From NCBI RefSeq assembly GCF_000403645.1, contig NC_021313.1:2127014-2191013 (forward strand): a stretch of 64,000 nucleotides of DNA, given 5' to 3'. The notes under the pieces are model-generated. The model made no database searches. It was not told where the DNA came from and saw only the letters and a program-made list of their open reading frames with translations. Source of the stretch: Salinarchaeum sp. Harcht-Bsk1. Its GTDB lineage: Archaea; Halobacteriota; Halobacteria; Halobacteriales; Salinarchaeaceae. The position numbers and the translations under genes are program-made. Each line of letters opens with the position of its first letter. Within the stretch, counting starts at the first letter, position 1. Below are positions 1 to 64,000 of this stretch, in pieces.

Positions 1-999
1 TATCGTGACCGTCCCGTTCTCTGCGCTGACCGTCACCGTAACGGTCGGCTCTGGACCCGAGTGCTTGACCGCGTTCTCGACGAGTTCGGTCAGGGCCAGT
101 TCGAGGCTCGGCATCGCGGTGATGCTGGTCGTCACCTCGCCCGTCAGCTCGACGCTGGCAGGCCCGTCCGTCGACGTGGCGTTCGTAATCGCCCGTTCGA
201 GCGTCGTCCCGAGCGCGACCTCTTCCTGCTCGAACTGCGTCGAGACCACCATCTCGAGCTTCCGGGCCTTGTCGCTGAGTTCGATGATTTCGTCCACTGC
301 CTCGACCAACTGTTCGAGGTCCGACGAATCGGCGTCTATTTCGTCGATCAGCGAGGCGACGCGCCCGCGAACGAACGTCATGTCGTTGCGGAGGTTGTGT
401 CGCAGGACGCGGCTGAGGACGGTGATCGAGTTGGCACGACGGGTGGTCTCTGCCTGCTGGTGGGCGTGCTGGAGTTCGGCTTCGACGATTCTGGAGACGA
501 ACTCTGCGAAGAGGGTGTCGCTCTCGGAGAACGGCTCGTCGCGTGGGTCGGATCCGACGAAGCAGACGCTGCCATAGAGCGCGTCGTCGAGGTGAATCGG
601 GGTCCCGTGGTAGCAACTGAGACCGTGGGTCTGGACGGCCGGGTCGTCTGCCATTCCCTGCTCCGTAGCGTCGTGGAGGGCGACCGAACCGTCCTTCTCT
701 ACTACGTGCCGGCAGTACGTCGTCGAGTACGGGAGGACGAGCCCCGCCGGGAACTGGCCGTCGTCCTCGTCCGTGCTCACGACCGCCTCCCAGTAGTCGT
801 CCGCCGGATCGATTCGCGTGAGGTGCGCCGCTTCGACGCCGAGGTACGCCGACGCCACCTCCAGTAGCTGTTCGGTCTTCGCTTCGAACCCGTCGTCGCC
901 CCGTTTGATCTCGTAGAGCTCGACCAGGGCTCGCTCGATTGCGGACAGCTCCTCGGGATTCGGAGCCGCCCGATCGGGCGCTGGTGACTCCTCTGTCAC
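1..999 (-). CDS. GAF-domain sensor histidine kinase (3' part outside window)
   Basis: Reading right to left from a GTG at 999, 333 codons stay open to the window edge, so the C-terminus is missing. Residues about 45-175 look like a GAF sensory domain. An H-box of the haloarchaeal type (RVLRHNLRND, phospho-acceptor His near 201) follows. The N-box of the HATPase domain (ELVENAVKHS, near 306-314) is present, and the G-boxes lie off the edge. No transmembrane segment is visible, so a cytoplasmic sensor is likely. No in-frame ATG precedes the GTG closely. No response-regulator partner is in view. The kinase call is firm; the signal sensed is unknown. Confidence 0.9.
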   Translation of the reverse strand, partial: MTEESPAPDRAAPNPEELSAIERALVELYEIKRGDDGFEAKTEQLLEVASAYLGVEAAHLTRIDPADDYWEAVVSTDEDDGQFPAGLVLPYSTTYCRHVVEKDGSVALHDATEQGMADDPAVQTHGLSCYHGTPIHLDDALYGSVCFVGSDPRDEPFSESDTLFAEFVSRIVEAELQHAHQQAETTRRANSITVLSRVLRHNLRNDMTFVRGRVASLIDEIDADSSDLEQLVEAVDEIIELSDKARKLEMVVSTQFEQEEVALGTTLERAITNATSTDGPASVELTGEVTTSITAMPSLELALTELVENAVKHSGPEPTVTVTVSAENGTVTI

Positions 1000-1127
1000 G
1001 ATAAATGCGTCTAGCCCCTTCGGGATAACATTTATCGCGGTTCCGTCTCAACTCAGCCGCTTCATCCTCCATACTGGGGGGTTCAGGCGCTTTCGAGACC
1101 CACCGGGACGGGTAGCCAGTGTGCCGG

Positions 1128-1505
1128 TCACTCGGTGTCGGCGGCGTAGGCTTCGATCGTGTCTCGGCACACGTGTGTCAGGACGCTCTTTGCGGTGGCC
1201 TCCGGAACGATCGGCGGCGCACAGTCGGCCTCCTCGGCCTCGAGCCACCGCGGAACGCAGACGCACCAGCGGTCGCCGGGGTCGAGGCCAGGGAAGTTCA
1301 GTTCCGGCTGGGCGGACCGCAGGTCGTTGCCCTGCGCTGCCGTGTAGGCGAGAAACTCCTCGGTCATCACGGCACAGATCTCGTGGCGACCCGCGTCCGC
1401 GAGGATATCGCGACAGTAGCCGTCGCGCTCGTAGCCGGTCTCGGGGTCGAGACTACAGGGCGTCAGCGGCTCGCCGAGCACGTTCAGGTCCTCGGAATCG
1501 CTCAT
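1128..1505 (-). CDS. DUF2237 family protein
   Basis: A 125-residue protein starting at the ATG at 1505. The frame stays open further upstream, but that part translates to basic, Pro/Arg-rich sequence unlike a halophile protein. The C-terminal half contains GDRWCVCVPRWLEA followed by APPIVPEAT, the signature block of DUF2237, and the length fits the family (about 120 aa). Several conserved Cys (CSLDP, GYC, CAVMTEEF, CVC) suggest metal or redox chemistry, but the family has no established function. It is probably monocistronic, with a hairpin-rich gap separating it from the next gene upstream. Confidence 0.85.
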   Translation of the reverse strand: MSDSEDLNVLGEPLTPCSLDPETGYERDGYCRDILADAGRHEICAVMTEEFLAYTAAQGNDLRSAQPELNFPGLDPGDRWCVCVPRWLEAEEADCAPPIVPEATAKSVLTHVCRDTIEAYAADTE

Positions 1506-1652
1506 GGGTGGACAGTGGGGTCCGGACGGAAAGGAAGGGTGGATCGGGAACGACGTTCTCGGGAAGCAACCCTGCTGAGCGGTGCTGTAGGGTTGCTGTA
1601 GGAAGAATGCCGTGCGGATGCGGAGCGGTGCTGTGCGGCTGCAGTCAGCATA

Positions 1653-1717
1653 CGGCGGCCGAAGGCCGCCGTTTCTCCGCCTGCGAGGGGCGAAGCCCCG
1701 AGCAGGCGGGTCTTTTT
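1653..1717. terminator. Two stacked perfect hairpins followed by a T-run
   Basis: A hairpin with 8-bp arms CGGCGGCC/GGCCGCCG (1653-1660/1664-1671, loop GAA) is followed by a nested hairpin: CCGCCTGC (1677-1684), inner GGGGC/GCCCC around a GAA loop, then GCAGGCGG (1702-1709). TCTTTTT follows on the plus strand. The hairpins sit downstream of the 1791-2768 gene, so they may help end transcripts or be a repetitive palindromic element. The symmetry is directly visible; the function is inferred. Confidence 0.5.
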
Positions 1718-1721
1718 CATG

Positions 1722-1791
1722 AACGTTTTTGCGAGGAGGGTTCCCGCAGCGCGCCGCCGGCGCGCGAGGAAACCCGACTCGCAAAAAGGTT
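1722..1791. repeat. Long imperfect inverted repeat, about 35 bp per arm
   Basis: The left arm, starting AACGTTTTTGCGAG, is mirrored by the right arm, which ends CTCGCAAAAAGGTT. The inner parts (GGGTTCCCGCAGCGCGCC against GGCGCGCGAGGAAACCC) also pair with a few mismatches. Its right end touches the stop codon of the PAPS-reductase-like gene, so the whole hairpin lies immediately 3' of that gene. It could be a terminator or a MITE-like palindrome. No second copy was noticed in the window. Confidence 0.6.
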
Positions 1792-2768
1792 CACATGTAG
1801 CCCAGGTCCCGGAGCCGCTCCATCAGGTCCTCTTTGTCCTGGGCGCGGCCGGCGCGCTCGGTAGTGTCCTCGAGGTCCTGGAGCCAGGCGGGGTCCTCGG
1901 TGGTCTTCTCCGTGGAGACCTCGCTGCCGAGGGAGCGGAAGCCCATGACGTACTTCGGCGAGATCGGAATGTCCTCCCACTCGATACCCTCGGGGAGGTC
2001 CTCGGCGTCCTGGGGGACGTGGCCCTCCTCGGGGAAGCCTTCGACGGTGTCGGGCACGACGTAGTGCCAGAAGGCGTCCCAGACGGCGCGCTCGTCGAAC
2101 TGCAGGATTGGCTGGATGCGGTCGTGCGGGGGGTAGATGTCGGGGTCGTGGCGCGCGCTGAAGAACGTCTCGTCGGCGCGGGCCTCCTGTTCGTCCCAGC
2201 GGACGCCGGAGATGACGCCGTCGATGTCGTACTCCTCGAGGGCGTCGTTGAGCGCGACGGTCTTCAGCAGGTGGTTGCCGACGTAGGTGTCGAGCAGGAA
2301 CGGGAAGTCGTCCTCCTCGTACTCGAGGATGTTGCGAACGTGGTGCTGGTTGTGCTCGGAGAGCGCGTCGATCGGGATGTCGTCGCCGGGTTCGAGGCCC
2401 TCGGCCTCGACGTACTCGCCGACGTCCTCGTTGCGGGCGTAGACGACGTCGAGGTCCCACTCCTCGGCCCAGTGGTCGACGAAGTCGTGGATCTCGTCGA
2501 AGTGCTGGAAGTGGTCGATGAACACCGCCGGTGGCACCTCGAGGTCGAACTTCTCGGCGACCTCCTTGATGAAGTACAGGGTGAGCGTGGAGTCCTTGCC
2601 GCCGGTCCACATCACCGCGGGGTTGTCGTACTGCTCGAGGCCCTCGCGGGTGACCTCGATGGCCTTCTCGATCTTCGCCTGGAGGTTCGGGTAGTTCTCC
2701 GGGTCCTCGCCGCTGCCGTCGTCGTAGTCGACGTCGACCTGGGGAACTGCTGACGTGGAGTCTGGCAT
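1791..2768 (-). CDS. PP-loop phosphoadenosine-phosphosulfate reductase family protein (CysH/CysD-like)
   Basis: A 325-residue protein with an adenine-nucleotide alpha-hydrolase P-loop, MWTGGKDSTLTL (residues about 53-64), in the arrangement of PAPS reductases and sulfate adenylyltransferase subunit 2. It also has GVRWDEQEARADE, matching the conserved substrate-binding RW-E block. The ATG at 2768 puts the P-loop at the usual depth, whereas an upstream in-frame extension encodes unlikely basic sequence. No CysN, sulfite reductase or sulfate transporter lies nearby, so the exact reaction (APS/PAPS reduction or another ATP-dependent sulfur step) is not settled. An AT-rich stretch ATATAATTA lies only 12-20 nt before the start. 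Confidence 0.85.
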   Translation of the reverse strand: MPDSTSAVPQVDVDYDDGSGEDPENYPNLQAKIEKAIEVTREGLEQYDNPAVMWTGGKDSTLTLYFIKEVAEKFDLEVPPAVFIDHFQHFDEIHDFVDHWAEEWDLDVVYARNEDVGEYVEAEGLEPGDDIPIDALSEHNQHHVRNILEYEEDDFPFLLDTYVGNHLLKTVALNDALEEYDIDGVISGVRWDEQEARADETFFSARHDPDIYPPHDRIQPILQFDERAVWDAFWHYVVPDTVEGFPEEGHVPQDAEDLPEGIEWEDIPISPKYVMGFRSLGSEVSTEKTTEDPAWLQDLEDTTERAGRAQDKEDLMERLRDLGYM

Positions 2769-2948
2769 CGTGTAATGAGATATAATTACGGCCTCGCCAA
2801 AATGCTTTGTGTGATCGCCTCGCCGACGGACTCGGCCGCCGTCGCGCGATTTGACGGGATAGAAGTGTGAACGAATCACGAGGAGCGTGACTCGAACTGC
2901 CGATCGCCGATTCGTATCGACCGGCGAAAGCCTATCGACCGGGGACGC

Positions 2949-3335
2949 TCAGAACGCCTGCCCGTCGCGGGAGGCACTGCTCGCGTCGGCGACGGTCCTC
3001 CCGCCGGTCAACTCCCCGACGCAGAAGCGACAGTAGCGGAACTCCGCAGCGTTCTCGACGCCACAGTGTGGACACTGGACGACCTGGTCGCGTTCGATCG
3101 GCGGCAGTTCGTCGCTCCCGGACCGCTTCGATCGCCCGCTGCCGACGGACTCCGGCGGCGCGTCGGTCGGTCGCCCTGGATCGGCCTCCGCCGTGAAGTC
3201 GGGCGGCGTGGCCAGCGCCGGCTCCGAGCGTCCTGCGTTCCCGCGGAGGAAGTACGCGAGGACGACGAGGTGCCCCAGCACGAAGGCTCCCGCTGCGAGA
3301 AACAGCCAGGCGCCCGACTCGAAGCCAAGTGGCAT
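2949..3335 (-). CDS. Membrane-anchored zinc-ribbon protein
   Basis: 128 residues. A single hydrophobic segment (about 9-30) is followed by a flexible, charged and Pro-rich linker. A C-terminal rubredoxin-like zinc ribbon follows, with CPHCG and YCRFC (Cys 88, 91, 102, 105). The ribbon probably faces the cytoplasm. Haloarchaea have many such small zinc-ribbon membrane proteins of unknown role, and I cannot assign a function. A TATA-like TTTTATTG (minus strand, about 3363-3371) lies roughly 30 nt before the ATG, consistent with its own promoter. Confidence 0.8.
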   Translation of the reverse strand: MPLGFESGAWLFLAAGAFVLGHLVVLAYFLRGNAGRSEPALATPPDFTAEADPGRPTDAPPESVGSGRSKRSGSDELPPIERDQVVQCPHCGVENAAEFRYCRFCVGELTGGRTVADASSASRDGQAF

Positions 3336-3427
3336 GGTACACAGTGTCTAGTGGCTCTGGCTCAATAAAACGCGCGGCGGCGACGGGGAGCATCAGGTTG
3401 GACGAAACGGTACCACGGGAGGACCGC

Positions 3428-4366
3428 TCACCCGGACGAACCGCCGTCGGGAAACGGAACCTCGACGACGTCGCCGTCGTGTGGGACGAACGCCTCGCCG
3501 TCGAACGCCTCGTTGGCCTCTGTCTCGTGTGCCGAGACGTCGTGGGCGTACCGCGAGGAGACGTGCGTCAGTGCGAGCCGTCGGACGTCGGCGCGCTGGG
3601 CGATCTCGCCGGCTTCCCGCGCGGTCGAGTGTGCGGTCTTGCGGGCCCGCTCGGCGCGGTCGTCTGCGAACGTCGCGTCGTGGATCAGCAGGTCTGCGTT
3701 CCGGGCGACCTCGACGGTGCGCTCCTGGGGCCGGGTGTCGCCGGTGTAGACGAGCGTTCGGCCCGGCCGGGGCTCGCCGACGACCTGCTCGGGCTCGATC
3801 GTCGTACCGTCGTCGAGTTCGACGGACTCGCCCTCGTGGAGCGTCGAGAATTTCGGACCGACCGGGACGCCGAGTTCCTCTGCTCGCTGTCGGTCGAAGC
3901 GGCCCTTTCGGTCGTCCTCTTCGAGCACGTAGCCGACGGCGTTCGTGCGGTGGTCGACGTCGAACGCGCGGACCTCGTAGTCCTCGCGCCGGAGTGGGAC
4001 GGCGCCAGGGCTGGTCTCGGACAGGCGAAGCGGGAAAGATGGCCAACCGCCGAGAGATTCGAGGAAGCTCCGGACCTTCCCCTTCGTTCCCGGCGGGACG
4101 TGGATCGTCAGTGGATCCTCGCGATCGTTGAAGTCGAGCGTCTCGAGGAAGCCCGGAATGCCGTAGACGTGGTCGCCGTGGAGGTGCGTGACGAACAGGT
4201 GGGACACGTCGAACCCCGCGCCGAAGCGCATGAGCTGGCGCTGGGTCCCCTCACCGCAGTCGAAGAGGAGCCGATCGCCCTCGCGGTTGACGAGCAGGGC
4301 GCTGGGGTTGCGCTCAGTCGTCGGCACCGCGCCGCCGGTCCCCAGGAACGTCACGCGCAGGGTCAT
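3428..4366 (-). CDS. rnz: Ribonuclease Z
   Basis: 312 residues of the metallo-beta-lactamase fold. It carries the tRNase Z signature THLHGDH (His61, His63, Asp65, His66) and FDCGEGTQRQL just before it. Later metal-binding elements are DVDHRTNAVGY, YTGDTRP, HDATFADD, KTAHSTA and LTHVSSRY. The enzyme removes 3' trailers from tRNA precursors in the cytoplasm. Length matches short-form RNase Z. Two GTG codons precede the ATG at 4366, and the ATG is chosen because MTLRVTFLGTGG matches family N-termini. Confidence 0.95.
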   Translation of the reverse strand: MTLRVTFLGTGGAVPTTERNPSALLVNREGDRLLFDCGEGTQRQLMRFGAGFDVSHLFVTHLHGDHVYGIPGFLETLDFNDREDPLTIHVPPGTKGKVRSFLESLGGWPSFPLRLSETSPGAVPLRREDYEVRAFDVDHRTNAVGYVLEEDDRKGRFDRQRAEELGVPVGPKFSTLHEGESVELDDGTTIEPEQVVGEPRPGRTLVYTGDTRPQERTVEVARNADLLIHDATFADDRAERARKTAHSTAREAGEIAQRADVRRLALTHVSSRYAHDVSAHETEANEAFDGEAFVPHDGDVVEVPFPDGGSSG

Positions 4367-4468
4367 CACCACAGATCCGGACCGGGTGCCGAAAGGCGTG
4401 TCGGAACTGCTGCCGAGGGCCGAGGCGACGGGCGCATCGCCTCGCAGTTCGCTCGCCGCCGATCGTCG

Positions 4469-4477
4469 GTCTTAACC
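4469..4477 (+). promoter_or_regulatory. TATA box of the 4502 gene
   Basis: GTCTTAACC lies 25-33 nt before the ATG at 4502, the spacing of a leaderless haloarchaeal promoter. It is in the gap between two divergent genes. Confidence 0.5.
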
Positions 4478-4501
4478 ACCGACCGACCGAACTCCGGGCC
4501 G

Positions 4502-5044
4502 ATGAGTGAGGTGGAGCGGGACGGACCACCCCGATCGCGAAGCGTCGTCGTCGGGGCCGTGAAGTACGCCGTCGTCGAGGGCGACTCTCGGGTCTTCCGG
4601 AGCTACGCCGTGATCGGGAGTCTGCTTGCGATCCTCGTCGGACTCATGTTCGTCCTCGCGTTGCCCGTCTGGGTCATGGAGATCGCCGAGTCCGGCGGTG
4701 GGACGCTCGATCGCGTCGGCCTGGGGCTGCTCTGGCTCGTCGGCCTCGCGGTGATCGCAACGATGGTGGTCCCGATGCTGCTCGTCGTGCGCCGGCACCG
4801 CCAGGGTCGCCCCGAGCGGCAGCTCGCGTTCGGGCTCGCGGGGTTCGCGTACGTCCTCTCGATCTATCTCGCGCTGCTCGTTTCGGCACCGGCGGACCTC
4901 CGCGACGACCCGGACGGCGTCCTCGAGCCCGTCCTCGGGCCAGTTCTCGAGGCGCTCTACGGCCTCCCACGCCTCTCCGGACTGCTCTTTCCGGTCGTCG
5001 GGACGCTCCTGCTCGTTGCGATCGAGTACGGACTGGATCGATGA
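4502..5044 (+). CDS. Four-helix integral membrane protein, unknown function
   Basis: 180 residues starting at the ATG at 4502. Four hydrophobic segments are visible at about 37-60, 72-97, 108-128 and 155-176. A short charged N-terminus (MSEVERDGPP) precedes them, and RRHRQGR lies between helices 2 and 3. No catalytic motif is visible. It is divergent from RNase Z with a 135-nt gap, and a TATA-like element precedes it. I do not recognise the family; it is probably a haloarchaea-specific conserved membrane protein. Confidence 0.75.
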   Translation: MSEVERDGPPRSRSVVVGAVKYAVVEGDSRVFRSYAVIGSLLAILVGLMFVLALPVWVMEIAESGGGTLDRVGLGLLWLVGLAVIATMVVPMLLVVRRHRQGRPERQLAFGLAGFAYVLSIYLALLVSAPADLRDDPDGVLEPVLGPVLEALYGLPRLSGLLFPVVGTLLLVAIEYGLDR

Positions 5045-5141
5045 GGACGGCCCGGGATCCGAACGCCGGGCGTGCCGACCGGACTCGATCCGCAGGATGA
5101 CGGTCCGTCGGACGCTCGCTGCTCGACTGCGAGCGCCGTAA

Positions 5142-5148
5142 TTTAAGT
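5142..5148 (+). promoter_or_regulatory. TATA box of the PGF-CTERM protein gene
   Basis: TTTAAGT lies 24-30 nt before the ATG at 5172, in an otherwise GC-rich gap. This supports the ATG at 5172 over an in-frame GTG at 5160. Confidence 0.55.
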
Positions 5149-5171
5149 CACGCCGAGTAGTGGCTTCGCAC

Positions 5172-6413
5172 ATGACGCGAACGATGCTCGTCGCGGCGGC
5201 CGTCGCACTCGTCGTCCTCGCGGGGGTCGGGGGCACGGCGATCGCCGACGCCGGCGCGGCACAGGACGACGTCGTCACGATCGAGCTCTCGGTGACGACG
5301 CCGCAGGGAGAGGCGATCGGGAACGCCGAGGCGACGATCGAGTGGGACGGCGGCTCCACGAACGCTACCACGACGTCGAACGGCAGAGCGTTCGCGGACG
5401 TACCGAACGGGGCCGACCTGGCGATCACGCTCGCTCACGAGGAGTACGTCAAGAACGTCCCGCACACCGTCAGCGGCGCCGCTTCGGGCCAGGTCGTCGA
5501 GACGACGATGTACCAGCCTGCTACGGGCGAGATCGAGGTCGTCGACTCGGATGGCCCCGTCGAGGATGCCACGGTTCGCTTCCGCAAGCAGGGGCAGAGC
5601 TCCTTCGCAGCCCGCGGTGACACCGGTAGCTCGGGCGTCTTCGCGTCGCCGGAGATCGAGGCGGGCACCTACACCGTGATCGTCCGCGAACCGGGCTACT
5701 ACGACGCCAGCCAGACCGTCCAGCTCGACGGCGCCTCCAACGCGACCGTCCAGATCGAGCAGGGCGAGGTCACCATCGACCTGCTCACCCAGGACCCGAC
5801 GCCGGAAGGCCCCGGCCTGGTCAGCGCCGACGTCGACGTCACCCAGGACGGCGACCGAGTCGTCAGTGTGACCACGAACGACGACGGCCACCGCTCGGTC
5901 GTCCTCGACGTCAACCGGGATTACGACGTGACCGTCAGCAAAGAGGGGTATCTGGAGCTCACCACGAGCCTGCAGACCGGCGAGAGCGACGCGCAGGCGA
6001 CGTTCAACGTCACGCGCGTCCCCTCTATCTCCCTGACAGCGGGTAACGAGCGCGTCGTCGTCGGCGAGAACCTCCGGGTCGAGGTGACCGACGAGTACGA
6101 TCGCCCGGTCGAGGGCGCGACCGTGTTCGTCGGCGGTGAGCAAGCCGGCCAGACCGACGCGAACGGCGTCGCCCGCGTGGAGATTCCCAGCGAGGGCGAC
6201 GTCGAGGTGTCCGCCGAGTTCGAGGATCGAACCACGGATCCCGCGAACGTCACCGGGGTCGAACCGTCGTCCTCCGACGACGGGGGCGCCAGCGACGACG
6301 GCGGTAACGAGTCCGACGACGGTGGGACCGGCAACGGTTCGCCCGGCTTCGGCCTCGTCGCGGGGCTGCTCGGAGCACTCGCCGCGGTCGCTGCGCTGGC
6401 TCGACGGTACTGA
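5172..6413 (+). CDS. Secreted Ig-like/carboxypeptidase-regulatory-repeat protein with PGF-CTERM anchor
   Basis: 413 residues. A Sec signal peptide (about 1-30, ending GTAIADAGAAQ) is followed by tandem beta-sandwich repeats of the carboxypeptidase-regulatory or big-Ig type. Recurring pieces are PVEDATVRFRKQG, GTYTVIVREPGYYD, DVNRDYDVTVSKEGYLEL and PVEGATVFVGGEQAGQTDANG. A Ser/Asp/Gly linker then leads to a C-terminal tripartite tail: SPGFG, a hydrophobic helix and ARRY. That tail is a PGF-CTERM signal, normally processed by archaeosortase A with lipid attachment. The protein should therefore be displayed on the cell surface. Its ligand or partner is unknown. Confidence 0.85.
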   Translation: MTRTMLVAAAVALVVLAGVGGTAIADAGAAQDDVVTIELSVTTPQGEAIGNAEATIEWDGGSTNATTTSNGRAFADVPNGADLAITLAHEEYVKNVPHTVSGAASGQVVETTMYQPATGEIEVVDSDGPVEDATVRFRKQGQSSFAARGDTGSSGVFASPEIEAGTYTVIVREPGYYDASQTVQLDGASNATVQIEQGEVTIDLLTQDPTPEGPGLVSADVDVTQDGDRVVSVTTNDDGHRSVVLDVNRDYDVTVSKEGYLELTTSLQTGESDAQATFNVTRVPSISLTAGNERVVVGENLRVEVTDEYDRPVEGATVFVGGEQAGQTDANGVARVEIPSEGDVEVSAEFEDRTTDPANVTGVEPSSSDDGGASDDGGNESDDGGTGNGSPGFGLVAGLLGALAAVAALARRY

Positions 6414-6447
6414 AGCGACCCCGAGACGCCGAAACCGCTTCTTGCAG

Positions 6448-7500
6448 CTACGTTCGTTCCGCCAGCCGATCGGCCGTCTCGAGTCCGCTCACGATCGCCG
6501 CATTGAGCCGGGATTCGCCGGCCACCCAGTCGCCGGCCACGTGGAGGCCCGCGTCGGCAGGATCGGTCCGGACACTCGTCGCGATTCCGTCGTCGGTGAG
6601 GGCGTGCTTCCAGCGGACGACGTCGGTCCAGACCGGGTCGGCGAGCGCTGACACGTCGAGGAGGGCAGCGGCTGCGTCGGTCGCGGCGTCGGCGAGGGCC
6701 GGGTCCTCGGCGTGTTGGTGCCGCTGCGACCACTGGGGGCTCGCCTGGAAGATCACCAGCGAGCCGTCCCCGGAGACGTGCCCTGGCTTGGCCTCCTCCC
6801 GAGCGATCCACCCGAGATCCAGCGTCTTCGAGGTGTCCACGAGTGCGTAGTACGGCCACTCGAACGACTCCTCGTACCGGGCGGCGACGGTGGTGATCGA
6901 CCGGTACTCGATCGACCGGGCTGCCGCCCGGAGCGAGTCGGCGACTGAGACGTCGCGGAGGAGTTCGGCCGTGACCGGCGCCGGTGGGGTCAGTACCACG
7001 TCGTCGAAGGGGCCAGCACGGGCGTCGTCGCCGGCACCAGTGCCGTCACCGCCGTCGAGGCTGTTCGAGAACACCGTCCAGGTGCCGTCGTCGCATCCGA
7101 TCCCGGCGACGTCCACGTCGAAGCGGACGTCGCTGTCGGTCGGGTCCAGCAGCGCGGGGCCGATGTCCGCGACGCCACGGCTGCCGGTCCACTTCGGCGC
7201 CCCGTCGTCGCGCCCCGGTGCGATCGATTCGTCGGCGTCGAGCGTCCAGACCTCGCCGTCGACGGCGACGAGGTCGTCGGCGAGCGGTCCCTCGACGAGT
7301 TGCTGGACCCGATCGTCGGCGGCGGTCAGGTAGTTCGCGCCGACGTCGTAGCTGCAGCCCTCGCGCTGGCGGGTCGCGGCCCGACCGCCCGCTTCCGTCC
7401 GTCGTTCGAACACCGTCACCTCGGCGTCCGCGTCCTCGAGGCCGTAGGCGGTTGCACAGCCGGCGACGCCCGCACCGACGATCGCGACGTGGCGAGTCAC
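6448..7500 (-). CDS. Renalase-like FAD-dependent amine oxidase/NAD(P)-binding protein
   Basis: 350 residues. The N-terminus has a Rossmann dinucleotide fold (VAIVGAGVAGCATAYGLE) with an acidic strand end (VFERRTEAGGRAATR), typical of amine-oxidase/renalase flavoproteins. The C-terminal block LHVAGDWVAGESRLNAAIVSGLETA is the second FAD contact region. The start is a GTG at 7500 directly before TRHVAIVGAG, and no ATG lies close upstream. The substrate is unknown. The downstream end faces the PGF-CTERM gene convergently. Confidence 0.88.
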   Translation of the reverse strand: MTRHVAIVGAGVAGCATAYGLEDADAEVTVFERRTEAGGRAATRQREGCSYDVGANYLTAADDRVQQLVEGPLADDLVAVDGEVWTLDADESIAPGRDDGAPKWTGSRGVADIGPALLDPTDSDVRFDVDVAGIGCDDGTWTVFSNSLDGGDGTGAGDDARAGPFDDVVLTPPAPVTAELLRDVSVADSLRAAARSIEYRSITTVAARYEESFEWPYYALVDTSKTLDLGWIAREEAKPGHVSGDGSLVIFQASPQWSQRHQHAEDPALADAATDAAAALLDVSALADPVWTDVVRWKHALTDDGIATSVRTDPADAGLHVAGDWVAGESRLNAAIVSGLETADRLAERT

Positions 7501-7592
7501 GCTCGGACTTGGCTGCACGAGTGCAAAAGGGCCGCGACGCCGGAACGGCGCAGTTCGCGACCGCGGGGGACGGTCGCTGTCGAGGCTGGCGG

Positions 7593-8360
7593 TTAGACGC
7601 TTTCGGGGAGCCAGCCGCCGTCGACCTCGACGTTCTCGCCGCTGAGGTAGTCGCTGTCGGGGTGACAGAAGAAGAGGATCGCCTGGACGACGTCCTCGTA
7701 GGCAGCGGGTCGCCCGCGTGGCAGGTCGTCGGGGAACTCGTCGGAGTTCTCGATCACGTACGGCGAGACGGCGTTGACGGTGACGCCGTCGTCGCTGGTG
7801 TCGGCGGCGAGCATCCGCGTGAACATGAGAACGCCGGCCTTCGCGGCGAAGTACGGGAAGTTCTTCGGGCTGACGAGGCCCTTCTCCGCGGAGGCGTAGC
7901 CGATATTGACGATCCGGCCGCCCGCGGACGCGCCGTCCGCGTCCGCCGCCGGCTGCTCGCGCATGGCGGGGAGCGCGCGCTTCGAGCACAGGTAGGTCGC
8001 GTGGAGGTTGGTGGCGAACACGCGCTGCCACGTCTCGTGGTCGATCTCCTCCCAATGGGTCGGCGCGAAGGCGCCGACGTTGTTGACGAGCACGTCCACG
8101 GGACCGAGGTCGGCCTCGATCTGCTCGAACAGTCGCTCCACCTCGTCGGGATCGGTCACGTCAGCCCCGACGGCGATCGCGTCGGCCGCGCCGGCGTCGC
8201 GGGCTTGGGTGACGGCCTCGGCTGCGGCGTCCTCGCTGGTGTTGTAGTGAATCGCGACTGCCGCGCCCCGCTCGGCGAAGGCCAGCGCGGTCGCGCGACC
8301 GAGCCCGCGAGCACTGCCCGTGACGAGGACCGTCCGCCCGGAGCAATCGACGTCGATCAT
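7593..8360 (-). CDS. Short-chain dehydrogenase/reductase (SDR)
   Basis: 255 residues with the full classical SDR set: cofactor loop TGSARGLGRA, NNVG motif (LVNNVGAF), a Ser-containing strand (NIGYAS) and the catalytic Tyr-x-x-x-Lys in FPYFAAKAG. It ends with DVVQAILFFCHPDSDYLSGENVEVDGGW, as in FabG-like 3-oxoacyl reductases. It is an NAD(P)H-dependent oxidoreductase in the cytoplasm, with no substrate assignable from sequence. It lies 92 nt upstream of, and in the same direction as, the renalase-like gene, so they may be co-transcribed. Confidence 0.92.
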   Translation of the reverse strand: MIDVDCSGRTVLVTGSARGLGRATALAFAERGAAVAIHYNTSEDAAAEAVTQARDAGAADAIAVGADVTDPDEVERLFEQIEADLGPVDVLVNNVGAFAPTHWEEIDHETWQRVFATNLHATYLCSKRALPAMREQPAADADGASAGGRIVNIGYASAEKGLVSPKNFPYFAAKAGVLMFTRMLAADTSDDGVTVNAVSPYVIENSDEFPDDLPRGRPAAYEDVVQAILFFCHPDSDYLSGENVEVDGGWLPESV

Positions 8361-8430
8361 GGGTTCACTGTCGGCTGCCGGGCCTTTAGTGGCGCTGCTT
8401 TTCGGGGTCGCGTGATCCGAGCCGTGGACG

Positions 8431-8841
8431 TCACTCCCCTTGACGGCGCTCCTTCCAGCGGCGCTCCTGCAGGCGCTCGGCGACGTGCCGGTCGCCGGCG
8501 GCCAACTCGTCCCGGGCCTCGCGTTCGAACGCGTCGACGTCGGTGAGGATCCCGTGCTGGAACTCCTCGACGAGGTCGTAGGACCAGCGGTCGTCGTCGA
8601 CGACGCCGCGGGGCAGCAGGTCGTCCCGGATCGCGTTCGCGAGGTCGGCGTGGCCGGCGGCGCGGAGGTGCTCCTCCGCGGCCGCGAGGTGGTCCATCCC
8701 GTGGCCGGTCGCGTGGTGGAACTGCAGCAGGTGGCCGTTGGCCCGCTGGAGCCACTCGTAGCCGAGTTCGACCTCGTGGAGGGCCGTCACCGTCTCGTCG
8801 TCGAGCGTTGCGCCGCTCTCGGGCGCTCGGTCGGTCGCCAT
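8431..8841 (-). CDS. Conserved haloarchaeal hypothetical protein (helical, His-rich)
   Basis: 136 residues, acidic and predicted helical, starting at MATDRAPES (ATG at 8841). A striking His-rich helix, LLQFHHATGHGMDHLAAAEEHL (spread over about residues 39-60), could bind metal or a cofactor. No named domain is recognised. The gene runs in the same direction as the SDR and is 70 nt upstream of it, so it may head the same transcript. Confidence 0.75.
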   Translation of the reverse strand: MATDRAPESGATLDDETVTALHEVELGYEWLQRANGHLLQFHHATGHGMDHLAAAEEHLRAAGHADLANAIRDDLLPRGVVDDDRWSYDLVEEFQHGILTDVDAFEREARDELAAGDRHVAERLQERRWKERRQGE

Positions 8842-9019
8842 GCCTACACGTACCACGCGTCGAGGATTGAGCCTTGTGCCGTGATTGCCAGCGCGGCCGG
8901 TCGGAATTCCGCCCGTAGCTGGTAGCTACTCCACGGCTCGTGGCGACAGCGTCCGCTCCGCCGCGCCCCGCTAGCGGCGTTTTCGTGGCCGCTTCTCAGG
9001 GCGGTATATCGCTGCTACG

Positions 9020-9063
9020 ACGTGCAGCGCCCGCGAGAGTGCATTCTGCACGTGTTTTATATA
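9020..9063 (+). promoter_or_regulatory. cspA promoter: TATA box preceded by an 8-bp inverted repeat
   Basis: TTTTATATA (9055-9063) lies 26 nt before the ATG at 9089 and is a strong archaeal TATA box. Immediately upstream, ACGTGCAG (9020-9027) and CTGCACGT (9046-9053) form a perfect inverted repeat. The right arm abuts the TATA box, over the TFB-recognition position. This is the layout expected of an operator. Confidence 0.6.
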
Positions 9064-9088
9064 CCTGGGGAGCGTCGGAGATAACGCA

Positions 9089-9283
9089 ATGCCGACTGGT
9101 ACGGTCGACTTCTTCAACGATTCGGGCGGTTACGGGTTTATCGAAACCGAGGACTCGGACGAGGACGTCTTCTTCCACATGGAGGACGTCGGCGGTCCCG
9201 ACCTGGAGGAGGGTCAGGAGGTCGAGTTCGAGATCGTGCAGGCCGACAAAGGCCCGCGCGCGAAGGACCTGACCCGCCTGTAA
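9089..9283 (+). CDS. cspA: Cold-shock domain protein (CspA family)
   Basis: 64 residues forming a single cold-shock OB fold. The nucleic-acid-binding motifs are present: RNP1-like GGYGFI (residues about 13-18) and RNP2-like DVFFHMED (about 26-33). The start MPTGTVDFFNDSGGYG matches haloarchaeal CspA. Such proteins bind single-stranded RNA or DNA and act as RNA chaperones in the cytoplasm. The gene stands alone, with a strong TATA box and an adjacent palindrome. Confidence 0.97.
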   Translation: MPTGTVDFFNDSGGYGFIETEDSDEDVFFHMEDVGGPDLEEGQEVEFEIVQADKGPRAKDLTRL

Positions 9284-9410
9284 TCCGACACGGATAGCGG
9301 TCCAGACTCCGGGTGCGGCGACGTCCCCGCGAACTGCGATTCTTCGTTTATTGCCCCGGTGAGCGGCTGCGCTGGAGTGCCGTGTTATTGACCGCAACCA
9401 CCTCGAATAC

Positions 9411-9480
9411 CGGGAGAGCTCTGCTCTCCCGACTTCGCGGCGTTGCCGCGAATGCCCTCGCCCTTTCAGTCCGCCAGGCA
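9411..9480. repeat. Hairpin cluster with a 5'-arm fragment of the dispersed element
   Basis: The 336-nt gap between cspA and the next gene is packed with palindromes. CGGGAGAGC/GCTCTCCCG spans 9411-9431 and TTCGCGGC/GCCGCGAA spans 9434-9452. On the minus strand CCTGGCGGACTGAAAGGGC (about 9461-9479) matches the 5' arm of the elements near 55.43 and 63.77 kb, but the matching 3' arm is missing. A further hairpin GGGCTGGC/GCCAGCCC spans 9512-9544. This looks like a truncated copy with insertions. Confidence 0.6.
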
Positions 9481-9619
9481 TGGCGGGAAGGAGACGATTC
9501 GCGGATCCCGTGGGCTGGCGGCGGAGCGCCGCCGTGGCCAGCCCGGATCGTGCGGATGTGTGGGAGTCGGGCCGTCGCGGATCGTGAGCGGTAAAGGCGC
9601 CCGTGGCGACGGATCGGAC

Positions 9620-10027
9620 ATGGACGACGTCAGGGATCCGGACCTCTACCAGCGGACCCAGCGGCTCCTCGAACCGGGCGAGATCGAACTGGACGGGCTG
9701 ATCGTCCACACCGACCTGCCCAGCGAGGAGGACATCGAGATGCTCGACGCGACGCTCGCAGTCGGCGACGTCATCGCCGACCACGCCGGCTACGAGCCGA
9801 ACGAGACCTACGTCTACTCCGGCAACGACGACACCGACTTCTCCTCGAACCAGCACCAGGGATTGACCCTCGACGGCGACGAGTTCGTCTGGGAGTGCCA
9901 ACAGCTCCTGCGGGCCGGGAGCTACGACCTCGTCTTCTACTTCGAGGCCGACGCCGACCGCGAGGCCATCGCCGAGGCGGCGAGCGAGGAGACGGGCTTC
10001 CCGACGACGGCGGTCGAAGGCGAGTAG
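9620..10027 (+). CDS. Conserved haloarchaeal hypothetical protein (possibly DUF5778)
   Basis: 135 residues starting at MDDVRDPDLYQRT (ATG at 9620). It is acidic and soluble, with no signal or membrane segment. The pattern LLEPGEIELDGLIVHTDL, then DVIADHAG and a C-terminal YDLVFYFEADADREAI, resembles a haloarchaeal family that I associate, with moderate certainty, with DUF5778. No catalytic residues can be pointed to. A GGTAAAGG stretch about 25 nt upstream may serve as a weak TATA box. Confidence 0.75.
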   Translation: MDDVRDPDLYQRTQRLLEPGEIELDGLIVHTDLPSEEDIEMLDATLAVGDVIADHAGYEPNETYVYSGNDDTDFSSNQHQGLTLDGDEFVWECQQLLRAGSYDLVFYFEADADREAIAEAASEETGFPTTAVEGE

Positions 10028-10161
10028 CGCCCGCTGCTCGATGCTCGGCCGGCCGCGAGAGATCGCTCGCGAGTGCCGTCGTGCCGAGCAGCGGGACGAT
10101 CCGCTTCTCGCGTCGCCGTAACCGAAAGACGCAAACGGGGCGCTGTGGTACGGCGTGGCAC

Positions 10162-11058
10162 ATGCAGACGCGTCGTCTGCGAGCGGGACTGGTCCTCCTG
10201 CTCGCCGTGGTCGCGCTCGGCGCTGCCGGCGCGGCGGTCGATTCCGGGCGCAGTGGTGGCGGATCGACGGGACTCGGCGAGGGCTCGGGATCGGGGGCCG
10301 GGAGCGGTGCGGACGGGCTTCCCTCGATCTCGCCCGAGTTCAACCCGTTCTTCGACGGCGGCATCCTGGCCGCCGCGATCGGCGTCCTGGCGGTCGTGGG
10401 GCTCGTCGCGGCCCTCGTCGGTGGTACGCTCCTGCTCCTCGAGAAGGACTGGGACGAACTGAAGGAGTACCTCTTCTCCGCCGGGATCAAGGTCGGCGTC
10501 TTCGCGCTGGTCGGCATCGGCTTCTACCTCCTGATGCAGCTCTTCGATGGGTTGCCGGACGGTGGCGGCTCGACCGGTCTCGGCGGTGGGAGCGAGGACG
10601 TCGAGGCCGCCGGCGAGGCTGCCTCCAGCACCGGACTCCAGCTTCCGACCGTCGTCGGCATCGTCGTCGTCGCGGCGATCCTGCTGTTCATCGTGGTGAC
10701 CACCCTCGGTGGCGGGAGCGAGGAGGACGGCGAGGCCGTCGCGGCGACGCCCGACCCCGAGGAGTCCCCGGGTGGAATCGGCACCGCGACCCCGACCAGT
10801 ACCACCGTCGGCCGCCCACCCGCCGACAACGAGATCTACCGCGCGTGGCTCGCGCTCGCCGAGGAGGCGAACGCCGACGCACGCCGCGAGACGCCTGCCG
10901 AGGTCGCCGACCGGGCCGTCGCAGCCGGCGTCGACGAGGCGGCGACCCGAGAGATCACGTCCCTGTTCGAGCGGGTTCGCTACGGCGGTGTAGAGCCAGA
11001 CGAGGCTACCGAACAGCGCGCCGAGCGGGCGCTGGCACGGATGGCGGGTGACCGATGA
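10162..11058 (+). CDS. DUF4129 domain membrane protein
   Basis: 298 residues. A signal or anchor helix (about 7-27) and a Gly/Ser-rich extracytoplasmic stretch are followed by three more hydrophobic segments (about 68-95, 108-130, 160-182). The C-terminal cytoplasmic domain begins NEIYRAWLALAEEA and runs through ETPAEVADRAVAAGVD to ITSLFERVRYGGVEPDE, the DUF4129 signature. DUF4129 proteins accompany DUF58 and transglutaminase-like proteins. The stop overlaps the next start (ATGA), so translation is coupled. It is the first gene of a four-gene operon. Confidence 0.85.
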   Translation: MQTRRLRAGLVLLLAVVALGAAGAAVDSGRSGGGSTGLGEGSGSGAGSGADGLPSISPEFNPFFDGGILAAAIGVLAVVGLVAALVGGTLLLLEKDWDELKEYLFSAGIKVGVFALVGIGFYLLMQLFDGLPDGGGSTGLGGGSEDVEAAGEAASSTGLQLPTVVGIVVVAAILLFIVVTTLGGGSEEDGEAVAATPDPEESPGGIGTATPTSTTVGRPPADNEIYRAWLALAEEANADARRETPAEVADRAVAAGVDEAATREITSLFERVRYGGVEPDEATEQRAERALARMAGDR

Positions 11059-11813
11059 GCGCCGCCACCGATCGGCTCCGTCGGATCGACGTGGCGACCG
11101 TCGGCATCGCGATCGCCGCCGTGGTCGCCGTCGTCGGCATCGCCAGCGTGTTCAGCACCGTCTTCGACTTCAGCGGGCTCTACGAGGACCGGACCCGGGT
11201 GCTGCTGGGCTTCGCGGGTATCGCCGTCGGCGCCTTCCTCGCGAAGCGCTGGATCGACACCGATCCGGGGAGCTACCGCCCGCCGGAACGCGAGCGGGTG
11301 CTCGCCGTCGACGTTCCGGGCGAGGAGTTCGACGACCTGCTGCGCTTCCGGGCGATCGCGAAGTCCCCCGAGGCGATCCGGTACTTCAGATCGCAGAGCC
11401 GTGAGGAACTCCAGCAAGTTGCGATCGAGGTCCTCGAACTCCACCAGGGGCTCGACCGGGAGACGGCCCGCGCCCGACTCCGCGGCGGTAGCTGGACGGC
11501 CGACGAGACGGCGGCCGAGTTCTTCCGCCTGGGCACCGACGGCGGCGCGACCGAGGAACTCGACAACGCGCTCCGGCGCCGCCGAGGCGGTGAACATCCC
11601 CACACGAAACGGGCTCGGCGGGCGGTCGAGGCGCTGGCACGGATCGCCGGGCCCGGGACGGACCGCTCGGCCGAGACCGACGCCGATCGCACTGCGGGGA
11701 CTGCGGAACCGCCTGCGAGCGAGACCGCCGGCACCGGCACAACCGCAACCGGCACTGCCGCGACCGAGCGGGACCCCACCGGGCCCGCCGCTGCGGAGGA
11801 GGTGGAGCGATGA
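11055..11813 (+). CDS. Two-helix membrane protein of the DUF58 operon (DUF7269-like)
   Basis: 252 residues. Two hydrophobic helices near the N-terminus (about 14-35 and 46-65) precede a soluble acidic domain (LAVDVPGEEFDDLLRFR, ELQQVAIEVLELHQGLDRETAR). The tail is low-complexity and Thr/Ala/Gly-rich. Its position between DUF4129 and DUF58 genes matches the usual haloarchaeal cluster, where this slot is held by a DUF7269-type protein. The start overlaps the previous stop by 4 nt. The role is unknown, probably as a partner of the DUF58 protein in the membrane. Confidence 0.75.
   Translation: MSAATDRLRRIDVATVGIAIAAVVAVVGIASVFSTVFDFSGLYEDRTRVLLGFAGIAVGAFLAKRWIDTDPGSYRPPERERVLAVDVPGEEFDDLLRFRAIAKSPEAIRYFRSQSREELQQVAIEVLELHQGLDRETARARLRGGSWTADETAAEFFRLGTDGGATEELDNALRRRRGGEHPHTKRARRAVEALARIAGPGTDRSAETDADRTAGTAEPPASETAGTGTTATGTAATERDPTGPAAAEEVER
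11798..11804 (+). promoter_or_regulatory. Shine-Dalgarno site of the DUF58 gene
   Basis: GGAGGTG lies 5 nt before the ATG at 11810, inside the end of the preceding gene. It supports this start and re-initiation at the ATGA overlap. Confidence 0.6.
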
Positions 11814-13171
11814 CCGCCCAGAGCATTCCGGCGGCGGCCCGGACGCTCCCGACAGAGGCCCTCGCCGATGACGACCCCGGCTACGACGAGGAGATTCCGA
11901 GGGGTCTCCGCCGCACCAACCGCTGGCGTGGCGTCGCCGGGCTCACGCTGCTCGCGATCGGTCTCGGCCTGCTGCTCGAACAGCCAGCCGCGCTCCTCGC
12001 CGGCGTCTTCGGCGTCGCCTTCGCCGCGTACGGCCAGATCGGTGCCGCGCCGACCCCGGAACTCGACGTCGAGCGAACGATCGACGTCGACGAGCCGGCA
12101 GTCGGCGACGAGGTTCCCGTCACCGTCACCGTGACCAACGAGGGCGAGGACACGCTCACCGACCTGCGGCTCGTCGACGGCGTCCCCGACGGATTGGCCG
12201 TCGCCGACGGCGCCCCGCGTGGCGCGACGGCGCTCCGGCCCGGCTCGGCCGTCGAACTGACCTACGAGGTCGTCGCGACCCGCGGCGCCCACGCGTTCGA
12301 TTCGCTCGTCGCGATCACGCGGGACGTCACCGGCGCGACCGAGCGCGTCGTCGAGGTCGACGCACCGGATCGGATCATCTGCACGCCGGAGCTACCCGCC
12401 GATCCGCCGTCGTTCCCCTTGCGCGCCCAGACGACTCGCTACACCGGCCGGACGACGGCGGAGGAGGGAGGCGACGGCGTCGAGTTCCACGCGACCAGAG
12501 AGTACCGGCCCGGCGACCCGCTCAGCCGGATCGACTGGCGGCGAACGGCCCGGACCCGCGACCTCACGACCGTCGAGTACCGTCGCGAGCGCGCCGCCTC
12601 GGTCATGCTCGTCGTCGACGCCAGAAAGGCGGCGTACGCGTCCCACGAGCCACACGCCGAGACGAGCGTCGATCGCTGCGTCGACGCGGCGCGCACGGTG
12701 GCCGCCTCCCTGCTCGCCGACGGTCACTCGGTCGGGCTCACCGCGGTCTCGCCGCGGGCCTGCTGGATCACGCCGGGGCATGGCCTCGAGCACCGGCTTG
12801 CGATCACCACCACGCTCGCCGAACACGAGTCCTTCGCGCGCCGGCCGCCCGAGGAGTCGACCAACGTCTACGGCGCCGGCCGGGAGATTCGCGGCCGCAT
12901 CGCCAGCGACACGCAGGTCGTGGTGTTCTCGCCACTGATCGACGACGGCGGCGCGCAGCTGGCCCACCGCTTCGACGCCCACGGGCACCTGACGACGGTC
13001 GTCAGCCCCGACCCCTGCGTGACCGACACCGTCGGCCAGCAGACCGCGACGATATCCCGAGCGCTCCGGATCACGCAGGCGCGCCACGGCGGCCTCCCGA
13101 CGATCGACTGGCAGCGCGAGGAACGGCTCGAACGTGCGCTCCTTCGCTCCAACCGGCGGTGGTCGGCGTGA
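11810..13171 (+). CDS. DUF58 domain-containing protein
   Basis: 453 residues. Two hydrophobic helices (about 40-75) are followed by a beta-rich region with a DUF11-like pattern (VPVTVTVTNEGEDTLTDL). Then comes the DUF58 core, including REYRPGDPLSRIDWRRTARTR and a von Willebrand-like strand SVMLVVDARKAAY. DUF58 proteins work with MoxR ATPases in maturation or assembly of envelope proteins. The gene is coupled on both sides (ATGA before, GTGA after), but no MoxR gene is adjacent in this window. Confidence 0.9.
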   Translation: MTAQSIPAAARTLPTEALADDDPGYDEEIPRGLRRTNRWRGVAGLTLLAIGLGLLLEQPAALLAGVFGVAFAAYGQIGAAPTPELDVERTIDVDEPAVGDEVPVTVTVTNEGEDTLTDLRLVDGVPDGLAVADGAPRGATALRPGSAVELTYEVVATRGAHAFDSLVAITRDVTGATERVVEVDAPDRIICTPELPADPPSFPLRAQTTRYTGRTTAEEGGDGVEFHATREYRPGDPLSRIDWRRTARTRDLTTVEYRRERAASVMLVVDARKAAYASHEPHAETSVDRCVDAARTVAASLLADGHSVGLTAVSPRACWITPGHGLEHRLAITTTLAEHESFARRPPEESTNVYGAGREIRGRIASDTQVVVFSPLIDDGGAQLAHRFDAHGHLTTVVSPDPCVTDTVGQQTATISRALRITQARHGGLPTIDWQREERLERALLRSNRRWSA

Positions 13172-13668
13172 GCGAGCCGGGCTTCGATTCCGGTGCCCCA
13201 GCCCCCGGTGTGTCGGCGACAGTGGTGCCGGCGACCGTCGCGGTCGTCGCCGCGGCAGTCGCGGTCCCGGCGGCCGCGCTGGCGCTCCTCGGCACCGTGT
13301 CGATGGCAGTCGGCGTCCGTCGCGGGACCCGTCGACTCCACACGACGGGCGGTGCGCTCGCCTTCGGTGGCGTGTTGCTCTCCGCTGGCGCCGGCGCGCC
13401 GCCCGCCCTCGCGCTGATCGGCGGTGCGGCCGCGATTATCGCGTGGGATGCTGGCGAGCACGCCATCGGGCTCGGCGGGCAGGTCGGCAGCGAGGCGTAC
13501 GCTCGACGCGGCATCCTGGCCCACGTCGGCGCCAGCACGATCGCCGCGAGTACGATCGTGGTCGTCGCGGCGATCGTCTTCGTGCTCGCTCGGACAGGAA
13601 ATCCCAGCGCGGCGACGGTCGTACTCGTCTTCGCCGTCGGGCTGTTCGCGCTCCTGTTGGATCGGTAG
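13168..13668 (+). CDS. Multi-helix membrane protein closing the DUF58 operon (DUF7519-like)
   Basis: 166 residues from a GTG at 13168 that overlaps the DUF58 stop (GTGA). Hydrophobic segments at about 16-48, 62-92 and 118-165 suggest four to five helices joined by short loops (RRGTRRLHTTGG, AYARRGILAHVG). No enzyme motif is present. In haloarchaeal DUF58 clusters this position is held by a DUF7519-type protein, and I assign it by position and topology. An in-frame GTG at 13159 is an alternative start. Confidence 0.75.
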   Translation: MSEPGFDSGAPAPGVSATVVPATVAVVAAAVAVPAAALALLGTVSMAVGVRRGTRRLHTTGGALAFGGVLLSAGAGAPPALALIGGAAAIIAWDAGEHAIGLGGQVGSEAYARRGILAHVGASTIAASTIVVVAAIVFVLARTGNPSAATVVLVFAVGLFALLLDR

Positions 13669-13863
13669 CGGTCCCATCGAGCCGGGTCGTCGTACTGAAC
13701 CGGGTCGTCGCTCCGATCTGGGGCCGTCGCACCGATCTGGGACCGCCGTACTGAGCGAGGATCGGCGCATCGACTGGCGGGCCCCTCGACACTGGGGGTC
13801 TGTTCCGGCGGTCGTCAGCCCAGCGCCGCACTCCTTATGCCGCTCGCCCACTGCCGTTCGCAC

Positions 13864-15009
13864 ATGGACACGGGGCTCTCGACGCGCGATCGGGCGATCA
13901 TCAACGCCTACCAGGGCGGCTTCCCGGTCGTCGCGGATCCCTTCGATGCGGCCGCGGAGGCCCTCCGGGAGCGGGGCGCCGAAGCGGGCTTCGACGAGAT
14001 CGCGGACATCGACGCCGACGAATTGCTCGATCGGATCGCCCAACTGGACGATGACGGGACGCTCTCCCGGTTCGGCCCGCTGGTGAACGCCGACGAGATC
14101 GGTGGCACCGCCACGCTCGTTGCGATCCACGCCCCGGAGGACCGGTACGACGAGGTCGTCGAGGCGATCAACGATTTCGACGAGGTCGCCCACAACTACG
14201 CCCGCGAGCATCCCCACCTCAACGTCTGGTTCGTGGTGTCGGTCGCCGACGCCGACCGCGTGGACGACGTGCTCGCGGAGATCGAAGCCGAGACCGGGCA
14301 GGAACCGTACAACCTCCCGAAGCTCCAGGAGTTCCGGGTGTCGGCACACTTCCCCGTCGAGGGCCCGCTGGAGGGCGACGGCATCGACCTCACGGACGTC
14401 GGCGCTGGTGCGGAGTTCGACGCTGATTCGGCTGCCGCCGCGGGCGAAGCCGACGCCAGCGAGGACGACGGACTCTCCGTAGCGGAACTCGACCTCGTCG
14501 CCGCGGTCCAGGACGGCCTGCCGCTCACACGGACGCCCTACGCCGACGTGGCCGCGGAACTCGGCCAACCTGCCGAGTGGGTCCGCGAGACGCTCGCTCG
14601 CTTCGAGGCCACGGGCAAGATCCGACGGATCGGCGTCGTGCCGAACCACTACGCGCTGGGCTACTCCGAGAACGGGATGACCGTCTGGGACGTGCCCAGC
14701 GAGGACGTTACCGCGGTCGGCGAGACCGTCGCGGCGCTGCCGTACGTCACGCACTGTTACGAACGGCCCCGCCACGAGGGCGTCTGGCCGTACAACCTCT
14801 TCGCGATGACGCACGGTCGCTCTGAGGCGGAGAGCGAGGCCCGTATCGAGGCGGTCCGCGAGACGATCGCCGACCTGACCGAGGTCCGGCAGTGGGACAC
14901 GCTGTTCTCGACGGAGATCCTCAAGAAGACCGGCATCAACGTCGCCGAGCGTGCGGCGGCGGACGCGGATGGAGACGAGGAGTCGGCGCAGACCGCACGC
15001 TCCGAGTGA
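13864..15009 (+). CDS. ahbAB: Siroheme decarboxylase, fused AhbA/AhbB type
   Basis: 381 residues made of two Lrp/AsnC-like halves. Each has a winged-helix part and a RAM-like ferredoxin fold (YDEVVEAINDFDEVAHNYAREH in the first, VGETVAALPYVTHCYERPRHEG in the second). An Asp/Ala-rich linker at about 180-200 joins them. The conserved HCYERP and NLFAMTHG blocks and the ending WDTLFSTEILKKTGI are typical of siroheme decarboxylase, which removes two acetate carboxyls from siroheme. It is followed by precorrin-2 dehydrogenase and hemA in the same direction, which argues for this role over a DNA-binding Lrp regulator. The start at 13864 follows a weak TTAT element at about -26. Confidence 0.9.
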   Translation: MDTGLSTRDRAIINAYQGGFPVVADPFDAAAEALRERGAEAGFDEIADIDADELLDRIAQLDDDGTLSRFGPLVNADEIGGTATLVAIHAPEDRYDEVVEAINDFDEVAHNYAREHPHLNVWFVVSVADADRVDDVLAEIEAETGQEPYNLPKLQEFRVSAHFPVEGPLEGDGIDLTDVGAGAEFDADSAAAAGEADASEDDGLSVAELDLVAAVQDGLPLTRTPYADVAAELGQPAEWVRETLARFEATGKIRRIGVVPNHYALGYSENGMTVWDVPSEDVTAVGETVAALPYVTHCYERPRHEGVWPYNLFAMTHGRSEAESEARIEAVRETIADLTEVRQWDTLFSTEILKKTGINVAERAAADADGDEESAQTARSE

Positions 15010-15016
15010 TCGCCCG

Positions 15017-15760
15017 ATGATCCCACTGGCCCACGACTTCACGAACGAGACGGTGCTGATCTTCGGCGGCGGCAGCGTCGGCGCCCGGAAGGCCCGGCAC
15101 TTCGCCGTCGAGGCCGACGTCGTGGTCGTGAGCCCGGCGTTCGTCGACGCCGACTTCGGCGACAGCGACCGGATCAAGGCCGTTCCAGCCCCCGACGACC
15201 TCGGCGAGTGGGTCGCGCGGTTCGATCCGGCGCTGGTCGTCGCCGCGACGGACGACGAGTCCGTCAACGACGCAGCCGCGTCGGCGGCGCGGACACACGG
15301 CGCGCTCGTCAACCGGGCCGACCGGAGCGCCGTCGACCACGCTATCGACGCCAGCGACGACGCAACCGACGCCAGCGACGGCGCAGCCGACGACAGCGCC
15401 GCCGACCGCGAAACCGACGCCAGCGACGGCGATCGCACGCTCGACGACGTGGCGGTTCCCGCGACGCTCCGCGACGAGCCGGTGACGGTCTCGATTTCGA
15501 CGGGCGGCACCAGCCCGGCGCTAGCACGGGTGCTCCGCCAGCGCGTCGAGTCCGAGGTCGACGGGGCTGGCGCGATGGCCGAGCTGACCGGTGATCTCCG
15601 GGAGCGGCTGCGCGCCGAGGGCGTCGATCCGGACGCTCGACGGGACGCCGTCCGGGCCGTCGTGCGGTCGCCTCGCGTTTGGACAGCTTTACGTTCTGGC
15701 GACTCAAAGCTGGAGGAGATTACCGGGGAACTCCTCGCGGAGGTCCTCGATGACCCGTAA
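15017..15760 (+). CDS. Precorrin-2 dehydrogenase/sirohydrochlorin ferrochelatase family protein
   Basis: 247 residues with an N-terminal NAD-binding fold (VLIFGGGSVGARKARHF) and VAATDDESVN, as in SirC/Met8/CysG N-terminal domains. The C-terminal dimerisation part carries TLRDEPVTVSISTGGTSPALARVLR. It oxidises precorrin-2 to sirohydrochlorin and may also insert iron, giving siroheme for the decarboxylase just upstream (7-nt gap). An unusual Asp/Ala/Ser insert of about 30 residues (near 113-142), built from repeats of the codons for DAS and DAT, interrupts the fold between the two conserved blocks. Confidence 0.92.
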   Translation: MIPLAHDFTNETVLIFGGGSVGARKARHFAVEADVVVVSPAFVDADFGDSDRIKAVPAPDDLGEWVARFDPALVVAATDDESVNDAAASAARTHGALVNRADRSAVDHAIDASDDATDASDGAADDSAADRETDASDGDRTLDDVAVPATLRDEPVTVSISTGGTSPALARVLRQRVESEVDGAGAMAELTGDLRERLRAEGVDPDARRDAVRAVVRSPRVWTALRSGDSKLEEITGELLAEVLDDP

Positions 15761-15782
15761 TGCAGGGGGTCGAACACACATA

Positions 15783-17141
15783 ATGTTCGGAGGAACCGGC
15801 GTCATCACGGGTGTCAGCGTGGCACACGAACACGCCACAGTGGACGAGATCGCCGAGGCTGGCGCCGAGAACCAGCGCGCCGAAATCGCCTGCCTCACCG
15901 CCAGGGATGGCGTCGAGGAGGCGTTCGCCCTCCAGACGTGTAACCGCGCAGAGGCCTACGTCGTCACGACCGACGCCGCGGACGGGCGCGCAGCCCTCCA
16001 GGACTTCGCGCCGTCGGTCCGCGAGGAGGCCGTCACGCGAATGGACCACGAGGAGAGCCTCCGCCACCTCATGCGCGTCGCCGCCGGTCTGGAGTCGCTC
16101 GTCCTCGGCGAGGATCACGTCCTCGGGCAGGTCCGGGAGGCCTACCAGGACGCACGCGGCGTCGGCGGCATCGGCCCGACGCTCGAGGAGGCCGTCACGA
16201 AGGCAATCCACGTCGGCGAACGGGTCCGGACCGAGACCGCGATCAACGAGGGAATCGTCTCGCTGGGCTCGGCTGCCGCCGCTTTCGCCGCCGATGAGGT
16301 CGACCTCGAGGGCGCCACGGCGGCCGTCGTCGGCGCTGGCGAGATGGGGACCGCGACCGCGAAGGCGCTCGCGAACCGCGGGATCGACGAGTTGCTCGTC
16401 GTCAATCGGACGGTTCCACACGCCGAGCACGTCGCGACTGCCGTCGACGTCGACGCGGAAGCACTCGGGCTTCCGTCGATCCACACCGTGCTCGAGACGG
16501 CCGCAGTCGTCGTCACGTCCTCCGCCAGCGAGGAGCCGCTGATCGAACCCCACCACGTTGCCGGCATCGACGCGACGACCTTCGTCGACCTCGCCCAGCC
16601 CCGCGACGTGGATCCGGGCGTCGCGAGCCGGGCGCCGGTCACCGTCTACGACCTCGACGACCTCGAAGACGTCACCGAGCAGACCCGCCGCCAGCGTCGC
16701 GCAGCCGCGGAGACCGTCGAGACGATCATCGACGACGAGTTCGACCACCTGCTCGAGCGGTACAAGCGAAAGCGCGCCGACGAGGTCATCGCCGGCATGT
16801 ACGAGGGGGCAGAAGCGATCAAGCGCGGCGAGGTCGAGCGCGCCATCGAGCAGGCCGAGGCCGACGGGGACCTCTCGGCCGACCAGCGCGAGGCCATCGA
16901 GGCGATGGCCGACGCGCTCGTCAACAAGCTGCTCGCAGCCCCGACGAGTAGCCTCCGGGACGCCGCGGCGGAGGACGACTGGACCACGATCCAGACCGCC
17001 CTCCAGCTGTTCGATCCGACGGTCGAAGATGGGCCGAGCGTCGGGGACGAGGCCCCACCTGGATTCTCGGGCGACGCGGCGGGTGTCGCCTCCAGCGACG
17101 AGGAGACCGACTCGACGCCGACGCCGGTCGACGACGACTGA
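15783..17141 (+). CDS. hemA: Glutamyl-tRNA reductase
   Basis: 452 residues. The catalytic Cys is in LQTCNRAEAY (Cys53). LGEDHVLGQVREAY, the NADP fold AAVVGAGEMGTATAKAL and the C-terminal dimerisation helices (ETIIDDEFDHLLERYKRKRADEVI) are all present. The enzyme reduces glutamyl-tRNA to glutamate-1-semialdehyde, the first committed step of tetrapyrrole synthesis. The ATG at 15783 gives the family N-terminus (TGVITGVSVAHEHATVDEI), and an ATG at 15750 that overlaps the previous gene is an alternative. The last 40 residues are a low-complexity acidic tail. Confidence 0.96.
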   Translation: MFGGTGVITGVSVAHEHATVDEIAEAGAENQRAEIACLTARDGVEEAFALQTCNRAEAYVVTTDAADGRAALQDFAPSVREEAVTRMDHEESLRHLMRVAAGLESLVLGEDHVLGQVREAYQDARGVGGIGPTLEEAVTKAIHVGERVRTETAINEGIVSLGSAAAAFAADEVDLEGATAAVVGAGEMGTATAKALANRGIDELLVVNRTVPHAEHVATAVDVDAEALGLPSIHTVLETAAVVVTSSASEEPLIEPHHVAGIDATTFVDLAQPRDVDPGVASRAPVTVYDLDDLEDVTEQTRRQRRAAAETVETIIDDEFDHLLERYKRKRADEVIAGMYEGAEAIKRGEVERAIEQAEADGDLSADQREAIEAMADALVNKLLAAPTSSLRDAAAEDDWTTIQTALQLFDPTVEDGPSVGDEAPPGFSGDAAGVASSDEETDSTPTPVDDD

Positions 17142-17216
17142 CCGTTCGACCGATCGGCCGGTCCGGTGCCGTTCTCCGATCGTCGACGGTCGACTCGCTC
17201 TCAGCCAGCAGTATAG

Positions 17217-18155
17217 CTATCCACCAGCAGTGTCGCTGTCGGCCGTGTCGTTGCCGGTCGTGGCGTTGCCGCCCGTTTCGTCGGTCGCGTTGCCGTTCGT
17301 TCCGTCGCCGTTCGTCCCGCCCGTCGCGTTGCCGCCGGTGACGTTGCCGTCCATACCGTCGGTCAGGTTCCCCTCGACGTCGCCGGGAACCTCCGCCGGC
17401 ACGGTCTCGTAGAATCCACTCACCGCCTCGAGAACCTCGTCGGGCGACAGCGCTGGGTCGAAGGGGTCTGGGAACGGCGAGTCGCCGAGGAGGTAGTTGA
17501 AGATGGCGGCGTGGCGGGCCTCCACGCTGTGGATCGCGAGCGCTGCACTCAGCAGGTCGGGGCTCTCGACGAGCGGCGCGACGCCCGCGTAGGCCGCGAC
17601 GCCGGCGTTCTCCAGCGTCTGCCCCACTACCAGCATCTCGTCGACGGTCTCGAAGCCGAAGTCGTACGCCGCCGGCTCTGCGGGCGTGCCGCCGAGCAGG
17701 TCGACGGCCTCGGTGAGCAGGTTGGCGTGGATCCGCTCCTGCTCGCCGAGGCGCTGGACGTACGCGTAGACGGCCTGGCGAACCGCCTCGGGCTGGGCCT
17801 GCAGGCTCTCGGCGTTCACGAAGTCCTCCTCCGTGAACTGCTCGAGGCCCCGTTCGTAGAATCCACGCTCGAGTTGTTCGAGGGTGAGCGCGTAGTTCAG
17901 CACCTCCAGGTCGGTGCCGTCGAGGTTCTCGAAGGCCGGCACCTCGTCTTCGGTCTCGTTGCCACTTGTCTCGCCGTCGCCGTCGTCCTGTGCGAGTCCC
18001 ATCCCGGCCGCGCCGCCCAGCGCGAGCAGGGTACCCCCCGCGAGCGCCGAGCGAGTCACGAAGCTCCGACGGCTGGTCCCCTCGTCGTCGAACTGGTCAC
18101 GGACCGACGTCGCGATGCACTCTGCTCTGTCGTGTGTCGTGTCTGGATCGGTCAT
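17217..18155 (-). CDS. Tat-exported ferritin-like domain protein
   Basis: 312 residues. A twin-arginine signal (SRRSFVTRSALAGG near 29-42, then a hydrophobic stretch ending GLAQ) points to export of a folded protein. The core is a four-helix ferritin-like bundle (Ferritin_2 type): EVLNYALTLEQLERGFYERGL, RLGEQERIHANLL, GQTLENAGVAAYAG and IHSVEARHAAIFNYLLG carry Glu and His at metal-ligand spacings. The last 60 residues are Gly/Asn/Thr-rich with many N-x-T sequons (NVT, NAT repeated), a likely glycosylated surface stalk. No lipobox or PGF motif is visible. It is divergent from the next gene across 297 nt with no other feature seen. Confidence 0.88.
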   Translation of the reverse strand: MTDPDTTHDRAECIATSVRDQFDDEGTSRRSFVTRSALAGGTLLALGGAAGMGLAQDDGDGETSGNETEDEVPAFENLDGTDLEVLNYALTLEQLERGFYERGLEQFTEEDFVNAESLQAQPEAVRQAVYAYVQRLGEQERIHANLLTEAVDLLGGTPAEPAAYDFGFETVDEMLVVGQTLENAGVAAYAGVAPLVESPDLLSAALAIHSVEARHAAIFNYLLGDSPFPDPFDPALSPDEVLEAVSGFYETVPAEVPGDVEGNLTDGMDGNVTGGNATGGTNGDGTNGNATDETGGNATTGNDTADSDTAGG

Positions 18156-18421
18156 GGACTGCCGGAAATTGCTGCCGGCAGCGGAGCCACGGTGAGCATA
18201 CGTTTCGTTATTCACGGGACCTGCTCCGGTATCCTCGGCGTTGTCGACGACGGCGACCGGCTCCCTCGTCGGCGATCGACCGCCCCCGATTTCTGCGGCC
18301 CTCGATCCGAAGTAATCTCTGCTAACGCCCGAACGCGTCGAGATGGCGGCGACCGTTCGCGCCGACCCACAGGAGTCCGCCGCAGTCTCCGGCCGCCAGC
18401 GGGCGTGGCTCGTGTTGTCGT

Positions 18422-18429
18422 GCTTAAGG
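18422..18429 (+). promoter_or_regulatory. TATA-like element of the alpha/beta-hydrolase gene
   Basis: GCTTAAGG lies 24-31 nt before the GTG at 18453, which supports that GTG as the start of a leaderless transcript. Confidence 0.5.
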
Positions 18430-18452
18430 TGTCGGGCCCGCAACCACCGAGC

Positions 18453-19304
18453 GTGCACGACGGGATCGACGGAGCAGCAGCGACCAACCGCGGCGTCGAC
18501 GTCACCTACGCGACCGCCGGCGAGGGCGAGGCCGTCGCGTTCGTCCCGACGCTCGGCTACGGTGCCTGGCAGTGGGGCTGGCAGTTCCCCGCCGTCGCCG
18601 GCCCGTTCCGGGCGATCGCGATGGAACTGCGAGGCACCGGCGGCTCGGACGCGCCACCGGGCCCCTACGACGTAGCGACGCTCGCAGCCGACCTCGAAGC
18701 CGTCCTCGCCGACGCCGGGGTCAGGCGGGTCCACATCGTGGGATTCGGACTCGGCGGCCACGTCGCGCTGGAATACGCCGCGCAGTACGACCGGGCCCGG
18801 TCGCTCGCCCTGATCGGCACGACGCCCGGGCTCCCAGAGGGTGACCTGCCGGGCCGCGTCCGGGCCGAGGACGGCACCGACCGCGACCTCGTCGACGCGC
18901 TGTTCGCGCCGGCGGGGAATCCCGACGCGCTCCGTGCCTCACTCTCGCCCGCGCTCTCCGCGGCCTTCCGCGCCGAGCATCCCGACGTGATCGAGGGAAT
19001 CGCCGAGTGGCGAGCGGACGAGGACGCCGACCGGGCAGGCTGGAACGCACAGGCGCCCGCGTTCACCGACTGGGAGCGATCCTGGCCCCCGTACGAGATG
19101 ACCGAGCCGACCCTCGTCGTCCAGGGCGGCGCCGATCGGGTCGTGTCGCCCGACAACGCAGCCGTGCTCGAAGAACTGCTTCCCGACGCCGAACGCGTCG
19201 ACTACCCCGACGCCGGACACCTCGTCACCGTCGAGCGTTCGCGACCGCTGAACGACCGGCTGATCGGGTGGCTGGAGCGCCACGCCAGCATCGACCGCCG
19301 ATGA
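18453..19304 (+). CDS. Alpha/beta-hydrolase fold protein lacking the nucleophile serine
   Basis: 283 residues from a GTG at 18453. The alpha/beta-hydrolase fold is clear: oxyanion strand AFVPTLGYGAWQW, MELRGTGGSDAPPG, the acid loop VVQGGADRVVSPDN and the catalytic-His region YPDAGHLVTVERSR. The nucleophile elbow, however, reads VGFGLGGHVAL, with Gly99 where Ser, Cys or Asp should stand in G-x-S-x-G. The DNA reads ggattcggactcggcggc, so this is a real codon. The protein is therefore probably not a classical hydrolase. It could be a binding protein, a cofactor-free oxygenase-like enzyme or a decayed enzyme. Confidence 0.85.
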   Translation: MHDGIDGAAATNRGVDVTYATAGEGEAVAFVPTLGYGAWQWGWQFPAVAGPFRAIAMELRGTGGSDAPPGPYDVATLAADLEAVLADAGVRRVHIVGFGLGGHVALEYAAQYDRARSLALIGTTPGLPEGDLPGRVRAEDGTDRDLVDALFAPAGNPDALRASLSPALSAAFRAEHPDVIEGIAEWRADEDADRAGWNAQAPAFTDWERSWPPYEMTEPTLVVQGGADRVVSPDNAAVLEELLPDAERVDYPDAGHLVTVERSRPLNDRLIGWLERHASIDRR

Positions 19305-19334
19305 GCGCGTCCGGATCGCATTCGCCGGGAGCGT

Positions 19335-19592
19335 TCAGACCGAGTTCCGGCGGTCGACGTCGCCGTCGTATGGCCCGGCCTCGGTGAGCAGGCGGACCTC
19401 CTCGCGCTGGAGCAGTTCGTCGGTCTTCCGATCGAGCAGCGCGTCGAAGGTGCCGTCGTCGTCCTCGTGGTTGGCACAGAGTTTGCACCAGAAGTGGTGG
19501 TTCGTCGGCTCCCAGGAGCGATGGCCCATCGGGCAGACGTAGCGCCAGCGATCGTGGCGGTTCTCGATCTCGATGTCGACGCGTCCGGGCAT
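19335..19592 (-). CDS. Small zinc-ribbon-like haloarchaeal protein
   Basis: 85 residues from the ATG at 19592. The middle holds YVCPMGHRSWEPTNHHFWCKLCANH, with Cys and His at spacings suited to one zinc site (C-x3-H and C-x2-C-x-x-H). The rest is charged and helical (DALLDRKTDELLQREEVRLL). The family is not recognised by name, though similar small proteins with CP-GH and W-C-x-x-C are common in haloarchaea. It is convergent with the upstream hydrolase gene. Confidence 0.75.
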   Translation of the reverse strand: MPGRVDIEIENRHDRWRYVCPMGHRSWEPTNHHFWCKLCANHEDDDGTFDALLDRKTDELLQREEVRLLTEAGPYDGDVDRRNSV

Positions 19593-19710
19593 GGGGCGAG
19601 CGTTCGGTACGTACGCTAAAGGATGAGAGCCTGAAGTGGGGTGAAAGTGAAGGTGCGGGCAGGGGCGCGGCCGCCGTCGAGAACCGGCAGCACCGTCGGC
19701 GCGGCGTAGC

Positions 19711-19716
19711 TTTATC
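19711..19716 (+). promoter_or_regulatory. TATA box of the Gfo/Idh/MocA dehydrogenase gene
   Basis: TTTATC lies 24-29 nt before the ATG at 19740, the spacing of a leaderless haloarchaeal promoter. Confidence 0.5.
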
Positions 19717-19739
19717 CTCGCCGTCGCCGTCCCTCCACC

Positions 19740-20723
19740 ATGGACTTCGGCGTCATCTCCACCGCGGACATCGGCACGGAAGACGTGATTCCCGGCATCC
19801 AGCAGAGCGACCACACCGTCGCTGCCATCGGCTCTCGCGACGAGCAGGCGGCACGGACGGTCGCTGACGACCTCGGCATCGAGCGGGCGTACGGCAGCTA
19901 CGAGGCGCTGCTCGCCGACGACGGCATCGACGCCGTCTACAACCCGCTGCCGAACGCCCTCCACGCGGAGTGGACGAAGCGGGCTGCCGACCACGGGCTC
20001 CACGTCCTCTGTGAGAAGCCACTCGCCGTCGACGAAGCGGAGGCCGCCGAACTGTTCGAGTACTGCGACGACGCCGGCGTCACGCTGATGGAGGCGTTCA
20101 TGTACCGGTACCACCCGCGGACCGTCCGCGCTCGCGAGATCGTCGACTCAGAACTGGGGGAGGTCCGCGCCGCGACGGCGTCCTTCACCTTCAACATGCG
20201 CTGGCCCGGGCACGAGGACGACTTCCGGCTCGACCCCGACCTCGCCGGCGGCAGCCTGATGGACGTCGGCTGCTACGCGGTCAGCGCGATTCGAGGGTTC
20301 CTCGGCGAACCCGAACGCGTCCACGCCGTCGCTGCCGACACTCGCGATTCCGGCGTCGACTCACAGCTCACGGGCGTCCTCGAGTACGAGGACGGCGTCA
20401 GCGGCCGGGTTCACTGCGGGTTCGACACGCCGAACGTCGAGCGCTACCGCGTCGAGACCGTCGACGGCTGGCTCGAGGCACGACGGGCGTTCGGGCCCAA
20501 GCCCGACGAGTCCGTGTCGCTGACGTGGTCGGTCGACGGCCGCGAGGTCACCGAGACGTTCGACCCCGTCGATCACTACACGCTCGAGACCGAGGGATTC
20601 GCCGAGGCAATCGAGGCCGGCGAGGCACCGCTCGTCGACCGCGAGGACTCCCTGGGGAACGCACGGGTCCTCGACGCCCTCATGGCGAGCGCGGAGCGAG
20701 GCGAGCCGGTGTCGCCGTCGTAG
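19740..20723 (+). CDS. Gfo/Idh/MocA family oxidoreductase
   Basis: 327 residues. The N-terminal Rossmann domain (MDFGVISTADIG, AAIGSRDEQAA) has the hallmark HVLCEKPLAVDEAEA, whose Lys is the conserved catalytic and cofactor residue. The C-terminal beta-sheet domain follows, with MEAFMYRYHPRT and GGSLMDVGCYAVSAIRGFLG. It resembles glucose-fructose oxidoreductase, dihydrodiol dehydrogenase and xylose dehydrogenase. It is shorter than the haloarchaeal D-xylose dehydrogenase I know (about 360 aa), so I do not assign the substrate. It acts in the cytoplasm and is probably monocistronic. Confidence 0.92.
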   Translation: MDFGVISTADIGTEDVIPGIQQSDHTVAAIGSRDEQAARTVADDLGIERAYGSYEALLADDGIDAVYNPLPNALHAEWTKRAADHGLHVLCEKPLAVDEAEAAELFEYCDDAGVTLMEAFMYRYHPRTVRAREIVDSELGEVRAATASFTFNMRWPGHEDDFRLDPDLAGGSLMDVGCYAVSAIRGFLGEPERVHAVAADTRDSGVDSQLTGVLEYEDGVSGRVHCGFDTPNVERYRVETVDGWLEARRAFGPKPDESVSLTWSVDGREVTETFDPVDHYTLETEGFAEAIEAGEAPLVDREDSLGNARVLDALMASAERGEPVSPS

Positions 20724-20883
20724 GGGCTGCTCGGCATCTACGGTCCCGGCTCGACGACGCTGCAGTGACATCGGATCGGTCCGCGGAAACCACCCGAACC
20801 GGTTCGGTCCCATCGGGTAACGGCGACCTTCGATCCCGGGAATCGGCGGCTCCCTTTTCGCCGGTGCTGTCGTAGTCCACCGT

Positions 20884-21345
20884 ATGTCACTGAGCGAACT
20901 CCAGCAGATCGGCGTCGAGTCGATGGACGACGCGGCGATCGACCAGTTCCTTGCGACGCACGGGGTGGGCGTCCTCGCGCTACCCGATACGCCGGCGCCC
21001 TATCTGCTCCCGATGTCCTTCGGCTACGACGGCGAGGGATCCCTCTACTTCACATACGTCCTCGGCGAGGACAGCGAGAAGGCCCGCCTCAGCGAACGCG
21101 CCGACGCGGCGAGGTTCCTCGTCTACACCGCCGACTCGCCGTTCCACTGGCAGAGCGTCGTGATGACCGGCACGATCGCCGCCGTGCCACGCGAGCAGTG
21201 GGACGACCTCACGCTCGAAAACGCCTGGCGGCCGGCGATCTTGGAGGCCGCCGACCTCTCCGGCGGCGTCGCCGTCTATCGCTTCGAGATCGACGAGCGA
21301 GAGGGGTACCGCCACACCGGGTTACCGCCGGGGTTCGAGGGATAG
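20884..21345 (+). CDS. Pyridoxamine 5'-phosphate oxidase-like FMN-binding protein
   Basis: 153 residues of the split-barrel flavin-binding fold. GVGVLALPDTPAPYLLPMSFGYDGEGSLYF and SVVMTGTIAAVP are the typical strands of the haloarchaeal pyridoxamine-phosphate-oxidase family. These proteins bind FMN, F420 or haem and mostly act as reductases rather than as true PdxH. The ATG at 20884 is in a good context, with a T-rich stretch about 28 nt upstream. No functional partner is adjacent. Confidence 0.88.
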   Translation: MSLSELQQIGVESMDDAAIDQFLATHGVGVLALPDTPAPYLLPMSFGYDGEGSLYFTYVLGEDSEKARLSERADAARFLVYTADSPFHWQSVVMTGTIAAVPREQWDDLTLENAWRPAILEAADLSGGVAVYRFEIDEREGYRHTGLPPGFEG

Positions 21346-21398
21346 GATCCGCGAAGGCGGTACCGTTCGCGGCAGCATCCGCGCGAGCCAAGGCGAGC

Positions 21399-21602
21399 GT
21401 GGTTCACTCACCTCGAATCGAGCACTCCGACGGCCAGCCGGGGAACTTCAAGCTCTATCGAGCGTACCACGAGAAGCTCCGGAGACACGACGGCTGGTAC
21501 TGCTTCGTGGTGTACCGCCCGACGCGGTCGGGGCTCACGGTGATCACCGACCGGGTGCAGCAGGCTGCCGATCTGCCCCACTCCAATGCCATGGGGCGGT
21601 GA
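21399..21602 (+). pseudogene. Gene remnant encoding a short basic protein fragment
   Basis: An open stretch of 67 codons from a GTG encodes GNFKLYRAYHEKLRRHDGWY followed by CFVVYRPTRSG and VQQAADLPHSN. This is well-structured protein sequence, unlike a chance frame. It resembles the middle of a small haloarchaeal or viral hypothetical protein, but I see no good start and the ending is abrupt. It sits at the left edge of a more AT-rich patch that holds the GH99-like gene, so it may be debris of a transferred segment. It could also be a genuine short gene. Confidence 0.5.
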
Positions 21603-21803
21603 TCACCGCGGGACCGAACAAGCGAAGCGTGCGATCGAGGACGTATCGAGGGCGTCGTTGGGATAGCGTATCCATTTCCTGAGACATGGCCGGCAAAGCC
21701 CACAGATGATCACCGCCACTCGTGACACACCACCCACAGAAACTGTCGGAACCTCCTCAGTCCAAGCGATTCACATGCGGTAGGCCACGTGTTGAGTACG
21801 TTA

Positions 21804-23633
21804 TTACCCGAGGCGTAGCGTCTGCGTCGCAAGTTCGTCGGTGATTCTCGTTGTGTCCAACCGCTCGTGCCCGACTTTCAGTGAGACAGCCATATCCGTG
21901 GCACCGATCCCAGTGAGATCGATACGGCCGCGGTCAGGCAATGACGGCACACTGATGACGGTTTCGCGGCTTCCCCCGAGCCATTGCCAGCTGTTCGAGT
22001 CGGCCTGTTCCGGGCCGGAGGATCCAACAATGAATTCAACCCCCTCCGGGCGCGTCCCAATGTCTGCGTCAAGAACAGTCGCTCCGGTATCGGTTTCGAT
22101 GGTCAGCTGGTAGAGCATAAACGTCAAATCTCGTCCGTCCTCAACTTGCGGATTCAACTCCGACTCCGGGACGGTTCGCTCGAAAATCAGTCTGAATACT
22201 TCGCCCTCAAACGTCGGCGGCTCACGTTCCGCGCTCGCGATGATCTCGGCTGTCGCATCCAGATATGCCGTGCCATGTTGCTCACTGGGCTCGATTTGCG
22301 TGTCCTCATACCACTCGTTGAACGATGTCACAAGGACTGGCCCATCGGCGTAGTGGCGTGCGGATTGGCCCGTTTGCTGGTAGATTTCGGGCATTGACGG
22401 GACTGGTTCGTTGTCGCGCTGCGTGTGCGTGATTTCAGTATCATCAAAGCCTGGCGCTGCTGTCGGGATGACGTCAACATCGAGATAGTCAGCCGCACGA
22501 TACCACGACCGATACGTCGATTGCGCCCGCTCAATGAACGCCTCTCGAGTCGGCTCGTTTGGGTTATACACGCTGTACGTCGTGACAGCGTCTGCAACCT
22601 CAATCATGGGCTGGCCCGCCAGTGAAGTCCGTACCGGCATGTCCACGATGAGATACGGCTCGACACCCGCGGCCTCGACAGCCGATTGGTACGCACTCTC
22701 GACATCGCCACGGAGGTTCTGTGCCACCCAGATATACAGGACCGGCCGACCGTCGATTCGTTTGTACGAGTCCCGGTTGAAGAACGTCTCCGCCAGATGC
22801 TGGAGATCGTTGGTGAATCGTTCCAGCGCGTAATCGTCGTCGAGGGCTACGGGATCGCTCCCAAGCCGCCCTGTTGTCTCATACAGAATCGACCAAGAGA
22901 GTTCGTCTGCACGAGGGTGCCCAAGAATATCCTCCTGGAAGCGAGTATCGTGAACGCTGTTCGGCCCCCACCAAGAGACGTTCAGCCACGACACACCGGC
23001 CTGCCGACACCAGTCTATGTGCTGTTCGATGACGGCTGGGTCGGCGGAGTTGTAGTCTCCTAATACGGGTGTCGATGGCGATTCACGACTCCACTCGCCA
23101 TCGCGCCAGTCGTGTAGCGGCGAACCGTACCACGGGTAGTAGTGAGCACCAACAGCACGAGCAGCGTCAGGCTTGGCTGCACGGACGACGACTGTCCCGA
23201 CGTGGTGGTTGCCGACTTCGACGGTCTGTGTGCCCGTCTTCTCAGGCGTGCCCGTGAGCTCGACCGTGGTCGACTCGCCAGGCGCTAGGGTCAATTGCGC
23301 TCTATCGAGTTGCTGCCCGCCAACCGTGAGCGGGAGCGTCCGGTTCAGTTCCGCCTCACTAGTGTTCTCCAACTCGAGGCCGACAACGACGGAGTCGCCG
23401 TAAATGATACCTGTTTCAGAGAGCGTGAAATCGGCGTTCGCGAGAGGGTCGGGGGTTTCTGAGGGCTGGTCGGTTTGTGTATCCGTTTGCGTTGTATTTT
23501 CAGTTTGTGTCTCCTCCTCAGTGTCAGTTGGTTGATTGCACCCAGCGAGGAGAGTCCCTCCGAGCGGCACTGTTGTAGTGAGGAATACCCGCCGTGGGAG
23601 CTCTTTATCCATACGGGTTGAGACCGTGTCCAT
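21804..23633 (-). CDS. GH99-like (endo-alpha-mannosidase/WbsX fold) Tat lipoprotein
   Basis: 609 residues from the ATG at 23633 (an ATG at 23612 is also possible). The N-terminus has a Tat signal with a lipobox: PRRVFLTTTVPLGG then LLAGC, followed by a Thr/Gln/Glu-rich stalk. A CARDB-like Ig domain (about 75-165) precedes the catalytic-type barrel, which begins GAHYYPWYGSPLHDW. The glycoside hydrolase family 99 signature FNEWYEDTQIEPS carries both Glu of the EW-E motif. A C-terminal beta domain follows. It is likely lipid-anchored outside the cell and acts on mannose-type glycans. Base composition is visibly richer in A+T than the neighbours, which suggests horizontal acquisition. Confidence 0.88.
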   Translation of the reverse strand: MDTVSTRMDKELPRRVFLTTTVPLGGTLLAGCNQPTDTEEETQTENTTQTDTQTDQPSETPDPLANADFTLSETGIIYGDSVVVGLELENTSEAELNRTLPLTVGGQQLDRAQLTLAPGESTTVELTGTPEKTGTQTVEVGNHHVGTVVVRAAKPDAARAVGAHYYPWYGSPLHDWRDGEWSRESPSTPVLGDYNSADPAVIEQHIDWCRQAGVSWLNVSWWGPNSVHDTRFQEDILGHPRADELSWSILYETTGRLGSDPVALDDDYALERFTNDLQHLAETFFNRDSYKRIDGRPVLYIWVAQNLRGDVESAYQSAVEAAGVEPYLIVDMPVRTSLAGQPMIEVADAVTTYSVYNPNEPTREAFIERAQSTYRSWYRAADYLDVDVIPTAAPGFDDTEITHTQRDNEPVPSMPEIYQQTGQSARHYADGPVLVTSFNEWYEDTQIEPSEQHGTAYLDATAEIIASAEREPPTFEGEVFRLIFERTVPESELNPQVEDGRDLTFMLYQLTIETDTGATVLDADIGTRPEGVEFIVGSSGPEQADSNSWQWLGGSRETVISVPSLPDRGRIDLTGIGATDMAVSLKVGHERLDTTRITDELATQTLRLG

Positions 23634-23852
23634 CACAAAAAAGTGTGTATTCCTGATACGATACGTCAGCAGAATGTGGGGTGTTTCGACTGCACTGCCA
23701 GCCGCCGCTGCGGAGTATTTTGGGTCTGTGACCTTAGTCACACGCCGAAGGGGAACCCGGCCGGTTCTCCGCGCGAGGCGCGCGCCGCTGCTCGGCTCGA
23801 TCGTCCGGCCCACAGCCCACAGTGAAAATCAGCTTGTGCTCACGGGATGTTG

Positions 23853-24008
23853 CTACAACTGATTTGAGTTACAGGAGTCGCAGGATGGGCAGCGATGGGC
23901 CCGCCGGTCGTCGTCGCCGTAGACGCGACGGAATCGCTCGCTCACGTGGGCGTCGCAGAACAGGCACGCGGTCGGGGGCGACGAGACTGTCTGAAGGGCT
24001 CCGCTCAC
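23853..24008 (-). CDS. Small zinc-ribbon protein (DUF7563-like)
   Basis: 51 residues from a GTG at 24008. The core ACLFCDAHVSERFRRVYGDD and CPSCDSC is a two-CxxC zinc knuckle of the type C-x-x-C-x-AHVS-RF-RV, seen in many short haloarchaeal proteins. The frame stays open upstream, but that part is basic and unlikely. The protein is slightly short for the family and its C-terminus (NSNQL) is unusual, so the gene may be truncated by the AT-rich patch next to it. Confidence 0.6.
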   Translation of the reverse strand: MSGALQTVSSPPTACLFCDAHVSERFRRVYGDDDRRAHRCPSCDSCNSNQL

Positions 24009-24184
24009 GCCGCGACACCCCCGTTTCCTTCGATATTTCGCCCGATAACGCGGGGGCGGACTCGGGTTCCGCTTTCCTTCGATTTTCAGCACCGGTTTCT
24101 ACGCGGGAAACCGAATCGCAAAATCCGAAGCGAGGCGCTACGGCCCTGGCTCGCCGGATAATTCGCAACGAGTAAGGATCGGAG

Positions 24185-24256
24185 TGGACTCGCTGGGATT
24201 TGAACCCAGGGCCTCTTCCTTGCGAAGGAAGCGATCTGCCACTGATCTACGAGCCC
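24185..24256 (-). tRNA. tRNA-Ala (anticodon CGC)
   Basis: The minus strand folds into a complete 72-nt cloverleaf. The acceptor is GGGCTCG/CGAGTCC with discriminator A, and the D arm is GATC-AGTGGCA-GATC. The anticodon stem CTTCC/GGAAG encloses TTCGCAA (anticodon CGC, reading GCG). The T arm is CTGGG-TTCAAAT-CCCAG. No intron is seen and CCA is not encoded. It lies alone, next to the truncated haemoglobin gene. Confidence 0.96.
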
Positions 24257-24349
24257 GCAGACCATTCTACCGCCCGAATCGCACTTGAGGCTTCCGTTTG
24301 CCGATCAGGGACGTGACGCGGTCTCACTCGCCAGACAGCCAGGAACCGG

Positions 24350-24724
24350 TCACTCCTCGTCGGGACTCGCGAGCAGTTCGGCCTCGAACTGCGCGACGGC
24401 ACCGACCACGGCGTCGGCGTCCTCGCCCTCGACGTCGTACTCGTCGAGGCTCTCGTAGAGCAGTTCGACGGCGCGCTCGATGTGTGCGGGTTCGAACGGC
24501 ACCTCGAGGTGGGCGTCCCGAACCGACGGGCCGTCGTAGGTCTCGGGGCCGCCGGCGGCCTCACAGAGGAAGTCGGTCTGCGTCTCGCGAAGTCGCTCGA
24601 GGTCTGCGTCGTCGAAGAACGGGCCGAGGTCGGGATCCGCGACGAGTCGATCGTAGAAGTCGTCGACGACCGCCGCGATTGCGTCCTGCCCCCCGAGGCG
24701 ATCGTAGAGCGTCTCCTCAGTCAT
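24350..24724 (-). CDS. Group I truncated haemoglobin
   Basis: 124 residues with the truncated-globin layout: TLYDRLGGQDAIAAVVDDFYDR, then FFDDADLERLRETQTDFLCEAAGG and the proximal haem ligand in VRDAHLEV (His72). The Phe-Tyr pair in the B helix (DDFYDRL) is typical of trHb1. It binds oxygen or NO in the cytoplasm. No flavohaem partner is adjacent. Length and the single start at 24724 are standard. Confidence 0.93.
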   Translation of the reverse strand: MTEETLYDRLGGQDAIAAVVDDFYDRLVADPDLGPFFDDADLERLRETQTDFLCEAAGGPETYDGPSVRDAHLEVPFEPAHIERAVELLYESLDEYDVEGEDADAVVGAVAQFEAELLASPDEE

Positions 24725-24834
24725 ATCCGTTCATTCGAGTGACGGCGAAAAGCGCTACCGGTTCGTGCAGCATTCTGCGGAGAACGCGAACGTGTGCGGC
24801 CGTGGGCCGACGACGTCCGCCGAGCAGTCGTTCG

Positions 24835-25446
24835 TCATCGGTGCTCGGGTGGTTCCTCCACGGCGAGGCGATCAGCCGAGAGCACGGTGCCGGCACCGAG
24901 GACCAGCCCCAGGAAGAGTCCGGTGAAGTGCCCGACGATCGCGACGCCGGGCTCGGCGGTCGCGAGCGTGACGGCGACGGCGAGCGCGAGGTAGACGACG
25001 AGCTGGACGCCGTGTGGCACCTCGAAGCGATCGAGCATGAACCCCGAGAGGCGGTTGCCCGTCACGACGTACCCGATCAGCGCGAAGATCGCACCGCTGA
25101 GGCCCAGGACGTGCGCGTCGACAGAGACCACGACATTGCTGAAGACGACCTGCGAGACGTTCGCGATCGCTCCCGTTGCCAGGACGTAGAGGTGGACCCC
25201 GGTCGCGCTGGCCTTGCGCTCGACGGCGAGGCCCAGCAGCGCGAACAGGGCGAGATTCGAGAGGAGGTGCCACGGCCCGGAGTGTGCGTAGACGCTCGTC
25301 ACGACCGTCCAGGGCTGAGCGTCGAGTGGGAGTGCGAGCGCGAAGAGTTCGGCCATCTGCTCGGCACCGACGGCGAGTGCGACCCCCAGTTGGGCGACGT
25401 ACACGACCAGGCAGATGGCGATGATCTGTGGCGTCGCCCGTACCAT
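24835..25446 (-). CDS. Rhomboid family intramembrane serine protease
   Basis: 203 residues and six predicted membrane helices. The rhomboid signatures are present: WHLLSNLALF (His60, Asn64 of the H-x3-N motif), the nucleophile in VLGLSGAIFALIGY (Ser117) and the catalytic His in AIVGHFTGLFLGLVLG (His173). It cleaves transmembrane segments within the membrane; its substrates are unknown. It is a minimal core rhomboid without extra domains and is transcribed in the same direction as the globin gene downstream. Confidence 0.92.
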   Translation of the reverse strand: MVRATPQIIAICLVVYVAQLGVALAVGAEQMAELFALALPLDAQPWTVVTSVYAHSGPWHLLSNLALFALLGLAVERKASATGVHLYVLATGAIANVSQVVFSNVVVSVDAHVLGLSGAIFALIGYVVTGNRLSGFMLDRFEVPHGVQLVVYLALAVAVTLATAEPGVAIVGHFTGLFLGLVLGAGTVLSADRLAVEEPPEHR

Positions 25447-25538
25447 ACACTACCCAGTTTGCGAACGCGCGACAAAAGGACTGCGCGCGAGTCAGCAGGC
25501 GACCGGCGCGGTGCCGGGCCCGGACCGATCCGTTCGCG

Positions 25539-25847
25539 TCAGTCTTCGAGGACGATCTCGATGCTGACGTCGTTGGGCACCTCGATGCGCATGAGCTGGC
25601 GTAGCGCCCGCTCGTCCGCGTCGAGGTCGATGAGCCGCTTGTGGACCCGCATCTCCCAGTGCTCCCAGGTGGCGGTCCCTTCGCCGTCCGGGGACTTCCG
25701 GGAGGGGATCTCGAGGGTCTTCGTCGGCAGCGGGACCGGCCCCGACAGCGTGACGCCGGTCTTGTCCGCGATCTCCCGGACGTCGTCGCAGATGTCGTCC
25801 AGGTCCTCCGGGCTCGTACCGGCGAGGCGGACGCGTGCCTGCTGCAT
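25539..25847 (-). CDS. rpsJ: Small-subunit ribosomal protein S10 (uS10)
   Basis: 102 residues. [43 protein letters not shown] and [20 protein letters not shown] are the classical archaeal/eukaryotic S10 (S20e) blocks. It is part of the 30S head. The first base of its ATG is the last base of the EF-1alpha stop codon, so it is translated with tuf from one transcript, as in the archaeal str operon end. Confidence 0.98.
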
Positions 25848-27115
25848 TATTCCTCGTTGACGCTACGGACCTTCCCGGCCGCGATGGTCTGACCCATGTC
25901 GCGGATCGCGAAGCTACCGAGCTCGGGGATCTCGTCCGCGGGCTCGATCGAGAGGGGCTTCTGGGGACGGATGGTGACGATCGCGGCGTCGCCCGACTGG
26001 ATGAAGTCGGGGTTCTCCTCGCCGTCGCCCTCGCCGCTCGGGTCGAGCTTCTGGTCGATGGACTCGATCGTACACGCGACCTGTGCGGTGTGCGCGTGGA
26101 AGACCGGCGTGTAGCCAGCCGTGATCACGCTGGGGTGCTGCATGACGACGATCTGGGCCTGGAACGTCTCGGCGACCGTCGGCGGGTCGTCGGCGGGGCC
26201 ACAGACGTCACCGCGGCGGATGTCGTCCTTGCCGATGCCGCGGACGTTGAACCCGACGTTGTCGCCGGGGCCGGCCTCGGGCACCTCTTCGTGGTGCATC
26301 TCGATCGTCTTGACCTCACCGCCCACGTCGCTGGGCTGGAAGGAGACGTTGTCGCCGATGTTCATCATCCCGGTTTCGACGCGTCCGACGGGGACGGTAC
26401 CGATGCCGGAGATGGTGTAGACGTCCTGGATCGGAAGGCGTAGCGGCGCGTCCGTCGGCGGCTCGGGCTCCTCGAGCGCGTTGAGTGCCTCGAGCAGGGT
26501 CTCGCCGTCGTACCAGTCCGTGTTGTCGGAGGCCTCGGCGATGTTGTCGCCCTCGAAGGCCGAGATCGGGATGTACTTGGCGTCCTCGGTGTTGAACTGG
26601 ACCTGCTTGAGGAGGTCCTCGACCTCGGAGACGACCGTCTTGTAGTCGGTCTCGTCGTAGTCGACGAGGTCCATCTTGTTGATGCCGACGATCAGCTCGT
26701 CGATGCCCAGGGTGCGGGCCAGGAACACGTGCTCCTGGGTCTGGGGCGCGACGCCGTCGTCAGCCGCGACGACGAGGACCGCGTTGTCGGCCTGGCTCGC
26801 GCCAGTGATCATGTTCTTGACGAAGTCGCGGTGGCCAGGACAGTCGACGATGGTGAAGTAGTAATCGTCGGTCTCGAACTCCTGGTGGGCGATGTCGATC
26901 GTGACACCGCGCTCCCGCTCCTCGGCGAGGTTGTCCATGACGTAGGCGAACTCGAATCCGCCCTTGCCCTTCTCCTCGGCCTCTTCCTTGTGCTGTTCGA
27001 TCACGTGCTCGGGTACGCTCCCCGTCTCGTAGAGGAGGCGCCCGACCAGTGTGCTCTTGCCGTGGTCAACGTGGCCGATGATGGCCAGGTTCTGGTGTGG
27101 TAGGTCGTCGCTCAT
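25847..27115 (-). CDS. tuf: Elongation factor 1-alpha
   Basis: 422 residues. The GTPase motifs are intact: GHVDHGKST (G1), DCPGHRDF (G3) and GINKMDLVD (G4). The effector region [14 protein letters not shown] and both C-terminal beta-barrel domains are present. It delivers aminoacyl-tRNA to the ribosome. It overlaps rpsJ by one base. Its own promoter (TTTTAAC on the minus strand about 51-59 nt upstream) implies a leader of roughly 25 nt, unlike most genes here. Confidence 0.98.
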
Positions 27116-27165
27116 TGGTCAGCTCGCGCGCAGAGGCGCTGTACCGGGTTGTTTTGCCCGATGCA

Positions 27166-27174
27166 GTTAAAACC
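27166..27174 (-). promoter_or_regulatory. TATA box of the tuf-rpsJ operon
   Basis: GGTTTTAAC on the minus strand is centred about 55 nt before the tuf ATG at 27115. If transcription starts 25-30 nt downstream of it, the mRNA carries a short leader. The rest of the 256-nt gap to hyuB shows nothing else. Confidence 0.5.
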
Positions 27175-27371
27175 ATTTCGATACAGCGTACACTTCATCC
27201 CCGTCACGTCTTGCGGTTTGGCACTGTCTACCGCGGGGTTCGAAGCTGGCTACCTGCTGGGAATCGAGTGGACCCGAGGTGCCGGGGGCGTCCTGGAACG
27301 CTCCGACGTGGGGAGGAACTCGGCTGGCAGACCGATCCGAGAGCCGGCCCGATCGACGGCAATCACCCGGT

Positions 27372-29114
27372 TCACTCGCCAGGATCCACGCCGTAGACGT
27401 CGCGAGCCCGTTCGGGAGAGCACTTCCCCAGCCGGACGTCACGCACCACCGATTCGGGATCCCGATCCGCCGGATCGCCGAACCCGCCGCCCCCGGGCGT
27501 ACGGATGCTGATCACGTCGCCAGCGTCGAGTCGTCGCGTGCACTTCGACGGGAGCACCTCGCTCGATCGACCGACGACGCCCTCCGCGTCGGAGCTCTCC
27601 AGCAGCACGTCGGTCCCGGGCGAGCCGCCGTCGCCGCCCTCGATGCCGTAGGGCGCGTGCTCGCGTCGATCCCCGAGCAGGCTGAGCTGGGCCGCGCCCC
27701 GCTCGACGCGGATGTCTCGTCGCAACCCGAGCCCGCCGCGGAACTCGCCGGCGCCGCCCGAATCCGCCAGCAGCTCGTAGCGCTCGATCGCGAGCGGATA
27801 GGCCGTCTCCAGCACCTCGGCCGGCGTGTTGCGGGTGTTGGACATGTGGACGTGGACGGCGTCCATGCCGTCGCCGGCGGCGTGAGCCCCGGACCCGCCG
27901 CCCTGCGTTTCGTAAAACGCGTACGCCGACCCGTCGCGGGGATCGGTCCCGCCGAGCGTCACGTTGTTCATCGTCCCCTGCCCGGCGGCGACTGCCCGCT
28001 CGGGCGCGACCGCGGCGAGCGCGCCCAGGACGACGTCGGTCACGCGCTGGGAGACCTCGAGGTTCCCGCCGACGACGGCCGCGGGCGACTCGGCGTCGAC
28101 GACGGTCCCCGACGGCGTTCGAAGCTCGACCGGCCGGTAACAGCCCGCGTTCGGCGGGATCTCGGGATCGGTGACGCACCGAACGGCGTAGTAGGTCGCG
28201 GACGCGGTGACGGCGCGGACAGCGTTGATCGGACTCTCCGTCTGTTCGGCGGTGCCCGCGAAGTCGACCGCGAGCGTCTCGCCGTCGATCGTCACCGTCG
28301 CCTCGATCCGGACGTCGTCGGTGCCGTGACCGTCGTCGTCCAGCACGTCCGCGAAGGCGTACTCGCCGTCGGGCAGGTCGGCGATCGCGTTGCGCATCCT
28401 GCGCTCGGAGTAGTCCTGAATCGCGTCGACGGCCTCGGCGAATCCCGCCGCTCCGTGTTCGGCGATCAGGTCGCCGATCCGCTCGCGGCCGACGTCGTTC
28501 GCCGCCGCCTGGGCCCGGAGGTCGCCGCGGCGCTCCTCGGGCGTACGAACGTTGGCGAGGATCGTGGCCAGCAGGTCGTCGTCGAACGCGCCGCCCTTCA
28601 GCAGGCGGACCGGCGGAACGCGGATCCCCTCGGCGTAGATCTCCGTCGACTCGGCGCTCACGCTGCCGGCGGTCGCCCCGCCGACGTCGGCGTGGTGGGC
28701 GCGATTCGCGGCGAACGCGACCAGCGCACCGTCGTGAAACACCGGCGTCACGAGCGTCACGTCCGGCAGGTGCGCGCCGCCACGGAACGGATCGTTGACG
28801 GCGATCCCGTCGCCGGGCTCGAGTGTCTCCGGCGGGTGTTCCTCCAGCGCGGCGGCGACGGAGAACGGCATCGCGCCGAGGTGGACCGGGATGTTCTCCG
28901 CCTGGGCGATCATCCCGCCGTCGGGATCGAAGATCGCACAGGAACAGTCCCGCCGGTCGGTGATGTTCGGGGAGTAGGCGGTCCGCAGCAACGTGGCGTT
29001 CATCTCCTCGGCGACGGCGCTGGCGGCGTTCCGGAGCACCTCGAGCGTGACCGGATCGACGTCGGTGCCCCCGGCAGCATCGACGTGCTCGTCGGCCCCC
29101 GGTTCGTCGCTCAC
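27372..29114 (-). CDS. hyuB: Hydantoinase B/5-oxoprolinase, HyuB subunit
   Basis: 580 residues starting at a GTG (29114). Family blocks include DPVTLEVLRNAASAVAEEMN, the metal-site region AYSPNITDRRDCSCAIFD, HLGAMPFSV, GDGIAVNDPFRGGAHLPD, FAANRAHHADVGG and TPGGGGFGDP at the C-terminus. With HyuA it forms an ATP-dependent amidase for hydantoins, 5-oxoproline or N-methylhydantoin; the exact substrate is not set by sequence. The start overlaps the hyuA stop (GTGA), and GGAGGTGG lies 4 nt upstream. Confidence 0.94.
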   Translation of the reverse strand: MSDEPGADEHVDAAGGTDVDPVTLEVLRNAASAVAEEMNATLLRTAYSPNITDRRDCSCAIFDPDGGMIAQAENIPVHLGAMPFSVAAALEEHPPETLEPGDGIAVNDPFRGGAHLPDVTLVTPVFHDGALVAFAANRAHHADVGGATAGSVSAESTEIYAEGIRVPPVRLLKGGAFDDDLLATILANVRTPEERRGDLRAQAAANDVGRERIGDLIAEHGAAGFAEAVDAIQDYSERRMRNAIADLPDGEYAFADVLDDDGHGTDDVRIEATVTIDGETLAVDFAGTAEQTESPINAVRAVTASATYYAVRCVTDPEIPPNAGCYRPVELRTPSGTVVDAESPAAVVGGNLEVSQRVTDVVLGALAAVAPERAVAAGQGTMNNVTLGGTDPRDGSAYAFYETQGGGSGAHAAGDGMDAVHVHMSNTRNTPAEVLETAYPLAIERYELLADSGGAGEFRGGLGLRRDIRVERGAAQLSLLGDRREHAPYGIEGGDGGSPGTDVLLESSDAEGVVGRSSEVLPSKCTRRLDAGDVISIRTPGGGGFGDPADRDPESVVRDVRLGKCSPERARDVYGVDPGE

Positions 29115-31282
29115 GTTCCCACCTCCACGACGATCGTGCCGTGCTCGTCGACGGTCGCGGTCTGGCCCGGCCGGATCGTCACCGTGCTCTCCGGCCCCTC
29201 GACGATCGCGGGGCCAGCGAAGGAAGATTCGGCGGGGAGCAGCTCCCGGTCGTAGATCGGTGCGTCGTGCCAGTCCTCGCCGAACGCGACCGGTCGCTCC
29301 TCGACGATCGCGTCGTCGGGATCGTCGCTCGCGGTCGTCGGTGGGCGAAGCGTCGGCGCCTCGATCGGCTCGCGGACCCGGACGCGGACGGTCACCAGTT
29401 CGACCGGTTCGTCGCGGGCGGCGTGCCCGAAGCGCTGCTCGTGCGCGTCGTGGAACCGATCGGCAGCTGCGGCCAGGGCATCGTCGTCGATGGGAGCCCC
29501 GCCCTCGGTTCGGTCCGCGGAACCGCCACCCCCCGGTAGCTCGACGGTCAGCTCCGAGGCCTGCCCGACGTACCGGAGGTCGAGCCGGCGCTCGACGACG
29601 AGCGGATCCGTCGACCCGCCGTCGGCGTCTCGGTCGCCAGCGTCGAAGCGCGACCGGCCCTCGGCTTCGAGCGCCGCGAGCACGTCGGCGACGGTCGCCG
29701 GTTCGACGTCGGCCAGCGGGCGCACCATCGACGTCGAGAGGGAGTGGAGCCGATCCGTCGAGAGCAGGCCGAGGGCGGAGAGCGCGCCCGCGGTTCGGGG
29801 CACGAGTACGCGGGGGATCTCCAGCGAGTCGGCCAGGGCCGTCGCGTGCAGCGGTCCCGCACCGCCGTACGCGACGAGGTCGAACTGCCGGGGGTCGTGG
29901 CCGCGCTCGACGGAGACGACGCGGAGAGCGCGCTCCATGTTCGCGTTGGCGACCTCGAGCACCCCGCGAGCGGCGGCCTCGACGGAGCTGTCCATCGGGC
30001 CGGCGACGTGCGACCGCATCGCCTCCTCGACGGCCCCTCGATCGGCGCCGTCCTCGACGATCAGCGAGCCGGGATCGAGCCTCCCGAGGAGGAGCTGCGC
30101 GTCGGTGACGGTCGGCGCCGCGCCGCCGCGGCCGTAGCAGACCGGACCGGGCTCCGCGCCGGCGGAGCGTGGCCCGACGCGGAGCGCCCCGCCGTCGTCG
30201 AGCCAGGCGATCGATCCGCCGCCGGCGCCGATCGTGTGGACGTCGACTGCCGGCACCGCGACGGCGTAGTCGCCGACGGTCCGCTCGGTCGTGACGGTGG
30301 GTTCGCCGCCGGTGATCAGGGAGACGTCACAGGAGGTCCCGCCCATGTCCATCGTGATCGCGTCGTCGGTGTCCCGGAGGCCGGCGACGTACGCGGCGCC
30401 CTGGACCCCGGCAGCGGGCCCCGAGAGGAGCGTTTCGACCGGGCGATCCCGGGCGTGCTCGGTGCCGACGAGCCCGCCCCCGGAGGTCATGATCTCGAGT
30501 GGCGCCTCGCAGCCTCGATTCGCCACGCCGTCGGCGAGCGTCTCGACGTACTCGCTCATGACGGGAAGCAACGCGGCGTTGAGCGCGGTGGCGAGCGTTC
30601 GCTCGTACTCGCGGAGTTCGGGGAGGACGTCTGCGGAGATGGTGACCGGGACCGATCGATCGCCGCCGGTGCCGGCTCGGCCGCTCCGGTCCTCGAGGCG
30701 TTCGCGGAGGACCTCGGCGACGCGACGCTCGTGGGCGTCGTTCTCGTAGGCAAAGAGGAGACAGACCGCGACCGATTCGACGTCGCCGCCACCGGCCGCG
30801 ACGTCGGACCCGCCGGCGGTACTTCCAGCGGTCGCGATCTCGTTTGCAACTGCCTCGACCGCGGAGTCGTCGAGGGGCGTTCGAACCTCCCCCCGCTCGT
30901 CGAGGCGCTCGGGCACTTCGAACCGGCGGTCGCGCGGCACGATCGGGTCGGGCTTCGAGGCCGTGAGGTCGTAGAGTTCGGGCCGGTCCTGGCGGCCGAT
31001 CTCCAGCACGTCGCGGAACCCCTCCGTCGTCACCAGTGCTGCGTTCGCCCAGGTGCCCTCGAGGACGGCGTTCGTGGCGACCGTCGTGCCGTGGACGAGC
31101 GAGTCGATCGCTGGGAGCGAGAGCCCCTCGGTGTCGGCGGCCCGGTCGAGCGCGTCGAGGACGCCCTCCTCGGGTGCGTCGGGGTTCGACGGGGCCTTCG
31201 TGACCGCGAGATCACCGTCGGCGACCGTCACGACGTCGGTGAACGTGCCACCGACGTCGACGCCGACGCTCGGATTCGACAT
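29111..31282 (-). CDS. hyuA: Hydantoinase A/5-oxoprolinase, HyuA subunit
   Basis: 723 residues. It begins SVGVDVGGTFTDVVTV, the ATP-binding N-terminal motif, with HGTTVATNAVLE, TTEGFRDVLEIGRQ, TMDMGGTSCDVSLI, TIGAGGGSIAW and AYGGAGPLHA further on. It supplies the ATP-hydrolysing half of the hydantoinase/oxoprolinase pair with hyuB. Gly/Ser-rich inserts (about 150-170) are typical of haloarchaeal copies. A TATA-like element lies about 28 nt upstream. No transporter or regulator is next to it. Confidence 0.94.
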   Translation of the reverse strand: MSNPSVGVDVGGTFTDVVTVADGDLAVTKAPSNPDAPEEGVLDALDRAADTEGLSLPAIDSLVHGTTVATNAVLEGTWANAALVTTEGFRDVLEIGRQDRPELYDLTASKPDPIVPRDRRFEVPERLDERGEVRTPLDDSAVEAVANEIATAGSTAGGSDVAAGGGDVESVAVCLLFAYENDAHERRVAEVLRERLEDRSGRAGTGGDRSVPVTISADVLPELREYERTLATALNAALLPVMSEYVETLADGVANRGCEAPLEIMTSGGGLVGTEHARDRPVETLLSGPAAGVQGAAYVAGLRDTDDAITMDMGGTSCDVSLITGGEPTVTTERTVGDYAVAVPAVDVHTIGAGGGSIAWLDDGGALRVGPRSAGAEPGPVCYGRGGAAPTVTDAQLLLGRLDPGSLIVEDGADRGAVEEAMRSHVAGPMDSSVEAAARGVLEVANANMERALRVVSVERGHDPRQFDLVAYGGAGPLHATALADSLEIPRVLVPRTAGALSALGLLSTDRLHSLSTSMVRPLADVEPATVADVLAALEAEGRSRFDAGDRDADGGSTDPLVVERRLDLRYVGQASELTVELPGGGGSADRTEGGAPIDDDALAAAADRFHDAHEQRFGHAARDEPVELVTVRVRVREPIEAPTLRPPTTASDDPDDAIVEERPVAFGEDWHDAPIYDRELLPAESSFAGPAIVEGPESTVTIRPGQTATVDEHGTIVVEVGT
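29119..29126 (-). promoter_or_regulatory. Shine-Dalgarno site of hyuB
   Basis: GGAGGTGG on the minus strand ends 4 nt before the GTG start at 29114. It supports the GTGA-overlap start and translational coupling with hyuA. Confidence 0.6.
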
Positions 31283-31306
31283 GTACGAGGGGAGTGTAGC
31301 TGCCTA

Positions 31307-31315
31307 CCTAAATCC
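31307..31315 (-). promoter_or_regulatory. TATA box of the hyuAB operon
   Basis: GGATTTAGG on the minus strand lies 25-33 nt before the hyuA ATG at 31282. Confidence 0.45.
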
Positions 31316-31409
31316 ATCCAACGCGGCGTGATCGGACGGGCGTACCTGACTGTCGTGGCGGTTGCACGGACTCGTACAGTAGCGAGTGGCGAGTTCGAGA
31401 CGCCGCGGC

Positions 31410-33044
31410 TCACTCGTAGCGATCGGTGAACGCGTTGACGCCGGGGCCGGTGCCGGCGACGATGAGGTCGTCGCCGGGCTGGATCCGGAAGTCGGGGCCG
31501 AGGTCGGTGACGACCTCGTCGTCGCGCTCGATGGCGACGACGGTACAGCCTGTCTGGCTTCGAATCTCGGCGCCCTCCAGCGTCTTGCCGGCGAGGGTTC
31601 CTGCGGAGATCCGGACGACCTCGACCTGCGTGTCGGTCGCCAGCACGTCTTCGTCCTCGAGGACCGTCGAGGCGAGCATCCTGCCGGTGACGGTGTCCAG
31701 AGAGAGCACGTAGTCGGCGCCGGCGCGGTAGATCTTCCGCACCGTCCGGGCCTGGTCGGCGCGCGCGGCGACGTTCAGGTCGTGGCTCGCGTCGCGAGCG
31801 ACGAGCGTCGCGAACTCCGTCTCTTCGTCCTCGGGGATCGCCAGGACGAGCGAGGTCGCGTTCTCGATCCCGGCGCGTTCGAGCGCCTCGGGATCGGTCG
31901 CCTCGCCGACGACGTCGACGTCGGGATCGTCCCGAACGTCGAGGACAGTGTAGGGGAGTCCTTCCTCGGCGAGTGCGGACGTGACCGCCTTACCGACCTC
32001 CCCGTGCCCGACGACGATCGTGTCGCCCCGTGTGTAGGGCCGGGGCGATCCGGTCGAGAGCTCAGAGAGGCGGTGGATGTCGTCGTCGCTACCCGTGACG
32101 AGCAGGACGGTCCCGGAGGTGATCCGAGCGTCTGGCGGTGGCGGCGTCTCGAAGTCGCCGCGGAACCACGCGCCGACGACGTTCACGCCGGCGCGCTCCC
32201 GGAGGCCGCTCTCGGCGATCGTCTTGCCGACCAGTTCGCTGTCGCGGGGCACCGGGAGTTCGACGACGTGGAAGTCCTCCCCGAGCCCGGCGGCCTCGCC
32301 GAGGTCGGGCGTGATCGCGGTCGTGACGAGGCCCGCCAGGCGCTCGCCGAGGAGTGGCCGCGGCGAGACGACCTCGTCTGCGCCCGCGAGTTCGTGGTAG
32401 GCTGCACGGTCGGGTTCCTCGACGACGCTCACGATGCGCACGCTCTCGTCGATTTCGCGGGCAGTTAGCACGATGCTCGCGTCGATCCGGTCCTCGACGT
32501 CGACGACGAGGGCCCGGGCGGATTCGAGATTGGCCGCCTCCAGTCCCTCGATCTCGTCGGGCTGGGCGTGGATCGCGTCGCCCTCGGCCTCGTAGCGTTC
32601 GAGCGCACGCTCCCGGTCTGGCTCGACGAGGACGTGCTCGACGTCCCAGGAGCCGAGTTCGGAGAGCAGCGGGTCGAGCCGATCGGTCCGCGAGACGATG
32701 ACCACGTGATCCGATAACTCGGAATCGACGCTCGTCGGCACGGCCGTCGCCAGCGCATCCTGGAGCGCCGGAAAGAGGAGAACTGGCAACGCGAGGAAGA
32801 TCAGCAGGGTCCCGAGCAGGTCCATGGCGATCACGACGAGATTCATCTGCTCGCTCGCCCAGGGTGAGTCGGACCCGTACCCGGTCGTCGTGTACGTCTC
32901 GACGACGACCTGCAGCGAGTGGAGGACCGTCACCGAGCGATCCTCGAATGCTCCCATCCCGTACCAGTAGATCGCGGTGAACGCCAGCATGGAGCCGACG
33001 AGCACGGCGAGGTAGATCGCCGTCTGGCGACGCCGCGAAACCAT
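31410..33044 (-). CDS. Two-helix potassium channel with tandem RCK (TrkA-N/TrkA-C) domains
   Basis: 544 residues from the ATG at 33044. Helix 1 (about 8-28), a pore loop with the K+ selectivity filter TTTGYG (52-57) and helix 2 (about 68-92) form the channel. Two RCK modules follow: VVIVSRTDRLDPLLSELG with a TrkA-C part near 260-330, then TIVVGHGEVGKAVTSALAEEG with a second TrkA-C part at the end (VNAFTDRYE). The first RCK lacks a clean GxGxxG, so only the second obviously binds NAD(H). It should gate K+ flux across the membrane. The frame continues far upstream, but that sequence overlaps other genes and is a shadow. Confidence 0.92.
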   Translation of the reverse strand: MVSRRRQTAIYLAVLVGSMLAFTAIYWYGMGAFEDRSVTVLHSLQVVVETYTTTGYGSDSPWASEQMNLVVIAMDLLGTLLIFLALPVLLFPALQDALATAVPTSVDSELSDHVVIVSRTDRLDPLLSELGSWDVEHVLVEPDRERALERYEAEGDAIHAQPDEIEGLEAANLESARALVVDVEDRIDASIVLTAREIDESVRIVSVVEEPDRAAYHELAGADEVVSPRPLLGERLAGLVTTAITPDLGEAAGLGEDFHVVELPVPRDSELVGKTIAESGLRERAGVNVVGAWFRGDFETPPPPDARITSGTVLLVTGSDDDIHRLSELSTGSPRPYTRGDTIVVGHGEVGKAVTSALAEEGLPYTVLDVRDDPDVDVVGEATDPEALERAGIENATSLVLAIPEDEETEFATLVARDASHDLNVAARADQARTVRKIYRAGADYVLSLDTVTGRMLASTVLEDEDVLATDTQVEVVRISAGTLAGKTLEGAEIRSQTGCTVVAIERDDEVVTDLGPDFRIQPGDDLIVAGTGPGVNAFTDRYE

Positions 33045-33067
33045 ACACCGAATCGCGAACCGCGGCG

Positions 33068-33077
33068 GCTTAACCGT
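33068..33077 (-). promoter_or_regulatory. TATA box of the potassium channel gene
   Basis: CGGTTAAGCC on the minus strand lies 24-33 nt before the ATG at 33044, supporting that start. Confidence 0.45.
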
Positions 33078-33131
33078 GGTGCCTGCGGGCGTCGAGAAGC
33101 CGATCACGGTCGCGATTCCCGGCGTACCGTT

Positions 33132-34157
33132 ATGGGGTTCGGGACGAAACGGACGTTCGTGACAGATCTCGACGTCCACCTGCCCGTCGCCGATCTCCCG
33201 ATCGACGACGTGGCCGAACTCACGCGCCGGTCGGAACGACTCGGCTACGACTTCGTCTGGCAGCCCGAAACGTGGGGCTCCAACGGCGTCGCGGCGATGA
33301 CGGTGATGGCAGAACGTACCGACGAGATCGGCATCGGCTCCTCGATCCTGAACGTCTACTCCCGATCGCCGGCCCTGCTCGGCCAGAGCGCTGCAACCCT
33401 CCAGGAGCACAGCGGCGGCCGATTCCGGCTCGGCATCGGCCCGAGCGGCCCGATCCTCATCGAAGGCTGGCACGGCGTCGACTTCGAGCGACCGCTCCGG
33501 CGAACCCGCGAGGCCCTCGAGATCATCCGCGCCGTCACCGCCGGCGAGACGGTGAACTACGACGGCGACGTGTTCTCGCTCTCGGGCTTCCGCTTCCGCT
33601 CGGAGCCACCCGCGGACGCGCCGCCGGTCGACGTCGCGGCGATGGGCCCGAAGGGCGTCGAAATGGCCGGCCGCTTCGCCGACGGCTGGCACGGCATCGT
33701 CCTCGGCCCCGGCGGCATCCGCGACCGGCTGGAGGACCTCGAACGCGGCGCGGAGCTGGGCGACAGGAGCCCCGACGACGTCCGCACCCAGATCTCCGTG
33801 CCGACCTGCGTCCACGAGGACGGCGACCGCGCCCGCGATCTCGTTCGGGAACACATGGCGTTCTACGTCGGCGGCATGGGCACCTACTATCGCGACGCGC
33901 TCGCCAGGCAGGGCCACGAGGACACCGCGATGGAGATCGCCGCGGAGTGGGCCAACGGCAACAAGAAGGAGGCCGCCGCGCTCGTCTCCGACGACATCCT
34001 CGACGAGTTCGCCGCGGCCGGCACCCGCGAGGAAGCCCGCGCCGACCTGCAGCGCTTCACCGAGATCGACGGTGTCGACGCCGTCTCGATCGGCTTCCCC
34101 CACCGCGCCTCGCTCGACCGGGTGCGGGACACGCTCCACGCGCTCGCCCCCGAGTGA
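33132..34157 (+). CDS. F420-dependent LLM-class oxidoreductase
   Basis: 341 residues of the luciferase-like TIM barrel. RSERLGYDFVWQPETWG, TDEIGIGSSILNVYSRSPALLGQ, GRFRLGIGPSGPILIEGWHG, REALEIIRAVTAGE and GRFADGWHGIVLGPGG are the diagnostic blocks. This haloarchaeal subgroup (I believe TIGR04024) uses coenzyme F420; the substrate is unknown. The ATG at 33132 gives MGFGTKRTFVTDLDVHLPV. It is divergent from the K+ channel gene across 87 nt, so their promoters overlap. A dispersed structured element follows it. Confidence 0.9.
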   Translation: MGFGTKRTFVTDLDVHLPVADLPIDDVAELTRRSERLGYDFVWQPETWGSNGVAAMTVMAERTDEIGIGSSILNVYSRSPALLGQSAATLQEHSGGRFRLGIGPSGPILIEGWHGVDFERPLRRTREALEIIRAVTAGETVNYDGDVFSLSGFRFRSEPPADAPPVDVAAMGPKGVEMAGRFADGWHGIVLGPGGIRDRLEDLERGAELGDRSPDDVRTQISVPTCVHEDGDRARDLVREHMAFYVGGMGTYYRDALARQGHEDTAMEIAAEWANGNKKEAAALVSDDILDEFAAAGTREEARADLQRFTEIDGVDAVSIGFPHRASLDRVRDTLHALAPE

Positions 34158-34251
34158 TCGACGCCACCGCGGCGCCATCTGCCGGGGCGAAGGTCGCCTG
34201 CGCAATCCACCGGGGTGTCGTGAGCCTGGACCAGCCTCCATCGGGTGGGAC

Positions 34252-34371
34252 TGGAAGGGGCCGACCGCTCGATCCGTCCTCGACGACGTAAGCACCGTAG
34301 CCGAGCGAGCACCAGCGAGCGAGGCAAGGAGCGCAGCGAGTCGCGGACGGTCGAGCGGGAGGGGGCTTCCA
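34252..34371 (+). repeat. Dispersed structured element, copy A (120 bp)
   Basis: It runs from TGGAAG to CTTCCA. It can fold as stem TGGAAG/CTTCCA, a 7x7 internal loop GGGCCGA/GAGGGGG, stem CCGCTCGA/TCGAGCGG, one bulged T and stem CCGTCC/GGACGG. The apical region carries GACGTAAGCACCG and repeated GAGCGAG-like units. It lies between the F420 oxidoreductase stop and the 34464 gene. The 92 nt after it, up to that gene, include an AT-richer stretch that may hold the promoter. Confidence 0.85.
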
Positions 34372-34463
34372 AGTTGTTTGCTGCCGTTAGAGCACTTCCG
34401 TATACCCGAAATCAGTTCAATAGCGACGGAGCCTTTTTCCAGATCCAGCGCAACCCTCTGCCC

Positions 34464-34781
34464 ATGAGCGACTTCGACCTCGACCTGCGCGCCGTCGAGG
34501 AGCACGTCGAGGAGGCCGAAGCGGAGGAGGAGCAGGACGGCAGTGGCGGCCGGGTCGTCCTCGACGTGCTCGACGGCTCGACCGACGACGAGGAGTGGCT
34601 GGAACTGATCCAGGGCGGGAACGTCCTCGTCCTGAACGTGGAGGGCGACGTCAACGAACTCGCCGCAGGATTCGCCCGCGAGGTCCGGGACGCCGACGGC
34701 GACCTCGTCCACTTCCGGGGGTTCCTGATCGTCGCGCCCCCCGGCGTCGAGGTCGATCGCGACCGGCTGCAGGCCGACTGA
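34464..34781 (+). CDS. Conserved haloarchaeal hypothetical protein (possibly DUF5779)
   Basis: 105 residues, very acidic at the N-terminus (VEEHVEEAEAEEEQD). A compact alpha/beta domain follows: GGRVVLDVLDGSTDDEEWLE, GNVLVLNVEGDVNELAAGFA and FRGFLIVAPPGVEVDRDRL. The layout resembles the haloarchaeal DUF5779 family, which I recall with moderate certainty. Its function is not known. The start at 34464 follows TTTTTCC about 30 nt upstream. Confidence 0.75.
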   Translation: MSDFDLDLRAVEEHVEEAEAEEEQDGSGGRVVLDVLDGSTDDEEWLELIQGGNVLVLNVEGDVNELAAGFAREVRDADGDLVHFRGFLIVAPPGVEVDRDRLQAD

Positions 34782-34871
34782 ACTGCCGCCGTCCACAGTC
34801 GTCGAACGGCCGCTCTCTCGAAAACCGGCACCGACGCCATTCTCAAGTCCGCCGCGCTCCCAGCAACTGCC

Positions 34872-35624
34872 ATGACGGAGACGCCGTACCTCGAGGACTC
34901 CTACCAGCGAACGATCGAAGCGACCGTCGAGCGCGCGCTCGACGATCGGGTCGTGCTCGACCGGACGATCTGTTACCCCGAAGGCGGCGGGCAACCCGCG
35001 GATCACGGAACCCTGACGGTGATCGACGGGGCGGACGTCGCGGACGGCGCCGAGTGGGCGATCACCGACGTCCAGAAGCAGGACACGATCTACCACCACC
35101 TCGACCCAGCCGCGGACGCCCCGGCGGACCCCGCACCGACGCCGTCGGAGGGCGCCACCGTCGAAATCGACCTCGACTGGGAGCGCCGACTCGGCCACAT
35201 GCGCCACCACACGGCCCAGCACCTGCTCTCCCGAGTGCTGATCGACGAGTTCGACGCCGGAACGGAGGGCAACCAGGTCTACGCCGACGGCGCGCGGATC
35301 GACTGCGAGCAGGACCGCTTTACCGAAGCCGACCTCGCCCTGATCGAGACCCGCGTCAACGAGTTGATCGAGGACGAGCGACCCGTCGAGTGGTACGAAC
35401 TCGATCGCGAGGTGGCCGAGGAGCGCCTCGATCCCGAGCGCACGCGGATCGAACTCCTCCCCGACTCGATCACGGAGCTTCGCATCGTCGAAATCGAAGA
35501 CTTCGATCGGACCGCTTGCGCGGGAACGCACGTCGCGAACACCGGCGAGTGCGGCACGTTTGAACTGACCGGCCGCGAGAGCAAGGGCGGCGGCGTGGAA
35601 CGGCTCCGGTTCGAGCTTCGGTAA
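34872..35624 (+). CDS. Alanyl-tRNA editing protein (AlaX type)
   Basis: 250 residues corresponding to the editing half of AlaRS. CYPEGGGQPADHGTL is the glycine-rich strand. The zinc ligands appear as HHTAQHLLS (H-x3-H near 113-117) and ACAGTHVANTGECG (C-x3-H near 218-222). The C-terminal part has LTGRESKGGGVERLRFEL. It hydrolyses Ser- or Gly-tRNA-Ala in trans. The length and the N-terminal glycine motif match AlaX-M rather than the short AlaX-S. It follows the 34464 gene by 90 nt. Confidence 0.92.
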   Translation: MTETPYLEDSYQRTIEATVERALDDRVVLDRTICYPEGGGQPADHGTLTVIDGADVADGAEWAITDVQKQDTIYHHLDPAADAPADPAPTPSEGATVEIDLDWERRLGHMRHHTAQHLLSRVLIDEFDAGTEGNQVYADGARIDCEQDRFTEADLALIETRVNELIEDERPVEWYELDREVAEERLDPERTRIELLPDSITELRIVEIEDFDRTACAGTHVANTGECGTFELTGRESKGGGVERLRFELR

Positions 35625-35669
35625 TCGTCGCACCTGTGCCGCCTCGGACGGTCGTCAGGGGACGCTCCG

Positions 35670-36383
35670 CTACTGGAACGGCGGGCGGTCGAGCGCCGAC
35701 CGTGCGGCCCGATCGAGTTCGAACTCGACGCGACGTGCCGGTCCGACGCCCGATTGCTGGTCGTAGACGACTGTCTCGACAGCGACGTCTTCGGGGAGCG
35801 CGCGGCTCAAGAGAAACGAACGAGCGGTGTCACCGGGCGCGATTTCGACGTCGTCGCTCCGCCAGCGGTCGGGGAGTTTCCGGCGCTTGGGGCGATAGAC
35901 CGTCGGGAGGTATCGCTCTCCCTGGGAGCCGACGAAACGGACCCGGCGAGCCATCCAGGTAACGGGGCGCCCCGACTCGTTCGTCACGTGGAAGCAGGCC
36001 CCGACGCGGCGGCCGCTCTCGACGTGACTCGGGAGCATCGCACCAGTGGGGAGGCGGTCAGTGAGTGTGGTCAGGCGAACCTGGAGCCCGTCGGCTTCGG
36101 CGACGAGTTCGAGACCGTCCGCTCCCTGTACAGTCTTCCCCGCGACCTCGATGCAGCGACCTGCGGGGGTGATCGTCGCGCCGCCATCGGAGAGCGGCTC
36201 GGTGATCGAACCGCTCCGGCTGTCGCCGACGAGCCGCTCGTACGCGTCTTTGATCTGCATGAACCGCTTCTTGGAGCCGCCCTGGTCGGGATGGTGTTCG
36301 AGCAACAGCTCCCGATAGGCTGCTCGAATGGTCGCGTCGTCCGCGTTCGGTGCGACGCTGAGCAGCTCGTGTGGCTCCGACAT
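35670..36383 (-). CDS. J-domain protein with unique C-terminal region
   Basis: 237 residues. The N-terminal 55 form a J domain (HELLSVAPNADDATIRAAYR, HPD at 31-33, FMQIKDAYERLVGD), which would stimulate an Hsp70 ATPase. The remaining 180 residues are a beta-rich domain without Gly/Phe or zinc-finger regions (ACFHVTNESGRPVTWMARRV, RPKRRKLPDRW), so this is a type III J protein, not DnaJ itself. That domain is not recognised. TATAATTTA-like sequence precedes the ATG at 36383. Confidence 0.85.
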   Translation of the reverse strand: MSEPHELLSVAPNADDATIRAAYRELLLEHHPDQGGSKKRFMQIKDAYERLVGDSRSGSITEPLSDGGATITPAGRCIEVAGKTVQGADGLELVAEADGLQVRLTTLTDRLPTGAMLPSHVESGRRVGACFHVTNESGRPVTWMARRVRFVGSQGERYLPTVYRPKRRKLPDRWRSDDVEIAPGDTARSFLLSRALPEDVAVETVVYDQQSGVGPARRVEFELDRAARSALDRPPFQ

Positions 36384-36410
36384 CTGGTACCATTGTCCGT
36401 CCGAAGCTGC

Positions 36411-36420
36411 TTATAATTTA
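36411..36420 (-). promoter_or_regulatory. TATA box of the J-domain protein gene
   Basis: TAAATTATAA on the minus strand lies 28-37 nt before the ATG at 36383. The 284-nt gap beyond it is AT-richer than the surroundings and holds short ACTCTCAC direct repeats near 36496-36540, but no gene. Confidence 0.5.
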
Positions 36421-36667
36421 CCTTCAGAAAGTATGTATAATGGTGGATTTGTAACTGATTCATATCCGGGAGTATCGGTATAATCGGATCCACAGACTCT
36501 CACCATCGTACACTCTCACCCCACAAACTCTCAATCCCTCACACGCTCACACGACCAATTTTCACTGGTGCTGCTGGGTGGATGCCCGGTCGGTTGCGCC
36601 GTCGCTCCGCTCTCGTCGGTCGAGCAATGGCAATCGGACTGTGAGTACGAACGCGAAAACTATCCAG

Positions 36668-36892
36668 CTACCGCGGCGTGACCTTCCAGGTCGTCGAGCG
36701 CGCGCGACCCCACTTCTCGATGTCGATATCCTCGGTCTTCTCGTCGAGTTCGGGGAGGCGGACGCCGACTTCCTTCGAGGAGAGCCCCAGCGCTTCCGCG
36801 ATGTTGCGTGAGCGGAAGTACCGCTCACCGCGAGCGGCGCTATCCGCGAGGTACGCGACGATGCGCCGCTCGGCCTCTGTGAACTGTGCCAT
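36668..36892 (-). CDS. Small winged-helix DNA-binding protein (DUF7123-like)
   Basis: 74 residues forming one winged helix-turn-helix: AERRIVAYLADSAARGERYF, then RSRNIAEALGLSSKEVGVRL as the recognition region and KWGRARSTTWKVTP as the wing. The compact size and position suggest a regulator or chromatin-type protein. I associate it with the haloarchaeal DUF7123 group. No target can be named. Confidence 0.82.
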   Translation of the reverse strand: MAQFTEAERRIVAYLADSAARGERYFRSRNIAEALGLSSKEVGVRLPELDEKTEDIDIEKWGRARSTTWKVTPR

Positions 36893-36995
36893 CGTGGTTG
36901 ATAACTAGCAGCGGCAGCGGCTTAACGCTTTGTTCCCCGGATACGGGTGACTGTGGGCCGGGCCACAGCGGTGCGGCCGGCACGTGCCGGTGGCG

Positions 36996-37178
36996 TCACT
37001 CGCCGTAGGCGTGGATCACGACGATCGCGACACTGCCAGCGGCGACGGCGGCGGCGAAGCCGGCAGCGGCGATCTCCGTCGAGGTCTCCGAGGCGAGCAT
37101 ACCGCCGGCGCCCGCGAGTGCGAGCAGGACGAAGAGGATGCCCAGGCCGACTCCCTTGTCCGTCTGCGTCGTCTCCAT
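36996..37178 (-). CDS. Small two-helix membrane protein (DUF7525-like)
   Basis: 60 residues: METTQTDKGVG, then two hydrophobic helices (about 11-30 and 36-57) separated by SETSTE, ending HAYGE. It is typical of tiny conserved haloarchaeal membrane proteins, with no known function. It sits between the winged-helix gene and tbsP in the same orientation. Confidence 0.75.
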   Translation of the reverse strand: METTQTDKGVGLGILFVLLALAGAGGMLASETSTEIAAAGFAAAVAAGSVAIVVIHAYGE

Positions 37179-37295
37179 GTGCAGGGATTCCGGTGGCGCC
37201 GACTTAGGTCTTGTCAGTGGCCGATCGCGACGTCCAGGGGAGGCGGAGTCGATTCCACGAGGCCGAAGCGTGGGTCGGTCGTCTTACGGCCGTCG

Positions 37296-38111
37296 TCAGT
37301 TCAGGACCGTCTGGGCTGCGGCGGCGATCTGGTCGGGCTCGGCGTCGCGAAGCCGCTCGTCGGCGAGCGTCAGCCGGAGCCGTGGACGGCCAACCTCGAT
37401 GGGCACCTTCTCCGTCTCGATCAGTCCAGCGTCCTCGAGACTGGACTTGGTCCGGGAGAACGTCGCCTTGCTCGCGACGCCGGTGTCCTCGCCCCAGCGG
37501 CTGATGTCGTAGAGTAGCGACTCGTTCTTGGCGGCGGCCAGCAGGCTGACGGTAACCTCGTCGAGGTCCTCGTCGTCCCCGCGGGCGGTCTCGAGCGAGT
37601 CGAGCATGCCCGTGAAGTCCTCCTGAACGCTGGCGTCGAGGTCGGTGGAGAGCTCCTCGCGCACGGTCGACATCGGCGGCGTCCGTAGCGAGAACTCCCC
37701 GGAAGCATTCCAGCGCTCCTCGACGTTCGTTCGCGCGGCCTCGACGAGGCCCGCCTCGTCGGAGCGGAGCCCGCCGACGCGCGCACCGGCGTCGACGAGT
37801 GAGGTCACGCGGCCGCTCGCGACGACCGTCGGGTTCGCACCTGGTTCAGCGGCCACGCGCAGCGACAGTCGGCCCGCTGCGACGTGATCGGCGGCCTCAC
37901 TGCCGACCAGGAAGTCCGCGAAGACGGTCTTGAACGCGTCGTCCTCGGCGAGGAGGCGCACCTCGGGGCAGTCCTCGATCGCCGACAACGCGTCGACGAC
38001 CGCCTCCACGACGGCCGCCGTTGCGTCGGCGACGTAGACTGGTCCGTCGTCTTCGCCGAACACGCGTTGCAGTACACCGTCGATCCGGTCGTCGTACACG
38101 TTCCGTACCAT
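37296..38111 (-). CDS. tbsP: Transcriptional regulator TbsP
   Basis: 271 residues. The N-terminal sensor-like half (VYVADATAAVVEAVVDAL, VRLLAEDDAFKTVFADFLVGSEAADHV) is followed by FSLRTPPMSTVREEL and a C-terminal winged helix (LLYDISRWGEDTGVASKATF, DAGLIETEKVPIEVGRPRLRL). This layout is characteristic of the haloarchaeal TbsP (DUF5821) family, reported to act with TrmB in glucose-dependent control of gluconeogenic genes. A strong TATA box precedes the ATG at 38111. Confidence 0.88.
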   Translation of the reverse strand: MVRNVYDDRIDGVLQRVFGEDDGPVYVADATAAVVEAVVDALSAIEDCPEVRLLAEDDAFKTVFADFLVGSEAADHVAAGRLSLRVAAEPGANPTVVASGRVTSLVDAGARVGGLRSDEAGLVEAARTNVEERWNASGEFSLRTPPMSTVREELSTDLDASVQEDFTGMLDSLETARGDDEDLDEVTVSLLAAAKNESLLYDISRWGEDTGVASKATFSRTKSSLEDAGLIETEKVPIEVGRPRLRLTLADERLRDAEPDQIAAAAQTVLN

Positions 38112-38417
38112 TACGCCCGTATGTTACCTAGCCATATATTTAATATTTGTTGCCAGTTGTAGAATGGGAAGTACAGTATAAGATAAACTAATAGTTATTT
38201 AGATGCACGAAACGGTGGCCTCGCCCGCATGGCCACGTGGTTTCAGCACTGCCGCTGTGTTGAATACCGGAGCACCGTGGCTTAATATTTGTGGCCGAAT
38301 TATCGTTTCTGAGACTCGGTGGGGGATCCACCCCGAGACTCCGCTGGGGATCGATGCTACAGTCGCCCTCCCCTTCGTCGCCAGCGGTCCCGTCGCGTCC
38401 ACCGATCGGAACGCGGA
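38112..38417. other. AT-rich intergenic region between tbsP and the HEYAH protein gene
   Basis: 306 nt with no convincing gene. The left part holds the tbsP promoter. It continues as unusually AT-rich sequence to about 38200 (ATAAGATAAACTAATAGTTA) before returning to GC-rich DNA. A short self-complementary stretch GGTGG/CCACC lies at about 38319-38335. The AT-rich block could be a regulatory region or a remnant of foreign DNA. Confidence 0.5.
38134..38143 (-). promoter_or_regulatory. TATA box of tbsP
   Basis: TTAAATATAT on the minus strand lies 23-32 nt before the ATG at 38111. It is the strongest AT-rich promoter element in the window after that of cspA. Confidence 0.6.
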
Positions 38418-39170
38418 TCAGTCCGCCGCCTGTGCGCTTCCCGTCGCGTAGGTCTGCGTCAGGTCGACCAGCGCCTGTTTGTACTCCCGGGCGCCCGGAT
38501 CGGGCGCGAGCTCCCGGAAGCTGCGCTTGAATCGGTTCAGCGGGACGGCGGGTGCGTCCTTGGCGGCCGCGTGCGCGAGGTCGTAGATCCTGTGGTCGTC
38601 GTCCACGAGGCCGTGGCGCTCGACGATCGCGAGTCCGAACGCCGCGTGGACGGCAGTGAGTTCCGGATCCGCGCCGACGCTCGCCGGCTGGGCACCCGAG
38701 CGGGGCGGATTCGGCCGATCCGCGACGCCGGCTGCCAGCCGGGATTCGAGGAAGGCGACGAGGCGATCCGGCGGCCCGACCGAGAGCGTCACGTCGTCGG
38801 CGTAGATGTCCTTCATGTGGTTGGCGATCTGGTAGCAGTGGGCCACTTTCCGGCGCTCGACCGAGTGCCCCGAGAGGGCCAGAAAGAGGGCTTCGTCCGT
38901 CGACTGGACGTGCGAGACGTGCCCCTCCTCGTTCCGGACCATGTGGGCGTACTCGTGGAGTGCGAGCGGCCGCGCCATCGCGCTGGTTGCGGCCTGTCGC
39001 GAGATGTTGAGCACGTGGCGCTCGTCGTCGTGGGCAGTCCAGGTTCGCTCGTCGGGACTCTCGCGGACGCGAACCTCCACTGGTCGGTCGAGGTCGTGTT
39101 CGGTCTCGAGGAGATCCCGCGCGGAGAGGAATGGGGCGGGCGACGCTGGACCGCGAACGCGGACGTCCAT
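38418..39170 (-). CDS. Putative zinc metallopeptidase-like protein (HEXXH; DUF5781-like)
   Basis: 250 residues, soluble, no signal. LALHEYAHMVRNEEGHVSH contains HEXXH (His72, Glu73, His76), and the downstream Asp/Glu of TDEALFLALSG could be the third zinc ligand. The rest is helical. The family (I believe DUF5781) is restricted to haloarchaea, to my knowledge. The HEXXH motif suggests an intracellular protease, but activity is an inference. The ATG at 39170 gives MDVRVRGPASPAPF. Confidence 0.8.
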   Translation of the reverse strand: MDVRVRGPASPAPFLSARDLLETEHDLDRPVEVRVRESPDERTWTAHDDERHVLNISRQAATSAMARPLALHEYAHMVRNEEGHVSHVQSTDEALFLALSGHSVERRKVAHCYQIANHMKDIYADDVTLSVGPPDRLVAFLESRLAAGVADRPNPPRSGAQPASVGADPELTAVHAAFGLAIVERHGLVDDDHRIYDLAHAAAKDAPAVPLNRFKRSFRELAPDPGAREYKQALVDLTQTYATGSAQAAD

Positions 39171-39329
39171 CGATCACAGGCAGGGGATCGAGCGACTTGA
39201 CGGTGTTGGCGGTGCCGGCAAGGCGACGCGGTGCCCGGGTCGCAATCGGCTCGCTCCGTCGCTCCACTCCGTTCGCTCGGTCCCTCTACCCGGTTCGCAC
39301 CCGGTCCGTACGTCGAAACCCGCCCCGGT

Positions 39330-40022
39330 TCAGAGCGCGCTCAGGAGCGCCCTGAGCTGTCCGGGGCCGTGTCGGATCGCGGCACGGGGGAATCGCCGCC
39401 TCGCACCGGCGAGGGCGTCGGCCAGTGCGGTGTTCGCGTCGTCCGTGACCGCCCTGCCGTGGCCCACGAAAATGCGTTCGGGCTCGGCATCGGCAAAGCG
39501 GTCCCGCGGCGGGAAGGGTCGCCGCAGGAGGTACACGCCGATGCGTTCCTCGTCGACGGTATAGGTCGGCCCCGTACCGAGGAGATCCGCCGCGTACAGC
39601 AGGTCGACGTACTCGAGGATCGTCTCGCGCCAGCCCGGTGCCGGCTCCGCGTGCCGGAACGCGAACGCGGAGTCCCCGAGCGCCGAGTCGAACCGCTCGA
39701 CCGGTGCCGCCTCGATTCGCTCGGTGACTCGCTCGAAGTGGCTCGGGACGTGCACTGGTACGTCGTAACGATCGGCGATCTGACCGGCGTCCCGGGCATG
39801 GTAGTTCGCGAGCACTGCGACGCCAGCGACCGCACCGAACCGATCGAGCTCCTCGTCGAGGCCCGGCGCGTCGAGCGGATCGACGATCCAGACGCCGTCG
39901 TCGCCGTCGATCGCGTGGCTCGCCCGCCGCCCTCGCTCATCGGCGTGTGCGAGCCACTCGAGCACGTCGCTGTACCGCGTGAACTCCGGCGTCTCCGCGG
40001 GCCCGTCGGCGAACGTCGTCAC
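39330..40022 (-). CDS. Metallo-beta-lactamase-fold-like protein without the metal motif
   Basis: 230 residues from a GTG at 40022. The order of strands and loops recalls the MBL fold: DGVWIVDPLDAPGLDEEL, then VAGVAVLANYHARDAGQIAD where HxHxDH should be, DVPVHVPSHFERV, a mid-chain strand and RIFVGHGRAV where the second GHG motif lies. Only one His remains in the first motif, so zinc binding as in RNase Z or glyoxalase II is unlikely. It may be a degenerate or non-catalytic paralogue. The function is unknown. Confidence 0.7.
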   Translation of the reverse strand: MTTFADGPAETPEFTRYSDVLEWLAHADERGRRASHAIDGDDGVWIVDPLDAPGLDEELDRFGAVAGVAVLANYHARDAGQIADRYDVPVHVPSHFERVTERIEAAPVERFDSALGDSAFAFRHAEPAPGWRETILEYVDLLYAADLLGTGPTYTVDEERIGVYLLRRPFPPRDRFADAEPERIFVGHGRAVTDDANTALADALAGARRRFPRAAIRHGPGQLRALLSAL

Positions 40023-40111
40023 GGCTGGAGTTCCTCGCGATACGGGAAAGTAGCTGACGCCTCTCGCGTGGGCTGGACCGTTCTCCTGTGCACTGGGAAC
40101 CCGGGCGTCGC

Positions 40112-41152
40112 TCAGGGCGTGATGACCGCTCTCCCCTCGATCTCGCCGTGTTCGAGGCGCTCGGCGACCTCGTTGATGTCCTCCAGGTCGTAGCGACTCG
40201 TCGTGAGTTCGACGTCGCCACGCTCGACGAGCGCCACGAGCTCCTGGAGCTCCGAATACCGGCCCACGATGTTCCCCACGAAGGAGAACTCGCCGTTGAC
40301 CAGCGACTGTGCGGGCGCGTGGACGTGCCCGCCGTAACCGATGACGTGGTGGTCGCCGCCCGATGCCGTGACGTCCGGAGCGTAGGCCGTGGTCTCGTCG
40401 GCGCCGACGAAGTCGAGCACCTGCGCGACGCCGTGGCCGTCGGTGACCTCGTCGACGAACTCCCTGACGTCCCCCTTGGTCGGGTTGACGATGTGGTCGG
40501 CGCCGCCGTCCGCCGCCAGCGAGAGCGCCTCGTCCTTGACGTCCACGGCGACGATCTCCGCTGCGCTCATCGCGTCGACGCACTGGACGCCGATGTGGCC
40601 GAGGCCGCCGATGCCGACGATCAGCGCGTAGTCGCCGGGATTCAGTTCGTGGACGGCTTTCTTCGCGGCGTGGTAGGCGGTGATCCCGGCGTCGGCGTGG
40701 GGCGCGATGTCCGTTGGATCGACGCCCTCGGGCAGCGGGATCACCGACCGCTCGCCCGTGAGGAGGTAGTCCGCGAACCCGCCGTCCGTCGTCAGTCCGT
40801 TGAAGGACTGGTTCTCGCAGTACATCGTCTCCTCCAGCCGGCAGGCCCGACAGGTCCCGCAAGTCTGGACCGGGTGGCAGATCACGGGATCGCCCTCCTC
40901 GACGATGTGGACCTCGTCGCCGGTCTCGGCGACGATTCCCGCGTTCTCGTGGCCCAGCGTCATCGGCAGGGGCTGGGTGACGTAGGGCTCCCACATCCCC
41001 TCGATGATGTGGTTGTCCGTCTGGCACCAGCCAGCGCCAGTCACCTCGATCAGGACGTCGTTGGCACCGGTGACAGCCGGTCGGTCGACCTCCTCGACGG
41101 TGAGCCCCTCGCTCATGTCGTCGGTGTACTCGTGGAGACGTGCTGCTTGCAT
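40112..41152 (-). CDS. Zinc-dependent alcohol dehydrogenase
   Basis: 346 residues of the medium-chain dehydrogenase family. Catalytic-zinc residues lie in GAGWCQTDNHIIEG and LGHENAGIV. The structural zinc lobe is CGTCRACRLEETMYC. The cofactor fold VGIGGLGHIGVQCVDAM is followed by VAVDVKDEAL, whose Asp favours NAD. It oxidises an alcohol or polyol in the cytoplasm; the substrate is uncertain. The ATG at 41152 (MQAARLHEYTDD) matches family starts. It lies 89 nt upstream of, and co-directional with, the MBL-like gene. Confidence 0.93.
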   Translation of the reverse strand: MQAARLHEYTDDMSEGLTVEEVDRPAVTGANDVLIEVTGAGWCQTDNHIIEGMWEPYVTQPLPMTLGHENAGIVAETGDEVHIVEEGDPVICHPVQTCGTCRACRLEETMYCENQSFNGLTTDGGFADYLLTGERSVIPLPEGVDPTDIAPHADAGITAYHAAKKAVHELNPGDYALIVGIGGLGHIGVQCVDAMSAAEIVAVDVKDEALSLAADGGADHIVNPTKGDVREFVDEVTDGHGVAQVLDFVGADETTAYAPDVTASGGDHHVIGYGGHVHAPAQSLVNGEFSFVGNIVGRYSELQELVALVERGDVELTTSRYDLEDINEVAERLEHGEIEGRAVITP

Positions 41153-41334
41153 GGCAGTCGTGTGGCTTGGTAGCGCACCGCGAAAAGAAGGACCAGGCTG
41201 TGTAGCCGTAGGACGCAATTACGTGATGCGACGTGGCGGGTTCCCCCGTCGGCAACCTCGGTGCGGCGATCGTCGACGTGCCGCCTCGGCGCCGATCGCA
41301 CGCCTTTTGGGCGAAACCGACCTCTGGACTCGCA

Positions 41335-42432
41335 ATGAGCAACTCGGGAGCGTTCTGCCCGCGGTGCGGCGACGAGATCGAGCTCCCGCGCGAGCGCCGG
41401 GCCGAGCGCGGCGAGCCAGCGCTCTGTGACGCCTGCTACTTCGAGGACTTCGAACTCGTCGACGCACCCGACCGGATCCAGGTCACCTACTGCAGCGAGT
41501 GCGGTGCGGTCAAGCGCGGCAAGCACTGGGAGGACGTCGGCGCGAAGGACTACACCGACGTCGCGATCGACGCCGTGACGGAGGAACTCTCCGTGCACGT
41601 CGACGCCGACTCGATCTCCTGGGCCGTCGAACCCGAGCAGATCGACCAGACGACCGTCCGGCTGACCTGTCACTTCTCCGGCGTCGTCCGCGACACGCCG
41701 GTCGAGGCCACCGTCGTCGTCCCGGCCAAACTCTCCTCCGGGACGTGCAGTCGCTGTGGCCTGATCGCCGGCGACTTCTACGCCGCGACGGTCCAGGTCC
41801 GGGCGTCCGCCGACCGAGAGCCCTCCGACACCGAGATCGCCGACGCCCGCGACATCGCCAACGAGTACGTCGCCGAGAAGGAGGCCGGCGGCGACCGCGA
41901 CGCGTTCGTCTCCTCGATCGCGGAGGTCGAGGGCGGCCTCGACGTCAAGGTCTCGACGACCCAACTCGCCCGGGAGATATCCAACCGGATCGTCCAGGCC
42001 CACGGGGGCTCCGTCGACTCCTCGGAACGCCTGATCACGGAGGACGGCGACGGCAACCGCGTCTATCGAACCGCCCACGTCGTCCGGCTCCCGCCCGTCT
42101 CGATCGGCGATATCGTCGATCCCGACGACGGCGAGGGCCCGGTGATCGTCACATCGGCCCGCCAGACGCTCTCGGGGACGCGGCTCGCCTCCGGCGAGGA
42201 CTTCGAGGCCGACTTCGAGGACCTCCCGGAGCGCGCCGTCCTCGGCGATCGCACCGACGTCGCCGAGACCACGCTCGTCGCCGTCGAGGACGAGCACGCC
42301 ATTCAGGTGCTCGACCCCGAGACCTACGAGGCGACGACGATCCCACGGCCGGACTTCGTCGACACGGACGCCGAGGAGATTCCGGTGTTCAAACACCGCG
42401 AGGGGCTTCACGCCGTTCCCGACGACGAATGA
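41335..42432 (+). CDS. nmd3: NMD3-like ribosome biogenesis protein
   Basis: 365 residues. The N-terminus has treble-clef zinc modules: FCPRCG, LCDACY and YCSECG (Cys 8, 11, 31, 34, 53, 56), with a further TCSRCG (138, 141). Middle and C-terminal domains follow, matching archaeal NMD3. The eukaryotic orthologue guides 60S export; in archaea a role in 50S maturation is inferred. Its stop overlaps the next start (ATGA), so it is translated together with the Taw2-like enzyme. Confidence 0.9.
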   Translation: MSNSGAFCPRCGDEIELPRERRAERGEPALCDACYFEDFELVDAPDRIQVTYCSECGAVKRGKHWEDVGAKDYTDVAIDAVTEELSVHVDADSISWAVEPEQIDQTTVRLTCHFSGVVRDTPVEATVVVPAKLSSGTCSRCGLIAGDFYAATVQVRASADREPSDTEIADARDIANEYVAEKEAGGDRDAFVSSIAEVEGGLDVKVSTTQLAREISNRIVQAHGGSVDSSERLITEDGDGNRVYRTAHVVRLPPVSIGDIVDPDDGEGPVIVTSARQTLSGTRLASGEDFEADFEDLPERAVLGDRTDVAETTLVAVEDEHAIQVLDPETYEATTIPRPDFVDTDAEEIPVFKHREGLHAVPDDE

Positions 42433-43637
42433 CCGACGGCGACGACGATCCGGAGTCCTCGGCTCTCGAAACCGACGACCAGCCACCGCTCGCCGCGATC
42501 GTCTCGAAGGACCGCAGCCAGGCCGCGCTCGGCGCCCTTCGGGAGGCCGACCTGTACGACGACACTCGGCGGATCCGCGAATTCGACGACGGCACGATCG
42601 CGATTCCCGTGACCGCCGCGCCCCTCCCCGATCGCCAGGTGACGCTGGGCATCCACGAAATCGTGCGCCAGGAGGATCCCGAACCGCGCGCCGGCGGCCT
42701 CGAGGCACTCCTCCGCGAACGCGGCTGGACCGACGCCGAAATCGAGACGGCTCCGGGCTCCTGGGCCGTCATCGGCACCGTCGTCATCGTCGAGATTCCC
42801 GACGACTGTGCGGACGAGGCTGCGGTCGGCGAGGCGCTGCTCGACCTCCATCGCGAGGCCGACACCGTCCTCGCTCGCGAAGGAATCGACGGCCAGACCC
42901 GCGACCCGACGCAGCGAGTCGTCGCCGGGGCTGGCGACACCGAGACGATCCACGCAGAGCACGGCGTGCGCTACGCCCTCGACCTCGCCGAGGTGATGTT
43001 CTCGCCCGGGAACGAGGCCGAGCGGGCCCGGATAGCTGCGCTCGTGGCGGCCGGCCGTGACGCTGGGGCCGAGGGACCGGTCGCCACGCTGGGGGAGGAG
43101 AGCGGCGTCGATCCGGTGCCGGACGCCGTCACGGGGCTCGATCCTGCAGACGGCGAGCCCCTCGAAGCGGTCGGGGGCCCCGCAGAGCACGTCTTCGACA
43201 TGTTCGCCGGTGTGGGCTACTTCACGCTCCCCGCGGCGGTCGCTGGCGCGGAAGTCACCGCCGCAGAGATCGATCCCGACACGTTCCAGTACCTGATCGA
43301 GAACGCCCAGCTCAACGACGTCGGCGACCGGGTTTCTGCGTATCTCTCTGACTGTCGGGAGGTCGCGGAGTTCGTCGACGCCGACCGCGTGCTCATGGGC
43401 CACTGGGACGCGGCCGAGTACCTCGACGCGGCGTTCGACGCCGTCCGCGACGATGGCGTCATTCACTACCACGCCGTCGTGGCCGAACCGGAGCTGCCGG
43501 ACGACCCGCGGGAGGATCTCGAAGCTGCAGCCGCCGACGCCGGCCGGTCGATCGCGATCGTGGACCTGCGGCGTATCAAGAGCTACGGCGAGGGCGTCTG
43601 GCACGTGGTCGTGGACGCTCGCGTGTCGTCGCCGTAG
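42429..43637 (+). CDS. taw2: Trm5/Taw2-family tRNA (wybutosine-pathway) SAM enzyme
   Basis: 402 residues. A variable N-terminal domain precedes the Rossmann SAM domain: GVRYALDLAEVMFSPGNEAER (the Trm5/TYW2 block), VFDMFAGVGYFTLPAA (SAM motif I), AAEIDPDTFQYLIENAQLN and ADRVLMGHWDAAEYLD. The last block resembles the Taw2 motif rather than the NLP of Trm5, so the aminocarboxypropyl transfer to imG-14 in tRNA-Phe is the favoured role. Methylation of G37 is the alternative. It is coupled to NMD3 by ATGA. Confidence 0.82.
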   Translation: MTDGDDDPESSALETDDQPPLAAIVSKDRSQAALGALREADLYDDTRRIREFDDGTIAIPVTAAPLPDRQVTLGIHEIVRQEDPEPRAGGLEALLRERGWTDAEIETAPGSWAVIGTVVIVEIPDDCADEAAVGEALLDLHREADTVLAREGIDGQTRDPTQRVVAGAGDTETIHAEHGVRYALDLAEVMFSPGNEAERARIAALVAAGRDAGAEGPVATLGEESGVDPVPDAVTGLDPADGEPLEAVGGPAEHVFDMFAGVGYFTLPAAVAGAEVTAAEIDPDTFQYLIENAQLNDVGDRVSAYLSDCREVAEFVDADRVLMGHWDAAEYLDAAFDAVRDDGVIHYHAVVAEPELPDDPREDLEAAAADAGRSIAIVDLRRIKSYGEGVWHVVVDARVSSP

Positions 43638-43684
43638 CGGCTCTGGGCATTGACGGCTCACGACCGATCGGCCGGAGCCAGCGA

Positions 43685-44395
43685 TCAGTCGTCGGAGGCG
43701 ACTCGCTTGTAGGGCCCCGGCGGTAACAGGAGGTCCTCGACCTCGGGGAGGTGCTTGACGTTGTAGACGACCTTGAGGTCGTCCGTGACCGGCGTGCCGA
43801 CGCAGGAGAGTCGGATCCCCTCGTCGGTCAACTCGTCGGGGAGGATGTGGCTGACCGGCTGGGCGAGCGATCCCTCGACGACGGCGACGGCGCAGTTCGC
43901 GCAGGCACCGCCGCGACAGGAGAAGGGCCAGGTGAAGCCGACGTCCTCGGCGCCTTCCAGCAGCGTGTCCCCGCGATCGATCTGGAAGCGGCCGTAGTCG
44001 CCGGGGTCGAGGTCGGCCTCGCTGGCCTTCTCGAAGAGGTCGTCGTCGGTGATCGACCAGCCGTGATCGGAGAGCACCTCGTAGTCGACGTACTCGACGG
44101 TGTGAGGCTCTGGCTCCGGGGCCGGTTCGGGGTCGGCGTCGGCTTCGTCCTCGTCGTCCCACGAGACGGTGGGACTCCAGGGCGATCGCTGGTCCGGACC
44201 GACCGCTTCGGGCTCGGGTGCTGGCGTTCGCCCCTCGCCGAGTAGCTCCTCGTAGGCGGTGCGGACCCGGTCGAACGCCGCAGGCGAGCCACCGTGGTCC
44301 GGGTGACTCTCGAGGACGCGTTCGCGGTACGCCGATCTGATCGTCTCCTCGTCCGCGTCGCGGTCGATCCCCAGGACGTCGTACGGGGAGGGCAC
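43685..44395 (-). CDS. J-domain fused to a [2Fe-2S] halobacterial ferredoxin
   Basis: 236 residues from a GTG at 44395. Residues 1-56 form a J domain (PYDVLGIDRDADEETIRSAY, HPD at 31-33). A Pro/Glu/Asp linker (57-97) leads to a plant-type ferredoxin of the halobacterial class with its acidic N-terminal insertion. The Cys ligands are SCRGGACANC (160, 165, 168) and LSCVG (198). The fusion would place an Hsp70-recruiting module on an electron carrier or cluster donor. No ATG is available upstream. The downstream end faces the taw2 stop convergently. Confidence 0.9.
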   Translation of the reverse strand: MPSPYDVLGIDRDADEETIRSAYRERVLESHPDHGGSPAAFDRVRTAYEELLGEGRTPAPEPEAVGPDQRSPWSPTVSWDDEDEADADPEPAPEPEPHTVEYVDYEVLSDHGWSITDDDLFEKASEADLDPGDYGRFQIDRGDTLLEGAEDVGFTWPFSCRGGACANCAVAVVEGSLAQPVSHILPDELTDEGIRLSCVGTPVTDDLKVVYNVKHLPEVEDLLLPPGPYKRVASDD

Positions 44396-44549
44396 GGGTG
44401 CCCGTTCGGTACCGGACCTGATGAGCGTTGTCCCACCGGAAGGGACAGAAGGGACGTTTCGCCGAATATATTCGCCAGAATGATCTCGCTTTCTGCCAGT
44501 TGCGACACCTCTCGCGCCGTGGCGAACGCCGCGTCTTCCGCCGGATACC

Positions 44550-44610
44550 GCGAGCCTTCCCAGTCCACCGGGGTTCGCGAGCCTTCCCAGTCCACCGGGG
44601 TTCGCGAGCC
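44550..44610 (+). repeat. 27-bp direct tandem repeat, about 2.3 units
   Basis: Two identical 27-bp units (44550-44576 and 44577-44603), each GCGAGCCTTCCCAGTCCACC followed by GGGGTTC, and a partial third (GCGAGCC) lie just left of element copy B. TCCACCGGGG within the unit resembles the flank GCCACCGGGTGGG of copy B, so the repeat may have arisen from that flank. Confidence 0.85.
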
Positions 44611-44635
44611 TCCACAGATCGCCACCGGGTGGGAC

Positions 44636-44755
44636 TGGAAGGGGCCGACTGCTCGATCCGGCCACGGCGACGTAAGCACCGCAGGTGAGTGAGCGGAAGC
44701 GAACGAACCGAGGAGCGCAGCGAGCCGCGGCCGGTCGAGCAGGAGGGGGCTTCCA
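44636..44755 (+). repeat. Dispersed structured element, copy B (120 bp)
   Basis: It has the same length and fold as copy A. The arms are TGGAAG/CTTCCA, then internal loop GGGCCGA/GAGGGGG, CTGCTCGA/TCGAGCAG, bulged T and CCGGCC/GGCCGG. Relative to copy A, two pairs changed on both sides (C-G to T-A, and T-A to G-C), preserving pairing. CACGGCGACGTAAGCACC marks the apical part. Confidence 0.85.
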
Positions 44756-44828
44756 AGGGGTTTGCTATCGCTATTTAGCAGCAACCGATGCGATATCCAC
44801 CAGGATTACACTTCGGAGAGAATCGAAT

Positions 44829-45170
44829 TCAGGCGTTCAGCGTCTCCTCGAGGTCGCCGTTCTCGTCGAGTTCGGCCAGCACGTCGCTGCCGCCGACGAA
44901 CTCGCCGCCGACGAACGTCTGCGGGATGGTCGTCCAGCCGCTGTGCTCCTCCAGCGCCTCGCGGTAGGCATCCAGCGCTTCGAGCGTGTCCACGGTCGCC
45001 ACGTCGTCGCGGTACTGGCCGATCAGGCCGAGCGCGCGCTTCGAGTAGCCACACTGGGGCATCAGTTCGTTGCCCTTCATGAAGAGGACGACCTCGTTCT
45101 GTTCGATGGCGGCGTCGACGCGTTCCTGGACTTCCTCCGGAGAGAGCGACGGTTCGGGCTCGAACGACAT
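44829..45170 (-). CDS. Monothiol glutaredoxin (Grx4/GrxD type)
   Basis: 113 residues. VVLFMKGNELMPQCGYSKRAL carries the monothiol active site CGYS (Cys40). WTTIPQTFVGGEFVGGSD is the glutathione or thiol-binding part. Such proteins carry [2Fe-2S] clusters with BolA partners. Its neighbour upstream encodes BolA, 106 nt away on the same strand, which fits a Grx-BolA cluster-trafficking pair. A TATA-like GCATATCC lies about 25 nt before the ATG at 45170. Confidence 0.93.
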   Translation of the reverse strand: MSFEPEPSLSPEEVQERVDAAIEQNEVVLFMKGNELMPQCGYSKRALGLIGQYRDDVATVDTLEALDAYREALEEHSGWTTIPQTFVGGEFVGGSDVLAELDENGDLEETLNA

Positions 45171-45276
45171 GGCCGTCGGTAGCCGCTCGGGCGGGATATG
45201 CGTTCTGCAGTGGCACGGACGCTCGCGGGGCCTACGCTGCTCCCCACGGCGCGGGTGCTGCAGTCGACGCGCTGCG

Positions 45277-45522
45277 CTACTCGTCGACTTCCTCGGGCGT
45301 CTTCGTCGTCAGTTCGACGGCGTGGATGTCCGTCGTCATGTGCTCGCCGAGCGCGTCGTAGACCATCTCGTGGCGATCCAGCACCGTCTCGCCCTCGAAG
45401 GCCGGCGAGACGACCTCCGCGGCGAGGTGATCGTCGTCGTCGACGCCGCGGGGTCGACCGACCGTCGCCGTGGCGTCCGGGATAGCGTCCTCGATCAGCG
45501 CAGCGACTTCCTCGGGGTCCAT
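45277..45522 (-). CDS. BolA family protein
   Basis: 81 residues from the ATG at 45522: MDPEEVAALIEDAIPDATATV, a variable loop, HLAAEVVSPAFEGETVLDRHEMVYDAL and DIHAVELTTKTPEE. The conserved His in DRHEMVY is a usual cluster ligand when BolA pairs with a monothiol glutaredoxin. Length is standard. It probably shares a transcript with the glutaredoxin downstream and the RsmC-like gene upstream (82-nt gap). Confidence 0.93.
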   Translation of the reverse strand: MDPEEVAALIEDAIPDATATVGRPRGVDDDDHLAAEVVSPAFEGETVLDRHEMVYDALGEHMTTDIHAVELTTKTPEEVDE

Positions 45523-45604
45523 GGCCGAGCGAAGACGGGCGAACGGCAAACCGGTTGCGCACTGCGTCGGCCGCGGTCCGACGCCGCACGACGCGATCGG
45601 AGTC

Positions 45605-46798
45605 CTACGGAGTCGCGCGGCGAACGACGTGTTCCTCGCCGGCGGCCACGGTCTCGACCGAGTCGAACCCGCGGAGGTGGCCCGAGAGGTCGAGCGCCTC
45701 GTGCCGGACGAACAGGCACGCACCGTCCGGGGCGAGCACGTCGCGGATGCCCGCGAACAGTTCGGAGAGCACGCCGCTCCCGGCGTGGGTCGGCGGGTTC
45801 GTCGCCACGAGGTCGAACGTCCGGTCCGCGACTGCCTCGGTGCAGTTCCCCGTCACGACGGTCGTTTCGCTTCCTGCCGCGAGGTCGGTCCGCTGGAGAC
45901 TGCATTCCGCACACTGCGTCGCGACGCGGTCGTCGTCGGTCAAGACGACCGAGCAGTCGGCCGTCGCCGCTGCGAAGGCTCCGATCGGCCCGTAGCCACA
46001 GCAGACGTCGAGGAGGCGATCACCGTCCGCGACGTCGAGCGTTTCGAGCAATAACCGAGTGCCGTGGTCGAGTCCGCCAGCGGCGAACAGGCCGGGCCCG
46101 GAGACGAGTTCCAGGTCCACGCCGTCGACGGTCGGCGTCAGGGGCCGGGGTTCGACGAGCGGGCGCCGATCGAGCGCTTCGACCGGGTCGGCAGCGCCCT
46201 GCCGTCTCGCTTCGATCACGGCGACGCCGTCGCGTTCGCAGACGGTTCCGACGCAGTTGCCGATTACCTCGAGCGTCTCGCGATACCGGTCGAGTCCGGT
46301 CGTCGGTTCTGCGGCGACGATGCAGGTGCCGCCGGGTGCGAGCAGGCCAAACGCGTCGGCGATCCGCTGGCGACCCACCGCGATCGGCGTGTAGGGTTTC
46401 GGGGCGTACGCGACGACGTCGAAGGGCGGGCCGTTCGGATCCGGTTCGGTGGCACCGTCGCCACTGCCGAGCGAATCGAGTTCGGCGAGCAGCGCGACGT
46501 GCGCGTCGGCGCCGTTTTCGCGAGCGTTCCGCCGGCACAACTCGGTGGCTCTCGCGCTCGATTCGGTCATGGTGACGCTCGCAGCGACGTCGGCCAGCAG
46601 CGTTCCGACGACGCCGTAGTTCGCTTCGGGGACGAGGAGGTTCCCTGGGTCGCGATCCCAGAGCACCTCGGCGAGGAGCAGTTCCGCGGTGCGAATCGCG
46701 TCGGCCGAACAGACGCCGTCGGCGGTGGTGAACTCGAAGCGATCGGGGCCGCCCTCGGTCCGGGCTTCGAGCGCGAGGGTCCGCAGCCGCGTCGCCAT
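45605..46798 (-). CDS. RsmC-like class I methyltransferase
   Basis: 397 residues from the ATG at 46798. It has the duplicated layout of RsmC/RsmD-type rRNA guanine-N2 methyltransferases. A degenerate N-terminal Rossmann half (LLVPEANYGVVGTLLADVAA, DVVAYAPKPYTPIA) precedes an active C-terminal half with SAM motif LLDVCCGYGPIGAFAA and catalytic NPPTHAG. The likely target is a guanine in rRNA, but the exact site cannot be read from sequence. GTG codons slightly upstream are alternative starts. Confidence 0.88.
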   Translation of the reverse strand: MATRLRTLALEARTEGGPDRFEFTTADGVCSADAIRTAELLLAEVLWDRDPGNLLVPEANYGVVGTLLADVAASVTMTESSARATELCRRNARENGADAHVALLAELDSLGSGDGATEPDPNGPPFDVVAYAPKPYTPIAVGRQRIADAFGLLAPGGTCIVAAEPTTGLDRYRETLEVIGNCVGTVCERDGVAVIEARRQGAADPVEALDRRPLVEPRPLTPTVDGVDLELVSGPGLFAAGGLDHGTRLLLETLDVADGDRLLDVCCGYGPIGAFAAATADCSVVLTDDDRVATQCAECSLQRTDLAAGSETTVVTGNCTEAVADRTFDLVATNPPTHAGSGVLSELFAGIRDVLAPDGACLFVRHEALDLSGHLRGFDSVETVAAGEEHVVRRATP

Positions 46799-47296
46799 CA
46801 CGGCCACTCACCTCCGGGCGATGGAGCCCTGGGATTCGGAGCAGTAGGATCGGGACACAGCGGGTGCTGGCAGCGATGCGGTCGGTCGGGTGTGGTGTGT
46901 CGCATTCGACGTGGGTCGGCAGGCTGGCGGTCGTGAGCCGAGACGAGCCACGCCCAGAAGAGCCGACGAGCGCGGCCGCGACCGGGGCGTCAGCCCTGCG
47001 GAGCAGCCGCTGTCACGTCGTAGGGGCGTGGATGTCGGGTGCCGAGTCCAGCGAACGCGCCGCCGGGACCGAGATCCTCTCGCGGTCCGAACGCGGCGAC
47101 GGCGCGCCCACAGTCGGCGAGCCAGCCGACCCGAAGCGCGGCGACGAGTCGTCGCGAGCGCCTATCAGATCAGCCAGGGGTCCTGTGCAACGTCGGTTCG
47201 ACGGTCGTGTCGCGAGGAACAAAACCGTTCGGGGACGTCGCTGTCCGTGCAGGTGATCGGAACCTAATTCCACCGTCAGGCCCAACCGAGGTGGTA
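46799..47296. other. 498-nt gap without a recognised gene
   Basis: GC-rich sequence between two divergent genes. Frames open here translate to Arg-rich sequence unlike halophile proteins. I looked for RNase P RNA, SRP RNA and tRNA landmarks and saw none I could defend. A GAGGTG (47288-47293) just before 47297 is the ribosome-binding site of the next gene. The length is unusual for this compact region, so an unrecognised RNA or a long leader is possible. Confidence 0.4.
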
Positions 47297-48607
47297 ATGA
47301 GGCCCTCCAGGCTGCTCGCCGGCCTCCTCGCGTTCACGCTGGTCGTCCTGACGATCGGGGTGGCGTTCCCGCCGACGACGCCCGCCGACGTCGGCGGTTC
47401 GCAGTCCTACGTGGACGATCCCGTCGCGGTCGAGGGCGGCGAAATCGATGCCGATCAGACCGCGCTCTGGGGGTGGACCCAGCGGGCGATGGGCCAGAAC
47501 GTGGACGCGACGCCGACGGTCGTGATCCGGGACTTCGGCGACGTCGGTGGCGGCACGGCGGTCCAGACGGAGGCCACCGAGTTCCAGTGGCTCATGATCT
47601 ACGACGATCCCGACGAGCAGCCACCCGGCGGCTTCCTCGCGTACGTCACTGCCTTCTCGACGGACGTGAACGTCAACGCGGCGCGGCTCCCCGCCGTGCG
47701 AAACGGCACGACGGGTCGGACTGTCGAGGGCCTGCTCGTCCACGAGTTCGCCCACGTCGTCCAGTTCCAGACCCCGGCGTTCGCGGAGAACCAGCTCAGT
47801 CCGCTCTCTGCGACCACCGACGAGATCACGGCCTACACCGCGATGGTCGAGGGCGGCGCGGAGTTGGTTGCCGACGCATACACCAACGACTCCGCGGTCG
47901 AACGCGTCCGCCAGTACTGGAACGACCCCCGGACCTCCGCGGCGGCCCGCTTCGGCCAGTGGCCATACTACCGCGGCCTCGTCTACCTCGATCAGCGCCT
48001 CGACGATCCCCAGCAGCTCTGGGGGATCTACGAGGATCGTCCGCAGACGACCGCGACGATCCTGCGCGGTGACGCACCCGGCGACGGCCCGCCGAACCGG
48101 ACCCTCTCGTTGGCACTCGAGGACTACCACAGCGAGGTCCGGGATCGGCCGGGCGCGATGCTCGCGGAGGTCGCACTGACCCGGGAGGTCGATCCCGAGC
48201 GCGCCCGCGACGTCGCCGCAGGCTGGCAGTGGGGTGCGCTCCGATCGATCCAGCCGGACCGCGGGACGGACGCGGATCGCTCGCTCCGCCACGTCTGGGT
48301 GACGGAGTGTCGAAACGAGTCCGCTGCCGACGCGTTCGAGTCGGCGATGACAGAGTACCTCGACGGCCGCTGGGAGGCCACAAACGGCACCTGGAACGCC
48401 GGTGACGGGCGTTCGTTCGACCTGATTCGGGTGAACGACGACTCACTGGCGGTGCTGGTCGGTCCCGAAGCGTTCCTCGCCGGGACGACGGTCACTGCGT
48501 CGGGCGACGAGTACTCCATCGTGGAACCGACGGGTGAGTTCACGTCGGTCGCTGGACCGTCGTCTGCCCCGGCAGCGGGCGTCGCCGCCGCGAGCGCCGG
48601 TGCCTGA
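47297..48607 (+). CDS. Secreted zincin-like metallopeptidase
   Basis: 436 residues. A Sec signal (about 5-26) is followed by LWGWTQRAMGQNVDATPTVV and the zinc motif LLVHEFAHVVQFQ (His149, Glu150, His153). EGGAELVADAY downstream carries Glu suited as third ligand, giving a gluzincin-like site. The C-terminal half is helical, then beta-rich, without an anchor motif, so the protein is probably released or loosely attached outside the cell. Substrates are unknown. The family is common but uncharacterised in haloarchaea. Confidence 0.85.
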   Translation: MRPSRLLAGLLAFTLVVLTIGVAFPPTTPADVGGSQSYVDDPVAVEGGEIDADQTALWGWTQRAMGQNVDATPTVVIRDFGDVGGGTAVQTEATEFQWLMIYDDPDEQPPGGFLAYVTAFSTDVNVNAARLPAVRNGTTGRTVEGLLVHEFAHVVQFQTPAFAENQLSPLSATTDEITAYTAMVEGGAELVADAYTNDSAVERVRQYWNDPRTSAAARFGQWPYYRGLVYLDQRLDDPQQLWGIYEDRPQTTATILRGDAPGDGPPNRTLSLALEDYHSEVRDRPGAMLAEVALTREVDPERARDVAAGWQWGALRSIQPDRGTDADRSLRHVWVTECRNESAADAFESAMTEYLDGRWEATNGTWNAGDGRSFDLIRVNDDSLAVLVGPEAFLAGTTVTASGDEYSIVEPTGEFTSVAGPSSAPAAGVAAASAGA

Positions 48608-48613
48608 GCGAGG

Positions 48614-48622
48614 GTTTATTTG
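48614..48622 (+). promoter_or_regulatory. TATA box of the 27-residue ORF
   Basis: GTTTATTTG lies 24-32 nt before the ATG at 48646, which argues that this tiny frame is transcribed on its own. Confidence 0.5.
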
Positions 48623-48645
48623 CGGCGCAGTTCCAATGGACGTGC

Positions 48646-48729
48646 ATGGATCGACAGCAATTCATCGCGCTGTTCTTCGTCCTGCTGATGGTGCTCTCGA
48701 TGGTCGCGGCGGGCGCCTCGGCGCTGTAA
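48646..48729 (+). CDS. 27-residue single-helix membrane micropeptide
   Basis: MDRQQFIALFFVLLMVLSMV followed by AAGASAL: a short polar start, one hydrophobic helix and then a stop. It has its own TATA box at the right distance and ends before the helicase gene. It resembles a very short peptide often present in haloarchaeal genomes that looks like a signal anchor without a passenger. The role is unknown, and it is easily missed by gene callers. Confidence 0.7.
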   Translation: MDRQQFIALFFVLLMVLSMVAAGASAL

Positions 48730-48764
48730 CCGGCGTCCGGATCGCTGGGCGAATCCGTCGCTCG

Positions 48765-50654
48765 TTAGCCGTCGCCCCAGACGTCGCCCAGCGGCGAACC
48801 CTTCGCGCTCCGTGAGTCGTCGCCGTCGTCGTCGCTGGAGTCGGTCTGGCCAGTGTCGGCGGTGGCGGCATCCGCTGCACCGTCCGTACTGCTTCCAGCA
48901 GCGCTGCCAGAACCGGACTTCGTCGACGCGTTCGCGGTGGCGGTCCCGGCGTCGCGACCGTCGCTGGTGCCAGTCGCGTCGCCGCCGGCAGCGACCGCGG
49001 CCGCACTGCCACTCGCCTCGACGGGGAGCCCCGGAATGTCGGGTGCTCGCATCTCGTCGACCTGCTCGCGGAACCAGTCCGGCATGACGGATCCCGCTCG
49101 TTCGAACACGTCGAGGAGCGCGTCGTCGGCGACGTAGGTCGCGCCGTAGTCGTCGGGCGAGCGGACGACCCGGCCACAGCCCTGGATGACGGTGCGGAGC
49201 GTCGTGCGGTAGTACCACGCCCAGCGGTCCTGTTCGAGCCGGTGGGCGACGCGGGCGTCGCCGGCGTTCGGAAACGGCGCCTTGCAGAGCACCTGCCAGC
49301 GCGCGAGATCGCCCTCGAGGTCCAGGGCCTCCTCCATCTTGACCGAGAGGAGGACGCCGGGGCCATCGGATCGCTTCCAGGCCACGAGCGTGCCGTCGCG
49401 GTCCTCGCTGTCGTGGGTCCAGAGCCTGGCGTCCTTGCCGCGGTCCCTGAGCAACTCCGCGAGGCGGTCCTGGATCGCGTAGGAATGGCAGTGCACCAGC
49501 CCCTTCTCGTCGTCGTGTTCGTCCATCAGGCGAGCGATCGTCTCGGCCATCCGCGGGAGCGTCGCGTCGCGGTGCTCGGTGGTCATCCGGCCGCAGGTCA
49601 CGTCGTAGAGCCGGCGGTGCTCTAGCGGGAAGGTGTGGGGCAGGTCGACCATTGCGACGTTCGCGGGGTCGAGCCCGACTTGCCGGCAGAAGGCCTCCTT
49701 GTCGAGAATTGTTGCGGAGAGGAGCGCGAAGCGGTTCGCCCGGTCCCAGACGGTGTGGTGGAGGTACCGCTCCGGTTCGAGGGGCTTGATCGTGATCGCG
49801 CGGTTCTCGGCCTGGTCGATCAGCCACTCCGTCGCGCTGTCGGTGTCGCGGTAGTCCTCGCGGAACCACTGGAGGTCGCCGATGCGCTCCTGGAGGCGGT
49901 CGCGCTCGGCGACCTCGCTGGCGGAGAGTTCCGCCTGCCCGAGCAGGGCGTCCTTGCGGTGCTCGCACGCGGCGATGGCCGTCTCGGCGAAGTGGAACGC
50001 GGCCTCGACGGGGCCGGCGTCCTGCTCGTCCAGGTTCGGGACGGAGAGGTCGTCCCAGACCGGCACCGTATACGGCCCCAGGTCGATCGTCGCGTACATC
50101 TCCGCCCACTCCGCGAGCCCGTGGGCCTCGTCGATGACGCAGACGTCGCGCTTGCGGAACACCTCGGAGCCGGCGGTCTGCATGAAGTACGCGAGCGTCA
50201 TCGCCGCGATCTGGCGGTTGGCCGCGAGGTTCCGGCTCGCGAAGTACGGACAGCGATCCTTCACCGAGCAGTCGTAGCCCGCCTTTCGGGCGCAGGGCGC
50301 CTGGTCGACCGGGGTGTCGCGCTCCTCCGGGAGGATGCAGTCGTAGTTCGACTTCCCGCGGATGATCGCGAAGTCCTCCAGCAGGTCGTCGTCGCTCACG
50401 TCGTCGAGCTGGGAGACCTGCGGCGTCGTGTAGTAGGACCCGACCGCTTCGGAGGCGTGGTCGGTGTCGTCGTGGGTCTTGGCCGTTCCGCAGATCGCTC
50501 GCGCGAGGAGTGACTTGCCGCTCCCCGTCGGCGCGCGCACGAGCACCACGTCGTTGCCGTCGTCGAACGCCGCTGCGATCCGATCCAGGGCGTCTTCCTG
50601 GTGACCGCGGTAGGAGGGCGCGGGGAACTCGTCGTGAATCCGCTCTGTGTGCAC
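48765..50654 (-). CDS. XPD/DinG-family ATP-dependent DNA helicase
   Basis: 629 residues from a GTG at 50654. Walker A is RAPTGSGKSLLA (41-48), four Cys (106, 121, 129, 135) are spaced like the XPD iron-sulfur cluster ligands, and the DEAH box is CVIDEAHGLAEWA (175-178). The C-terminal helicase half has GLVHCHSY and VIQGCGRVVRSPDDYG. It should unwind DNA 5' to 3'. The last 90 residues form a Ser/Asp/Gly/Ala-rich tail without predicted fold, ending GSPLGDVWGDG, which could be a partner-binding peptide. The frame is open further upstream but runs into repeat elements. Confidence 0.92.
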   Translation of the reverse strand: MHTERIHDEFPAPSYRGHQEDALDRIAAAFDDGNDVVLVRAPTGSGKSLLARAICGTAKTHDDTDHASEAVGSYYTTPQVSQLDDVSDDDLLEDFAIIRGKSNYDCILPEERDTPVDQAPCARKAGYDCSVKDRCPYFASRNLAANRQIAAMTLAYFMQTAGSEVFRKRDVCVIDEAHGLAEWAEMYATIDLGPYTVPVWDDLSVPNLDEQDAGPVEAAFHFAETAIAACEHRKDALLGQAELSASEVAERDRLQERIGDLQWFREDYRDTDSATEWLIDQAENRAITIKPLEPERYLHHTVWDRANRFALLSATILDKEAFCRQVGLDPANVAMVDLPHTFPLEHRRLYDVTCGRMTTEHRDATLPRMAETIARLMDEHDDEKGLVHCHSYAIQDRLAELLRDRGKDARLWTHDSEDRDGTLVAWKRSDGPGVLLSVKMEEALDLEGDLARWQVLCKAPFPNAGDARVAHRLEQDRWAWYYRTTLRTVIQGCGRVVRSPDDYGATYVADDALLDVFERAGSVMPDWFREQVDEMRAPDIPGLPVEASGSAAAVAAGGDATGTSDGRDAGTATANASTKSGSGSAAGSSTDGAADAATADTGQTDSSDDDGDDSRSAKGSPLGDVWGDG

Positions 50655-50772
50655 TGGAAGAGTGCTCGGCTGGGTGCCTGCTAAAGATGTCGTTCGAACT
50701 CGTGTTCGGGTTGGTGATCTGGCAGGATTGGTTCGTGAAGCAGTGTGATTACTACGACCGCAACAGCCGGCT

Positions 50773-50892
50773 TGGAAGCCCCCTGCCGCTCGACCAGCCG
50801 CGGCTCGCTGTGCTCCTCGCCTCGCTCGCTGACGCTCGCTCGGCTGCGGTACTTGCGTCGCCGGGGCTGGGTCGAGCGGTCGGCCCCTTCCA
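50773..50892 (-). repeat. Dispersed structured element, copy C (120 bp, inverted)
   Basis: On the minus strand it reads TGGAAG-GGGCCGA-CCGCTCGA-C-CCAGCC to GGCTGG-TCGAGCGG-CAGGGGG-CTTCCA, the same architecture as copies A and B. It has its own compensated stem (CCAGCC/GGCTGG) and a bulged C instead of T. The core motif is GACGCAAGTACCG, a slight variant. Its length of exactly 120 bp matches copies A and B. Confidence 0.85.
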
Positions 50893-51027
50893 ATCCCACC
50901 CGGAGCCGGTTTCCCGAGTGCGAAATGCGTGGGGATCCCCCTGCGTAGCCGGGGATCGACCGCCGACGCCAGCGACCCGACGATCCACCGGAAGCGAAAA
51001 CCTATCGGGACCCGAAACGGGCGGGAC

Positions 51028-51131
51028 TGGAAGGGGCCGACCGCTCGTCGTGTTCTAACGACGTAAGCACGGCCGAGTGAAACGAGGCCGCGCGCAGCGA
51101 GTGAGAACCGACGAGCGGGAGGGGGCTTCCA
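51028..51131 (+). repeat. Dispersed structured element, copy D (104 bp)
   Basis: TGGAAG-GGGCCGA-CCGCTCGTCG-T-GTTCT pairs with AGAAC-CGACGAGCGG-GAGGGGG-CTTCCA. Closing stem, internal loop, long stem and single-base bulge are all kept. Only the apical region is shorter by 16 nt. ACGACGTAAGCACGG is the conserved core. It faces away from copy C. Confidence 0.85.
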
Positions 51132-51175
51132 CCTGCTGCTGCAGTGCAGTATCCTCCACTCCAGCACCAGATACC

Positions 51176-52279
51176 TCAATCGAATCCGCTGATCAAGGTC
51201 ACCAGCCACTGCGCGGGATCGCTCCGTTTTCGCACGTCGACCCGAACCACCCACTTCACCCACTGGAACCCGCGCCGACCGGGAGCGACCAGTCGAATCG
51301 GCGCGCCGTGGCCGTGGCTCAACCGCTCGCCGCCGACGTGGGTCGCGAGTAGCGCGTCCCGGGCTTCCTCGATCGGAAGCGACCAGCGATAGCCCGTCAC
51401 GGAGACGAAGCGGACGTACTCTGCCCCGCTCGCCGGACCGACCTCCTCTAGCAGGTCACCGACGCGAATCCCACGCCAGTCCTGCACGGTGTACCAGCCG
51501 CTGGTGCAGTCGAGCAGGGCTTCGATTTCGGCGTCGGAGTCCACGTCGCTGTATTCCAGCGTGAGCTCCGAGTCCACCGCCCCGCGCACGTCGAGGGTCC
51601 ACGAATCGCGGTCGATCGGATCCGGATCGTCCGCGACCCAGGAGGTCAGCGGGAAGGCGTCGTTACCCTCTCCCTTCCTGACTTGCGATCCCGTAAATCG
51701 CCGATCCTCACCCGGCGTGCCGAGCAGGCGATTCGCGAACTCCTGTCCGCGGTAGGCCACCGCCCCGCCGACGAACAGGGCCGAGTACTGCAGCGTGGTC
51801 CGGCGGCGATCGAGGTCCTGCGGACGCGGCAGCCGAAACCGCGAGGTGAGGTGAGCGATCAGCAGCGGCACCAGCAGGAGGCCGAAGGCGACGTGGATCG
51901 AGAGCAGCGTCCAGTACGAGATGCGGACGTCCGATCCGCCGACCCAAACGATCCCAGTCGCGAGCGCGCCGATCGCTGCGATCGCGGTGAGCACCGAGAG
52001 CGCCATCGAGCGCAGCCATCGATCCGGATCCGTCAGCCGATCCCGGACTCTCGCGAGTTTGAACGCGAGAAAGACGGCGAACGTCAGGCCAGCGATCCGA
52101 TGCGCCCAGAAGAGCCACCAGCCGGAATGGTCCGCGACGGTGAATGAGTAGAGCCCGGAGACCGTCTCGAAGACGACGATCGCGAACAGCGTCCAGTCGA
52201 CGAGGCGTGGCGGCGGCTGGACTGCCTCCCAGGCACGACGGAGTGGGCTGAGGAGGGGGTCCAGCCGCGTGCGATCCAT
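51176..52279 (-). CDS. Membrane molybdopterin oxidoreductase (b-type membrane domain fused to SUOX/MsrP-like domain)
   Basis: 367 residues from the ATG at 52279. Four helices (about 28-47, 53-77, 93-115, 122-144) carry His60, His129 and His143, positioned to bind haem as in cytochrome b561/MsrQ proteins. DLDRRRTTLQYSALFVGG (about 155-172) starts a fifth helix with a twin-arginine-like motif. The soluble molybdopterin domain follows, with the Mo-ligand Cys in LLDCTSGWYTVQDW (Cys258), VRFVSVTGYRWSL and GHGAPIRLVAPGRRGFQWVKW. By the positive-inside rule this domain lies outside the cell. It resembles a fused MsrQ-MsrP repair reductase, but the substrate is unproven. Confidence 0.88.
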   Translation of the reverse strand: MDRTRLDPLLSPLRRAWEAVQPPPRLVDWTLFAIVVFETVSGLYSFTVADHSGWWLFWAHRIAGLTFAVFLAFKLARVRDRLTDPDRWLRSMALSVLTAIAAIGALATGIVWVGGSDVRISYWTLLSIHVAFGLLLVPLLIAHLTSRFRLPRPQDLDRRRTTLQYSALFVGGAVAYRGQEFANRLLGTPGEDRRFTGSQVRKGEGNDAFPLTSWVADDPDPIDRDSWTLDVRGAVDSELTLEYSDVDSDAEIEALLDCTSGWYTVQDWRGIRVGDLLEEVGPASGAEYVRFVSVTGYRWSLPIEEARDALLATHVGGERLSHGHGAPIRLVAPGRRGFQWVKWVVRVDVRKRSDPAQWLVTLISGFD

Positions 52280-52369
52280 GCGCACGAATTGGTCACGAGG
52301 AGCAAGAAGCGTTGGGACCGGCGAACCACGGTCCGTCCGCTGGCGGTGCCGGATCGCGAGCGAGCCGGC

Positions 52370-52999
52370 TCAGCAGACCGGCTTCGGGTCGACGCCGAGG
52401 TCCTCGAGCGTCGAGACGTGCGCCTCGTAGGCGATCTGGACGGCCTCCAGCGCCGCCGCCTGGGCGGTGTCCCAGTCGTCGTCGCTGTCACAGATTACGT
52501 CGAGGAGTTCCATCGCGCGACCTTCCTGCTCGTCGAGGTCGCCGCGAAGGTCGCGGAACACGGAGGCGGTCTGGGGGTCCGCGTTGCCGACGAAGTAGCC
52601 GACGTACTGGGACTTCTGCTCGTCGGCGACGAGGACGCGGCCGAGGAATGCGCCGGCGCGGGCTGCCGTGCCCTCGATGCCCGTGAGGTGATCGGCGAGT
52701 TCGTCGCCGTCGGCGCTGGCCTCGTAGTCGTCCAGTTCCGCGAGGATCGTTTCGACGTGTGAGTCCTCCTCCTCGGCCGTCGCCTCGAAGGCTGCCCGCG
52801 CGTCCTCGTCGCTCTCGTCCTCGGCCCAGGCCGCGAAGCAGTCGGCAGCGGCCCGGTCGGCGTCCGCTGCCGCGGCGAGCACCGCCTCGGACTCCATCTC
52901 GCCCGCTGTCGCGGCGTAGAGCGACTTCGAGGAGCCCAGCCGCGAGAGTTCGGTCGCCTTCTGCTCCTGGACGGCGTCGCGGACGTCGGTGGCTTCCAT
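52370..52999 (-). CDS. Rubrerythrin-like ferritin-fold protein
   Basis: 209 residues, helical, no rubredoxin domain. LYAATAGEMESEAVLAAAAD, DEDARAAFEATAEEEDSHVE and LLDVICDSDDDWDTAQAAAL give the E-x-x-H-type pairs of a ferritin-like bundle (EEEDSHVETI is the clearest). Haloarchaeal proteins of this group are annotated as rubrerythrin family and may reduce peroxide or store iron. Several canonical metal ligands are not obvious, so the activity is uncertain. It lies 90 nt upstream of, and in the same direction as, the molybdoenzyme. Confidence 0.8.
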   Translation of the reverse strand: MEATDVRDAVQEQKATELSRLGSSKSLYAATAGEMESEAVLAAAADADRAAADCFAAWAEDESDEDARAAFEATAEEEDSHVETILAELDDYEASADGDELADHLTGIEGTAARAGAFLGRVLVADEQKSQYVGYFVGNADPQTASVFRDLRGDLDEQEGRAMELLDVICDSDDDWDTAQAAALEAVQIAYEAHVSTLEDLGVDPKPVC

Positions 53000-53153
53000 G
53001 GCGGGACGAACGGCCTCGCGTCGCTTGTACCCATCGGGATCCGGGCCGAATCCAAGTGGGCCCGAAGGCCTCGCCTGCTCGGTGAACCACCCCGAATCCA
53101 GCGAACGCTTCCCGTGCGCGAGGATTCTTCCGGCCGGCGGGGAACCAGGGCGT

Positions 53154-54299
53154 ATGGAGATTCGAAACGCCGACGTCGTCTTGACGAACCCCGGCCGGAA
53201 CTACGTGGTCGTGCGCCTCGAAACGGCGGACGGCCTGGTGGGCTGGGGCGACGCGACGCTCAACGGTCGTGAGAAAGCGGTCGAAGCCGCCCTGGAGGAG
53301 CACCTCTTCCCCGAACTCGAGGGCCGGGACGCCCACCGAGCCGAGGACGTCTGGCAGTCGCTCTATCGGGGTACCTACTGGCGCGGGGGCCCGGTCCTGC
53401 AGTCGGCGCTCTCCGGCGTCGACATGGCGCTCTGGGACCTCAAGGGCAAGGCCGCCGGCCTGCCGGTCCACGACCTCCTCGGCGGGCGGACCCGCGAGTA
53501 CGCCACCGTCTACGACCACTGCGGCGACGATTCGATCGACGCGATCGTCGAGAACGCCGAGGCGTCACTCGATCGTGGCATCGACCACTTCCGGGTGAAC
53601 GTCGGCGATCCGATGGGCGATTACCTGGACCTCGACGGCGTCGTGGACGGCGTCCTCGAGGTCCGCGATCGCCTCGGCCCGGACCCCGAACTCATCGTCG
53701 ACGTCCACAGCCGCGCCTCGCCCAGGGAGGCCCGCCAGATCGCACGGGGCCTCGAACCCGCGGAGCTCTTCTTCCTCGAGGATCCGCTCGCGCCCGAACA
53801 CGACGCCGAGTACGGGGCCCTTCGAAACGCGACCACGACGCCGATCGCGTACGGCGAACTCGCGACCGATCCCTTCGCGCTGCAGCCGCTGATCGAGGAC
53901 GGCGCCATCGACTTCGTCCGCGTCGACCTCGCGCACGTCGGCGGGATCACGGCGGCCCGCAAACTCGCCACCGTCGCGGAAGGCAACGGCACAAAGACGG
54001 CGTTCCACGGCCCACCGGACCTCTCGCCGATCGGCCAGGCCGCGACGGTCCACCTCGACCTCGCGCTCCCGAACTTCGGCGTCCAGGAACTCACGGACTA
54101 CGAGGAGCGCTACGGCGACGCCGTCGGCGAGGTGTTTGCGGGCGGCGCGAACTTCGACCCGTCGGTCGGCGGCCTCGACGTCCCCGACGAACCGGGGCTG
54201 GGAATCGACGTCGACCTCGACGCCGCCGCGTCCTTCGAGTACGAGCGATCGCACCTGCCGAAACGGCGCGCCGAGGACGGGAGCGTCGCCGACTGGTGA
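53154..54299 (+). CDS. Mandelate racemase/enolase superfamily protein, mannonate-dehydratase-like
   Basis: 381 residues. An N-terminal capping domain (IRNADVVLTNPGRNYVVVRL, GWGDATLNGREKAV) precedes the TIM barrel. Metal and catalytic blocks are LIVDVHSRASPREA, LFFLEDPLAPEHD, TPIAYGELATD, VRVDLAHVGGIT and TAFHGPPDLSPIGQAA. The HGP-D-SP block is typical of the ManD/RspA group, which dehydrates D-mannonate or D-gluconate. It precedes an aldo/keto reductase by 106 nt on the same strand, suggesting a sugar-acid pathway. The start at 53154 is the ATG in GGGCGTATGGAG. Confidence 0.9.
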   Translation: MEIRNADVVLTNPGRNYVVVRLETADGLVGWGDATLNGREKAVEAALEEHLFPELEGRDAHRAEDVWQSLYRGTYWRGGPVLQSALSGVDMALWDLKGKAAGLPVHDLLGGRTREYATVYDHCGDDSIDAIVENAEASLDRGIDHFRVNVGDPMGDYLDLDGVVDGVLEVRDRLGPDPELIVDVHSRASPREARQIARGLEPAELFFLEDPLAPEHDAEYGALRNATTTPIAYGELATDPFALQPLIEDGAIDFVRVDLAHVGGITAARKLATVAEGNGTKTAFHGPPDLSPIGQAATVHLDLALPNFGVQELTDYEERYGDAVGEVFAGGANFDPSVGGLDVPDEPGLGIDVDLDAAASFEYERSHLPKRRAEDGSVADW

Positions 54300-54405
54300 C
54301 GGCAGCTCCGACGCTACGCTCCAGCAACCCGCAACATCGAGGGTCGAAAACGGCAATCCCGAGGGTCTGAGAAACGCTTACCCGGCTGCCAGAGCACTCC
54401 GGCCT

Positions 54406-55377
54406 ATGGAGTATACCACTCTCGGCTCGACAGGCATGGAGGTCTCGAAGATCTGTCTGGGCTGCATGAGTTTCGGCAGCGAGGAGCCCTGGATGCTCGA
54501 CGAGGACGAGTCCCGCAAGATCATCGAGCGGGCGATCGACCTCGGCGTGAACTTCTTCGACACCGCGAACGCCTACTCCGACGGCGAGAGCGAGGAGATC
54601 CTCGGCGACGTCCTCGCGGACTACGACCGCGACGAGCAGGTCATCGCGACGAAGGTCCGCTTCCCCGTCGGCGACGACGGGCCGAACGCGAGCGGGCTCT
54701 CCCGGAAGACGATCGAGCAGGCCGTCGCCGCGAGCAAGGAGCGTCTCGGCATCGACACCATCGACCTGTACCAGACCCACCGCGTCGATCCGGACACGCC
54801 GCCGGAGACCACGCTCCGCGCGCTGGACGACCTCGTGGAGCGCGGCGACGTCCGCCACGTCGGCACCTCCTCGATGTTCGCCCACGAACTCGCCGAGCGC
54901 CTGCGCGCCAGCGAGCGCGAGGATCTCGTCTCCTTCGAGACGATGCAGAACCACTACCACCTCGCCTATCGGGAGGAGGAACGGGACATGCTGCCCCTCT
55001 GTGACCGCAACGACGTGGGCGTCATCCCGTGGGGCCCGCTCGGCCAGGGCTTCCTCACCCGCCCCGTGTCGGAGCTCGAGGAGACCGCCCGTGGCGACCC
55101 CGAGAACTTCCACAACCCCACCGACGAGTACGAGCGCGGCGGCGGCCGCGAGATCAACGCCCGCCTCGAGGAACTCGCCGCGGACAAGGGCGTGACGATG
55201 GCCCAGATCGCGCTCGCCTGGCAGTTCCAGAACGAGTACGTGGACGCGCCGATCGTCGGCACGACGAGCGTCGAACACCTCGAGGACGCCGTCGAGGCGC
55301 TGGAGATCGACCTCTCGGACTCGGACGTCGAGTACCTCGAGGAGCCCTACGAGCCCCAGCCGATCGTCGGGATCTGA
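54406..55377 (+). CDS. Aldo/keto reductase
   Basis: 323 residues of the AKR barrel. EYTTLGSTGMEVSKICLGCMSFG, GVNFFDTANAYSDGESEEILG (catalytic Asp and Tyr), VIATKVRFPVGDDG (Lys), LYQTHRVDPDTPPE (His) and the NADPH region VIPWGPLGQGFLTRP then PIVGTTSVEHLEDAVEAL are all present. It is close to the haloarchaeal group related to YajO/PdxI-like reductases. The substrate is unknown, but the adjacent ManD-like gene suggests sugar metabolism. Confidence 0.93.
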   Translation: MEYTTLGSTGMEVSKICLGCMSFGSEEPWMLDEDESRKIIERAIDLGVNFFDTANAYSDGESEEILGDVLADYDRDEQVIATKVRFPVGDDGPNASGLSRKTIEQAVAASKERLGIDTIDLYQTHRVDPDTPPETTLRALDDLVERGDVRHVGTSSMFAHELAERLRASEREDLVSFETMQNHYHLAYREEERDMLPLCDRNDVGVIPWGPLGQGFLTRPVSELEETARGDPENFHNPTDEYERGGGREINARLEELAADKGVTMAQIALAWQFQNEYVDAPIVGTTSVEHLEDAVEALEIDLSDSDVEYLEEPYEPQPIVGI

Positions 55378-55435
55378 ATTGCGACGCAACCACAGCAAGA
55401 CGGCCGGATCAACGCTCCACCGGCCCTGGCGGACT

Positions 55436-55542
55436 GAAAGGGCGAGGGCGGGTCCGGGAATCACGGCGACGTAAGCACTGCAGCGACCGCAGGGAGCGAA
55501 GCGCGCAGCGAGCCGCGCGACCGGAGCCGGCCGAGGGCTTTC
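55436..55542 (+). repeat. Dispersed element, subfamily 2, copy E (about 107 bp)
   Basis: It begins CTGGCGGACTGAAAGGGCGAGG and ends CCGAGGGCTTTCGAGG. GAAAG/CTTTC close the element, a purine-rich internal loop follows, then TCCGG/CCGGA. The interior CACGGCGACGTAAGCAC (55462-55478) and GCGCAGCGAGCCGCG are nearly identical to copy B, which ties the two subfamilies together. It lies between the aldo/keto reductase stop and the methyltransferase start. Confidence 0.75.
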
Positions 55543-55627
55543 GAGGCGGATGCTGTGGAGGTGGTCGCACTCATCTCAATACCACAATTCCGCGACCTTC
55601 TTGACGCTCACCACCCCAACCAGTTCC

Positions 55628-56245
55628 ATGGACCCGGAAGACGTGCGCGAGGGCTGGGCCGAGCGCACCGGGAAGTACTCGCCCGCCTACTACGCCGAAA
55701 TCGGGCCGAACGAGGTCAGCGAGACGCTCGTGCAGGTCCTCGGCCACTACGCCACCGACGACGCGCGGATCCTCGAGGTCGGCTGTGGCTCCGGCCGGCA
55801 CCTCGAACACCTCCGGAACCACGGCTTTGCGAATCTCACTGGGATCGACATCAACGACGAGTCCTTCGAGGTGATGGCCGAGCAGTACCCGCGGCTGGCC
55901 GAAACGGGAACCTTCCTCACCGGCGAGATGGAGACCCTCCTTCCGGAGTTCGACGACGATTCCTTCGACGTCGTCTACACCGTCGAGGCGCTCCAGCACG
56001 TGCCCCCAGAGGACGCGTGGGTGTTCGACGAGTTTGAACGGCTCACGACGGACCTGCTCGTGACCGCGGAGAACGAGGGGAACAGTCCGGATCGCGGCCG
56101 CGGCGAGGAGGACGTCAGCATGGTAAACGACGACTTTCCGCTGTTTCACCGGGACTGGAAGGCCGTTTTTTCCGAGCGCGGGTTCGCGCAGTTGCTGCGG
56201 GAGCCTACTTCGAGGGATACGATTCGTGTGTTTCGAGTCGTGTGA
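55628..56245 (+). CDS. Class I SAM-dependent methyltransferase
   Basis: 205 residues with a standard SAM fold: ARILEVGCGSGRHLEHL (motif I), LTGIDINDESFEVM, DSFDVVYTVEALQHVPPEDAW and LLVTAENEGN. No substrate domain is present, so the acceptor (small molecule or macromolecule) is unknown. The ATG at 55628 follows TTCC and gives MDPEDVREGWAERTGKYSP. Downstream the sequence becomes visibly richer in A+T. Confidence 0.9.
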   Translation: MDPEDVREGWAERTGKYSPAYYAEIGPNEVSETLVQVLGHYATDDARILEVGCGSGRHLEHLRNHGFANLTGIDINDESFEVMAEQYPRLAETGTFLTGEMETLLPEFDDDSFDVVYTVEALQHVPPEDAWVFDEFERLTTDLLVTAENEGNSPDRGRGEEDVSMVNDDFPLFHRDWKAVFSERGFAQLLREPTSRDTIRVFRVV

Positions 56246-56450
56246 GTGGCGGGACGATAGGCACAGAAACCACGTTCGAAGCTGGGCCGGTGCGATTCTG
56301 TGGTCTCAACGGGTGGTGACTTTTCAATCCCCAGACTTTTTCGCCCTCTACACACCCCAATGGCCACGCAATTGACATTATTGTCGTACAGGATATAGAT
56401 CATTTTGCCTGCCGTGAAGAGAGAGCACGAGTGTCATTCACCCCACAAAT

Positions 56451-56460
56451 TTTATTTAAA
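56451..56460 (+). promoter_or_regulatory. TATA box of the PQQ-propeller gene
   Basis: TTTATTTAAA lies 20-29 nt before the ATG at 56480, inside an AT-rich 230-nt intergenic stretch that shows no other gene. Confidence 0.55.
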
Positions 56461-56479
56461 AAGAAATGTCCCATAACGT

Positions 56480-58876
56480 ATGGCCGATACCACCGGTAGG
56501 TCGCTGGCTTCCACACGCAGAACGGTGCTGAAAACAGTTGGTGTGGCTGGACTTGCAGCCACATTGGGGAGTAAGAACGCAGTTGCACAAACTGATGGCA
56601 GGGAGAAATGGAGCTTCGAAACTGGCGACGAAATATATTCGTCCCCAGCAGTTGTAGATGGGACAGTCTACGTCGGAAGCAACGACGGCAACCTGTACGC
56701 CGTGGATGCCGATACGGGGGACGAACAATGGGCCTTCGAAATCGGCGATGGGGTGAGTGAATCGCCGACAGTGGTGGATGGCACAGTTTACGTCGGCGCC
56801 CAAGACAACAACGTCTATGCGGTGGACGCGGACGCAGGGGAAGAACAGTGGGCCTTCGAAACTGGCGATTGGGCGACCTCTCCTGCAGTGGTAGGTGGTA
56901 CGGTCTTCGTCGGCAGCTTCGACAACAACCTGTACGCGCTGGATGCCGACACAGGGGACGAACAGTGGACCTTCGAAACCGGCGATGCGGTGCTTTCATC
57001 GCCGGAAGTGGTAGACGAGACAGTCTACTTCGGCAGCCAAGATAACAACCTATACGCGGTGGATGCCCAAACAGGGGCACAGCAGTGGGCATTCGAAGCC
57101 AACCGCGGAGTTGTCGGCCAGGCAGTGGTGAATGGCACAGCCTTTGTCAGTAGTGTGGATGCCCTGTACGCGGTAGATGCCCAAACGGGGGGCGAGCAGT
57201 GGACCTTCGAACCCAGCAATTTCATTCTTGGTTCGCCGGCGGTAGCAGATGGCACAGTATTCGTTTGCGTCCAAGACGAGGGCGGCCTCTATGCAGTAGA
57301 TGCCCAGACAGGAGACGAGCAGTGGTTCTTCGAACTCGGCCGTATACCCTTCGTAGTGGTATCGCCAGCTGTGGCAGATGGCACGGTGTACGTCGGATCA
57401 GGAGACGAGGGCAAGCTATACGCCGTGGACGCCGGGACAGGTGAAGAACGGTGGACCTTTGAGACACACCATCAGATAGGATCGTCGCCGACAGTGGTGG
57501 ATGGTACAGTCTTCTTCGGCAGCAACGACCACAGCCTGTACGCACTGGATGCAGACGGTACGGGCTCCAGCGACGTTGGAGATACTGAGACGAGAGAAAA
57601 TACAGGAGAGACCGAGGCCGGGGAAGAACGATGGGCATTCGAAACCGGTGGTTCCGTTGGTTCATCGCCGACGGTGGCAGATGGCAGACTCTTCGTCGGC
57701 AGCCGCGACCAGTATATGTACGCTGTGGATGCCCAGACCGGAGACGAACAATGGGCCTTCGAAACCGGCGATATGATTTATTCGTCGCCGACAGTAGCAG
57801 ATGGCACAGTCTTCTTCGACAGTTACGACGACAACCTGTACGCGGTGGACGTCCAGACAGGGGGCGAACTGTGGGATTTCCAAACCCGCGGTACGGTTAC
57901 GTCACCGTCAACAGTGGAGGAGGGCATGATCTTCTTCGGCAGTAGAGAGAACCTCTACGGCGTGGATGCTCAGACGGGGGACTATCAGTGGACCTTCGAA
58001 GCCGTTATTTCCTCTGCGCCGACAATAAGCGATGGTACAGTTTTCGCCAGCAGTGCAGACGACCACTTGTACGCGGTGGACGCCCAGACGGGAGACGAAA
58101 TCTGGGCCTTCCAAACCGGCGGTTACGTCGATTCATCGCCGGCAGTGGCAGATGGCACGGTCTTCGTCGGCAGCGACGACGGAAACCTGTACGCGCTGGA
58201 TGCCGACACAGGGGACGAACAGTGGACCTTCGAAACCGGCGATGTGATTGGGTCGGACCCGACAGTGATTGATGGCACGGTCTTCGTCGGCAGCCGCGAC
58301 AGCAATCTTTACGCGTTGGATGCCCAGACGGGGGACGAACTGTGGGCCTTCGAAACCGGTGATTTCGTTGACTCATCGCCGGCAGTAGCGGATGGCACCG
58401 TCTTCGTCGGTAGTAAGGACCACAACCTGTACGCAGTGGATGCCCAAACGGGGGACGAACTGTGGGCCTTCGAAACCGGCGATTCGATCGAATCGTCGCC
58501 GACAGTGGCGGATGGCAAGGTTTTCGTCGGCAGCAACGACAGCCACCTATACGCAGTGGACGCAGGCATTGCTGACTTAAGTGAGACGGGGGAAGACAAC
58601 ACCGGCGATACCGAGACGGGCGGAAACAGCACTGGAGATACCGAGACGGGCGGAAACAGCACTGGAGATGCCGAGACGGGCGGAAACAGCACTGGAGATA
58701 CCGAGACGGGCGGAAACAGCACTGGAGATACCGAGACGGGCGGAAACAGCACTGGGGATGCCGAGACAGAAGATGGAAATTCAGTTCCCGGCTTTGGGAT
58801 AGGGAGCGCGATATCTGCCATCGGAGCCACGGGGTATATGCTGAAACGCCGGCTTACAGACGACACAGAGGAGTGA
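56480..58876 (+). CDS. Tat-exported PQQ-like beta-propeller surface protein, 16 repeats
   Basis: 798 residues. A Tat signal (STRRTVLKTVGVAGLAATLG, then NAVAQ) is followed by 16 repeats of about 40 residues. The repeat pattern is W-x-F-E-T-G-D, S-S-P-x-V-x-D-G-T-V-F-V-G-S, N-L-Y-A-V-D-A-x-T-G-D-E. That is two eight-bladed propellers of the PQQ/BamB type. The longest interruption (GTGSSDVGDTETRENTGETEAGEE) falls between repeats 8 and 9. A linker of five TETGGNSTGD-type units rich in N-S-T sequons leads to a C-terminal PGFGIGSAIS helix, a PGF-CTERM-like anchor. No PQQ enzyme residues are evident, so a binding or scaffold role outside the cell is more likely. Composition is AT-richer than its neighbours. 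Confidence 0.9.
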   Translation: MADTTGRSLASTRRTVLKTVGVAGLAATLGSKNAVAQTDGREKWSFETGDEIYSSPAVVDGTVYVGSNDGNLYAVDADTGDEQWAFEIGDGVSESPTVVDGTVYVGAQDNNVYAVDADAGEEQWAFETGDWATSPAVVGGTVFVGSFDNNLYALDADTGDEQWTFETGDAVLSSPEVVDETVYFGSQDNNLYAVDAQTGAQQWAFEANRGVVGQAVVNGTAFVSSVDALYAVDAQTGGEQWTFEPSNFILGSPAVADGTVFVCVQDEGGLYAVDAQTGDEQWFFELGRIPFVVVSPAVADGTVYVGSGDEGKLYAVDAGTGEERWTFETHHQIGSSPTVVDGTVFFGSNDHSLYALDADGTGSSDVGDTETRENTGETEAGEERWAFETGGSVGSSPTVADGRLFVGSRDQYMYAVDAQTGDEQWAFETGDMIYSSPTVADGTVFFDSYDDNLYAVDVQTGGELWDFQTRGTVTSPSTVEEGMIFFGSRENLYGVDAQTGDYQWTFEAVISSAPTISDGTVFASSADDHLYAVDAQTGDEIWAFQTGGYVDSSPAVADGTVFVGSDDGNLYALDADTGDEQWTFETGDVIGSDPTVIDGTVFVGSRDSNLYALDAQTGDELWAFETGDFVDSSPAVADGTVFVGSKDHNLYAVDAQTGDELWAFETGDSIESSPTVADGKVFVGSNDSHLYAVDAGIADLSETGEDNTGDTETGGNSTGDTETGGNSTGDAETGGNSTGDTETGGNSTGDTETGGNSTGDAETEDGNSVPGFGIGSAISAIGATGYMLKRRLTDDTEE
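58611..58760 (+). repeat. 30-bp tandem repeat, five units, in the PQQ-protein linker
   Basis: Five 30-bp units (CCGAGACGGGCGGAAACAGC plus ACTGGAGATA or ACTGGAGATG) encode TETGGNSTGD or AETGGNSTGD. They are nearly identical at the DNA level, which indicates recent expansion. Each encodes one N-glycosylation sequon. Confidence 0.95.
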
Positions 58877-58968
58877 AAGCTGCGACGAATCGATCACTGT
58901 CGCTTTAACATATCAGCCCTCGTTTCTCGACGGAATCCTGCTTTTGCGAACCGCTCGGGCCACCAAAA

Positions 58969-59142
58969 TCAGTCGCGAACGTCGCGGATCGCCTCGACGG
59001 TATCGAGATCGAGGTCGCCAGCGATGCCGCGTAGCCGCTCACCGAGTGGAGCGTCGTCATCGCTGGCACTTCCCGCGAACTCGCCCACGTCTTTGGCGTA
59101 CACGCCGTTGGCTATCAGAGAGCGGATGAGCAATAGATTCAT
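58969..59142 (-). CDS. Possible 57-residue protein
   Basis: From the ATG at 59142 the frame encodes MNLLLIRSLIANGVYAKDVG, an acidic middle (ASDDDAPLGERLRG) and LDLDTVEAIRDVRD before TGA. The acidic, helical composition is that of a haloarchaeal protein rather than chance. It lies in the otherwise empty gap between the PQQ protein and the sulfurtransferase. It may be a small regulator or the remnant of a longer gene; I do not recognise the family. Confidence 0.5.
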   Translation of the reverse strand: MNLLLIRSLIANGVYAKDVGEFAGSASDDDAPLGERLRGIAGDLDLDTVEAIRDVRD

Positions 59143-59222
59143 TCTTCGTAGTCTGTCGACTGATCAAAGCGGTACGCGATCCTCGAAGAGAAAATCCGCA
59201 GCAGCCGAATGAAATCGCGGCC

Positions 59223-60083
59223 TTAGCTCCCCTTCTCGATCGGGGCGTCGACCAGGTTGCCCCACTCCGTCCAGGAGCCGTCGTAGTTCGTCACGTCCTC
59301 GTAGCCCAGCAGCTCCGAGAGCGCGAACCACGCCAGCGAGGAGCGCTCGCCGATGCGGCAGTAGGCGACGACCTCCTGGTCGTCCGTGATGCCCTCGGAC
59401 TCGTAGAGCTCGAGCAGCTCGTCGTGGGGCAGGAAGCGACCGTCGTCCTGGACCGTGTCGGCCCAGGAGATGTTCTTCGCGCCGGGGACGTGGCCGCCGC
59501 GCTGGGCGGTCTCCTGCAGGCCCGGGGGCGCGAGGATCTCGCCGGAGAACTCCTCGGGGGAGCGGACGTCGACGAGGGGAATGTTCCGCTCGACGGCCTT
59601 CTCGACGTCGTCGCGGTAGGCGCGGATGCCCTCGAAGGGGCCGCGTGCGGTGTAGTCCTGCTCGGAGAAGTCCGGGACCTCGTCCGTGGTCGGGTAGTCG
59701 TTGTCGAGCCAATACTCGCGGCCGCCGTCGAGGATCTTGACGTCCCGGTGGCCGTAGTACTTGAACTGCCAGTAGGCGTAGGCGGCGAACCAGTTGTTGT
59801 TGTCCCCGTAGAGGACGACTGTGGAGTCCTCGGAGATGCCGTGGCTACCGAGAAGGTCCTCGAAGTCCGCCTTCTCGAGGATGTCGCGCTGGGTCTGGTC
59901 CTGGAGCTGCGTCTCCCAGTTGAACCCGATGGCGCCGGGCGCGTGGGCCTCGTCGTAGGCCTCGGTGTCCACGTCGACCTCGACCAGGCGCAGGCCGGGG
60001 TCGTCGCTCTCGAACTCGCTGAGTCGCTCCTCCGCCCAGTCGGGCGAGACGAGCACGTCGTTGGCGTAGGTGTCGTCGACCAT
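59223..60083 (-). CDS. Thiosulfate/3-mercaptopyruvate sulfurtransferase (two rhodanese domains)
   Basis: 286 residues from the ATG at 60083 (an ATG 13 codons or more upstream is less likely). Two rhodanese modules are present: an inactive N-terminal one (LVEVDVDTEAYDEAHAPGAI, VVLYGDNNNWFAAYAYW, with Asp where Cys would be) and an active C-terminal one with EVVAYCRIGERSSLAWFAL. The CRIGERSS loop is typical of thiosulfate sulfurtransferase. It transfers sulfane sulfur in the cytoplasm. It is divergent from a second rhodanese gene across 263 nt. Confidence 0.94.
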   Translation of the reverse strand: MVDDTYANDVLVSPDWAEERLSEFESDDPGLRLVEVDVDTEAYDEAHAPGAIGFNWETQLQDQTQRDILEKADFEDLLGSHGISEDSTVVLYGDNNNWFAAYAYWQFKYYGHRDVKILDGGREYWLDNDYPTTDEVPDFSEQDYTARGPFEGIRAYRDDVEKAVERNIPLVDVRSPEEFSGEILAPPGLQETAQRGGHVPGAKNISWADTVQDDGRFLPHDELLELYESEGITDDQEVVAYCRIGERSSLAWFALSELLGYEDVTNYDGSWTEWGNLVDAPIEKGS

Positions 60084-60346
60084 ACACAGCCTCATACGAT
60101 GTCCGTTCCTAAAGGCCCACCTCCGTCGGACAAAGCCGCCACTCGTCGGTTTCACCGGAGGGTGTTGCCGGGAAATGTGTGGTGGTCGTCAACACGACGA
60201 CGCGTGCATACGGCCGCTATGGGCAGTCTCCGTGGGGATTCGAGCGGCACCGAGAATCATCGAGGCCGCACTCGGCAAGATTATCCGGTACCGAGGACCG
60301 GTGCGGTTTCGGGGCACTCATTTCGGCGGCCGACCAAGCGAGACCA

Positions 60347-61198
60347 ATGACCGATCTCGTCGTCTCGATCGACTGGCTGGCCGAGCGTATCCTCGACGAG
60401 GAGGGTGCGCCAGCTGAGGACCCGCCCGTCCGCGTCGTCGACGTTCGCGACGCCTGGGAGTACGACGGCATGGGCCACCTCCCGACGGCGATCAACGTCC
60501 AGTTCGACGCCTTCCGGAGCGAGGACGGCCTCGACGACGGTGACGAAGTCGGGCATCTCCCCGGCGCCGAGGCGTTCGCGGACCTCCTCGGCGAGCACGG
60601 CCTCACCCGCGAGGACACCATCATCGCCTACGACGACACCAACGGCGTCTTCGCCGCCCGCTTCCTCGTCACTGCGCTCGTCTACGGCTTCGAGGACGTC
60701 CACCTGCTCGACGGCGACCTGAGCGCGTGGCGCCAGCAGTACCCGATCAGTAACGAGGGAGTCGACCTCCCGACGACCGACGTCGAACCGGTCCGCGTCG
60801 AGGGCGAGGACTCGCCGCTCGTCGACGCTGACGACGTGCGAGCAGCGATCGATGGTGGCGCTGGCCCCGAACCCGACGCCAACTCCGTCCTCCTCGATAC
60901 CCGCGACCAGTTCGAGTTCGACGAGGGCCACATCCCCGGCGCCGTCCGGTTCGACTGGCAGGAGGCCGTCGATGCCGAGACCCGGGGCGTCAAATCCCGC
61001 GAGACGCTGGAGGAGCTCTTCGCCGAGCGCGGCGTCACCCCGGACAAGCGCGTACTGCTCTACTGCAACACCGCCCGCCGCCTGAGCCACACCTACGTCG
61101 TCCTCCGCTGGCTCGGCTTCGAGGACGTCGGCATTTACGAGGGCAGCCTCACCGAGTGGCGCGAGATCGGTGGCGAACTCGTCAGCAGCGAGGAGTGA
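60347..61198 (+). CDS. Second sulfurtransferase (two rhodanese domains)
   Basis: 283 residues from the ATG at 60347. The N-terminal module (VRVVDVRDAWEYDGMGHLPT, TIIAYDDTNGVFAARFL) lacks the Cys. The C-terminal module has VLLYCNTARRLSHTYVVLRW, with active Cys in the loop CNTARRLS, different from the CRIGERSS loop of its divergent neighbour. The two therefore probably prefer different sulfur donors or acceptors. The ATTATCC stretch near 60280 may serve as a promoter with a leader of some 35 nt. Confidence 0.92.
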   Translation: MTDLVVSIDWLAERILDEEGAPAEDPPVRVVDVRDAWEYDGMGHLPTAINVQFDAFRSEDGLDDGDEVGHLPGAEAFADLLGEHGLTREDTIIAYDDTNGVFAARFLVTALVYGFEDVHLLDGDLSAWRQQYPISNEGVDLPTTDVEPVRVEGEDSPLVDADDVRAAIDGGAGPEPDANSVLLDTRDQFEFDEGHIPGAVRFDWQEAVDAETRGVKSRETLEELFAERGVTPDKRVLLYCNTARRLSHTYVVLRWLGFEDVGIYEGSLTEWREIGGELVSSEE

Positions 61199-61540
61199 TT
61201 CCATGCGGAGTCGTCGGCGCTCACCGCGCGGTTTGGAATCCAATTCTGTCGGTTCGCGTCGGCTTCGATCACCCCAGCATCGGGGCCGTTTCGACCGTCA
61301 GACGACCGTGTGTCGACTGTCTGACGCCGAAATTTTCCCGACGCCGTCCGTGATTTTCACTTTCACCGCGCTCGGCCAACGGTTAATGTACCCACTCCCA
61401 TACGATCTGTTGCTGTCACACGCTGGCCACTCCCGTGGCACTCCCCACTTTCGTACGAACGCCGGTCGCGGCTTGGGGGCCGCAACCGGCTTTCGTCTCT
61501 CTCGGAGTTCCCTTCGAGAAGCCGACGCTCCACTCGACGG
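61199..61540. other. 342-nt gap with a short perfect hairpin
   Basis: No gene is supported between the sulfurtransferase and hel308 stops, which are convergent. CGTCAGAC (61296-61303) and GTCTGACG (61319-61326) form an 8-bp perfect inverted repeat about 100 nt after the sulfurtransferase stop, followed by AAATTTTCCC. It may act in transcription termination. Confidence 0.45.
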
Positions 61541-63568
61541 TTACCCGGTTCGCTCCGCGAGCCGCTCCCGGGTATCCCGGATCCGTTCCGTCGCGTCGCT
61601 GTCGACGTGCTCGGCCAGGGACTCCGTCGCGGCGAGCAGCCACTCCGCGCGCTCGGCGTACCGCCGGACGTCGCCCGGACCGACGTTGTAGCCGTCGACG
61701 AGCTGATCGAGCGGGACGCCGTCGGCGTAGTCCGCGAGCAGGCGGGCGGTCTTGAGCACCGATAGCCAGGCGTGGAAGTCGCCCTCGAAGTCCCCGATCG
61801 GGCGAGCGAGTTCGTCGGCGTGGCGCATCGCGACCTCGCTGAGGCGGCCGGCCTCGGCCTGCCCGACGTACCGGGTCGGCATCTCCGCAGTGTCACAGAC
61901 GATCTCGCAGACGGTGAGCGGGGTGATCCGCTCCAGGTCGTCTGCTCGTTCGAGAGCCTCGACGACGGTCGCGCCCGTGGCCGGATCGACGTAGACGCGA
62001 GAGACGAGCGCGCCGAGTTCGGTGGCCTCCAGCCGTTCCTCGTCCGCGTCCCCAGCCCCGTCGTCCACGAGCATCCCGGCGTCGATCAGCCGGTCGATGG
62101 CGTCGGCGGCCGTGGCCTGGAGCGATGGGCCGCCACCGCAGTGGGCGCAGAACGTCTCGGCGAGCAGGTCGGCAAGCTGCGCCCGGGAGTCCGCCACGCC
62201 GCCGGCGACGGAGGCGAGCACGTGCGGCCGGAGCGATTCGGGATCGTCGAGCTTCGAGGTGACCGGCGCGGGTTCGGCTTCGAGGTAGCGCTCGCGGAGT
62301 TCGTCTCGCTCGGACGCGTCCTCCGCGACGAGGATCGCCTCGCCGTATGGGTCGAGGCCGGGCCGCCCCGCGCGTCCGAACATCTGGCGTACTTCCAGCG
62401 GCGAGAGCGGCTCGTATCCCGACTCGCCGTACCGTTCGTGATCGCGGACGATCACCCGCCGTGCGGGTACGTTCACGCCTGCGGCGAGCGTCGGCGTGGC
62501 ACAGAGTACCCGGAGGTCGCCGTCGCGGAAGCCCGCCTCGACCAGGCTCCGGTGCTCTGCGGTGAGGCCAGCGTGGTGGAAGGCGATCCCCGATTCCGCG
62601 ACGTCGGCGAGCGCCTCGCCGGTGACCGTCGTCGCGCTGTCCCGGAGTACGGCGGCGGTCGTCGTTTCGTCGCTGGCCTGCTCCTCGGGTTCTCGGTCTG
62701 CATCGATTGCCGTCCCGCCGTCTGCGACGCTTCCATCGGCGCCGGGATCCGTTGCGCCGTTGCCGATTTCCAGTGCTCCGGCGAGCGTCGAGGCGAGCTG
62801 CCTGGCCTCCCGACGGGAGCTGACGAAGACGAGACACTGTCCGCCGGCATTCAGGGCGTCCTGCACGATCGCGCCCGTCGCCGAGAGGTCGCCGGGCTCG
62901 ATCGGGCGCTCTTGGGTCTCGACGCCGTCGCCGAGAACGAGGGTTTCGTCGGCGTAGATGCCGGTCCGGAGTTCGACGGGCCGCCACTCGCTGCGGACGA
63001 CGGCGGCGTCGAGCCAGTCGGCGATCTCGTCGGCGTTCGGGACGGTCGCGGAGAGTGCAACGAGCTGGACGGCGGGGTTGAGCCGGCGCAGCTTCGCGAT
63101 CGTCACTTCGAGCGTCGGACCTCTGCCTTCCTGGTCGAGGACGTGCACCTCGTCGAGGACCGCGCAGGCGATCCGATCGACCCACGCCGCCTCGTGGCGG
63201 ATCGCCGCGTCGACCTTCTCGGCGGTCGCGACGACCACGTCGTGGCCCGCGAGTTCCTCGTCCGTCGCGTCGAAGTCGCCCGTCGCGACGCCGACGCTGA
63301 GTCCCGGAATCGCGTCGAAGGTCTCGGCCTTCTCCGTCGCGAGGGCACGGAGTGGGACCACGTAGACGGCGGGGCCGTCGGCCGTGAGTGCTGCGAGCTG
63401 GGCGATCATCGTCTTCCCGCTCGCCGTCGGGACGGCGGCGACGACGGACTCGCCGTCGCAGATTCCCGCTTCGACGGCCGCCGCCTGCGGCGGGTAGAGC
63501 TCCTCGATCCCCTGCCCTTCGAAGTGAGCAACGTGGTCCGCGGCGAGGGGCAGGTCGGCGACGTGCAT
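61541..63568 (-). CDS. hel308: Ski2-type DNA helicase Hel308
   Basis: 675 residues from the ATG at 63568 (MHVADLPLA, matching archaeal Hel308 starts). Helicase motifs are AAVPTASGKTMIAQ (I), CAVLDEVHVLD (II), LVALSATVPN (III), CLVFVSSRREA (IV), GIAFHHAGLTAEHR, TLAAGVNVPARRVI and RQMFGRAGRPG (VI). A winged helix and ratchet domain follow. It acts at stalled replication forks. A low-complexity acidic insert (about 275-320, GNGATDPGADGSVADGG) enlarges the second RecA domain. A shorter Cys cluster AHCGGG lies in the ratchet region. Confidence 0.95.
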   Translation of the reverse strand: MHVADLPLAADHVAHFEGQGIEELYPPQAAAVEAGICDGESVVAAVPTASGKTMIAQLAALTADGPAVYVVPLRALATEKAETFDAIPGLSVGVATGDFDATDEELAGHDVVVATAEKVDAAIRHEAAWVDRIACAVLDEVHVLDQEGRGPTLEVTIAKLRRLNPAVQLVALSATVPNADEIADWLDAAVVRSEWRPVELRTGIYADETLVLGDGVETQERPIEPGDLSATGAIVQDALNAGGQCLVFVSSRREARQLASTLAGALEIGNGATDPGADGSVADGGTAIDADREPEEQASDETTTAAVLRDSATTVTGEALADVAESGIAFHHAGLTAEHRSLVEAGFRDGDLRVLCATPTLAAGVNVPARRVIVRDHERYGESGYEPLSPLEVRQMFGRAGRPGLDPYGEAILVAEDASERDELRERYLEAEPAPVTSKLDDPESLRPHVLASVAGGVADSRAQLADLLAETFCAHCGGGPSLQATAADAIDRLIDAGMLVDDGAGDADEERLEATELGALVSRVYVDPATGATVVEALERADDLERITPLTVCEIVCDTAEMPTRYVGQAEAGRLSEVAMRHADELARPIGDFEGDFHAWLSVLKTARLLADYADGVPLDQLVDGYNVGPGDVRRYAERAEWLLAATESLAEHVDSDATERIRDTRERLAERTG

Positions 63569-63663
63569 TGGGAGTACGTCAGGCCGCCATCCTACGTAAA
63601 CGTTCGTCGGAACGGGCACTGCAAGGGCGGAGGTGAACGACGGAAAGCGACAGCATCGTTCTC

Positions 63664-63767
63664 GAAAGCCCTCGGCGGGCTCGCGCACGCTCAGCCGGAT
63701 ATCCTCAGTCGCTTCGCTCCTTCGGATAGGGCCGGCTGAGACGCACGCGACTCCGCCTCGCCCTTTC
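63664..63767 (-). repeat. Dispersed element, subfamily 2, copy F (104 bp)
   Basis: On the minus strand CCTGGCGGACTGAAAGGGCG begins the element and CCGAGGGCTTTCGAG ends it, as in copy E. GAAAG/CTTTC, an internal loop, then GGCGG-TCGCG paired with CGCGA-CCGCC and an inner CTCAGCCGG/CCGGCTGAG stem give a long hairpin. The GACGTAAGCAC core is absent. It sits midway between the divergent starts of hel308 and hemB. Confidence 0.75.
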
Positions 63768-63867
63768 AGTCCGCCAGGTGCGGTGGTTTGACGATCCCAC
63801 TGTCTCGGTTGTCGTCGCGGTAGCTGCGACCGGTGGAGTTTTTCGCTCCCACGCCCCAGTTTCGGCC

Positions 63868-64000
63868 ATGCACCCGACAGAGCGGCCCCGTCGGCTCCGT
63901 CGCGACGGCCTCCGCGAGCTGGTCGCCGAGACGGCCCTCGACGCGTCGGACATGGTCGCGCCGGTGTTCGTCGACGCGACCGCCGATGAGCGGGTCCCCA
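63868..64000 (+). CDS. hemB: Porphobilinogen synthase (5' end only)
   Basis: The first 44 codons are in the window: MHPTERPRRLRRDGLRELVA, then LDASDMVAPVFVDATADERV. This matches the N-terminus of HemB (delta-aminolevulinic acid dehydratase), including the RPRRLR and DMVAPVFV blocks. The enzyme condenses two 5-aminolevulinates. Together with hemA and the siroheme-route genes near 14-17 kb it completes the early tetrapyrrole pathway. GTTTTTCG about 25-30 nt upstream may be the TATA box. Confidence 0.92.
   Translation, partial: MHPTERPRRLRRDGLRELVAETALDASDMVAPVFVDATADERVP

Follow-up and report, generated by a model that had tools for sequence, protein, structure and literature searches.

What is the structured block that lies between the XPD/DinG helicase and the molybdoenzyme of Salinarchaeum sp. 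Harcht-Bsk1: a composite unit, a mobile one, or two repeats that came close by chance? The window (the whole stretch of DNA that was analysed, 64,000 nucleotides) contains the block in an intergenic gap of 521 nt, between the helicase start at 50654 and the molybdoenzyme stop at 51176. Both genes are on the minus strand, and Pfam matches support their assignment (Helicase_C_2/DEAD_2 in the helicase, Oxidored_molyb in the molybdoenzyme). The two structured copies in inverted orientation that an earlier note had placed in this gap were confirmed; its copies C and D are here called hairpins C and D. The parts of the block and the other copies in the window are listed below, with scores from the covariance model R1.

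34253 to 34370, plus strand: copy A, a single family member where synteny with S. laminariae breaks
44637 to 44754, plus strand: copy B, a single family member where synteny with S. laminariae breaks
50774 to 50891, minus strand: hairpin C, R1 match of 122 bits
50892 to 50902, minus strand: linker of C, adjoining the hairpin on its 5' side; minus-strand sequence CGGGTGGGATT
50931 to 50958, no strand: small hairpin at the centre, GATCCCC..GGGGATC, of the short-spacer class
50982 to 50991, plus strand: GATCCACCGG motif, which many A-type copies conserve 5' of their linker
51018 to 51028, plus strand: linker of D, directly 5' of hairpin D, CGGGCGGGACT
51029 to 51130, plus strand: hairpin D, R1 match of 105 bits
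55424 to 55545, plus strand: diverged single copy with a GAAAGGGCGAGG end, R1 match of 62 bits

Hairpin C is built from an outer stem GGAAG..CTTCC, a GGG/GGG loop, a variable middle stem, a conserved core (GACGCAAG..CAGCGAG) and a variable apical stem. Hairpin D has the same ends and core, differs in the middle and apical stems and is 16 nt shorter. The shorter length had been noted before, together with the claim that the loss is confined to the apical part; the latter does not hold, since the middle stem is replaced on both arms (GACCCAGCCCCGGC in C and GTCGTGTTCTAAC in D). C and D are complementary over 93% of the inner 30 nt and 95% of the outer 20 nt. The spacer measures 137 nt between the GGAAG/CTTCC ends and, when the flanking T/A are counted, the 135 nt given in the earlier note. 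A conserved GGGTGGGACT precedes A-type copies at the linker position. The stem letters of the central small hairpin vary among the aligned spacers and, as judged by eye, complementarity is kept in several of them. In line with the earlier note, both hairpins are fold-competent: each folds alone as single-stranded DNA (z -4.5 for D and -2.7 for C), and covariation across the family is strong. Moreover, C, spacer and D fold jointly into a single structure, whichever strand is taken (z -9.9 and -9.1): one strand gives a long hairpin, the other a four-way clover.

A blastn search with hairpin C gave 41 matches in the Salinarchaeum genome (3,255,260 bases). The model R1 was built from an alignment, A1, of 35 copies, which omits two aberrant A-type copies (1797316 and 1955006) and 11 B-type copies (GAAAG..CTTTC) out of 48. 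With R1 we counted at least 100 copies in this genome and at least 114 in S. laminariae; these numbers are lower bounds because no more than 150 candidates per genome were scored. Matches were present in 210 of 293 sampled genomes of the order, with up to 11 candidates scored in each. Only 1 of the 214 copies in the two Salinarchaeum genomes overlaps an ORF called by simple ORF scoring, with no annotation used.

The hairpins, 102-118 nt long in C and D, follow one architecture: the ends (GGAAGGGGCCGACCGCTCG..CGAGCGGGAGGGGGCTTCC) are fixed, the core with its purine internal loops is conserved, and the middle and apical stems vary. In the family alignment 95.8% of the cells are paired, compared with 34-44% when the partners are slid. 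Cells changed on both sides numbered 144 against 45 in shuffles, with none of 500 shuffles as high, and 18 of the 30 base pairs carry such both-sided changes. Since this family-wide covariation exceeds that of the shuffles, the fold is beyond chance. The conserved purine loops persist over several genera, and in other genera the outer stem is also variable with its pairing kept (by eye). G-U type pairs outnumber A-C mismatches both in the middle stem (93 vs 34 in the 125 copies parsed out of 214) and in the apical part (99 vs 58). Therefore, the folded strand is probably the one that begins with GGAAGGGGCC. Part of the G-U excess may come from shared ancestry.

The pairs of the family follow an orientation rule. 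Defining a close pair as copies less than 600 nt apart, we found that 25 of 25 here and 27 of 27 in S. laminariae point outward (-,+), while uniform placement would give 1.8 and 2.4 close pairs, respectively, in any orientation. Three other genera (G028, G075 and G183) added 15 of 15, so that the outward orientation holds in 67/67 close pairs pooled from five genomes. A further genome, G041, was also searched and had no two matches within 600 nt; its weaker matches (E above about 1e-5) were left out of the pair count. Because all 67 pairs share one orientation, the pair is a composite unit, whose organisation resembles that of bacterial REPINs. The suggestion that C and D bound a composite was thus borne out, both by the recurrence of the outward pair and by the folding of the whole block on either strand. 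The observation made at this locus is right and more general than could be seen from the window.

Two main kinds of pair occur in this genome. The spacer is short in A-A pairs, to which C/D belongs; in A-B pairs it is longer and conserved in part, and these pairs have conserved internal blocks in common. B-type copies occur only in pairs (11/11 among the 48 copies examined). Most spacers in G028 and G075 have only the two linkers left, with a small centre between them that resembles a palindrome, and the pairs of the other genera mostly have 14-22 nt between the model matches. About half of all copies are single. Singles do not score significantly lower than paired copies (median 95.4 vs 104.5 bits, p 0.38) and make up 13 of the top 20. 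An origin of the pairs by inverted duplication was rejected, since the arms within a pair are 69.5% identical, about the same as random copies (68.5%).

The closest relative, S. laminariae, holds a pair in the same XPD-molybdoenzyme gap. Its middle stems are entirely different, while the 3' half of the spacer is recognisable and its orientation unchanged; on this ground we rejected the possibility that the C-D block lies inverted in one species relative to the other. The comparison of this junction covers S. laminariae, and the molybdoenzyme was near XPD in 1 of 80 loci. Across the genome, 75 loci were compared, and at 24 of them both flanks are shared with a locus in S. laminariae that also carries the element. 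These 24 positions comprise 6 pair/pair, 12 single/single and 6 pair/single cases, and orientation is kept in 11 of the 12 single/single ones. Between orthologous hairpins the median identity is 74%, little above the 68% of random copies (20 comparable copies of 27 tried), and the fold is nevertheless retained. The 60 nt upstream of orthologous copies are 63% identical, compared with 48% for random copies.

We aligned four of the six pair/single differences (1875532, 2111108, 953793 and 2280625). At 1875532 one hairpin of the ancestral pair is cleanly absent here, and the join could be explained by a deletion from one GGGGCT repeat to another. The loss here at 2111108 has left just the base of one hairpin, and at 953793 the partner had in fact been missed, with S. 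laminariae carrying an insertion. The earlier note proposed to check whether relatives gain or lose the block jointly. As single hairpins were lost at two of the six pair/single positions, joint gain or loss is not the rule; joint orientation is. Overall, the family seems to be inherited in place and not to jump. Its copy number and wide spread speak against plain immobility.

Some copies lie at rearrangement breakpoints. Four synteny junctions with S. laminariae were found in window positions 14300-64000. Copy A lies in the junction 34157-34447 and copy B in 44503-44829, and the segment between them is inverted and located elsewhere in S. laminariae. Assuming 45 intergenic gaps, the probability that at least two of the four junctions fall in the four element gaps is about 0.03. 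Of the other two junctions, 24298-24357 adjoins a tRNA-Ala gene (24184-24256) and 61450-61551 has no recognised copy of the repeat.

A stricter flank count over the same 75 loci gave five whose two flanks match the flanks of two different element loci in S. laminariae; for the other 70, the flanks match the same locus in 21, one flank is matched in 12 and none in 37. The site 2037342 is among the 24 shared on both flanks in the first count and among the five two-locus cases in the stricter one. These breakpoint data suggest that copies recombine with one another. Best-match identity is slightly higher within than between genomes (0.843 vs 0.836, p 0.001), and with so small a difference, arm exchange within the genome is at most hinted at. 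Same-site inheritance in two species, the loss of single hairpins and the presence of copies at breakpoints are direct observations on the composite.

We favour, with a probability of about 0.5, the reading that C-spacer-D belongs, as one copy, to an ancient haloarchaeal family of REPIN-like composite palindrome pairs with a putative mobiliser and a putative function. The composite would consist of two palindromes, each a hairpin of about 105-120 nt and always facing outward, which short linkers (CCCACCC..GGGTGGG) join across a small centre. Within a hairpin, the strand that folds would be the purine-rich one with its CGAG-type loops. The inverted pair would then place a single foldable hairpin on each DNA strand, towards the 3' side, an arrangement that would suit a process acting on single-stranded DNA. 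The block may alternate between two forms, one long hairpin and one like a clover. Its past spread probably went through a single-stranded intermediate, with a protein acting in trans that would be absent or unrecognised in Salinarchaeum today. Present copies would stay put, exchange arms by mutual recombination and occasionally act as inversion crossover points. Under this proposal lie the pairing rule, the covarying structure, the strictly intergenic placement and the wide spread in the order, all of which were observed directly.

REPINs are described as inverted REP doublets with a spacer that take a long hairpin or a clover form (PMC3116915). As far as the consulted part of that paper goes, REPINs and BIMEs resemble our family in high copy number, intergenic palindromes, inverted doublets and the coexistence of singles with doublets (PMC3116915); here all 67 close pairs are inverted and a single copy of 214 overlaps an ORF. 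The hairpins at our locus exceed the 20-40 bp reported for REPs in the consulted part of PMC3733652 and, unlike REPs, combine variable covarying stems with fixed internal loops. Both Salinarchaeum genomes are without the RAYT (PF01797) of REPIN systems. Moreover, the REPIN model, in the part of the literature consulted, expects decayed singlets, whereas singles here are not more decayed. Because the RAYT and singlet-decay features both fail, we take the organisation of the family to be REPIN-like but do not count the family among the REPINs. The lack of Y1_Tnp, the undecayed singles, pair arms that are no more alike and hairpins several times the REP length count against the REPIN-like reading.

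Since the fold is strand-specific, a role as RNA is the strongest rival, one that we consider doubtful. The hairpin would be made in the 3' UTR of the upstream gene or as a small RNA, and its internal loops would bind a protein. The very strong covariation, the strand-specific G-U excess and the purine loops kept over several genera all agree with this, as does the placement of singles, which more often follow a co-directed gene (68/107). On the other hand, any transcript through a pair carries one hairpin in the wrong strand, and in most pairs of the other genera the 14-22 nt between the model matches are too few for two divergent promoters with their own start sites. Convergent-gene gaps are not enriched in pairs (++5, +-11, -+12 and --22, 50 resolved of 52), and on the same ground a terminator reading was rejected. 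The median distance from the outer side of a pair is 55 nt to stops (n=50) and 115 nt to starts (n=51). Rfam 15 at gathering score gave no family match to the repeat and one tRNA in the whole window, and a permissive search of the gap returned two chance-level matches (E 0.32 and 6.7).

A DNA element that organises the chromosome is unlikely; in this reading a cruciform would extrude from the inverted pair, or a protein with a structural role or a role in recombination would bind to the pair. Such an element would account for copies that are exclusively intergenic, kept at the same sites between species and unevenly spread along the chromosome, with 1, 4, 10, 9, 20, 21, 19, 12, 2 and 2 copies per tenth here and 13, 14, 25, 17, 10, 13, 5, 1, 9 and 7 in S. 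laminariae. The near absence from plasmids (3 of 72,556 records with a match) and the lack of any match in the phage sequences searched also fit. A double-stranded cruciform, however, should not favour G-U over A-C, and about half of the copies have no partner. We know of no protein that binds the repeat, which also counts against this explanation.

An ordinary non-autonomous transposon (a MITE or an IS605-derived PATE) bounded by C and D and moved as a block is quite improbable. High copy number and the internal blocks common to A-B pairs speak for it, and haloarchaeal PATEs and SMRs have been described (PMC3119063, in the part consulted). We looked over 51 pairs for a target-site duplication, as the earlier note had advised, and found none: direct strings shared by the outer flanks average 4.96 nt, against 5.07 nt in mismatched pairs. 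The same 51 pairs showed no excess of an outer inverted repeat beyond the hairpins. Y1 transposase (Y1_Tnp, PF01797; RAYT/IS200) was found in neither Salinarchaeum genome, while the control search was positive in 5 of 14 control genomes, including Haloferax volcanii. There was no recurring transposase-like gene among the 12 largest families of 370 neighbouring proteins. Finally, the relative's site is occupied, and no empty site with a clean whole-block junction was found. The C-D pair is therefore not a fresh mobile insertion: the site is filled in S. laminariae, there is no duplication and there is no Y1 transposase. The composite mobile unit of the earlier note stands as a fixed two-hairpin unit and is unsupported as a mobile block with target duplication.

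Known haloarchaeal elements share some traits with the family. The SMR-A elements of Haloquadratum are similarly about 110 bp long, with inverted terminal repeats and tens of copies and, in the consulted part of the paper, no target duplication (PMC3119063). According to the same part, SMR-A copies of one type are commonly more than 95% identical, and their targets are PATEs and IS605-type elements (PMC3119063). In contrast, the copies here are far more diverged (median 68% for random cross-species copies) and outward-paired, and their neighbours in the inspected families are ordinary genes. This separation from SMR-A (HqIRS42, 43 and 55) is by description, not by sequence. PATEs, as that part of PMC3119063 presents them, likewise have palindromes near both ends, no target duplication and no internal transposase gene; they lack inverted terminal repeats and are related to IS605 ends, whereas here the ends are inverted and Y1 transposase is absent. 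Two independent insertions, close by chance, would agree with the different middle and apical stems of C and D, and are refuted by the orientation rule (67/67), by pairs far above uniform placement, by linkers that face each other and by the same arrangement in S. laminariae, which makes them the least credible explanation.

Literature searches on haloarchaeal repeats, archaeal REPINs, Salinarchaeum and structured repeats found no description of the family in the texts consulted, and a search by family sequence fragments found no paper, so that the family is apparently undescribed. Tentatively, and with less confidence than in the REPIN-like composite, it might represent an undescribed class of archaeal genome element: order-wide structured palindromes maintained as a structural or RNA device and not as a parasite. 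Such a class would reach about a hundred copies in each of the two counted genomes with no need of a HUH transposase, would keep its fold while its stems are rewritten and would hold its loci over species divergence. Its absolute outward rule would always leave one foldable hairpin per DNA strand, and its copies could be the chromosome's preferred crossover points. The orientation rule together with the covariation is among the clearer haloarchaeal cases of selected structure without known function. The comparison of the two Salinarchaeum genomes supplies sites for testing function, turnover and a part in inversions, and the absence of Y1 transposase raises the question of how the population is maintained.

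Some minor forms were also seen. Small near-perfect hairpins (e.g. GGAAGATCGGAGATCTTCC) occur within or beside the larger ones, as if palindromes were nested in palindromes (L041 3480-3774, L310, L312 and the spacer of the S. laminariae pair at 256515). Two adjacent weak R1 matches on the minus strand of the window (63661-63905; 30 and 18 bits) are possibly decayed copies. A relative of the subtype with the GAAAGGGCGAGG end, itself ending in CAAAGGGCGAGG, lies at 1468637 and is orthologous to a copy at 948775 in S. laminariae (G002).
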